This document shows, in pieces, positions 1-34,677 of a stretch of DNA of 34,677 nucleotides (position 1 is the stretch's first letter; the number at the start of each line of letters is the position of its first letter). The position numbers and the translations under genes were made by a program. The notes below the pieces were generated by a model. It ran no database searches. It was given only the letters and a program-made list of their open reading frames with translations, and was not told the DNA's origin. The stretch is from an uncultured Desulfosoma sp. (GTDB lineage Bacteria > Desulfobacterota > Syntrophobacteria > Syntrophobacterales > DSM-9756), in the NCBI GenBank assembly GCA_937960435.1, contig CALGPN010000045.1, positions 1-34,677 on the forward strand. Reading direction: 5' to 3'.

Positions 1-1096
1 AAGCCTCGCCGGGAACCACCGCCAGCTGCACTTCTTCCAACAGGTAGTCCGCCAAAGCAGATGACCCGTTGATGGTCCGGTCGCCCGCTTTAGCCCCGTA
101 GGATGCGCTCACGTTGGGAAAGACATAAAACGCCCCGTCGGGCACGGGACACGTCACCCCTGGCAGCCGCGCCAGCCGCTCCACCACATAGTCTCTCCGT
201 TGGGCGAACACCTGCACCATCCGGCGACACGTTTCTTGTTCGCCGCCGAGTGCCGCCACGGCCGCCCACTGGGCGATGGACGACGGGTTGCTCGTGGATT
301 GGCTCTGGATTTTCCCGGCCGCCTTGATCACATCGCGATGACCCAAAAGATACCCGATGCGCCACCCCGTCATGGCATAGGTTTTACTCACCCCGTTGAC
401 AATGAACGTGCGGTCCTTCAGGCGGGGTTCCACCATCGCCACATTGGCCCACGGGAGACCGTCGAAGAGGATGCGGTAATAAATATCATCGGAAACAATC
501 GAGACCTCCTCGTGCTCCAACAACACCTCGGCCAGCGCGCGAAGCTCCTCGGAGCGATAGTGGGTTCCCGTGGGGTTGGACGGGCTGTTGAGGATGACCA
601 TCCGGGTTTTGGGGGTGAGCGCTTTGCGGAGATCGTCGGGCGTCATCTTGAACCCCCGCGACTCGGCACACGGCACAAACACGGGTTCGGCCCCCGCCAA
701 GCGCACCATGTCCGGATAAGAAACCCAGTAGGGACTGGGGATGACAACCTCGTCGCCGGGGTCCAAAACCGCCTGAAACAAGTTGTAAAGACAGTGTTTC
801 CCGCCACACGAAACGAGCACCTCCTCGGGCTCGTAGCTCAACCCGTAGTCTGCGGCGACGGTTTGAATGATCGCCTCTTTCAATTCCGGGATCCCTTGGA
901 CGGGGGTGTAGCGTGTCTGGCCCCGCAAAACGGCTTGCATGGCCATCTGGCCGATATGGTGAGGGGTTTCGAAATCCGGCTCCCCGACGCCGAAACTGAT
1001 CACCCGCACACCTTGGCTCCTCAGAAGCCTGGCTTTGCTGTTGATGGCAAGGGTTGCCGAAGGTTTCACTTGGCCGACGCGTTGAGAAAGTTTCAT
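1..1096 (-). CDS. aspC: Class I/II pyridoxal-phosphate aminotransferase, aspartate aminotransferase type (3' end cut by window)
   Basis: This is a fold-type I PLP aminotransferase that would move an amino group between aspartate (or an aromatic amino acid) and a 2-oxo acid in the cytoplasm. About 365 residues are visible of a usual 390-400; the C-terminus lies beyond base 1. Seen in the sequence are an N-terminal FGVGEPDF motif near residue 35, the NSPSNPTG cofactor loop near 170, a DDIYY stretch near 203, and SKTYAMTGWRIGY with the PLP lysine near residue 238. The ATG at 1094-1096 overlaps the truA stop codon in an ATGA arrangement, so it is probably translationally coupled to truA and is the last visible gene of argC-truA-aspC. 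The family (subgroup Ib) often has mixed aspartate/prephenate/aromatic specificity, so exact substrate use is inferred. The family call is firm; the gene symbol is less so. Confidence 0.88.
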   Translation of the reverse strand, partial: MKLSQRVGQVKPSATLAINSKARLLRSQGVRVISFGVGEPDFETPHHIGQMAMQAVLRGQTRYTPVQGIPELKEAIIQTVAADYGLSYEPEEVLVSCGGKHCLYNLFQAVLDPGDEVVIPSPYWVSYPDMVRLAGAEPVFVPCAESRGFKMTPDDLRKALTPKTRMVILNSPSNPTGTHYRSEELRALAEVLLEHEEVSIVSDDIYYRILFDGLPWANVAMVEPRLKDRTFIVNGVSKTYAMTGWRIGYLLGHRDVIKAAGKIQSQSTSNPSSIAQWAAVAALGGEQETCRRMVQVFAQRRDYVVERLARLPGVTCPVPDGAFYVFPNVSASYGAKAGDRTINGSSALADYLLEEVQLAVVPGEA

Positions 1097-1950
1097 GTCT
1101 TTTCCCCTATGTCATGAACGGTGAGGTGTTCCTCCCTGTCATAAAAGACGCACACCAGGTAAAGGCCGTGGGCGGGAGCCGTGATGCCCGCGCGAGATCG
1201 GTCCCGACTCTCCAGGACGGCTGCGAGGTCCTGGGCCGTCATGGCGCCGCGGCCGGCTTGTACCAGAGTGCCCACAAGATTGCGCACCATATGCCGCAAA
1301 AACCCCGTGGCGTGGAAGCGGAAATAGAGGTGATCCGGGTCGGGGCGCCACGCCTTCGCTTCTATCATGACGCGCACGGGGTTGGTGACCGAAGAACCTG
1401 CGGCCATGAAGGCGCTGAAATCGTGTTCGCCGATGAGCACCGGAAGACAGGACCGGATGCGATCCACATCGAGAGGCTTGGGCACGTGCCAGGTGTAGAG
1501 CCGTTCCAGGGCCGAGGGAAGGGGGCGGTTGAGGATGCGGTATTCGTAAATCTTGCTCAGCGCCGAATACGAAGCATGGAAGGCATCGGGGACCTCCTGC
1601 GCGTGGCGCACCACGATGTCCGGCGGCAGGAGCGCGTTGAGCCCTCTTTGGAAATCTTCGGGGCCTAAACGCGTTTTCGCGTAAAAATTGATGACCTGGC
1701 CCAAGGCGTGGACCCCTGCGTCGGTCCGTCCGGAGGCCCGCACGGTGACGGGGCGCCCCAGCATGACGCCCAGTTTGGATTCCACGACTTCCTGAAGGGT
1801 GAGCACGCCTTTTTGGCGTTGCCAGCCGTGGTAGTTGGACCCGTCGTATTCCAGGACGAGCTTGAAATTTCTCTTGGCCTGCGGGTCCAGGGGAGCACGA
1901 AACGGCCGGGCCGGGTCCGGTGGGGAGCTTTCGACCGAGGACGCGTTCAC
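1093..1950 (-). CDS. truA: tRNA pseudouridine(38-40) synthase TruA
   Basis: TruA converts uridines 38-40 of the tRNA anticodon stem to pseudouridine in the cytoplasm. The 285-residue product carries the family motif RASGRTDAGVHA at about residues 71-82, whose Asp (about D77) is the catalytic nucleophile in known TruA proteins. The start is taken as the GTG at 1948-1950, which overlaps the argC TGA stop as GTGA. Longer in-frame starts exist upstream, but they lie inside argC and add a basic, non-conserved extension. About 28 residues precede the conserved core (NFKLVLEYDGSNYHGWQ), slightly more than in E. coli TruA (270 aa). The stop overlaps the next start (ATGA). The three genes argC, truA and aspC therefore form a tightly coupled unit. 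Confidence 0.95.
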   Translation of the reverse strand: MNASSVESSPPDPARPFRAPLDPQAKRNFKLVLEYDGSNYHGWQRQKGVLTLQEVVESKLGVMLGRPVTVRASGRTDAGVHALGQVINFYAKTRLGPEDFQRGLNALLPPDIVVRHAQEVPDAFHASYSALSKIYEYRILNRPLPSALERLYTWHVPKPLDVDRIRSCLPVLIGEHDFSAFMAAGSSVTNPVRVMIEAKAWRPDPDHLYFRFHATGFLRHMVRNLVGTLVQAGRGAMTAQDLAAVLESRDRSRAGITAPAHGLYLVCVFYDREEHLTVHDIGEKT

Positions 1951-2984
1951 GGCTGCCACGGGGCGGCTTCCAGCCCGCAGTCTTCGGGGAAGCCGAGCAT
2001 GAGGTTCATGTTGCACACGGCCTGGCCGGAAGCGCCGCGGGTCAAGTTGTCGATGACGGAAACCACGATGACCCGTCCCGTGCGCGGATCGGTTTTCCAA
2101 GCGATGTCGCAGTAATTACTGCCGCGCACCTGAAGGGTGGTGGGAAATTGCCCGGGCGAGCAAAGCCGCACGAATCGCGCCGTGCCGTAAAAACTGTGGA
2201 AGGCGTCCGTCACCTTTTGCGCGTCCACGCCGGGTTCCAGCTGCGCGTAGACCGTGCTCAAGATCCCGCGGCTCATGGGGACTAAATGCGGGGTGAAGGT
2301 GATGCGCACCGGTTTTCCCGCAAGAAGGCTCAGCTCTTGTTCCACTTCCGGGGTGTGGCGATGTTCGGCGACCTTGTAAGCCCGAAAGCCGTCGTTCACT
2401 TCACAGTAATGGGTCGTCAGCGCCAAGCCGCGGCCCGCGCCCGTCACCCCCGATTTGGAATCCGCCACGATGGTTTCCGCAACGATAAGCTTTTCTCTGA
2501 GTAGCGGGGCGCAGGCCAGGATGATGCTCGTGGGGTAACATCCCGGATTGCCCACGAGGCGGGCCGCAGCGATCCGATCGCGGTACAGTTCCGGAAGGCC
2601 GTAAACGGCTTCTTTCAGGAGATGGGGCGCCGTGTGTTTTTGGTACCACGCTTCGTAGACGGAGGCGTCTCGGAATCGAAAATCGGCGCTCAGGTCGACC
2701 ACTCTGACCCCGCGATCAAGAAGGGACGGAATGATTTCCATCGCCGCGTGGTGGGGCAGGGCGGTGAAGACGAGCTCGGCGTTGCGCGTGAGCGCGTCCG
2801 GGTCGGTGTCTTCAAAGTGGAGATCGCCGTGACGGCGCAAAGCCGGGTAAACGTCCGCAAGGGCTTCGCCCTGGTTGGCCCGTGAGGTGATGGTGGTGAC
2901 ACGCACCCGAGGATGGCCGCTCAAGAGCCTGAGGAGTTCGAAACCCGTGTATCCGGACGCGCCGGCGATGGACACAGGCACCAT
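1947..2984 (-). CDS. argC: N-acetyl-gamma-glutamyl-phosphate reductase ArgC
   Basis: ArgC carries out the NADPH-dependent reduction of N-acetylglutamyl phosphate to the semialdehyde in arginine biosynthesis. The 345-residue length is typical. The N-terminal Rossmann motif GASGYTGFELLRLL (from residue 8) binds NADP, and GNPGCYPTS carries the catalytic Cys at about residue 149. HRHTPEVEQEL further along is the usual substrate-side motif with a His. The ATG at 2982-2984 is chosen because the product then begins directly at the dinucleotide fold and a GGGAGA ribosome-binding site lies 6 bases upstream. It follows rplM-rpsI on the same strand after 198 bases, an order also known in other Desulfobacterota and Geobacter. 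A terminator-like hairpin stands between rpsI and argC, so argC may have partly separate expression. Confidence 0.96.
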   Translation of the reverse strand: MVPVSIAGASGYTGFELLRLLSGHPRVRVTTITSRANQGEALADVYPALRRHGDLHFEDTDPDALTRNAELVFTALPHHAAMEIIPSLLDRGVRVVDLSADFRFRDASVYEAWYQKHTAPHLLKEAVYGLPELYRDRIAAARLVGNPGCYPTSIILACAPLLREKLIVAETIVADSKSGVTGAGRGLALTTHYCEVNDGFRAYKVAEHRHTPEVEQELSLLAGKPVRITFTPHLVPMSRGILSTVYAQLEPGVDAQKVTDAFHSFYGTARFVRLCSPGQFPTTLQVRGSNYCDIAWKTDPRTGRVIVVSVIDNLTRGASGQAVCNMNLMLGFPEDCGLEAAPWQP

Positions 2985-3014
2985 GGCACTCTCCCTTTTT
3001 GGGGCAAACCTCAG

Positions 3015-3055
3015 ACAAAATTCAGGGGCCCGCGCCGTCGGCGAGAGCCCCTGAA
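3015..3055 (-). terminator. Intrinsic terminator/attenuator candidate between rpsI and argC
   Basis: Read on the minus strand, a 9-bp perfect stem (3047-3055 with 3021-3029) is strengthened by an inner CGCC/GGCG pairing and followed directly by TTTTGT (3020-3015). It lies about 150 bases after the rpsI stop and only 30 bases before the argC start. It would end rplM-rpsI transcription or limit read-through into argC. The stem is seen directly; function is inferred and the U-tract is short. Confidence 0.6.
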
Positions 3056-3182
3056 GAGTGTCTTCCGTGGTTGGATCAGGATCGGCCGGTTTTGGGTTTC
3101 CCGGGCATCGGGGCTCCCGTCCCGGTTGAACGGCCATCGGGGAGCCGACCTTCCTCGGGAACCTCCATTCCCGGGTGAACGC

Positions 3183-3575
3183 CTAGCGTTTCGAGTACTG
3201 GAACCGAGCTCGTGCGCCGCGCTGGCCGTATTTTTTCCGTTCCTTCACGCGGGAATCCCGGGTGATGAAGCCGGCGCGCTTGAGCACCTGCCGAAATTCC
3301 GGGTTGAATTCCATGAGGGCTTTGGAGATGCCGTGCTTGATGGCGCCGGCCTGGCCGCTCAACCCCCCGCCGCTCACATTGACAAAGACATCCAGCTTTC
3401 CGAAGGTGCCGGTGAGCATCAGCGGCTGATGGATGAGCATTTTACTCGTTTCGCGAACGATGTACTCGTCGATGGGCTTGTTGTTGATGAGGACGCGACC
3501 CGTTCCGGGCTTGAGCCATACCCGAGCCACCGCCGATTTGCGCTTTCCTGTGGCATAAAAACTTTGTTCCGCCAT
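3183..3575 (-). CDS. rpsI: 30S ribosomal protein S9
   Basis: S9 is a small-subunit ribosomal protein whose C-terminal tail reaches the P-site tRNA. The 130-residue product has the full family pattern: [20 protein letters not shown] at residues 7-26, an [22 protein letters not shown] core, a [11 protein letters not shown] segment, and the conserved basic terminus ending in QYSKR. The length is standard (about 130 aa). It lies 15 bases after rplM and must be cotranscribed with it, as in nearly all bacteria. Confidence 0.98.
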
Positions 3576-3590
3576 GTGACGACTCCTTGA

Positions 3591-4031
3591 CTACTTGCGG
3601 CTGCCCAGGGTCAGGGCAGTGGGTTGCTGGGCTTCGTGGGGATGTTCGGCCCCGCTGTAAACTTTGAGCTTTTTAAGAAGTTTGCGGCCCAGGCGGTTTT
3701 TTGGGAGCATGCCGCGCACGGCGAATTCAATGAGCCGCTCGGGGTGTTCCTGATTCAATTTTTTCGCCGTGGTGACCTTGAGGCCCCCGGGATAGCCGGA
3801 ATGACGATAGTATTTCTTCTGCTCCCATTTGCGCCCGGTCAGACGAACTTTCTCGGCGTTGATGACCACGACGAAATCGCCCGTATCCACATGCGGGGTG
3901 AAGGTGGGCAAGTGTTTGCCCCGGAGCCTTACGGCGATTTCACTGGCCAAACGCCCGAGGACCTGGCCCTCGGCGTCCACCACAATCCACTTTCTTCCGT
4001 TGGCATCAAACTTGGCACTGGTCGTTTTCAT
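3591..4031 (-). CDS. rplM: 50S ribosomal protein L13
   Basis: L13 is an early-assembly protein of the large ribosomal subunit. The 146-residue product shows the family pattern: [20 protein letters not shown] near residue 14, [19 protein letters not shown] near 43, the [10 protein letters not shown] segment, and [20 protein letters not shown] near residue 115. The ATG at 4029-4031 is chosen because a GGAGA ribosome-binding site lies 7 bases upstream and the N-terminus matches L13 length. A longer open frame reaches 4403 but runs through the promoter region and carries no family similarity. It is the first gene of rplM-rpsI, with a strong promoter 50 bases upstream. Confidence 0.98.
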
Positions 4032-4079
4032 GCGAATATCTCCATTCAACCGCCACCGATGTCCGACTCGAAGCTCAGT

Positions 4080-4108
4080 CCTATAGGCAATCCCCCTCGG
4101 CTTGTCAA
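4080..4108 (-). promoter_or_regulatory. Sigma-70-type promoter for rplM-rpsI
   Basis: On the minus strand TTGACA (4108-4103) and TATAGG (4085-4080) are separated by exactly 17 bases, about 50 bases upstream of the rplM start. The -35 box is a perfect match to consensus. Assignment is by sequence match only. Confidence 0.75.
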
Positions 4109-4174
4109 GGAAAAGTTCCAACGAAAGCGCCTCGAAAGGATCCCTCACGGCACGGGAAAAAGGCATCAAAAGCC

Positions 4175-4204
4175 TTGACATCCCGCAACGGGCTCCTCTA
4201 TAAG
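4175..4204 (+). promoter_or_regulatory. Sigma-70-type promoter for the aromatic biosynthesis operon
   Basis: TTGACA (4175-4180) and TATAAG (4199-4204) are separated by 18 bases on the plus strand. A transcript starting near 4211 would carry a roughly 340-base leader before the DAHP synthase start, containing the aromatic leader peptide and two terminator hairpins. It is divergent from the rplM promoter 66 bases away. Confidence 0.78.
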
Positions 4205-4258
4205 AGGGTACCCTTCGGAAGCCCGCAGGGTGTGATGCTCGAAAGACAAGGACAGTCA

Positions 4259-4345
4259 ATGAACAGCAAGGGAACGGTTCGGCGCTTTTACTTTTATTAC
4301 GGGTGGTATTACGGCCCCGAAGGGGTTGGCCGACCACCGCGCTGA
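4259..4345 (+). CDS. Aromatic-residue leader peptide of an attenuator (28 aa)
   Basis: This short open frame of 28 codons ends at TGA 4343-4345 and is preceded by AAGGA with a 6-base spacing. Codons 10-18 (4286-4312) read FYFYYGWYY: two Phe, five Tyr and one Trp among nine residues. That composition is nearly impossible by chance in a GC-rich leader. Only 32 bases after its stop comes a perfect intrinsic terminator, followed by a second one and then the DAHP synthase gene. This is the layout of ribosome-mediated transcription attenuators such as trp and pheA leaders in enterobacteria. By analogy, a ribosome stalled for want of charged Tyr, Phe or Trp tRNA should prevent terminator folding and switch on the operon. 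The peptide, ribosome-binding site and hairpins are seen directly; the regulatory role is inferred. The antiterminator fold could not be settled by eye. Confidence 0.85.
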
Positions 4346-4377
4346 GCCGTCCGAAGCCGTAAGGACGTCGGCACCGA

Positions 4378-4413
4378 GGCCGTGGGCTAACCCCGAAGCC
4401 CACGGCCTTTTTT
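4378..4413 (+). terminator. Intrinsic terminator T1 of the aromatic attenuator
   Basis: A perfect 10-bp GC-rich stem, GGCCGTGGGC (4378-4387) with GCCCACGGCC (4398-4407) around a 10-base loop, is followed at once by six T residues (4408-4413). It begins 32 bases after the leader peptide stop and precedes the structural genes, as expected for an attenuator terminator. Confidence 0.9.
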
Positions 4414-4426
4414 ATGGACCTTGCCA

Positions 4427-4461
4427 GGCCGTGGGCGCAAGCTCACGGCCTTTTGTGTTTT
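4427..4461 (+). terminator. Second tandem intrinsic terminator T2
   Basis: A second 10-bp stem, GGCCGTGGGC (4427-4436) with GCTCACGGCC (4441-4450), is closed by a GCAA tetraloop of GNRA type and contains one G-U pair. It is followed by TTTTGTGTTTT. Its 5' arm is identical to that of T1, so the T1 3' arm (4398-4407) can pair perfectly with either T1 or T2 5' arm. Confidence 0.8.
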
Positions 4462-4467
4462 GGAGGT

Positions 4468-4523
4468 TCGGCACGGATGTGCCGATATCTTAAAAAAGGA
4501 GGGAAACCTTAACGTTTTCCTCC
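4468..4523 (+). promoter_or_regulatory. Two further hairpins in the leader just upstream of the DAHP synthase start
   Basis: TCGGCAC/GTGCCGA (4468-4474 with 4479-4485, GGAT loop) forms a 7-bp hairpin. A 10-bp stem with one wobble follows (4498-4507 with 4514-4523) and buries a strong AAAGGAGG sequence at 4495-4502. The ribosome-binding site actually used is probably AAGGAGG at 4535-4541, outside the stem. The role is unknown; RNA stability or translation control is possible. Confidence 0.4.
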
Positions 4524-4548
4524 CAACACGAGGCAAGGAGGATTGGCC

Positions 4549-5622
4549 ATGATCGTTGTCATGAAACCCGAACACACGGACGAAGAACTCAGGCAGCTTG
4601 TGGCGCGCGTGGAAAAGATGGGTTTGCGGACTCATCTGTCCCGGGGCGAACGGCGCACCATTGTCGGGATCATCGGCGAAAGGGAACTGATCCAGGAGAT
4701 CCCTTTTACGAGTTTTCCCGGTGTGGAAGCGGCGCATCCCATTCTACAGCCCTACAAACTGGTCAGCCGGGAATTCAAAGACGAAAACACGAGAATTTCC
4801 ATCGGGGCCCACGTGGAACTGGGCGGGCGGGCCATACCCATCATCGCCGGGCCTTGTGCCGTGGAAGGCCGGGAGGTTCTCGATGAAATCGCGGATGCCC
4901 TCCACGCCCTGGGGATTCCCATGCTTCGCGGCGGCGCTTTCAAACCCCGCACTTCCCCTTACAGCTTCCAAGGGCTCGGGGAATTGGCCCTCAAGTTCAT
5001 GAGCGACGTGCGGAGCCGCACCGGCATGCCGGTGGTCACGGAAGTCATGGATGCCCGAGACCTACTCCTGGTCTACAAATACGCCGACGTGCTCCAGATC
5101 GGCACGCGCAATATGCAAAATTTCAAACTCTTGACCGAAGTGGGACAGGTCGACAAGCCGGTGATCCTCAAACGCGGCATGTCGGCCACCATCAAAGAGT
5201 TCCTCATGTCGGCCGAATACATCGTGAGTCACGGCAACGAAAAAGTCATCCTGTGCGAGCGCGGCATCCGAACGTTTGAAACGGAAACCCGAAACACCTT
5301 GGATCTGAGCGCCGTGCCTTTGCTGAAAAAACTCACCCATCTGCCCGTCATCGTGGATCCCAGCCACGCCCTGGGCCGGACCGACCTCATCCCCGCCATG
5401 GCCTGTGCAGCCGTGGCCGCCGGAGCCGACGGCCTCATGCTGGAAGTCCATGTGCGGCCCCATGAAGCCCTGAGCGACGGATCCCAGTCCCTCACGCCCC
5501 AGGCCATGGCCGCCCTTCTGGATCGGCTGGAGCCCGTGGCCCAAGCCGTGGGCCGCACCATCCTGAGGACACCTCAGCAGGGCACAGGCGATGCGGCCAA
5601 GACGGCCGCCGGGGCATCGTAA
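4549..5622 (+). CDS. aroF: 3-deoxy-7-phosphoheptulonate (DAHP) synthase, type I-beta with N-terminal ferredoxin-like regulatory domain
   Basis: It condenses phosphoenolpyruvate and erythrose 4-phosphate to DAHP, the first step of the shikimate pathway. The 357-residue product has an N-terminal domain of about 70 residues ([18 protein letters not shown]...) like the ferredoxin-like regulatory domain known from Thermotoga maritima DAHP synthase, where it mediates feedback inhibition by Tyr/Phe. The catalytic barrel follows, with IAGPCAVEG near residue 100, [15 protein letters not shown] near 130, [10 protein letters not shown] near 185, LKRGM near 206 and DPSHALGR near 270. The ATG at 4549 has AAGGAGG 7 bases upstream; a TTG two codons earlier is also in frame. 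It is the first structural gene after the aromatic attenuator and 63 bases before the TyrA-AroB fusion. Enzyme activity (N-terminal domain) and transcription (leader) would thus both answer to aromatic amino acids. Confidence 0.95.
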
Positions 5623-5685
5623 CGGGCCCGGCGAAGGCCCACCGAGACCGGGGGAGCGCCGCGAACGACGGTGGATGGAGGAAGC

Positions 5686-7848
5686 ATGACGGAGAGCGTT
5701 TCGGATTTTCGTCGCTGGAAGACTCAACCCCGCATCGGGATCATCGGCGGTCTGGGAGCCATGGGGAAATTGTTTCACCGGTTTTTCGCCGACCATGGGT
5801 ACCCGGTCGCCGTCTCCGATGTGGCCACGCCGCTCACCAACGAAGACGTGATCGACCGATCGGATGTGGTGCTGGTCAGTGTGCCGCTCCACAAGGCTCC
5901 GGAGATCCTGGAGACTTTGGCGCCACGGTTTCGATCCGGTCAATTGGTGACGGATATCTCCTCCCTCAAGGTGCGCCCCATGAAAGCCATGGAAAAATCC
6001 GCGGCATGGTACGTGGGGCTGCATCCCATGTATGGGCCATACGTGAAGGATTTTGTCGGCCAGACCATGGTCGTCTGCCCCGGGCGTGTGGCCGAGGCCC
6101 CCTGGGAATGGCTCATGGAGGTGCTGCGCCGCGCGGGCCTCAAGATTCACGTATGTTCGGCGGATGAGCACGACCGCATGATGACCGTCATCCAGCTCAT
6201 CCCCCACGTGACGACGGTGGTCCTGGGCCATTGTCTTCGGGACATGGGGATCGACGCCGCCGAAAGCCTGCGTTACACGAGCCCCATCTACCGGCTGGAA
6301 CTGGACCTCATCGGGAGGCTCTTCGCCCAGGATCCCGCTTTGTATGCAGCCATCGCCATGGAAAACCCTTTTAAAGGGGAAGCGCTCGGGGTGTTGCGCC
6401 GTGTGTTTTCCGAAACGGCGGAGGCCGTGGAACAGGGCCGGTGGGAAGCGTTCTTGACGGCCTTCGAGAGGACTCGGTCCCATTTCGGCGATTTTTGTCG
6501 GCAGGCTCTCGAGGAAACGAATCGGCTTCTCACATGGCACCAGAACGCCAACAACCATGGGCGGAACTCCTCAAACATCGCCGGAGAAAACGCGGCCGAG
6601 GGCGGATCGGCGCCCCGAAACGACGCGTCGGTGGCTTCCGGCTTGGCAGGAGATTTCGGCGATCCCTCTTTCAGAACGGTCGCGGCAGGGGAAGGCGCGA
6701 CGGGGGCTGCACAAGCCCCAGTCAGGAACGACATCGTCACAGTGGTGCAGGACAGGACGTTGCGGTTTGCAGAAACCCCTTTTCCCGTGATCGTGGAACC
6801 CTACGGTGCGAGATCGCTCTTTTCGTTGCTGCCGGAGCGTTTCCCGAAGCGCCGCCCTTACGTGTTTGTGGACCGACGAGTGGCGACCCTGTGGGGAGAC
6901 ACCTTGGGCCGCCGACAGTTCGCCCAGGCCTGGATCGAATGGGACGCCCGCGAAGACAAGAAACGCCTCAAGACGGTGGAGGAACTCGCCCGGATCGCTC
7001 TGGAACGCGGCGCCGATCGGGGTAGTGTTTTCGTCGCCGTAGGGGGCGGCGTCACGGGGGATGTCATCGGCTTTTTGGCGTCGGTCTTCATGCGGGGGGT
7101 GCCCGTCGTTCAGGTGCCCACGACGCTTCTCGCCCAGGTGGACAGCTGCCTCGGAGGCAAAACAGGCGTGGATCTCGAAGAAGGGAAGAATCTCGTGGGG
7201 ACTTTTCATCATCCGGAGGCCGTTTTGGTGGACCCCGTTTTTCTGCAGACCCTGCCTGAGAGAGAATGGCAAAACGGCATGGCGGAAGTGATCAAATACG
7301 CCCTGTTGGATGATGGCGGGCTCATGGAGACTTTGGAGGCCCACGCGGAAACCTGCGGGAGTGACGGCGTTTCCTATCCGCTGCCGATCCCCATGACCCG
7401 GCACCTTGTGGCTCAGAGCCTCCAGCTGAAAGCCCGGTATGTGGCCGCCGACGAAAGGGATTTCGGGCTGCGCCAGCTGTTGAACCTGGGGCATACGAGT
7501 GGCCACGGCCTCGAGGCCCTCAGCGGATATACACTTCCTCACGGTCATGCCGTGGCCCTGGGCATGAGGGTGGCCGTGCGCATGGGGATCCTTATGGGGC
7601 TGACGGATCCGGACCTCGCACCTCGCCTGGATCGGGTCCTGCGCGCGTATCACCTGCCGCTCATGACGGCCCTTTCGGCAGAGCCCGAGGCCCTGCTTCG
7701 ACATATCCGGCACGACAAGAAAAAAGACGCCTCGGGGCTCGTGTGGATCATCCCCCGAGGAATCGGCCGCGTCGAAAGACGCACCGCCGTTCCGGAGCCG
7801 ATCGTCCGCGACGCTTTCCTTGCCCTACAGGAAGAGACCCTCGGGTGA
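5686..7848 (+). CDS. Fused prephenate dehydrogenase (TyrA) and 3-dehydroquinate synthase (AroB)
   Basis: One uninterrupted frame of 720 residues holds two shikimate/aromatic enzymes. Residues about 16-285 are TyrA-like: NAD-binding GGLGAMG at 21-27, GLHPMYGP with His near 113, and VIQLIPHVTT with a His near 174 in the position of the catalytic His of E. coli T-protein. Residues about 353-715 are AroB: GGGVTGDVIGF near 453, VPTTLLAQVDSCLGGKTGVD, and zinc ligands AEVIKYALL (E534), LNLGHTSGHG (H603) and LPHGHAVALGM (H619). TyrA oxidatively decarboxylates prephenate on the way to tyrosine; AroB makes 3-dehydroquinate from DAHP, the product of the gene just upstream. A 67-residue Ala/Gly/Ser/Asn-rich linker (6541-6741) joins them. 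The ATG at 5686 follows GGAGGAA. An internal GTG at 6742/6745 could start AroB alone, but its ribosome-binding site is poor. No chorismate mutase domain is present. Confidence 0.92.
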   Translation: MTESVSDFRRWKTQPRIGIIGGLGAMGKLFHRFFADHGYPVAVSDVATPLTNEDVIDRSDVVLVSVPLHKAPEILETLAPRFRSGQLVTDISSLKVRPMKAMEKSAAWYVGLHPMYGPYVKDFVGQTMVVCPGRVAEAPWEWLMEVLRRAGLKIHVCSADEHDRMMTVIQLIPHVTTVVLGHCLRDMGIDAAESLRYTSPIYRLELDLIGRLFAQDPALYAAIAMENPFKGEALGVLRRVFSETAEAVEQGRWEAFLTAFERTRSHFGDFCRQALEETNRLLTWHQNANNHGRNSSNIAGENAAEGGSAPRNDASVASGLAGDFGDPSFRTVAAGEGATGAAQAPVRNDIVTVVQDRTLRFAETPFPVIVEPYGARSLFSLLPERFPKRRPYVFVDRRVATLWGDTLGRRQFAQAWIEWDAREDKKRLKTVEELARIALERGADRGSVFVAVGGGVTGDVIGFLASVFMRGVPVVQVPTTLLAQVDSCLGGKTGVDLEEGKNLVGTFHHPEAVLVDPVFLQTLPEREWQNGMAEVIKYALLDDGGLMETLEAHAETCGSDGVSYPLPIPMTRHLVAQSLQLKARYVAADERDFGLRQLLNLGHTSGHGLEALSGYTLPHGHAVALGMRVAVRMGILMGLTDPDLAPRLDRVLRAYHLPLMTALSAEPEALLRHIRHDKKKDASGLVWIIPRGIGRVERRTAVPEPIVRDAFLALQEETLG

Positions 7849-7870
7849 CGGGGAGAGGGAAGCCTCGGGG

Positions 7871-8800
7871 TCAGCCTTGGGAGCCGTTGGCTTGAAGGAA
7901 AGAAGCCAGAGTCGCGGAGTCTTCCACGTTGTGGATGGCGACCTTGCGGTCGATGCGTCGCAAAAGCCCTCGAAGGACTTTCCTTGGTCCGACTTCCACA
8001 AAGTGGTCGTAGCCGTTGGCAAGGAACCATTCCATGGACTGCTTCCACAAAACGGCGCCGCAGATTTGTCGAACCAGTTTTTCGGGGGCTTCGGCCGCGT
8101 GGTTCAACGGCTTGGCGTCCACGTTGTTGACGATGGGGATCCTTGGGTCGGAAAAAACGGCGGCCCGCACATGGGGCTCGAACTTCTGCCGGGCCGATTC
8201 CATGCACCGGCTGTGCCAGGGGCCGCTCACATTGAGCTTCACACATTTTTTGGCCCCTTCGGCCAAACTGGCTTCCAGAGCCCTGTCCACGGCGTCCACG
8301 GGTCCGGTGATGATCACCTGGTCCGGGCTGTTGATGTTGGCGATTTCCACATCGCACAGCCGACAGATGCCTTGAAGCTTTTCTTCCGGCATGTCCATGA
8401 CGGCCGCCATGGCGCCGGGGGTGTCCAGGGAGGCTTCGTGCATGTATTGCCCGCGCCATCGCACGAGTTTCAAGGTGTCTTCCAACGAGAGGACGCCCGC
8501 CGCATAGAGAGCGCTGTATTCTCCCAAGCTGTGCCCGGCGGCTGCGGCGGGAAAGATCTCATGATGGGCCAGGACCGTAAGGCACGCGATGTTGGCGACC
8601 GTAATGGCGGGTTGAACGTTCTGAGTCTGGGTCAGGACGTCTTCGGGCCCTTCGAAGCAGAGCTTGGTGATCCCCATACCCAGAATGTCGTCGGCCCGGT
8701 GGAACAGTTCGCGCACCTCGGGGTAATTTTCGTAAAAGTCCTTGCCCATGCCCACATACTGCGACCCTTGGCCGGGAAACAGAAACACCCATTTTTTCAT
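7871..8800 (-). CDS. fabD: Malonyl-CoA:acyl-carrier-protein transacylase FabD
   Basis: FabD transfers malonyl from CoA to acyl carrier protein, supplying the extender unit for fatty acid synthesis. The 309-residue product begins with the family signature FPGQGSQYVGMGKDF. It carries the nucleophile in GHSLGEYSALYAAG (Ser about 91), the substrate Arg in LVRWRG (about R116) and the catalytic His in SGPWHSRCM (about H196), matching S92/R117/H201 of the E. coli enzyme. NVDAKP and VGPRKVL in the C-terminal part are also typical. It faces the TyrA-AroB gene tail to tail with only 22 bases between stops. Other fab genes, often adjacent to fabD, are not in the window; fabD stands apart with its own promoter. 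Confidence 0.97.
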   Translation of the reverse strand: MKKWVFLFPGQGSQYVGMGKDFYENYPEVRELFHRADDILGMGITKLCFEGPEDVLTQTQNVQPAITVANIACLTVLAHHEIFPAAAAGHSLGEYSALYAAGVLSLEDTLKLVRWRGQYMHEASLDTPGAMAAVMDMPEEKLQGICRLCDVEIANINSPDQVIITGPVDAVDRALEASLAEGAKKCVKLNVSGPWHSRCMESARQKFEPHVRAAVFSDPRIPIVNNVDAKPLNHAAEAPEKLVRQICGAVLWKQSMEWFLANGYDHFVEVGPRKVLRGLLRRIDRKVAIHNVEDSATLASFLQANGSQG

Positions 8801-8848
8801 GACGGCGGCTCTTTCTTGTCGGGGTGATGACTCGAATCCGTGGCGCCG

Positions 8849-8877
8849 CTTTTATCCGCAAGCCCCCTGGTTGTCAA
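8849..8877 (-). promoter_or_regulatory. Sigma-70-type promoter for fabD
   Basis: On the minus strand TTGACA (8877-8872) and TAAAAG (8854-8849) are separated by 17 bases. They lie about 50 bases upstream of the fabD start, in the short gap after the secreted-protein gene. Sequence match only. Confidence 0.7.
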
Positions 8878-8924
8878 GCGGCCCATGCGCTTCTTGTGCC
8901 GGCGAGCGTGCAGCCTTTCCCGGT

Positions 8925-9917
8925 TCAGGGCCCAAGGTGCAGAATGTAGTTGAAACGGCCTCCTAAGGCCGGAAAAACCGGCGGTCCGTCAACGGTTGCC
9001 CCGTCGATCACGGGGAAAACTTGGGTGTAGGTGTTATGAGTGTCCAGAGGGTAAGGGACGACAAAAGTCGATCCCCCGACGGTATAGGTGACGGGGAAAG
9101 GGTGAAATTGTTCGTCGAAGACGACTTCCAGGGTCGCTTGACAGTTTTCGTTGAAATAAAGCCTTCCGCTGAGGCTCTCGTCCACGGTACCCGAGCCGCT
9201 GAAGCTGCCGCCCGGTTCGTACGGCCATCCCCCTTGCGTGGAGATCTGCAACGTTCCGGTGCCCGACAGGGTGTTATCTTCTCTTAGGGAAAAAGGGACG
9301 ACCCCCTGAATGCGGATCTCTTGGGAATACCCGTAGAGGTTCACCACAGCGAGGTGGTCGAAGGTCATGGAAAAGGATCTCGGACCGCTGTAGGACCCGC
9401 ATCCCCCTTGGGCGTCGCGAATGACGAAATAGGTATGCCACAGATAGTAAAGCGAGAAGTTCCCCGCCACGCTCGCCAAAAGATAGCAGTTGTATTGCCC
9501 AGGGGGAAGGGCTGAAACGGGGATATCCCCGAAAAGAAAAGCATCCACGGGCTGGGTGACGCCCGAGCGCCATGGGGTGAGTTCGCCTTCATAAATCATC
9601 AATTGCCCGTCGGGTTTGAGAAGATAAAGATGGAAAGGATCCAGGGCGGGAGCCGTCACGCCGAAGTAAAGATCCACAGGGCCGCTGAAGGCGGGAAGGC
9701 TCACCCGCAGCCGCACCACGTTACCACCTTCCGCCACGGGCCCGACGCCGATGGGGCGAGCTACCGCCGGATCGGCATCCGGCACCGGGTTCACGGTAGG
9801 GGGATAACTGAAACCTTGCTGGGCGGCGGGAACCGGCAGGACTTGAGCCTGGACGGCCCAGCACAGCCCGAGCGCGATGGCCCACATTGCGACCGCAACG
9901 CTGATTTTCCGCCACAT
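8925..9917 (-). CDS. Secreted protein of unknown function
   Basis: I do not recognise the family of this 330-residue protein. It starts with a clear type I signal peptide (positive MWRK, a hydrophobic stretch, and likely cleavage after AVQA near residue 25), so it is exported to the periplasm, outer face or medium. The mature part is rich in Gly, Ser, Pro, Tyr and Phe and looks beta-rich, with a segment SLPAFSGPVDLYFGVTAPALDP near residue 75. No catalytic motif, lipobox or C-terminal anchor is visible, and few Cys are present. The phrase VDLYFGV...PDG resembles stretches in other uncharacterised secreted proteins of this lineage, but that is only an impression. The ATG at 9915-9917 has a strong GGAGG site upstream and its own promoter. 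fabD lies 124 bases downstream on the same strand but has a separate promoter. Confidence 0.75.
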   Translation of the reverse strand: MWRKISVAVAMWAIALGLCWAVQAQVLPVPAAQQGFSYPPTVNPVPDADPAVARPIGVGPVAEGGNVVRLRVSLPAFSGPVDLYFGVTAPALDPFHLYLLKPDGQLMIYEGELTPWRSGVTQPVDAFLFGDIPVSALPPGQYNCYLLASVAGNFSLYYLWHTYFVIRDAQGGCGSYSGPRSFSMTFDHLAVVNLYGYSQEIRIQGVVPFSLREDNTLSGTGTLQISTQGGWPYEPGGSFSGSGTVDESLSGRLYFNENCQATLEVVFDEQFHPFPVTYTVGGSTFVVPYPLDTHNTYTQVFPVIDGATVDGPPVFPALGGRFNYILHLGP

Positions 9918-9962
9918 GGCTCGCCTCCTTGGCAGGGGACACGAACAATCGGTTTGTTTTGT

Positions 9963-9991
9963 ATTATCTTTAGACCACTGCAGCGGTGCAA
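9963..9991 (-). promoter_or_regulatory. Sigma-70-type promoter for the secreted-protein gene
   Basis: On the minus strand TTGCAC (9991-9986) and GATAAT (9968-9963) are separated by 17 bases, about 45 bases upstream of the start codon. The surrounding sequence is AT-richer than its neighbours. Sequence match only. Confidence 0.65.
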
Positions 9992-10293
9992 GTCTCAGCT
10001 TCCCCCTTGACTCTTACAGCAGGAAAAATTCTTTTCGCGGCTCGGGCTTCCATAACCGCAACACGGCACGTCTCCTCGGGCCTGCATCGATTGGAAGTCG
10101 CAGGAAAAAGAGAATGACAGCCGGTGCGAGAACGGGGGCTTCCCGTTCGGGCGGTGTTGTGGCATGGTGAGAAAACACGGCAAGTCATGTCCGAAGGCTT
10201 GAGGAGGGGGGCTTTCGGGAATCAGAGCGGATGCGGGGCGGTGGCGGCTCGGTGCTGGGCCGCGGCGTGGTGCCTGGACAAGGAGGGAGCTGA
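9992..10293 (+). other. Intergenic region ahead of the acyl-CoA synthetase/TRAP operon
   Basis: No convincing gene is seen here. It holds a 7-bp hairpin GAACGGG/CCCGTTC (10130-10136 with 10142-10148) and the ribosome-binding site AAGGAGG just before 10294. No good -35/-10 pair or sigma-54 site was found for the plus-strand operon that follows. Confidence 0.5.
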
Positions 10294-12348
10294 ATGGAGC
10301 GCTTTTTCGACGCGAAAAGTGTGGCCGTGATCGGGGTTTCCAGTTCGCCGACCAATCTCGGGCGCGCCATCGTTTTCAACCTCATGGAGTTTCAGTACCG
10401 AGGGCTTATCTATCTCGTCGGGCCCAAAGGAGGGGTTTTTGCGGGCCACAAGATTTACCGATCCGTAGCGGAGCTGCCCGAGGTCGTGGATTTGGCGGCG
10501 GTGTTGGTGCCGGCGCGGGCCGTGCCCGAGGTCGTCCGTCAGTGCGGCGAGAAGGGAATTCGCCGCATCGTCGTGGAATCGGCCGGCTTTCGGGAACTGG
10601 GGGACGATCGGGCCGGGCTGGAAAGGGAGATCCAGGAGGCCTTGGAGCGCTACGGGATGCGCATGATCGGGCCCAACTGCATCGGGATCATCAACCGCCA
10701 CACGGGCCTTGCGGTTCCGTTCATGCCCATGCGGGCGGAAGCGCCCCCGGGGCGCGTGTCCATCTTTTCCCAAAGCGGCGGTGTGGGCGCTACGATGATC
10801 AACAACTGCGCCGCCGAGGGGATCGGCTTTTCCAAGTTCGCGAGCATCGGCAACAAACTGGACGTGAACGAATGCGATCTTTTGGCCTATTACCTGGACG
10901 ATGCGCAAACGGATGTCATCTTCGGCTATTTGGAAGGCATCGCCCAGGGACGGCGACTTATGGAAATCGCCGCTCGAGCGACCAAACCCATCGTCGTCCA
11001 TAAGTCCAACCGAGGCGGGGCAGGGGCCGTCATCGCCCGATCCCATTCCGCGTCCCTGACCACGGACGATGCCGTCACCGACGCCGCCTTCCGTCAGAGC
11101 GGCATCCTTCGGGTTGCCGACCAGAACGAAGGCTTGACGGCCATCAAGGGCTTTCTCCTGCCCAAAATGCGAGGCCGGCGTCTTGCCGTGATTTCGCGTT
11201 CGGGCGGCCATGCGGTGATGGCTGCGGATGCGGCGGACGAGTTCGGTTTCGAACTTCCCCCTTATCCCGAAGAATTGGTGAAAATGGCCGAAAGCCATGC
11301 TCGGGCCGGGGTCATCCAATTCCACAACCCCATGGACCTGGGCGATGTGTTCGACCTGGAGCTCTACGAGAAGCTGGCTCAGCAAACCGTGGCTCGCCCC
11401 GACATCGACGGATTGCTTTTTATCCATAACTATCAAGGGATCTTCGATGCGGAAGGGTCTCGGCAGTTGGTGAAAAGTCTCGGACGGATCATGCATGCGG
11501 CGCAAAAGCCCATCGCCGTGTGCGTGTTTACCATGGAAAAGGAATTGGAACTCAACCGCAAAAGCGCCGGCTCCCCGATCTTTACCGACCCCCGGGATGC
11601 CGTGAGGGCTCTTGCGTGGAACCGGGATTTTGGAGCGACGGCGCGGCGCCTTTTCGCTACAGAAAGACCTTCCGGCGTCGATCTCGATAGGGCCAGGAAC
11701 GCCTTGACGAAGAGCTCGGAAGGGGCGCTGGCCCCGGATCTCTTGGCGTCGCTTTTGAGCTGTTACGGCATTGCCACCGTGCCGTTGGCCGTCGCCGCCC
11801 ACAAAGACGAGGCGGCTGCCGCCGCTTCGCGCCTCGGCTATCCCGTGGCCATGAAAACGGCGGCCCCCCATGTCCTGCACAAAAGCGACATGGGGGCGGT
11901 GGCCCTGGATTTGTCCGATGAGGCCGCCGTTCGAAAAGCCTATGAGCGGCTCAAAGCCTTCGGCCCGGCCGTGCTCCTTCAGAAAATGGCCGATCCCGGC
12001 ATGGAATGGATCGTGGGGGGCCGGCAGGACAAAAATTTCGGTCCCGTGGTCCTTGTGGGCTTGGGGGGCGTTTATGTGGAAGTGTTCAAGGAAACGGCCA
12101 TGGGCATCGGACCTCTCGACAAAGATCAAGCCCGAGAGCTGGTGGAAAAGTGCCGAGGCGCGGCCCTGCTTCGGGGCGTTCGCGGAAGGCCACCCTTGGA
12201 TGAAGACGCTCTTTTGGAAACCATTGTGCGGCTCTCCTGGTTCCTCTATGATTTTCCGCAGATCGCGGAACTGGATATGAACCCCGTGCGGGTGTACACG
12301 CACGGGTGCGTGGCTCTGGATTGGCGCGCCGTTGTTCGTCACGCCTGA
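10294..12348 (+). CDS. ADP-forming (NDP-forming) acyl-CoA synthetase, fused alpha-beta
   Basis: This family interconverts an acyl-CoA plus ADP and phosphate with a free acid, CoA and ATP, through a phosphohistidine. The 684-residue protein has the usual fused order. The CoA-binding Rossmann part is at about 1-130 (AVIGVSSSPTNLGRAIVFNL), and the succinyl-CoA-ligase-like part at about 135-300 contains IGPNCIGIIN and FSQSGGVGATM. A linker follows, then an ATP-grasp domain at about 470-680 (GYPVAMKTAAPHVLHKSDMGAV, ELDMNPVRV). The active His should be H251 in RSHSASL, where relatives usually read SHTGAL. The ATG at 10294 has AAGGAGG 7 bases upstream. It opens an operon with a TIM-barrel protein and a TRAP transporter. 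The likely job is activation, or energy-conserving release, of the organic acid taken up; the substrate cannot be told from sequence. Confidence 0.88.
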   Translation: MERFFDAKSVAVIGVSSSPTNLGRAIVFNLMEFQYRGLIYLVGPKGGVFAGHKIYRSVAELPEVVDLAAVLVPARAVPEVVRQCGEKGIRRIVVESAGFRELGDDRAGLEREIQEALERYGMRMIGPNCIGIINRHTGLAVPFMPMRAEAPPGRVSIFSQSGGVGATMINNCAAEGIGFSKFASIGNKLDVNECDLLAYYLDDAQTDVIFGYLEGIAQGRRLMEIAARATKPIVVHKSNRGGAGAVIARSHSASLTTDDAVTDAAFRQSGILRVADQNEGLTAIKGFLLPKMRGRRLAVISRSGGHAVMAADAADEFGFELPPYPEELVKMAESHARAGVIQFHNPMDLGDVFDLELYEKLAQQTVARPDIDGLLFIHNYQGIFDAEGSRQLVKSLGRIMHAAQKPIAVCVFTMEKELELNRKSAGSPIFTDPRDAVRALAWNRDFGATARRLFATERPSGVDLDRARNALTKSSEGALAPDLLASLLSCYGIATVPLAVAAHKDEAAAAASRLGYPVAMKTAAPHVLHKSDMGAVALDLSDEAAVRKAYERLKAFGPAVLLQKMADPGMEWIVGGRQDKNFGPVVLVGLGGVYVEVFKETAMGIGPLDKDQARELVEKCRGAALLRGVRGRPPLDEDALLETIVRLSWFLYDFPQIAELDMNPVRVYTHGCVALDWRAVVRHA

Positions 12349-12388
12349 GCGGTTCACATCTTCGAATCAGGAAATGGAGAGGAACATC

Positions 12389-13234
12389 ATGCTCTGGGCT
12401 TACAGCACTTTGCCCTTTCGACGCAAAAGCCTCAAGGAAGCTGTGGACGCCGTCGCCAAAGGAGGTTTCCGGTGCGTGGAGCTCTTGGCCGATCGCCCCC
12501 ACCTCTTTCCCGAAGATTTTCGCGCCAACGCCATTAACGAGTTGACCCAGTGTCTGGCCCAGCGGAATATGAAAATCGTCAACCTCAACGGATGGCAGGC
12601 AAGCACTCTGGGCGACGTGGCGCATCCCAACTGGCTCGCGGAAGATTGGAGGGAGCGAGAGTTGCGCATCCGCTACACGTTGGATTGCCTGAGGCTGGCG
12701 GCCGCTTTGGGCATCCCGACGGTTTCCACCAACGGCGGCGGGCCCATCCCGGAATCCATGAACGAGCGGGAAGCGTGGCGGCTGTTTGTGGCCAATATGC
12801 ATCGGGTGACGCCCATCGCCAAAAAGCTCGGCGTCAAACTGTGCTTTCGCCCGGAACCGGACCAGCTCATCCGCACCAGCGTGCAGACCCTGGAATTCCT
12901 CAAAGAACTTGAAGAACCGGACGTGCTGACCGTGGATTTCGATCCGACCTATGCCGTCCTTCAAGGTGAGGATCCTTGCGAAGCCTTTCAGAGTCTTCGG
13001 CCTCACATCGCCTTCGTCCGCCTCACCGATCTTGCGGCCGGCGAGGTGCACCGCCACGCGCAGCTGGGTGAGGGTGTCTTCGACATTCCATCTTTTATCC
13101 AATGCCTCAAGGAGCGCGGCTATGAGGGATACGTCGTCATCTCGGTGCCGTCCAGTGAACGGTCTCCGGACGAGGTGGTGGCGGCATCCAAGGAGTACTT
13201 GGCGCGGCATGGGTACCTGGAGGACACACCTTAG
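12389..13234 (+). CDS. Sugar phosphate isomerase/epimerase-like TIM-barrel protein (AP endonuclease family 2 fold)
   Basis: This 281-residue protein of the xylose-isomerase-like TIM-barrel superfamily starts MLWAYSTLPFRRKSLKEAVDAVAKGGFRCVEL, the usual first strand and helix. Later segments are IVNLNGW (strand 2), the GIPTVSTNGG region, KKLGVKLCFRPEP (about residue 155), VLTVDFDPTYAV (about 185) and a final GYVVISVPSS. Family members that bind a metal normally have a His in a HxKD-like motif and a Glu in the last strand. Here these read VRLTD and ISV, so the metal site looks partly lost. The ATG at 12389 is preceded by AGAGGA 5 bases upstream; two earlier in-frame starts lack a well-spaced site. 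It lies 40 bases after the acyl-CoA synthetase and 14 before dctP, so it probably acts on the imported compound. The reaction is unknown. Confidence 0.75.
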   Translation: MLWAYSTLPFRRKSLKEAVDAVAKGGFRCVELLADRPHLFPEDFRANAINELTQCLAQRNMKIVNLNGWQASTLGDVAHPNWLAEDWRERELRIRYTLDCLRLAAALGIPTVSTNGGGPIPESMNEREAWRLFVANMHRVTPIAKKLGVKLCFRPEPDQLIRTSVQTLEFLKELEEPDVLTVDFDPTYAVLQGEDPCEAFQSLRPHIAFVRLTDLAAGEVHRHAQLGEGVFDIPSFIQCLKERGYEGYVVISVPSSERSPDEVVAASKEYLARHGYLEDTP

Positions 13235-13248
13235 GAAAGGAGGATCGC

Positions 13249-14247
13249 ATGAAGACGCAAGGGTCTCGTTTTTTGGCGGCGCTGATGGTCGGCCTGTTTT
13301 TGGCCTGGGGTGGGGAAGCCCTTGCCGGGGGCGTGATCAAGCTGGGGGTCGTCACCAAACCCGGCTCGGCCCAGAACGTGTGCGCGGAAAAATTCAAGGA
13401 GCTGGTGGAATCCCGATCGGACTACGAGGTCAAGATCTTCCACAGCGCTTCTTTGGGCACGGAAACGGAAATCCTTCAGCAGATTCAGATGAATTCCGTG
13501 CAAATCGGCGTGATCACCTCGGGACCCTTTGATGTCTTCGTCCCCGAAGCCCGCGTCATCGACTACCCGTTTCTTTTCGCCAACAGCACCGAAGCCGACC
13601 ATGTCTTGGACGGACCCGCCGGGCAGGCGCTCCTCAAAGCTCTGGAAAGGGCCCGATTCAAGGGGTTGGCTTTTTCGGAAAACGGCTTTCGGCACTTGAC
13701 CAACAACGTTCGGCCCGTCCACACGGTGGACGATGTGAAGGGCCTCAAGATCCGCGTCATGGAATCCATCTTGCACAAGGAGCTGTGGCGGGTTCTGGGG
13801 GCCAACCCGACTCCCATGGGTTGGCCCATCTACACCGAACTGCAGCAAGGGACCATCGACGCGCAGGAAAACCCCCTGTGGGTCATTTGGAATTACAAGC
13901 TCTTTGAAGTGCAAAAGTACATGACCCTCACCGGGCACGTCTATTCGGCCCATATCGATGTGGCCAGCCTGGACTGGTTCAACAGCCTCTCCGCCAAAGA
14001 CCAGGAAATGATCGTCCAGGCCATGAAGGACGCCGCGACCTACCAAAGGAAATGGAACCGGGACAATGAAGCGGACTTTCTGGCCAAATCCAAGGCGGCG
14101 GGTATGATTGTGGACGAATCGCCCGATCTGGCGTCTTTTCGGGCCAAGGCGGCGGTGCTGAAAGAGCTGGACATCTACAAGGACCCCAAGGTACAGGACA
14201 TGCTCAAGCTTTTCCTGGACGCCGTGGCTAAACTGCGCGGTAACTAG
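13249..14247 (+). CDS. dctP: TRAP transporter substrate-binding protein, DctP family
   Basis: This is the periplasmic solute receptor of a tripartite ATP-independent transporter, delivering an organic acid to the membrane subunits. It has 332 residues with a signal peptide (MKTQGSRFLAALMVGLFLAWGGEALA) probably cleaved near residue 26. Typical features are the early LGVVTKPGSAQNV strand, FHSASLGTETEILQQIQMNSVQIGVIT, the hinge region FRHLTNN, KGLKIRVMES carrying the Arg that salt-bridges the carboxylate in most DctP proteins, and YTELQQGTIDAQENP. It begins 14 bases after the TIM-barrel gene, with a GGAGGA-type site, and is followed by dctQ after 15 bases. The ligand is probably a carboxylate, sugar acid or related anion; specificity is not readable. 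Confidence 0.93.
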   Translation: MKTQGSRFLAALMVGLFLAWGGEALAGGVIKLGVVTKPGSAQNVCAEKFKELVESRSDYEVKIFHSASLGTETEILQQIQMNSVQIGVITSGPFDVFVPEARVIDYPFLFANSTEADHVLDGPAGQALLKALERARFKGLAFSENGFRHLTNNVRPVHTVDDVKGLKIRVMESILHKELWRVLGANPTPMGWPIYTELQQGTIDAQENPLWVIWNYKLFEVQKYMTLTGHVYSAHIDVASLDWFNSLSAKDQEMIVQAMKDAATYQRKWNRDNEADFLAKSKAAGMIVDESPDLASFRAKAAVLKELDIYKDPKVQDMLKLFLDAVAKLRGN

Positions 14248-14262
14248 GCACGGGGTTATCCC

Positions 14263-14760
14263 ATGGGATGGGTCCACGCGGTGAGTTTCGCGATAAACCG
14301 TGGGGTGGAAACGGTCGTGGGGGTTCTGGCCATGGCCATGGCCGCCGTCACAGGCCTCCAGGTGGTGTTCCGCTACGGGCTCAATCACTCTCTGTTTTGG
14401 TCGGAAGAGGTCGGCCGAATCCTCCTCGTGTGGATCACGTTCCTTGGGGCGACAATTGCCTTCCGAAGAAAGGCGCATGTGGGGATCGACGTGGCAGTGC
14501 GCCGGTTGACTCCCCGCGCCCAGCGGTGTGTCGAACGGGTGCTGTTGGGGCTCTCCTCGATTTTCTTCCTGGTCCTGGTCGGCTACGGCCTGCGGTTCAT
14601 CCGCTTCATCGCCTATCAAAAGACGGCGGCCTTGGGTCTTCCCATGGGCCTTCCCTATGCGGTGATCCCTCTCAGTGGGCTCATCTTCCTCATCCACGCG
14701 GTGAGTCTCGCCCTGGAACACGGGGGCGAGGCCTCCCGAGAGCCGAGCCGCACCCCGTAG
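14263..14760 (+). CDS. dctQ: TRAP transporter small permease subunit, DctQ family
   Basis: This is the small integral-membrane subunit that pairs with DctM. The 165 residues contain four hydrophobic segments, roughly residues 13-35, 47-65, 90-110 and 128-150. Family motifs are visible: TGLQVVFRYGLNHSLFWSEEVGRILLVWITFLGA and FRRKAHVGIDV. The stop codon TAG (14758-14760) lies inside the first copy of a palindromic repeat starting at 14757, so the last codons and stop may have been set by repeat insertion. The reading frame otherwise looks complete for the family. Its partner dctM starts 385 bases downstream, an unusually large gap for a gene pair that normally overlaps or abuts. Confidence 0.92.
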   Translation: MGWVHAVSFAINRGVETVVGVLAMAMAAVTGLQVVFRYGLNHSLFWSEEVGRILLVWITFLGATIAFRRKAHVGIDVAVRRLTPRAQRCVERVLLGLSSIFFLVLVGYGLRFIRFIAYQKTAALGLPMGLPYAVIPLSGLIFLIHAVSLALEHGGEASREPSRTP

Positions 14761-14862
14761 GGGCGGGCCTTGCGTCCGCCCGCAAAGATACCCCCGTGAG
14801 GGAAGGCTTTGCGTCCGCCCGAAGAGATTTCCTGTAGGGGCGGGCCTTGCGCCCGCCCGAAA
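14757..14862 (+). repeat. Composite GC-rich palindromic repeat block, copy 1 (family B)
   Basis: This block of about 105 bases is built from palindromes of the type GTAGGGGCGGGC-(5 nt)-GCCCGCCC: 14757-14781, a degenerate one at 14796-14820, and 14834-14858. Each folds into an 8-bp GC stem with a 5-base loop. The whole block recurs with few changes at 14982-15086. It starts inside the dctQ stop codon. Apparent open frames here are repeat artefacts. Confidence 0.85.
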
Positions 14863-14924
14863 TCCGCGGGGGGCGGACCTTACGCCCGGCCGGCTTCCTT
14901 TTTGGGATGATGGGGCGCGGAGGT

Positions 14925-14955
14925 GTTGGGGTTCGCTGCGCTCACCCCAACCTAC
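14925..14955 (+). repeat. 31-bp palindromic repeat, family A
   Basis: This is one copy of a 31-bp interspersed palindrome: GTTGGGGT, an 11-base middle, ACCCCAAC, then CTAC. It sits between the two family-B blocks. Identical or near-identical copies occur at 19297, 19377, 23239, 23302, 30079 and 30153. Confidence 0.9.
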
Positions 14956-14981
14956 GAGTCCGGACCCACGAAGGCGCTCCC

Positions 14982-15086
14982 GTAGGGGCGGGCCTTGTGC
15001 CCGCCCGCAAAGATACCCCCGTGAGGGAAGGCTTTGCGCCCGCCCGGAAAGATTTCCTGTAGGGGCGGGCCTTGTGCCCGCCAAAT
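14982..15086 (+). repeat. Composite GC-rich palindromic repeat block, copy 2 (family B)
   Basis: This near-identical second copy of the 14757-14862 block lies 225 bases downstream, with palindromes at 14982-15006, 15021-15045 and 15059-15082. Differences are a few C/T and A/G changes and one lost base near the end. It ends about 60 bases before the dctM start. Confidence 0.85.
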
Positions 15087-15145
15087 ACCGGACACCCGCA
15101 TGGGGTGCCCCTACGGTGTCCGCCGTGATCCTGTGGAGGAACGGC

Positions 15146-16426
15146 ATGTTGCCTTTGGTTCTTTTCGTCATCCTCATGGTGTTGTTCCTCGCCAATCTGC
15201 CCATCGCCTTGGCCATCGGCATGGCGTCGTTGACCGCTTTGTGGCTCCACGGCGATCTGCCGCTCATGATGGTGATTCAGCGGCTGTACGCCGGGGTGGA
15301 CTCCTTCCCGCTCATGGCCGTGCCGCTTTTCATGTGCGCCGGGGCGCTCATGGAAGCCGGGGGCATCTCCCGGCGGGTGGTCCAGCTGGCCGAATCCCTT
15401 GTGGGGTGGCTGCCCGGGGGGCTGGCCGCCGTGGCCATCGTTTCCGCCATGTTTTTTGCCGGCATTTCGGGATCCGCCGCCGCGGATACGGCCGCCGTGG
15501 GAACCATCCTCATCCCCTCCATGATCCAACGGGGCTACGACAAAGGGTTCGCCGCCGCCGTCCAGGCGGCGGGAGGATCCATCGGGGTGGTGATTCCTCC
15601 GAGCATCCCCATGATTATTTTCGGGTTTCTTACAGGAGCCTCCATCGGCAAACTCTTTGCCGCCGGCATCCTCCCGGGAATCCTCATCGGATTGAGCCTC
15701 ATCGTCGTCGCTACGGCGCTTTCGCGCTCACACCGGTACAGCACGGTGGTGCGTTTTTCGTTGAGGCATTTCCTGCGATCCCTGTGGGACGCCAAGTGGG
15801 CTCTGGGGGCTCCCGTGGTCATCCTCGGCGGGATCCTCACCGGCGTCTTTACCGCCACGGAATCGGCGGCGGCCGCCACGTTCTACGCCTTGTTCGTGGG
15901 TCTATGCATCCATCGGGAACTCACCTGGAAGGCTCTGCCGAACCTTTTCATCCGATCGGCCGTGACGGCCAGCCTCGTTCTTTTCATCATCGCCACGGCG
16001 TCCATTTTCAGCTGGTTTATGGCCATCGAAGGCATCCCGGCCCGGTTGGCTCAAGGGCTCCTGTCGCTGACCACCCACCCGACGGCGCTTCTGATCCTCA
16101 TCAACGTGGTGCTGCTCATCGCGGGCACCTTCGTGGAAACCACGGCGTCGCTCATTCTCCTCGTTCCCGTCATCCTGCCCTTGGTCCCCGCCTTGGGGAT
16201 CGATCTGACCCAGTTGGGAGCCATCGTCGTCGTGAACTTGGCCATCGGGATGCTGACCCCTCCGTTGGGCATCTGTCTCGTGGTCTCCTGCACCATTGCC
16301 CAATGCCGACTGGAAACCGTGGTGGCTCGCATCATGCCCTTTCTCCTGGCGCTCCTTGTGGATTTGGCTCTCATTTCTTTTTGGCCGCCCCTGACCCTTT
16401 GGGTCCCATCCCTCCTGCACCCCTAG
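15146..16426 (+). CDS. dctM: TRAP transporter large permease subunit, DctM family
   Basis: This is the large permease subunit driving sodium- or proton-coupled uptake of the DctP-bound anion. It has 426 residues with about 11-12 hydrophobic segments. Family motifs include PIALAIGMAS near the N-terminus, FPLMAVPLFMCAGALMEAGGISRR, FAGISGSAAADTAAVGTILIPSM, IGVVIPPSIPMIIFG, GVFTATESAAAA, and ETTASLILLVPVILP with GMLTPPLG near the end. The ATG at 15146 is preceded by GGAGGA with a 5-base spacing; the longer frame from 15074 runs through repeat sequence and is not believed. After the stop a 7-bp CACCCCT/AGGGGTG hairpin (from about 16419) lacks a T-tract. It works with dctP and dctQ, despite the repeats wedged between dctQ and dctM. 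Confidence 0.94.
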   Translation: MLPLVLFVILMVLFLANLPIALAIGMASLTALWLHGDLPLMMVIQRLYAGVDSFPLMAVPLFMCAGALMEAGGISRRVVQLAESLVGWLPGGLAAVAIVSAMFFAGISGSAAADTAAVGTILIPSMIQRGYDKGFAAAVQAAGGSIGVVIPPSIPMIIFGFLTGASIGKLFAAGILPGILIGLSLIVVATALSRSHRYSTVVRFSLRHFLRSLWDAKWALGAPVVILGGILTGVFTATESAAAATFYALFVGLCIHRELTWKALPNLFIRSAVTASLVLFIIATASIFSWFMAIEGIPARLAQGLLSLTTHPTALLILINVVLLIAGTFVETTASLILLVPVILPLVPALGIDLTQLGAIVVVNLAIGMLTPPLGICLVVSCTIAQCRLETVVARIMPFLLALLVDLALISFWPPLTLWVPSLLHP

Positions 16427-16539
16427 GGCAAAAGGGGTGTGACAGGGGCCGTGGTTTGTGATAGGTTGAACGCACTGATCCGTCCTCCAGTGCACGAGAG
16501 GCCGATGCGCGACGCGAACCCTCTGCGGAACGGGTGCTC

Positions 16540-18633
16540 ATGGAGTTTCTGGAGCGGCTGAAGTTCAAGACGACCATCAGCGTGGTTTCCCTGACCATGA
16601 TTTTTTCCGTGGCTGTTGCGGCCTGGCTTGGGATCCGCATGTCCATTCTTCCGGCCATGGAAGATCAGGTGGAGGATCAACTGCTGGAGCTGGGCGACAG
16701 CGTGCGGGGATGGATCGAGGGTGCCCCGCCGCGGCTGAAGCCTCAGGAGTTGGGCGGTCGCCTCAAGGAAAATTTGTCCTTTTATCCTGGTTTTCGTTCT
16801 CTGCGGTTAGAAGATGCCGACGGTGCCGTGCTTTTCGCCACGGGTGAGGACTTCGGCGACACGGTCACCGGTCGGTGGGTCGAGCAAAAGCGGCGTGAGG
16901 GTTTTGTGCTTCGCCGCTCCGGCGGGTTTCGAGACCCGGCCTATGAGTTGATCGTCACGGCGGCCCGACCGAGTTCAAACACTCCGGTGGTCGTGCGCAC
17001 GGGAATTCGCCTTCCGCTGATGAAACCCTTGCGGGAGCGCTTGCTGCAGACCTTGTTGCTGATCACGACCCTGATCCTCACCGTCGGGTATTTCATCAGC
17101 CGATGGTTCACCGCAAGGATCACGCAGCCGGTGCAGCGGCTCCTGGAAATGACCCACCTGTTGGCCCAGGGACGGATGCAGGACGTCTTAAAAAGTGTGG
17201 ATGTCTTGCCTCTGTGCCGCGAAGGGCTTCCGGCCAGCACCTGGAGCCGGGAGGACCCGGCCCCGGGCATGTGCCCGTATCTTGTGGATTCGAGCCGGGA
17301 GCGGCTGTTCCCATGGTGTGCCGCCCCATCGGAAAGCCGGCAGCATCCCCACCAGGCCTGCGCGTTGTGCCGCGTCCCGAAAGAAGTCGGCGAAAACGAA
17401 CTCATTCGGCTCCTGTACAGTTTTCATTTCATGGCCAGCGAAATCCGCTCCTATCAGGAGCGGTTGAAAAAGCGCTATGAATTTGAGGAAAGGCTCCTGG
17501 AAGCCTGCCCCGACGGCATTGTGGCCAACGACGCCAAAGGGCGGGTCATCCTTTTCAATTCAGGAGCCCAGCGGTTGCTCGGCTATACGGTGGCCGAAGC
17601 GCTGTATCGGCTCAACGTGCGGGATTTTTACCCCGAAGGGGAAGCCTCGGCCATCAAGAAAGCCTTGATGAGTGAAGACTACGGCGGCCCCGGCGTTCTC
17701 GTTGACTACAACACCACGGTGCGGACCAAGGACGGGAGGGTTTTGCCCATCCGCCTTTCGGCCACCATGCTTCCGGAAGACGGCGACGCCTATTCCGTGG
17801 TCGGCTTTTTCCACGACCTCAGCGAGCTCAAGGCCCACATGGACGCTTTGGTCCAAACCAACGAGCACCTCAACGGGGCCAATCGCGAGCTGGAACGCCT
17901 CAATCGCTATTATCTGGAGATGCTGAGTTTCGTCACCCATGAGCTCAAATCGCCCATCGCCAACGGGTACATGAGCGCCAATGCCTTGAGGCAAGAAATT
18001 TTCGGCCCCTTGACCGACGAGCAAAGAAAGATGGTCGATGCCATCTGCAACAATCTCGACCAGTCCATGGAGATGATCCGGCACTATTTGGACCTTTCTC
18101 GGATCGAAAAAGATGAATTTCCCGTCAGACCGCGGCGGGTGCACCTGGACCGCGATGTGCTTGCCCCCGTGCTTTCGGGGCTTGAGCCCGCCGTTCAGGA
18201 AAAGGGAATGCACGTAGAAAAAGACGTTGCGGAGGATTTGACGTGGACGGTGGATCCGGAATTGTTCCGGGGCGTTTTCACAAACCTTCTGGGAAACGCG
18301 GTGAAATACGGTGAGCCTCACGGCAGGATCCTCGTCACGGCGCGCACGACCCGATCGGGTTGGCTTCGGTGTGAGGTCTGGAACTCCGGGCCGGGTCTTA
18401 CGGAAGACGAACAAAGTCGTCTGTTCCGCAAATTTCAGCGATTGCCGTCCGCGCGGCGTTCCACCACGCGGGGCACGGGACTCGGGCTTTTTATCACCAA
18501 GACCGTAGTGGAGCGGCACGGAGGCCGCATTTGGGTGGAAAGCGCCCAGGGACAGGGGGTCACTTTCATCTTGGAAGTGCCGCCGGGGCGAGAGGCACAG
18601 GCTGAGTCGCTGTCGGAAGGGGAGGGAGAATGA
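16540..18633 (+). CDS. Membrane histidine kinase with periplasmic sensor, Cys-rich HAMP insert, PAS, HisKA and HATPase domains
   Basis: This 697-residue sensor kinase has TM1 at about 12-34, a periplasmic domain of about 130 residues, and TM2 at about 168-188. HAMP-like helices are interrupted by a Cys-rich stretch (C226, C245, C260, C274, C277, ending HQACALC). A PAS domain follows at about 317-440 (LLEACPDGIVANDAKGRVILFNSGAQRLLGY), then a coiled linker. The H-box SFVTHELKSP carries phospho-acceptor H467, and the HATPase has N-box NLLGNAVKYG, G1 NSGPGL (Asn in place of the usual Asp) and G2 GTGLGLFI. The Cys insert resembles the two-CW type insert known in Desulfobacterota signalling proteins, but in degenerate form. 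The start is ATG 16540; GTG 16534 is possible, and neither has a strong ribosome-binding site. It follows the TRAP operon by 113 bases and may control it. Its response regulator is the next gene. Confidence 0.9.
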   Translation: MEFLERLKFKTTISVVSLTMIFSVAVAAWLGIRMSILPAMEDQVEDQLLELGDSVRGWIEGAPPRLKPQELGGRLKENLSFYPGFRSLRLEDADGAVLFATGEDFGDTVTGRWVEQKRREGFVLRRSGGFRDPAYELIVTAARPSSNTPVVVRTGIRLPLMKPLRERLLQTLLLITTLILTVGYFISRWFTARITQPVQRLLEMTHLLAQGRMQDVLKSVDVLPLCREGLPASTWSREDPAPGMCPYLVDSSRERLFPWCAAPSESRQHPHQACALCRVPKEVGENELIRLLYSFHFMASEIRSYQERLKKRYEFEERLLEACPDGIVANDAKGRVILFNSGAQRLLGYTVAEALYRLNVRDFYPEGEASAIKKALMSEDYGGPGVLVDYNTTVRTKDGRVLPIRLSATMLPEDGDAYSVVGFFHDLSELKAHMDALVQTNEHLNGANRELERLNRYYLEMLSFVTHELKSPIANGYMSANALRQEIFGPLTDEQRKMVDAICNNLDQSMEMIRHYLDLSRIEKDEFPVRPRRVHLDRDVLAPVLSGLEPAVQEKGMHVEKDVAEDLTWTVDPELFRGVFTNLLGNAVKYGEPHGRILVTARTTRSGWLRCEVWNSGPGLTEDEQSRLFRKFQRLPSARRSTTRGTGLGLFITKTVVERHGGRIWVESAQGQGVTFILEVPPGREAQAESLSEGEGE

Positions 18634-19032
18634 ATGAGCGCGAAACGTATTGTGATCATCGATGACGATCCCAGCTTTTTGGAGATCACCGGGGCCATTC
18701 TTCGGCGGTTCGGCTATGATGTGCTCACGGCGAGCAACACGCAGGACGGCCTCCGACTTATCGAGGAAGAACGCCCCGATCTGCTGGTCTTGGACATCAT
18801 GATGGCTACGGTGGACGAGGGCTTGCGTTTTGCCGTCAAATTGCGGCAGAACGAGTCGCTCAGAAAACTCCCCATCATCATCGTTTCGGCCCAGCCGGAA
18901 ACGGAAAAAGGCTACACCAGGACGGTGGAAGACGACTTGGATTGGATCGCCGCTGACATTTTTATGGAAAAGCCGGTGGATCCTCAGGCTTTGCGTCACA
19001 ACATCGAATTGCTCCTCAAACGGGAAGAGTGA
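18634..19032 (+). CDS. Single-domain response regulator (receiver only)
   Basis: This 132-residue CheY-like receiver has the acidic pocket IIDDDPS (D10-D12), the phospho-acceptor D54 in LLVLDIMM, a Ser in IIIVSAQ and the conserved Lys in FMEKPVD. There is no output domain. Its ATG directly abuts the kinase stop codon (TGAATG), so the two are translationally linked and surely partners. With no DNA-binding domain it cannot regulate transcription by itself. It may act by protein contact, or pass phosphate on to an unseen relay protein. DIMMATVDEGLRF is a slightly unusual stretch after the Asp, seen in other receiver-only proteins of anaerobes. Confidence 0.92.
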   Translation: MSAKRIVIIDDDPSFLEITGAILRRFGYDVLTASNTQDGLRLIEEERPDLLVLDIMMATVDEGLRFAVKLRQNESLRKLPIIIVSAQPETEKGYTRTVEDDLDWIAADIFMEKPVDPQALRHNIELLLKREE

Positions 19033-19232
19033 CGACAACCAGAAGGCGGCTTTTCGGCGCCCCGCTTCCTTTCCCGTTCCTGCGACCGCTCTTTAGCTGT
19101 TGATGCTCCGAAGGTGCTCCCCGTCCTGCAGATAGCGTCCAAAGGCCGCTCCTTCAGGCCGAAAGACTGCTGCTCAAGGAGAAGTCTTGGGCCCGTGTGG
19201 TATGGCATACGAAAGGGACGGAAAGTGGGGGC

Positions 19233-19263
19233 GTTCGGGTTCGTCGCGTTCGTCCCAACCTCT
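19233..19263 (+). repeat. Degenerate family-A repeat copy
   Basis: This 31-base segment aligns to the family-A palindrome without gaps at 23 of 31 positions (starts GTTCGGGTTCG, ends CCCAACCTCT). It stands 64 bases before an intact copy and looks like an old, decayed insertion. Confidence 0.5.
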
Positions 19264-19296
19264 AAGACGACGGGATGGAAGGGCTGGGGCAATGGC

Positions 19297-19407
19297 GTTG
19301 GGGTTCGCTGCGCTCACCCCAACCTACAAGAACCCAAAGCGACAAGACCACGGGAGGGAAGGGCTGGGGCAATGGCGTTGGGGTTCGCTGCGCTCACCCC
19401 AACCTAC
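19297..19407 (+). repeat. Two intact family-A palindromes in an 80-bp tandem duplication
   Basis: Identical 31-bp palindromes lie at 19297-19327 and 19377-19407. The roughly 25 bases before each copy (GGGAAGGGCTGG-like, then GGGGCAATGGC) are also shared, so an 80-bp unit was duplicated. The whole gap 19033-19584 between the response regulator and the oxidoreductase holds no convincing gene. Besides the repeats it has a GAGCCCC/GGGGCTC hairpin (19444-19450 with 19459-19465) with no T-tract, and no clear promoter was found. Confidence 0.88.
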
Positions 19408-19584
19408 GGCTAAGGCCGCTTCCGTGCCTAAAGGATAGGATGTGAGCCCCATGACCTCGGGGCTCGTCACCCCAAGGCCGAAATCTCCTCGTCAAGGGAG
19501 GTTCGGCAGGAACAAGCGACAGATCACGGCCCGGGGCGCCGCCCGCGGGTGATAACGATTCTCCAAGTGCTGCGGAGGGCTTCT

Positions 19585-22500
19585 ATGGCGAAGACGGTGA
19601 CGGTCACAATGGATGGAAGGACGGTGCAGGCGTCGGAAGGAAGCACCATTTTGGATGTGGCCAAACGCGAAGGGGTCTACATCCCGACCCTGTGTTACAC
19701 GCACCTTCTGCGCCCTTTGGAAAACTGCCGGCTGTGCGTCGTGGCCGTGGAAGGGGAAAAACAGTTCAAGGCGGCCTGCAGCACGCCCGTGGCGGAAGGG
19801 ATGGTCATCCGCACCGCGGGCCCGGACCTTGCCCAAACGCGAAAACTCCTTCTCGAACTCCTTCTGGACACCCATTACGGCGATTGCGTGGCGCCCTGCT
19901 CGGTCACCTGTCCGGCCAACGTGGACATCCAAGGCTACTTGGCGCTCATCCGGCATGGCGAATACCTGGAAGCGGTGCGGCTCATCAAGGAAAAGATCCC
20001 CATGCCCGCCACCATCGGCCGCGTGTGCCCTCACCCCTGTGAAGGGGCCTGCCGCCGCCACCTGGTCGATGAACCCGTCAATATCAACCATTGCAAACGG
20101 TTCGTGGCCGATTTTGAAATGAAATCCGGCATGCGGATTTTGCCCGAGGTGCCGCACGAAACCGGGCACCACGTGGCCGTGGTGGGCGGCGGGCCTGCGG
20201 GCTTGAGCGCCGCCTATTACCTCAGGGCTCTCGGGCACGGTGTGACGATTTTCGAGGCCCGAGAAAAGCTGGGCGGGATGCTGCGCTACGGCATCCCCGA
20301 ATATCGGCTCCCGAAGAAAATCCTGGATTGGGAAATCGACGGCATCTTGAGCCTGGGGGTCAGGGTGCGCACGGGGGTGGTCTGGGGCCGTGATTTCACC
20401 CTGGATGACCTCAAGAAGGAAGGCTTCGGGGCCATTTTTCTCGCCATCGGTGCGTGGGCGAGCCGAAAATTGGGGATTGTCGGCGAAGAACTCGACGGTG
20501 TGGTCAGCGGCGTGGATTTTCTGGAAAATATCGGGGCCGGGAAACCCGTCAAAGTCGGCCGCCGCGTCGTGGTCATCGGCGGCGGCAACGTCGCCATCGA
20601 CGCCGCGCGGTCGGCGCTTCGCCTCGGTGCGGAAAAGGTCACCATTCTCTATCGGCGGTCCCGAAAGGAAATGCCCGCAAGCCACGAAGAGATCGAAGCG
20701 GCGGAAGCCGAGGGCGTGGACATCCATTTGCTGGCGGCCCCCACCCGGGTTCTGGGCGACAACGGACATGTCCGCCAATTGGAATACATCCGCATGGAAT
20801 TGGGCGAACCGGACGCCAGCGGCCGACGGCGTCCCGTGCCTGTGCAAGGGTCCGAAACCCTTTTGGACGTCGATCAGGTGATCAGCGCCATCGGGCAATA
20901 CCCGGTGGTGCTCACCCCGGACCAAGACCCCGGCATGGAAAAGATTCCCATCACCCGGTGGAGCACCATCGGCGGGGATCCGCGCAGCATGCACACGGGG
21001 GCCGAAATGATTTTCGTCGGCGGCGATTTGTTCCGCGGCCCCATGACGGTCGTGGCCGCTCTCGCCGACGGTCGAAAGGCCGCCTACTCGCTCAACCGCT
21101 TTTTCCAAGCCGGCAAAGTGGAACCCGAACCTCTGCATTTCAACATCAGCAAGGGAGATCTCCAGCAGATCGACAAGGAACCTTTCGGGGTTTACAAAGT
21201 CATTCCCCGCGAGCGGATGCCGGAAGTGGACGTGTCCCGGCGTCTCAAAAACTTCATGGAAGTGGAACTGGGCTTGGATGAAGCCCAGGCCAAACGGGAA
21301 GCCGAACGGTGTCTCGTGTGCGGCTGCAGCGCCGCCTTCGACTGCCGCCTGCGGGAGCTCATGAACGAGTTTCAAGTGGACTGGCGGGAACAGCCCAGCA
21401 AAAAGATCCATTTCCAACGCGTTGCGGCCATCGACACCCACCCCGTCATCGCCCTGGACCCCAACAAGTGCATCCGTTGCGAACGCTGCTATGTGGCGTG
21501 CCGCACGTTCCAGTGCAGCGATGCCATCGATTTTAAAGACTGGCCTCGGTTCAACGACAAATGCGTCTCGTGCGGCCTGTGCGTCGATCTGTGCCCTACC
21601 GGGGCACTCATGGAACGACGTCAGGGCCGGCCGGTGGAACGCCTCGATTGGGCGTCCGTGCCCACCCACTGCATCCAGTGCGGTTACGGCTGCGAAGTCG
21701 ATCTCAAGGTCAAGGGAGAGCGCCTCGTGTGGATCGCCGACGGCCGCGATACGGCTCCGAACCGGGCGTCCACGTGCCGAAGGGGGCGATTCCGGGCCTA
21801 TGACGACCATTGGCGAGGAAAACGCGTGACCAAGCCTCTGGTGCGCGAAAACGGCGAACTTCGGGAAACGACTTGGGGCCGGGCCATGGAAGTGGCGCTC
21901 CAAGGCCTCAAGGCCGCCTCGGAAAAACACGGACCGCAAACCGTGGCCGCCTTGGGATCGCCTCGTTTCAGTTGCGAAAGCTTGTATTTGCTTCAGCGGT
22001 GGATGCGGACCCGGTTCCGCACACCCCACGTGGACACGCTCGGCCGAAAGAGTGCCGAAGCCGCCCTGCGCTTCGGGCTTCTGCCCGACGGCATGCCGCC
22101 TTTGTCGGCTCCCATGGCCGATCTGGCAAAGGCTCAGGCCGTCTTCCTCGTGGGAGAAAAGCTCGAAGAGACAAACCCCGTGACGGCCACATCCATCCGA
22201 CGGGCGGTCCGCCAAAACCGGGCGTCCCTTTGGAGCTTGGGTCGGATAGCTCCGACGCTGCGGGAAACGGCCGCGGCGTTGTGTGAGGCCGATATCGAAA
22301 AATGGCCGGAACTTTTGACATGCCTCGCCGTGCAGTATGCGGAGAAGGTCGGCGAAAAAGCCCTTGAAGAATTGAAAGCCATCTTGGGCGCAGAGACGGT
22401 GGATTCACAGAAAACCTTCTGTCTTGAAACCGCCGAAAAGAACGTCCTGGAACGGATGGTGAACGGCATGAGCGCCGTCGGCGGAGTGTCCGTGGTGGTG

Positions 22501-23211
22501 GATCTGGCGTCCTTGGAACGCCTCGACGCGGAAGGGGTCGAGCGGGCCCTTCGGGCCCTCAAGGCCTTGGTGTCCCTCATGAAACGAGCCGCCAGGAAAG
22601 ACGGGGCAGGGCTTTTCTTCGCAGCGCCTTACGCCAACGCCGTCGGGGCCTGTCTTGTGGGCATGACGCCGAACCGGCTTCCGGGATGGACGGCCTTCGA
22701 TGACACGCAGGGTGTGGCCCGGGTCCGGGAGTTGTGGGACGGGGTAGTTTTTCCCGAATCCCCTGGGAAAGACGTTTTGGACGCCGTCCGGGCCGGTCAA
22801 ATCCGAGCCCTCTATCTCCAGGAGAGCGCCCTGTTGGGAGAAGTTTCGGCCCAGAGCCTGGAACCCCTCAGCCGGCTGGATTTTCTCGTGCTCCAGGAAA
22901 ACCTTCTTGGGCCGGCGTCTCAGTGGGCCCAGGTGGTGCTCCCGACGGCCGCCTTCGGGGAACAGGCCGGAATCATCGTGAACCAGGAGGGACGCCTGCT
23001 GATGCTGCAAAGGGCTTTGGGCCGAGCGGGCGAAAGCCTGCCCGATTGGGACGTGCTGTGTCGCCTCATGGCCGCAGACGGCGCCCCCTTCCCCAAAACT
23101 TTGGACGCGGTCTATCAGGAATGGGCGAAGCTCTTTTTCGGCGGCGCCGTAGACGGCTGGGATCAAGCGGCCGTGCAGAAGAAGCGGCTGGCGGACATTT
23201 TGCCTTCCTAA
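19585..23211 (+). CDS. Large NAD(P)H-type flavin/iron-sulfur oxidoreductase fused to a NuoG/formate-dehydrogenase-like domain
   Basis: This 1208-residue cytoplasmic electron-transfer protein has several modules in order. A [2Fe-2S] domain has C37, C48, C51 and C65 (C-x10-C-x2-C-x13-C). A GltD-type N-terminal Cys domain (GDCVAPCSVTCPANVDIQGYL, VCPHPCEGACRR) spans about 85-190. A FAD fold has VAVVGGGPAGLSAAYYL near 195, and an NAD(P) fold has VVVIGGGNVAIDAARSA near 330. A GltD-like CLVCGC follows near 572. Two [4Fe-4S] motifs lie at about 628-675 (CIRCERCYVAC, CVSCGLCVDLCP). A molybdopterin-oxidoreductase-like region starts with CIQCGYGC and CRRGRF. At the place where formate dehydrogenases carry Sec or Cys the sequence reads HVDTLGRKSAEA, so no metal ligand is seen, as in NuoG. 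The ATG at 19585 follows GGAGG. No partner subunits are adjacent; a role in NAD(P)H/ferredoxin electron exchange is inferred. Confidence 0.85.
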   Translation: MAKTVTVTMDGRTVQASEGSTILDVAKREGVYIPTLCYTHLLRPLENCRLCVVAVEGEKQFKAACSTPVAEGMVIRTAGPDLAQTRKLLLELLLDTHYGDCVAPCSVTCPANVDIQGYLALIRHGEYLEAVRLIKEKIPMPATIGRVCPHPCEGACRRHLVDEPVNINHCKRFVADFEMKSGMRILPEVPHETGHHVAVVGGGPAGLSAAYYLRALGHGVTIFEAREKLGGMLRYGIPEYRLPKKILDWEIDGILSLGVRVRTGVVWGRDFTLDDLKKEGFGAIFLAIGAWASRKLGIVGEELDGVVSGVDFLENIGAGKPVKVGRRVVVIGGGNVAIDAARSALRLGAEKVTILYRRSRKEMPASHEEIEAAEAEGVDIHLLAAPTRVLGDNGHVRQLEYIRMELGEPDASGRRRPVPVQGSETLLDVDQVISAIGQYPVVLTPDQDPGMEKIPITRWSTIGGDPRSMHTGAEMIFVGGDLFRGPMTVVAALADGRKAAYSLNRFFQAGKVEPEPLHFNISKGDLQQIDKEPFGVYKVIPRERMPEVDVSRRLKNFMEVELGLDEAQAKREAERCLVCGCSAAFDCRLRELMNEFQVDWREQPSKKIHFQRVAAIDTHPVIALDPNKCIRCERCYVACRTFQCSDAIDFKDWPRFNDKCVSCGLCVDLCPTGALMERRQGRPVERLDWASVPTHCIQCGYGCEVDLKVKGERLVWIADGRDTAPNRASTCRRGRFRAYDDHWRGKRVTKPLVRENGELRETTWGRAMEVALQGLKAASEKHGPQTVAALGSPRFSCESLYLLQRWMRTRFRTPHVDTLGRKSAEAALRFGLLPDGMPPLSAPMADLAKAQAVFLVGEKLEETNPVTATSIRRAVRQNRASLWSLGRIAPTLRETAAALCEADIEKWPELLTCLAVQYAEKVGEKALEELKAILGAETVDSQKTFCLETAEKNVLERMVNGMSAVGGVSVVVDLASLERLDAEGVERALRALKALVSLMKRAARKDGAGLFFAAPYANAVGACLVGMTPNRLPGWTAFDDTQGVARVRELWDGVVFPESPGKDVLDAVRAGQIRALYLQESALLGEVSAQSLEPLSRLDFLVLQENLLGPASQWAQVVLPTAAFGEQAGIIVNQEGRLLMLQRALGRAGESLPDWDVLCRLMAADGAPFPKTLDAVYQEWAKLFFGGAVDGWDQAAVQKKRLADILPS

Positions 23212-23238
23212 GATTCGGCGCCGCCGTCTCCGTATCCC

Positions 23239-23332
23239 GTAGGTTGGGGTGAGCGCAGCGAACCCCAACATGAAAACCCACGGACGCCCAGCCCTTATCC
23301 CGTAGGTTGGGGTGAGCGCAGCGAACCCCAAC
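23239..23332 (-). repeat. Two family-A palindromes at a convergent gene junction
   Basis: Copies lie at 23239-23269 and 23302-23332, inverted relative to those at 14.9 and 19.3 kb, each preceded by TATCCC. They lie just after the oxidoreductase stop (23211) and before the converging efflux operon end (23526). They could act as a two-way transcription stop, though no T-tract follows. Confidence 0.88.
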
Positions 23333-23417
23333 GCCAAGAGGTACGGAGGTCCCCGAAAATTTCGGACGGGCACGTCGTCGGTTCAACCTCCGCCCAAGTT
23401 CCCAATCCGCGGGGAGC

Positions 23418-23510
23418 GGGCGGGCACAAGGCCCGCCCCTACGATGAGGGGGCGTTTTACCAATGGCCCGAATTTGCAAAAACTCCGGGCGGGCACAAGC
23501 CCGCCCCTAC
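23418..23510 (-). repeat. Two family-B palindromes at the same junction
   Basis: GGGCGGGC-(5 nt)-GCCCGCCCCTAC copies lie at 23418-23442 and, one base shorter, at 23487-23510, inverted relative to those in the TRAP operon. With the family-A copies they fill most of the 314-base gap 23212-23525, which holds no gene. Confidence 0.85.
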
Positions 23511-23525
23511 GGGCCGAAAACGAAA

Positions 23526-24968
23526 TTACGGGTTTTCCGGCTGCCAGCCGCCCCCCAACGCCTTGTACAAACGCACCAGAGTCGCGGTGATCGCACCGCG
23601 ACTCTGGGCCAGTTCATCTTGCAAGGCTTGCAAGGTGCGCTGGGCATCCAGGACGCTCGTAAAATCCACAAGCCCGGATTGGTAACGGTCCATGGCTGTC
23701 CGTTCCGCCCTTTGGGCGGCCGCGACGGCCTTTTCCAACTGCTCCGCCCGTCTTTGCTCCTTGGCAAAGGCGACCAGAGCGTTTTCCACTTCTTCCAGAG
23801 CCCTTAAAACGGCCGCCTCATAGCGCAGGAACGCTTGTTCCTCCTTGGCGGTTCGAATTTCGATGTTTTTTCGGATTTCGCCCGCATCGAAGATCCGCCA
23901 TCGCATTCCCGGGCCGACGGCCCAAAAACGGCTGGCCCATTCGAAGAGATCCCCGGACGACAGCGATTCCAGACCAATGGTGCCGAAAAGGCGGAACCGC
24001 GGATAAAGATCCGCCGTCGCCTCCCCGATGCGCGCGGTGGCCGCGGCCAGTTCCCGCTCCGCTCGGCGGATATCCGGGCGGTTCCGGAGCGCCTCCGCTG
24101 GAATGCCTACGGCGATGCGCCCAAGCACCGCAGGGATAGGGCTGGGTTCGGCGAGCCGATGTTCCAGGGCCCCGGGCTCTTTTCCGGTGAGGACAGCCAG
24201 ACGGTTTTTGGCCGCTTCCAACCCCTTTTCCAAAGGAAATAAGCCCGCGCGGGTATGTTCCAGGTTGTAGAGGGCCTGCTGGACGGGGAGCTCGTCGCTC
24301 AGGCCGGCTTGGTAGCGCGACAGATTGAGGGCGTACGTTTCTTCCTGCACGGCGATGTTTCGGCGGGTGAGCGCCAGTCGCTCCTGATAGGTTCTAAGTT
24401 CCACGTAGGCCAGAGCCGTTTCGGCCATGAGGCTCACCCGGACGGCGTCTTTGGCCGCCGAGGCGGCTTCCCAATCGGCCACGGCCGCCTCCACCGCTCG
24501 GCGGGTGCCTCCAAAAAGGTCCAGCTCCCATCCCGCATCGAAATTCATCAGGTAATAACCGGTTTCCACGGCCCGGCCCGTCGTCCCGCGAGCGCTGGTT
24601 CGACGCCGGGACGTTTCCGCCGAGGCGTCAAGCGTCGGCAAAAGGCCCGCCTTTCGCACGCCGATTAAGGCCCTGGCCTCACGGACTCGGGCTGCGGCCT
24701 CTTTCAGGTCCGGATTGGCTTCCAGCACTTGTCTCTCCAGATCGCTCAAAAGGGGATCGCCCAGGGTGTCCCACCAGCGGGCGAGAACAGCCGGGTCCGG
24801 CGATGCTCTCTCCCACGGAGGCCCATCCTGGGCGTGCCATCGGGTTGGGACCTTGGGTTCCGGGGCTTGGTATTGAGGCCCCACGGGGGCGCATCCCGGC
24901 ACCGGAAGCCAAGCCGAAAAAAGCATGATGACGGCGCTCAGGACGCCGATCTTTTTCCCGTCCCGCAT
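23526..24968 (-). CDS. RND efflux outer-membrane lipoprotein channel (TolC/OprM/NodT family)
   Basis: This is the outer-membrane exit duct of a tripartite pump. The 480 residues start with a lipoprotein signal peptide whose likely lipidated Cys is C26 (LPVPGC; the Pro in the lipobox is slightly unusual). The NodT-family pattern follows: ARWWDTLGDPLLSDLERQVLEANPDL, AAARVREARA, the repeated coiled-coil domains with GWELDLFGGTRRAVEAA and its twin GMRWRIFDAGEIRKNIE, and NRPDIRRAERELAAATA. The two halves are internal repeats typical of the family. It is last in an operon with the adaptor and pump, 25 bases after the pump gene. Its ribosome-binding site (GGAGG) stands a rather distant 11 bases before the ATG. 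Repeats follow its stop at the convergent junction. Confidence 0.94.
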   Translation of the reverse strand: MRDGKKIGVLSAVIMLFSAWLPVPGCAPVGPQYQAPEPKVPTRWHAQDGPPWERASPDPAVLARWWDTLGDPLLSDLERQVLEANPDLKEAAARVREARALIGVRKAGLLPTLDASAETSRRRTSARGTTGRAVETGYYLMNFDAGWELDLFGGTRRAVEAAVADWEAASAAKDAVRVSLMAETALAYVELRTYQERLALTRRNIAVQEETYALNLSRYQAGLSDELPVQQALYNLEHTRAGLFPLEKGLEAAKNRLAVLTGKEPGALEHRLAEPSPIPAVLGRIAVGIPAEALRNRPDIRRAERELAAATARIGEATADLYPRFRLFGTIGLESLSSGDLFEWASRFWAVGPGMRWRIFDAGEIRKNIEIRTAKEEQAFLRYEAAVLRALEEVENALVAFAKEQRRAEQLEKAVAAAQRAERTAMDRYQSGLVDFTSVLDAQRTLQALQDELAQSRGAITATLVRLYKALGGGWQPENP

Positions 24969-24993
24969 GAGGCCATAATCCTCCGTCTGCGTT

Positions 24994-27900
24994 TTACTCT
25001 TTGGGGCGGCGGCTTTCCCGCCATGCCCGTCCCTTTTCCCGAGCCGTCTGAAACACGTAAAAGAGGAAGGGAATCAGGAAAATCCCGAAAACCGTGCAGA
25101 CAAGCATGCCCGAAAAGACCGTGGTCCCGATGGCCCGGCGGCTGCCCGCCCCGGCTCCCGTGGCGATGACCATGGGGGCCACCCCGAGGATGAACGTAAA
25201 GGCGGTCATGAGCACGGGCCGAAACCGGATGCCCGCCCCGGCCAGGGCGGCTTCGGAAATAGACAAGCCGTGAGCTCGGCTGTCCCGGGCGAATTCCACG
25301 ATGAGGATGGCGTTCTTTGCGGCCAGGCCCACGAGAAGCACCAAACCGATCTGCGCATAGATGCTCAAAGGCATCCCGAGAACGGCCAAACCCACAAGAG
25401 CCCCAAGGGCGGCCACGGGGATGTAGAAAATGATGGCCAGCGGGATGTTCCAACTTTCGTATTGGCCTACCAAGAAGAGGTAGCCGAAAAGAACCGCCAG
25501 AAAGAAAAGCCAGACCACCTGACCCGATGCCTGCTTTTCCTGATAGGAAACCGACGACCACTCGAAACCGTATCCCGGCGGGAGAATTTTCGCCGCCACC
25601 TGCTCCATGGCGTCCATGGCCTGCCCCGAAGCATAACCGGCAGCGGCCTGCCCGCTGAAGTCGGCGCTGGTGAATTGATTGTAGCGTTTGACCAGTTGCG
25701 GACCCAAAACGGTGGATGTGGTGACGAGGCTCGTCAAGGGCACGAGGTTCCCCGATTCGCTTCGCACATACAGTCTTTGAATATCGGAAAGATCATCCCG
25801 GAATTGGGCTTCGGCCTGGACTTTCACCTGATAGGTTCGGTCCCGCAAGTTGAAATCGTTCACATAAGCCGACCCCAAATGGGCTTGGAGCGTGGAAAAG
25901 ATGCGACTTACGGACACCTTCATAAACTCGGCCCGGGTGCGGTCCACGTTCAGGAAAATTTGCGGCGTGTTGGCCGTGTAGGTGGTGAACACGCGGGAAA
26001 GGCGCGGGTCTTGGTTGGCGGCGATCATCAGGGACAAAGCCGTGCCGTAGAGTTCCTGCGGGCTCTGGCCTTCCTTGGCCAGAAGCCTAAAATCGAAACC
26101 GCCCGTGGTGCCCAACCCGATAATGGCCGGCGGGGCAAAAGCAAAGGAATTGGCGTCCGCGATGGCCGCCAGGCGATCTTGCGCTTGGGCGACGATCCCG
26201 TTCACATGAAGCTTCTCGCCGGGCCTTTCGTCCCAGGGTTTCAGAATGGCGATGCCAAAGCCCACGTTGGCGGCCCGTCCGCTCAAGAGACTGAACCCGC
26301 TCACGCCGATGACGTCCTTGACGCCGTCAATGGATCGGATTTGGGCCGTGATGCGCTTCATGACTTCGTAGGTTCGGCCTAAAGACGCTCCTTCCGGGAG
26401 TTGGGTGTTGAAAAAGAAGTAGCCTTGGTCTTCGTCGGGAAGAAAGCTTGTCGGCCGTTTTTGGAAAAGATACCCCGCGCTTCCCATGACGATCCCAACG
26501 GTGAGAAACCCCAGCAGGGCTTTTCGAATGAGAAGCCCCGATCCGGCCACGTAACCCCTCCGGGCTTTGTCCAGGAAACGGTTGAACCAGGCGAAGGGAC
26601 CGCGTCGCGCCGGCTGAGAGGGCCGAAGGAGCGTGGCGCACATGGCGGGGCTCAAGGTGAGGGCGCACAGGGTGGAAATGAGCACCGACGTGCAGATGGT
26701 GACGGCGAACTGCCGGTAGAGCTGCCCCGTGATGCCGGGCATGAACCCCACGGGAACGAAAATGGCCAGAAGCACCAGGGTGGTCGCGATCACCGGCCCC
26801 GTGACCTGTTCCATGCTCTTGATGGCGGCTTCTTTCGGAGGCAGTTTTTCTTCGGCCATGAGCCGAAACACGTTTTCCACCACAACGATGGCGTCATCCA
26901 CAACAAGGCCGATGGCCATGATGAGGGCGAACAGAGAAATCGTGTTCGCGCTGTAGCCCAAGGCGAAAAGCACGGCGAAAGTCCCGATCAGGGACACGGG
27001 GATGGTCGCCGTAGGGACCAGAGTCGCCCGCCAGTCCTGAAGAAACACGTAGTTGACGAGAAGGACGAGAAGGAACGTCAGCGCCAAGGTCCACTGGATT
27101 TCCCGCACCGCGGCGGACACGTACCGAGTGGTGTCCAAGATGATTTCGTAGGCCATATCTTCCGGCATGGTGCGCGACAGGCGTTTCAACTCCTCGCGGA
27201 CGGCCTTCATGGTTTCCAAAGCGTTGGCCCCCGTCGCCCTGTAGACCGCCAAAGTGGCCGCCGGGTTGCCGTTGAGCATGGATTCCGTGGAATAGTCCTT
27301 GGCCGCCAGCTCCACGCGGGCCACATCGCGAAGCCGCACCAACCCTCCATGGTCGTTGCCTCGGATGACAATCTCTTGGAATTCTTCAGGTTTGTCCAGA
27401 CGGCCCTTGGCTCGGATCGTAAACTGGACCTGCTGGTCCGGCCCCATGGGAGGCCGGCCGATGGAACCCACTGCCGCCTGGATGTTTTGACGCCTCACCG
27501 CCGCGATCACATCGTCGGCCGTGAGGCCCAAGGCCGTCATGCGGTCCGGATCCATCCAGATGCGGATGCTGTACTCTTTTTCACCAAAGATGAAGACGTC
27601 GCTCACGCCGGGAAGGCGCACCAGGGCGTCTTTGACGATGTTGCTCATGTAGTTGCTGAGCGAGAGCATCGTGTGGGTGCCTTTGGGCGAGTAAAAACTC
27701 ACGGCGGCCATAATGTCCGACGAACGGCGCCGTACGGTGATCCCCTGGGCGACCACCTCGGAAGGGAGCCGGGCCGTGGCCAGCTGAACACGGTTCTGAA
27801 GGTTCACCTGGTCGATATCGGGGTTGGTGCCCACGGCGAAGGTCACCGCCAATTGGTACGTGCCGTCGTCGGAGCAGGTGGACGACATGTAGAGCATGTC

Positions 27901-28122
27901 TTCCACGCCGTTGACTTCCTTTTCGATGGGGGCGGCCACCGTTTCGGCGACCACCTGGGCCCCGGCTCCGGGGTAAGTGGCCGTGACGAAAATTTCCGGC
28001 GGGGTGATTTGGGGGTACTGGGCCACGGGAATGGTGAACAAGGCGATCAGGCCGCCGATGGTGATGACGATGGACACCACCGCCGCAAGGCGCGGTCGTT
28101 CGATGAAAATCCGGGAAAACAT
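24994..28122 (-). CDS. RND efflux pump inner-membrane transporter, HAE1 family (AcrB/MexB type)
   Basis: This is a proton-driven inner-membrane pump that would expel hydrophobic or amphiphilic compounds. The 1042-residue length and start [37 protein letters not shown] are classic for the family. Twelve membrane segments in the usual 1+5+1+5 pattern and two large periplasmic domains can be followed. The proton-relay Asp pair lies in [14 protein letters not shown] near residue 405, and the matching Lys in [14 protein letters not shown] near 940. [11 protein letters not shown] and [12 protein letters not shown] are other family signatures. It sits 5 bases after the adaptor gene and 25 before the outer-membrane gene. 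Substrate range cannot be read from the sequence. Confidence 0.96.
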
Positions 28123-28127
28123 GACCG

Positions 28128-29261
28128 CTACCTCCCCGCTTCGGAAATCTTTTCAGGACGCACGGTTTGACCCGGCCGCACCTTTTGAATGCCCTGGACG
28201 ATCACGCGCTCGCCTTCGGAAAGCCCCGACGCCACGGCCCACTGCGTCCCTACAGCCGGACCCACCGTAATAGGGCGGGCAACCACCTGATTCGACTCAT
28301 CCACGGTCAGAACGTATTTCCCCTTTTGATCCACGAGAACGGCCGACTGGGGCACCAAGGGCATGGGTTGCGGATCCCGCGTTTTGACCAAAACCGTGAC
28401 GAATTGACCGGGAATCAACGCGCCGTCGGGATTGGCAAAGTTTGCCCGAACGGCGATGGTGCCCGTGGATGGATCCACGTGATTGTCCACGAAGGCCACA
28501 GCGCCGGGGTGGGGATAAAGGGTTCCGTCGGGAAGGCGAAGGGTAGGGGTGAGGAGCCGTTTGTTTTTTTCTGAACCCGCTTCTCGGAGCGCCGCCTGGA
28601 CGGCGGCCATGTCGTTTTCGCTCACGCCGTACACGACCCGGATGGGGTCCTCCTGAACCACCCGGGCCAAAACCCCCGAGGCCGGATTGACCAGATTGCC
28701 CGCGGTATAAGCCGTCTTGCCGATACGACCCGAAATGGGCGAGGTGACCACCGTATAGGCAAACTGGATCTGATCGATGGCGAGTTGCGCTTGAGCCGCC
28801 TGAAGGCGCGCCACGGCTTCCGCCCGAGCCGCCACGGCGTTATCCATGTCCGTAGCGGGGATGCTTTCCGACCGGGCGGCCTGGAGCCGCTTCAGGTAGC
28901 GGTCGGCACGATCCAAAGCGGCTTCAGCTTGCGCGACCTGCGCTTTGGCGGCATCCACTCGAGCTCTGTAAAGGTCTTGCTCGATCACATAGAGCACATC
29001 GCCGGCACGGACTCGAGCCCCTTCCCGGAAACGCACTTCTCGAAGAAATCCTTCGACCCGCGCCCGGATGTCCACCGCCTGGACGGCTTCCACATGGCCG
29101 ACGTATTCCGAGGGCGGGTTCACGTCCTTGACGGTCACCGGCACCACTCCGACGGTCACGGGTTCTTGACCGCCCGGGCCGGGCGGGGCCGCCCAAACCG
29201 TCAGAGCCCCTGCCCACAGCAGCACCGCAAGGGGGAAGATTCGAGAAATCCGCGCATTCAT
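28128..29261 (-). CDS. RND efflux periplasmic adaptor (membrane fusion protein)
   Basis: This adaptor links pump and outer-membrane channel. The 377 residues begin with a signal peptide ([24 protein letters not shown]); no lipobox is seen, unlike AcrA or MexA. The lipoyl-like half motif [40 protein letters not shown] is followed by an Ala-rich alpha-hairpin (about 90-165). The second lipoyl half ([23 protein letters not shown]), a beta-barrel with [16 protein letters not shown] and a membrane-proximal part ending GQTVRP complete the protein. The ATG at 29261 has GGGAGG 5 bases upstream. It is first in the operon, divergent from a TetR gene, with a perfect inverted repeat in the shared control region that probably regulates it. 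Confidence 0.95.
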
Positions 29262-29302
29262 GAAGGCCTCCCCAAGGAATCGGTTGACAATTTAAAACAT
29301 AT

Positions 29303-29324
29303 AATTCAAATATCGATTTGAATT
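29303..29324. promoter_or_regulatory. Perfect inverted repeat, likely TetR-family operator
   Basis: The arms AATTCAAAT (29303-29311) and ATTTGAATT (29316-29324) are perfectly complementary around ATCG. The site lies between the divergent efflux adaptor and TetR genes, within an AT-rich stretch that also holds TTGACA at 29284. TetR-family operators in divergent efflux control regions typically look like this, so autoregulation plus efflux repression is inferred. The exact promoters are not resolved. Confidence 0.7.
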
Positions 29325-29357
29325 GATCGTGTATAGCCCAATGGCAAAAATGTCAAG

Positions 29358-30020
29358 ATGCCTAGGCGAAACGCCATGCGAAAAACAACGCCGCGCCGGG
29401 ACGGCGAAGCCACACGCCGGCGCCTTCTCGATGCCGCCTGTGAGGTTTTCGCCGAGAAGGGCTACCACGGGGCCCGCCTTGCGGACATCTGTCGTCGCGC
29501 CGGGGCCAATGCGGCCGCCGCCAACTACCACTTCGGCGATAAGGCCGGTCTTTACGTGGAAGCCTGGAGACATGCTTTCCGAAAAGACATGGAGGAGGGG
29601 TTTCCGATACCGGAAAATCTCGCGCCCGAGGAGCGCTTCTCCCAGCTGATTCGGTATCTCCTTCGGGCCTTTGTGGAAAAAAGCCGACGGGGGCGGTTCA
29701 CCCGGCTCTATTTTCAGGAGCTGGCCAACCCCACGGGCCTCATCCGGGACGTCTTGTATCAGCTCATGGAACCGCGACGGATGTTTTTTCTTGGTCTTTT
29801 ATCTGAAATTACGGGTCTGCGCATCGAGGACGAGAGGCTCCTTTTCTGCGAGCTGAGCGTCATCAATCAATGCCGCGCTGTTTTTACGGTGCGCCGTGAG
29901 GATCTCGAATACCTCCTGGGGCAGCCCTTCAGTGAAGAACTGGTGGAGCGCCTAGCGGATCACATCGTCCGTTTTTCTCTGGCGGGTCTTCGCGCCGCAG
30001 CCTCTTTCCCCGCCCCCTGA
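29358..30020 (+). CDS. TetR/AcrR-family transcriptional regulator (CecR-like)
   Basis: This 220-residue regulator has the N-terminal TetR helix-turn-helix: RRRLLDAACEVFAEKGYHGARLADICRRAGANAAAANYHFGDKAGLYVEAW at about residues 20-70. The all-helical C-terminal ligand domain (RYLLRAFVEKSRRGRFTRLYFQELANPT... and CELSVINQCRAVF) resembles the CecR/DUF1956 type. ATG 29358 gives the longest form; a second ATG at 29376 is equally plausible, and neither has a strong ribosome-binding site. It is divergent from the RND operon, with a 22-bp palindrome between them. It most likely represses that operon and itself until a ligand binds; the ligand is unknown. Confidence 0.92.
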   Translation: MPRRNAMRKTTPRRDGEATRRRLLDAACEVFAEKGYHGARLADICRRAGANAAAANYHFGDKAGLYVEAWRHAFRKDMEEGFPIPENLAPEERFSQLIRYLLRAFVEKSRRGRFTRLYFQELANPTGLIRDVLYQLMEPRRMFFLGLLSEITGLRIEDERLLFCELSVINQCRAVFTVRREDLEYLLGQPFSEELVERLADHIVRFSLAGLRAAASFPAP

Positions 30021-30061
30021 TCCATTCTTTCTTCTCAAACCCCCAAACCCGAACCAAACCC

Positions 30062-30183
30062 ATAGGTTGGGGTGAACCGTAGGTTGGGGTGAGCGCAGCG
30101 AACCCCAACATGGGAGACGGCCTGATCCCCCGGTTTCAGGAGTCATAAAGCCGTAGGTTGGGGTGAGCGCAGCAAACCCCAAC
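30062..30183 (-). repeat. Family-A palindromes at a second convergent junction
   Basis: Full copies lie at 30079-30109 and 30153-30183 (one G-to-A change in the latter). A truncated copy of about 13 bases at 30063-30075 breaks off in mid-palindrome. They fill the gap between the TetR stop (30020) and the converging DUF1365-CFA gene end (30204). Confidence 0.88.
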
Positions 30184-30203
30184 ATGGGACGGTGGCCCCT
30201 TTT

Positions 30204-32201
30204 TCAAGGGCTGTCTAAGGTCGGGTTGTTCGGTCGGCTGAGAACCAGCTGGAAGTCGTTCAGGGTCCGGGTGGCGAAGGCCGCTTCGCAGAAGCCCAGG
30301 TAATAGAGCCACATGCGCCGGAAGGTCTCATCGAACCCTAGGGCTTTCACCGCTTCCCGATTCTTTTCGAAACGCACGCGCCATGCCCTGAGGGTCTTTG
30401 CATAGTGGACGCCGATGTTTTCCAGCGATTCCACATAAAATTTCGATGTCTTCGCCATGGCATCGCACAGGGCCGTCAGAGACGGCAGCAGTCCCCCCGG
30501 AAAAATATATTTCTGGATCCAATCGCATCCCCTCCGGTAGCGTTCGTAGCGATGATCCGGAATGGCGATCGTCTGAAGGACAACGAGCCCGTTTGGGGTG
30601 AGAAGCCGTTCGCAGCATTGGAAAAATTTGGGGAAATTTTCATGTCCGACGGCCTCGAGCATTTCGATGGAAACAATCTTATCGAAACGTCCCTCCACAC
30701 GACGATAGTCCTCGAGAAGAATCGTCACCCGATCTTCCAGGCCGGCTTCCCGAACCCTCTGACGGGCCAGCGCCCATTGGGCTTGGGAAACCGTGATACC
30801 GGTGACGCGGCATCCCGTCTCTCGGGCGGCGAGAATGGCGAAGCTTCCCCAGCCGCAGCCGATTTCCAGGACGTGATCGTCCGAGCTCAGCCGAGCCTTT
30901 TGCGCGATGCGGCGCAGCTTACGCTCTTGCGCCTTCTCCAAATCCTCCGTGTCGCTTTGGAACACGGCGCAAAAATAGGTCATGGTGGGATCGAGAAACG
31001 TGGCGAAGAGTTCGTTGCTGAGATCGTAATGACGGCGGATGTTCCGCCGTGAACCGAAAAGGGTGTTGGCTCGAGATAAGTGGCGCATCCAATCGAGCAC
31101 CCCGATCAGTTTGGATGTCCGGTTCTGCCGGTTTTCCAAAACGTCCCGGTTTCGGATCAAGAAGGTGATGAACGCTGTGAGGTCCGAAGAGTCCCATAGG
31201 CCTTCCATAAAGGACTCGCCGAGACCCACATCGCCGCCGAAAAACACCCGGCGGAAAAAGCTCGCATCATGCACTATGAGATCCGCCTCCGGAGCGCTAC
31301 CGGATTTGCCGAACCGATGCCGGGTCCCGTCCGCCAGGGTCACGGTCAGGCTGCCGGTATGCGCCTGCGAGACAACATTCAGGAACCATCGGCTCAGTCG
31401 TTTGTCCACGGTTCCCGACGGATTTTTGATCAGGGTCAAGGGATGTGTCGCTGTCGGTTTCGCGAACACGGGCAGTTTCCTCCGGAAATAGAGTTGTGCC
31501 GCTTGCCATAAGATGCGGGGCATGGTCCGGTGGGGAAGGAGAGGACGGCGAAGCACGGCCGCAGCCAGAGCCCGATTGGTCAAGGGGACGCCCTGCCCTT
31601 CCAGACGCGCACGAAAAACCATGCGCCCCTCTTTCCACAGCCTCACCTCGATAGCCAGTTCTTTGCGAATGTCCTCGAAAAGAAACTCGTACCGGCCGGA
31701 CTTGTCGTGAAACGGGGATACATGAAACACGTTGTCGGCGCGATAGCGTCGAAAGGCGCAGCGGGAATCCGGGTCCGGTTGGGACAGGATATAGAGGTGC
31801 CGTTCGCCGAACGTGTTGTTCACTTCGGCAACTACAGCCTTGAGCTCTTCCTGGGGGTCGAAGACATAGTGGAAACTCACGGGGTTAAACACCCGGGGTC
31901 CCAGGCGGGCCGAGGTGACGAGAACGATCGGGCCAAAAGGGGGAGGGATCCCTTGTTTTTCCAGGAACGTTTCCAATCGGGAACGGATGGGCGCCGGGCG
32001 GCCGTCCAGATAGTCCGCATCGTGGAGGGACGTGACATTTATCCGGTTATGGCTGAAAAGCACGAGGCGGTCGCTCAGGCGAGGCAGCTCGTCCACGTCG
32101 AAGGCGAAGACGCGCACAGGGTAGCAAAAGGCGTGTTTGACGGGTTCCAGGCGTTCGTGTTCCACGGTTGCCGAAAACAACCGAGAGGAAAAAGAGTTCA
32201 T
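30204..32201 (-). CDS. DUF1365 protein fused to cyclopropane-fatty-acyl-phospholipid synthase-type methyltransferase
   Basis: One 665-residue frame holds two proteins usually encoded side by side. Residues about 5-245 are DUF1365: HERLEPVKHAFCYPVRVFAFDVDEL, RVFNPVSFHYVFD, AEVNNTFGERH. Residues about 265-650 are a cyclopropane-fatty-acid synthase: YDLSNELFATFLDPTMTYFCAVF, SAM-binding VLEIGCGWGSFAILAARETG, SIEMLEAVGHENFPKFF, and CDWIQKYIFPGG. Such enzymes use S-adenosylmethionine to methylenate or methylate unsaturated acyl chains of membrane phospholipids. The ATG at 32199-32201 overlaps the stop of the upstream flavin amine oxidase remnant (ATGA), so translation was once coupled to it. The cluster type (flavin amine oxidase, DUF1365, CFA synthase, DUF2177, DUF1499, MFS) is familiar in Proteobacteria, some linked to modified membrane fatty acids. 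Catalytic motifs look intact; the exact lipid product is unknown. Confidence 0.9.
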   Translation of the reverse strand: MNSFSSRLFSATVEHERLEPVKHAFCYPVRVFAFDVDELPRLSDRLVLFSHNRINVTSLHDADYLDGRPAPIRSRLETFLEKQGIPPPFGPIVLVTSARLGPRVFNPVSFHYVFDPQEELKAVVAEVNNTFGERHLYILSQPDPDSRCAFRRYRADNVFHVSPFHDKSGRYEFLFEDIRKELAIEVRLWKEGRMVFRARLEGQGVPLTNRALAAAVLRRPLLPHRTMPRILWQAAQLYFRRKLPVFAKPTATHPLTLIKNPSGTVDKRLSRWFLNVVSQAHTGSLTVTLADGTRHRFGKSGSAPEADLIVHDASFFRRVFFGGDVGLGESFMEGLWDSSDLTAFITFLIRNRDVLENRQNRTSKLIGVLDWMRHLSRANTLFGSRRNIRRHYDLSNELFATFLDPTMTYFCAVFQSDTEDLEKAQERKLRRIAQKARLSSDDHVLEIGCGWGSFAILAARETGCRVTGITVSQAQWALARQRVREAGLEDRVTILLEDYRRVEGRFDKIVSIEMLEAVGHENFPKFFQCCERLLTPNGLVVLQTIAIPDHRYERYRRGCDWIQKYIFPGGLLPSLTALCDAMAKTSKFYVESLENIGVHYAKTLRAWRVRFEKNREAVKALGFDETFRRMWLYYLGFCEAAFATRTLNDFQLVLSRPNNPTLDSP

Positions 32202-32972
32202 AGATCCCATCCGAACTGTCGGGTCACCTGCACTGCGGAGCGGATGCCGTCTTCGTGAAAACCGTAGCCGAAGTAGGCGCCGCAGAACCAGCTGCGATGC
32301 CGCCCGTTGAGGCTCGGCAAGGCGTTTTGCGTGTTCATGGATTCAAAGGAGTACATGGGATGGGTGTCGTCGAAAGCGGCGATCTCCCCTCGGGGTGGAT
32401 GATGGGGCCAGGGGTTGAGCGTGACACAGTAAGGCCGACGGGAAGGCAGGGCTTGCAGTCGGTTCATGAAATAGGTCACCGTCAGCTTGGGGAAATCCCT
32501 GGCGATCCAGGTATTCGCCTAAGCTGATCCCCCGAAGGGATCCGTCCAAGAGGGCCCGTCGTGTGGTGGACAGGAAACGCACGATGCCGAAAAGGAGGCG
32601 CAAGAACCGAGGATTTCCCAAATTCTTCGGCTGAGCCCAAAGCCCCCGAAAGCCGGATCCGGCATAATAGAAGTTTCGGGCGGGGTTCCAGTAGCTTAGG
32701 GCCATGTCGGTCTTCCGGAGGCCAACGCCCAGCTGACGGAAAAATTTCAGGAGCAGGGGATAGGTGCGCTCATTCAACACGATGAATCCCGTATCCACGG
32801 GAAGTCCTATCCCCGACCCATCGTCCACAAGCAGCGTGCGAGTGTGTCCGCCGACGTAGTCGTTTCGTTCGAAGATCGTGCCCCGGTGCGCTCGCTGAAG
32901 CACGTACGGGGCGGCGATTCCGGAGATTCCGGCGCCGATGATGGCGATGTCTAACCCCTAGGAACGATCCAT
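32198..32972 (-). pseudogene. Decayed FAD-dependent amine oxidase/desaturase-like protein (COG2907 type)
   Basis: The gene is recognisable but broken in two ways. From ATG 32970-32972 (GGAG upstream) the fifth codon is TAG (32958-32960); no other start precedes the FAD motif DIAIIGAGISGIAAPYVLQRA. The same frame continues through FERNDYVGGHTRT, LPVDTGFIVLNERTYP and LGEYLDRQGF. It then jumps near 32490-32510 to another frame that reads LTVTYFMNRLQ, VTLNPWP and WFCGAYFGYGFHEDGIRSAVQV to the stop at 32198. Comparing with the usual length of about 420 residues, roughly 170-190 central residues are missing. This is therefore an out-of-frame internal deletion, not just a point shift. Intact relatives are flavoenzymes found beside DUF1365 and CFA synthase genes. 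The C-terminal end still overlaps the next gene's start. Confidence 0.85.
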
Positions 32973-32986
32973 GAAAGGCTCCACAT

Positions 32987-33009
32987 TTTTCACGTCAAGA
33001 GGGTGAAAA
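32987..33009. promoter_or_regulatory. Inverted repeat in the divergent control region before DUF2177
   Basis: TTTTCAC (32987-32993) and GTGAAAA (33003-33009) form 7-base arms with a 9-base gap, between the amine oxidase remnant and the DUF2177 gene. It could be a regulator site. No clear -35/-10 pair was seen nearby. Confidence 0.3.
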
Positions 33010-33086
33010 CCTGCTCGTGACCATTAGGTTGTGCATGTATCGCGTTGTTTTCGAAAAGCCAAGGGTTTCCATGAAAGGAGCTTACC

Positions 33087-33503
33087 ATGTGGCATGCCGT
33101 AAAGCTTTACGTCCTTACCACCGTGATTTTTCTGGTTCTGGACCTCACCTACCTGGGTCTTCTCATGCCCAATTTTTATAAAGCGCAGCTTGGAAACCTG
33201 GCGCGGCGAAGCGGCGACGCCCTCGCCCCGTTGTGGTGGGCCGCCCTGATCGTCTACCTCTTGATCCCCCTGGGGATCATTCTCTTTGCCTTGCCGCGGG
33301 TCAACCCCCACGGAGGTCTTCTTTCGGCCTTGCTCTGGGGGTTTCTCTATGGGGTGACCCTTTACGGCGTCTACGATTTTACGAACTTGTCCACTTTGGC
33401 CCGATGGCCGGTGCCGCTAAGTTTCGCGGACACGGCCTGGGGAGGGTTCCTGTGTGCCGTGGTGAACGCCTTTGCCTTTCAGTTAGACCGATGGCTGGCA
33501 TAA
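33087..33503 (+). CDS. DUF2177 family membrane protein
   Basis: This 138-residue integral membrane protein has four hydrophobic segments, about residues 5-27, 47-69, 76-96 and 112-134. The early LDLTYLGLL and the GFLYGVTLYGVYDFTNLSTLARWP segment are the recognisable DUF2177 features. Function is unknown; genes of this family commonly accompany flavin amine oxidase, DUF1365 and CFA-synthase genes, as here. AAAGGAG stands 6 bases before the ATG. It runs divergently from the decayed amine oxidase and meets the DUF1499 gene tail to tail with 12 bases between. Confidence 0.88.
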   Translation: MWHAVKLYVLTTVIFLVLDLTYLGLLMPNFYKAQLGNLARRSGDALAPLWWAALIVYLLIPLGIILFALPRVNPHGGLLSALLWGFLYGVTLYGVYDFTNLSTLARWPVPLSFADTAWGGFLCAVVNAFAFQLDRWLA

Positions 33504-33515
33504 GAAGTGCCGGCC

Positions 33516-33878
33516 TTACCCCAGGCGGCGTCTCAATTCGGATCGGATCATTTCCAGACGTTTTCGATTGACGCCCAGGTCCCAATACCCTACGCGGGAT
33601 GCCGAACGCATGTGGAGGAGGTTTTTCGACGCATCGAGGAAAAACTCCACATCGTCCACGAATCCCAAAAGGGTTCGGGCCTCCGCCCTGAGGTAATCGG
33701 GCCGGCGCTCGACGATGGTCGTCCGGGGCAGACTCCTGAGAATGTTTTCCAACTCCGCCATGAGGCGCGCCGCGGGCACCGACACCGGCAAGGGATCGAC
33801 GCGACGTGCCGGATCGGACGCTGTGCTGGACACACAGTTGGGTGAGGATCCGCAATCTCGTAAAGGATTTTTCTCCAT
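33516..33878 (-). CDS. DUF1499 family protein
   Basis: This 120-residue protein starts MEKNPLRDCGSSPNCVSSTASDP, the N-terminal Cys-x-SSPNCVSS hallmark of DUF1499. It continues with TIVERRPDYLRAEART, FVDDVEFFLD and SASRVGYWDLGVNRKRLEMIRSEL, all family features. Function is unknown; relatives are small, sometimes lipid-anchored proteins. The ATG at 33876-33878 lies in a CCATGG palindrome that also provides the start proposed for the divergent transporter gene. A longer form from 33926 is open but would overlap that gene further. It belongs to the same lipid-modification cluster as its neighbours. Confidence 0.85.
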   Translation of the reverse strand: MEKNPLRDCGSSPNCVSSTASDPARRVDPLPVSVPAARLMAELENILRSLPRTTIVERRPDYLRAEARTLLGFVDDVEFFLDASKNLLHMRSASRVGYWDLGVNRKRLEMIRSELRRRLG

Positions 33879-34677
33879 GGACCGTTCCCTTTCCTCGAGT
33901 GGGGACACGTCCGAGCGTGTCCGCATGGGTCTTCGGATCAGCTATGCTCTGCCCGCACTCGCGCTCGCCGTGGTGGGCATTCCCGTCTATGTCTATATGC
34001 CGAAGTTTTACACGGATGTCATGGGACTTTCGGCGGCGACCGCCGGGTCGGTTCTTCTGGCCGTGCGCCTTTTCGATGCCCTCAGCGACCCCTTGTGCGG
34101 CTGGATTTCCGACCGCAGCCGCGCACCCCTGGGCCGCCGCCGCCCTTACATTCTTCTCGGTTCTGTCCCTTTGGCGGTATCCCTTTGGGGGATTGTTCCA
34201 TCCCCCCGCATGGACCGGAGACCAGCTGCGCTGGTGGTTTTCGACAGCCGTGTTCGTCGTTTTTCTTTTCTGGACTCTGGTGGAAGTTCCCTATGAAGCG
34301 CTCGGCCCTGAAATCACCATGGACTATGACGAAAGAACGCGCCTCCTCGGTCTTCGTGACGGATTCGTCCTCATCGGCATCCTCATGGCCGCCGCTTCTC
34401 CGGTCTTTCTCGCAACGGTCCTCGATCTGCCGGCGACGGCAGAAGGGGAAAGGACCAAGTTTAGGATCATGGGGGCTCTCTATGCCCCTTTTCTCGTCGC
34501 GGCCTGTGCCGTGTGCGCCGTGCATGTGCGCGAAAGAAGCCCGCAGGCTTCATCGCCCGAGATCCCCTTGCCCTTTTGGGAAAACTTTAAAGCCGCCCTC
34601 AAAAACCGTCTCTTCGTGATCCTGCTATCGGCCTATACGGTGAGCGCTTTCGGCAGCAACCTGCCGGCAACATTGAT
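33877..34677 (+). pseudogene. GPH-type MFS transporter (COG2211), frameshifted and cut by the window end
   Basis: This is a membrane sugar-cation-symporter-like transporter of the glycoside-pentoside-hexuronide type. The first frame gives LRISYALPALALAVVGIPVYVYMPKFYTDVMGLSAATAGSVLLAVRLFDALSDPLCGWISDRSR, then RRPYILLGSVPLAVSLWG. Family sequence resumes one frame over: LFHPPAWTGDQLRWWF, FWTLVEVPYEALGPEITMDYDERTRLLGLRDGF, then further to the window end. Removing one G from the run of five at 34187-34191 restores SLWGLFHPPAW without a break. Either a real frameshift or a homopolymer read error is possible. Start ATG 33877 has AAAGGA 9 bases upstream; ATG 33925 (MGLRISY) is an alternative closer to the first membrane helix. 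Homologues occur in the same type of lipid cluster; the substrate is unknown. Confidence 0.75.

Follow-up and report, generated by a model that had tools for sequence, protein, structure and literature searches.

The window, that is, the whole stretch of 34,677 nucleotides of the uncultured Desulfosoma sp. analyzed here, carries a DAHP synthase gene at 4549, preceded by an intergenic region that is bounded on its other side by a divergent gene starting near 4030. The nearest named relatives were two Desulfacinum records (90% identity). An initial annotation had described at this place a promoter, a ribosome-binding site, a 28-codon leader with FYFYYGWYY, two terminators, a DAHP synthase and a TyrA-AroB protein, all of which were confirmed. 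The extent that it had given, 4199-4461, does enclose elements of the attenuator, but the control elements start at 4175. The features are as follows.

4175-4204, + strand: sigma-70-type promoter, TTGACA at 4175-4180, 18-nt spacer and TATAAG at 4199-4204 (11 of 12 consensus positions; transcription start predicted)
4248-4252, + strand: Shine-Dalgarno sequence AAGGA of the leader (from the sequence)
4259-4345, + strand: leader peptide ORF of 28 codons, from ATG at 4259 to a TGA ending at 4345 (ORF, orthologous loci)
4286-4312, + strand: regulatory codons 10-18, F-Y-F-Y-Y-G-W-Y-Y, the predicted stall site (leader comparison, shuffles)
4313-4331, + strand: putative 1:2 hairpin inside the leader (fold z 0.18 against shuffles)
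4321-4341, + strand: segment 2, the 5' half of the antiterminator (duplex of -27.5 kcal/mol, genus permutation)
4376-4409, + strand: terminator T1, segments 3:4, -26.7 kcal/mol, with a T-rich stretch behind (terminator scan, orthologues, folding)
4397-4436, + strand: proposed relay helix 4:5, 3' arm of T1 (4397-4409) with 5' arm of T2 (4426-4436) (duplex of 11 uninterrupted pairs, -24.5 kcal/mol)
4426-4451, + strand: terminator T2, segments 5:6, -22.0 kcal/mol, with a T-rich stretch behind (terminator scan, folding)
4549-5622, + strand: DAHP synthase with DAHP_synth_1 and ferredoxin-like domains, referred to as type 1 (domain search)
5671-7848, + strand: TyrA-AroB fusion, prephenate dehydrogenase and 3-dehydroquinate synthase (domain search)

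The leader contains five Tyr codons, two Phe codons and a single Trp codon. Its density of eight aromatic residues in a 12-codon open stretch was not matched by any of 2000 sequences obtained by dinucleotide shuffling of positions 4099-4548 (mean 3.6, maximum 7). The number of terminators found in the scan was not above chance (2 against 2.2 expected); the T1 and T2 hairpins folded far better than shuffled sequences (z -6.7 and -6.3). The 1:2 hairpin can form, with a fold no better than that of shuffles, and in computed folds the untranslated leader RNA forms T1. No promoter was listed by a scan whose rule requires the second hexamer to end in T, since TATAAG ends in G. Two further hairpins, CGGCAC..GTGCCG and GGAGGGAAAC..GTTTTCCTCC, were noted in 4470-4525, between T2 and the ribosome site of the DAHP synthase, and similar ones were seen by eye in two congeners.

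The conservation of the leader was analyzed in a sample of 39 genomes of the order, 30 of which have a type-1 orthologue of the window DAHP synthase at E 1e-120 or better. An aromatic-rich ORF precedes the type-1 gene in all 30, and 29 of these leaders are complete; that of G036 is cut by a contig end and was left out of the complete set and of the Phe count given below. The complete leaders, with runs such as YYYCFYYYP, YYYYYY and FFYYWYYF, comprise 758 residues, among them 154 Tyr, 54 Phe and 16 Trp; Tyr dominates in the set as in the window leader. A Shine-Dalgarno-like motif was found before all 29 under a lenient rule, and T1 is present at the 30 orthologous loci. A relative of TyrA adjoins the type-1 enzyme in 30/30 loci; AroB was found beside it in seven, all of the window's family. 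Two type-1-class orthologues from another family of the class, L010 and L011, have no leader of their own, and the gene preceding the DAHP synthase is trpA (by Pfam in L010, by likeness in L011).

These data bear on the explanation that the frame is a chance or unexpressed intergenic ORF. Short ORFs are common, yet a chance ORF would hardly exceed 2000 shuffles, recur at 30/30 orthologous loci and be restricted to the coding strand, a strong leader having been found on the reverse strand in 0/83 regions of the survey described below. Additionally, among the 73 named loci of greater distance (L036-L112) for which 500 nt of upstream DNA was at hand, 55 lack any stretch with five aromatic residues in 14, and at least seven were found only in L065. 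Conservation refuted this explanation, and its probability is negligible.

The leaders of the other DAHP synthases of the order were also analyzed. The second DAHP synthase of the window's genome (type 2) is 51% identical to the first and is the first gene of a trp operon, which matches anthranilate synthase I, a glutamine amidotransferase, the TrpD phosphoribosyltransferase family, indole-3-glycerol phosphate synthase, PRA isomerase and the PLP family of TrpB; by these matches the operon is assigned as trpE, G, D, C, F and B. Its predicted leader is MGFDRQARNVGFWWCWWWCVMHGCADGSVSH, with a GTG start. Among the 32 type-2 loci examined from the 39 genomes, the DAHP synthase adjoins trpE in every one, and at least three Trp in 10 residues were found upstream in 30 of the 31 loci with usable DNA (for example, WWCWWW); L116, which lies beside a masked stretch, has no 3-Trp leader. 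A third class (type 3), in which the DAHP synthase is fused to prephenate dehydratase and ACT, was present in 21/39 genomes and as a contig-end fragment in G029. At least five Phe in 14 residues stand before the type-3 gene in 16 of 18 loci with usable upstream DNA, typically as GFFFFFF; no such leader was found at L192 and L194, and L178, L182 and L183, whose flanks are cut, were kept outside the leader counts.

The prephenate dehydratase of the window's genome has chorismate mutase, and not a DAHP synthase, as its fusion partner. It belongs to a group of genes on contig C25 at about 152 kb (L196 / L255) encoding 3-dehydroquinate synthase II, PheA, AroE and AroA in that order, preceded by the leader MQTKKRHFCRGYFFGEACVG, with one Tyr and three Phe, and then by a terminator. 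The same leader reads FFFFGFYFF in two close relatives. Two different 3-dehydroquinate synthases are encoded in this genome, the AroB part of the TyrA-AroB fusion in the window and the type II enzyme in the pheA operon. At L274 (G020 C39), in a genome without the Phe-type fusion, a DAHP synthase carries an N-terminal extension that resembles chorismate mutase by eye, and G024 has a partial match similar to it. Judged from these leaders and gene neighborhoods, the codons of the leader match the operon in three isozyme classes of this order: Tyr/Phe with TyrA, Trp with the trp operon and Phe with the prephenate dehydratase fusion.

It had been proposed that the window leader would let one RNA switch sense the total aromatic amino acid state, that is, that a single leader reads Phe, Tyr and Trp together. 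The window leader does hold all three residues, and in its family Trp is kept in 6 of the 7 genomes holding the leader and GW in 5 of 7. Nevertheless, the trp operon of the same genome has its own DAHP synthase and leader, and the pheA operon its own leader as well; furthermore, among the 29 leaders of the order that are complete, 15 lack Trp and all have at least four Tyr. Hence the proposal was not supported as stated for this locus, where it appears rather unlikely. Leaders mixing the three residues do exist in other families. In a survey outside the order, covering the upstream regions of 83/91 genomes (L210 and L214 were among those dropped), a leader with at least seven aromatic residues in 12 was found in 20/83 regions and in 0/83 on the reverse strand, and 19 of these 20 strong leaders before DAHP synthases include Trp. 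The DNA before a second DAHP synthase was scanned in 13 of the 20 genomes and showed three Trp in 12 codons in 2/13, neither of which has a Trp run near its end. These leaders of other families in the phylum are candidates for true total-aromatic sensors. Leaders of other families, most of them mixing Phe, Tyr and Trp, were seen at L245, L247, L252, L257, L259-L261, L264, L265, L267-L273, L295, L296, L299 and L301, and they often end in PPVG or RPSA.

The number of Phe codons in the Tyr leader was compared with the isozyme repertoire. Type-1 leaders contain on average 1.0 Phe (range 0-2) in the 16 genomes with type 3 and 2.92 (range 2-4) in the 13 without it (Mann-Whitney p 1.2e-5, with G029 counted as having type 3 and kinship ignored). 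Counting G029 as lacking type 3 gave 1.07 against 2.71 and p 1.4e-4, again ignoring kinship. This genome was regrouped after the fact, and in favor of the Phe link, because of its type-3-like contig-end fragment, whose identity is 76% with type 3, against 52% with type 2 and 44% with type 1. The presence of type 3 changes six times on the best enzyme tree. Well-supported branches provide only two independent pairs, of which 1.6 go in the predicted direction, 0.4 are tied and none is opposite, and with two pairs a test on the tree cannot reach significance. We lean towards the view that a genome without the Phe-type enzyme tends to carry more Phe in its Tyr leader, on few independent events. 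The window leader, with two Phe and five Tyr, fits a genome without the Phe-type enzyme.

The leader tail, 4321-4341, can pair with 4376-4395, which comprises the 5' arm and loop of T1, and in this antiterminator GGGGTTGGCC (4322-4331) lies opposite GGCTAACCCC (4385-4394). Other genera have different antiterminator sequences, such as GTTCAGGGTAT with GTATCCTGAAC, TTCAGGTATGCTC with GAGCGCCTGGA, and GGTATGC with GCATACC. When the T1 targets were permuted among 15 genus representatives, the mean duplex energy fell from -19.7 to -16.8 kcal/mol in strength, and 0 of 2000 draws were as good as the own pairs. Taken singly, 12 of the 30 leader tails pair equally well or better with over half of the T1 arms of foreign genera, since the T1 arms of the genera resemble one another. 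The covariation shows over the whole set and is less visible genome by genome. A weak pairing of tail and T1 (-9.2) was found in G029, whose leader has an early stop. The attenuator parts and their conservation, as well as this covariation of the antiterminator over the genera, are direct observations. The comparison of related loci that the initial annotation had put forward as a check was in this way carried out, with the aromatic frame kept in 30/30, T1 in 30/30 and complementary arms (permutation 0/2000).

The folding of the growing RNA was computed for the two positions of the ribosome. With the RNA free from 4356, as with a ribosome at the stop codon, T1 and T2 were obtained. With the RNA free from 4323, as with a stalled ribosome, the antiterminator was obtained at 4396-4400 and the antiterminator together with the relay helix at 4437, whereas the equilibrium fold of the same state at 4412 and 4462 was T1 (and T2). 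The antiterminator must hence win kinetically, by the order of synthesis. Since the stop codon lies at the end of segment 2, a ribosome that finishes the leader would hide this segment and a stalled one would leave it free; this reasoning takes a general value for the ribosome footprint.

Based on these results, the locus is read as a ribosome-mediated transcription attenuator that would tune the DAHP synthase and TyrA-AroB to the charging of Tyr-tRNA, and here also of Phe-tRNA, with a relay between the two terminators (probability of about 0.85). Attenuation itself is held to be very highly probable, and conservation of frame, terminator and antiterminator supported the leader-peptide control of DAHP synthase that had been claimed. 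From the sequence we infer translation of the leader, stalling and a response to amino acids. When charged tRNA is ample, the ribosome would reach the stop codon at 4343-4345 and cover segment 2 (4321-4341), T1 (4376-4409) and then T2 (4426-4451) would form, and transcription would end. When it is scarce, the ribosome would stall on codons 10-18 and leave segment 2 free, and this segment would pair with T1 over its 5' arm and loop; the released 3' arm of T1 would then pair with the 5' arm of T2, and a single event would disable both terminators.

A riboswitch, a T-box or a protein-bound attenuator in which the ORF is incidental would show the same layout of terminator and antiterminator, which is common to all these devices, and ABC-transporter leaders of unknown type exist according to the accessible portions of one report (PMC2965389). 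The Rfam scan of the window nevertheless returned no family at its gathering score, the best of five sub-threshold matches in 4150-4560 being Xoo2 with 19.8 bits against 45, and a riboswitch or T-box was rejected on these scores. Furthermore, reading frame and amino acid class of the aromatic codons are preserved across lineages that differ in their antiterminator sequence, and in three isozyme classes the codons of the leader correspond to the operon behind it. This alternative is very improbable. The attenuator also matched no covariance model at curated score among the Rfam leader families (Trp, Phe, His, Leu and Thr leaders) and the T-box. It would work like the leader families and belongs to none of these sequence families.

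Concerning the tandem terminators, T1 and T2 have the stem core GGCCGTGGGC in common. This exact stem stands at two places in the genome, both of them attenuators (T1 of the window and C34:21508, see below), and a backward-read control pattern at one. An abundant repeat as the source of the shared arms was rejected, because the exact stem, the pattern searched, was found at two places only. The two look wired as a relay: pairing between the 3' arm of T1 and the 5' arm of T2 would allow a single antiterminator to inactivate both. Such a relay is to be expected, because a strong T2 left on would keep the operon silent even when T1 has been antiterminated. In the window, region 4397-4436 alone folds as the relay helix 4:5, and the minimum for the stalled RNA up to 4437, before the 3' arm of T2 exists, consists of antiterminator and relay helix.

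The 4:5 helix was further analyzed in the leaders of both kinds. At the threshold used, two terminators were found in 11/30 type-1 leaders, with one only in 19/30, and in 30/32 type-2 (Trp) loci, the exceptions being L116, with one terminator beside a masked run, and L131, with 15 nt upstream. The mirror helix 3:6, formed by the 5' arm of T1 and the 3' arm of T2, served as a control, since it would be equally expected if T1 and T2 were mere copies. In the 30 Trp leaders the 4:5 helix is uninterrupted in 29, with a mean of -19.0 kcal/mol and 0 of 1000 genus permutations as good, against 10 uninterrupted, -15.3 kcal/mol and 11 of 1000 for the mirror. In the 11 type-1 pairs, both helices are equally continuous (10/11 each), while the energies favor 4:5 in 10/11. 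In the alignment of both leader kinds (42 rows, four of them without the 10-mer register, leaving 38 pairs), single columns show C-G, T-G and T-A, or A-T, G-T and G-C. A C-A mismatch at one end of the helix was found in seven of the 38 pairs, which are seven Trp leaders of one genus.

Part of this pattern would also be obtained from an ordinary attenuator with T2 as a simple back-up, which would lower leak-through and remain unswitched by the pairing of T1. The 19 type-1 leaders with a single terminator are in agreement with it, as are the equal continuity of the two helices in the two-terminator type-1 leaders and the C-A mismatch in the seven Trp leaders; the likeness of the arms could go back to an ancient duplication, and drift by way of G-U wobble, with C changing to T first, could lie behind part of the asymmetry between 4:5 and 3:6 in the Trp leaders. 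However, the silencing expected from a strong unswitched T2, the better preservation of 4:5 in the Trp leaders and the restriction of the exact stem to two attenuators all argue against a back-up T2, which we consider possible but do not favor. The relay from T1 to T2, for which the Trp sister leaders show covariation and the window gives matching computed folds, is regarded as fairly probable, less certain than attenuation. In the his operon leader, the pairings A:B, B:C, C:D, D:E and E:F follow one another and only the last hairpin is known to be a terminator. Common to both systems is a series of alternating helices along which the signal is passed downstream; the difference is that two members of the series are terminators here. 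No relay in leader-peptide systems was found in the literature searched, as far as its accessible text goes; tandem terminators are described for the rimP leader in the available part of PMC2965389.

The second place with the exact stem, C34:21508, corresponds to a leader, MKNRIECCYSYYYGYGYLRRSARR, with a GTG start, a good Shine-Dalgarno site and two terminators, followed by a LivK/LivH-like ABC transporter. This locus of the window's genome (L333:434-800 and L338) has CCYSYYYGYGY as its Tyr run, and an antiterminator goes with the tandem terminators. Four to six Tyr are present in the transporter leader of 9 of 10 orthologues, the own one included, and G003 has none; five of these nine also contain one or two Phe or one Trp. 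Tails of the GGCGGTCTGCCC type match terminator arms of the GGGCAGACCGC type in 8/9 transporter leaders (L341 was not used). The substrate of the transporter is not named, because the NCBIfam scores lie below the curated cut-offs; tyrosine transport under attenuation is the prediction from the leader.

The initial annotation knew of no such leader for this type of operon in Desulfobacterota. Precedents before aroF nevertheless exist in Corynebacterium glutamicum and Acholeplasma, as far as the accessible portions of the sources tell. A leader peptide with Phe-Tyr-Phe was described for C. glutamicum aroF (PMC4046766; PMC11802643), and in the available text of PMC11802643 a response to Phe but none to Tyr is reported. 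This aroR-aroF attenuator resembles the present one in that a DAHP synthase operon is preceded by Phe and Tyr codons, and in the ribosome stalling, predicted here; judged on the parts of those articles at hand, the present one differs in the dominance of Tyr, the paralogous Trp and Phe leaders, the tandem terminators and the unrelated phylum. The Phe-not-Tyr response reportedly goes back to Neshat et al. in 2014. The uORFC-13-1 motif, a predicted uORF with a U run coding for at least one Phe and with a terminator before aroF, has 24 representatives in Acholeplasma and environmental sequences, and no Tyr leader is described in the accessible part of that report (PMC8632094). Nothing closer than these two was found in the literature searched; most subscription literature, including a 2004 survey of proteobacterial attenuators, was outside its scope, and an earlier prediction in this bacterial group is accordingly possible. 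Within what sequence can show, the reading as an aromatic-leader attenuator was confirmed; attenuators of this class were already known. What is probably new is the dominance of Tyr, the set of branch-specific leaders and the likely relay.

The E. coli pheA, pheST and trp attenuators combine leader codons with the 1:2 / 2:3 / 3:4 pairing logic. Leader codons and pairing logic are common to both systems; those of E. coli respond to a single amino acid (Phe or Trp) and include no entry enzyme of the shikimate pathway. E. coli has three DAHP synthases, AroF, AroG and AroH, each controlled by one aromatic amino acid through repressor proteins, whereas leader-peptide RNA switches are predicted for this order. 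The predicted circuit, in which three DAHP synthases each serve one branch and are each switched by the cognate leader, together with the Tyr transporter leader, the Phe-codon link and the two-terminator chain, has in our view an even chance of being right as a whole. If true, it would be an RNA counterpart of AroF/AroG/AroH, with the specificity of the isozyme readable from a peptide of ~25 codons, and the evolution of isozyme control would become testable from sequence, as leader codons should shift with the gain or loss of an isozyme. The relay, if true, would be a novel route to a tight off state, through two terminators opened by one pairing event, which would be useful in synthetic biology. 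The E. coli attenuators are named, and the repressor control of its DAHP synthases is touched on, in the accessible portions of PMC11802643. In the part available of a comparative survey, Tyr is assigned to T-boxes, and attenuators are given for His, Thr and Phe (PMC1262725); leaders dominated by Tyr, one of them before a transporter, would fill this gap.

Additionally, short ORFs with Tyr or mixed aromatic residues were seen before the DAHP synthase in L057, L069 and L092 (Gemmatimonadota) and in L065 (a Desulfurellaceae MAG), with the motifs YRYYYYYA, YRYWY, SYYY and NFYFYTYYWF in this set. They are perhaps independent or older cases.
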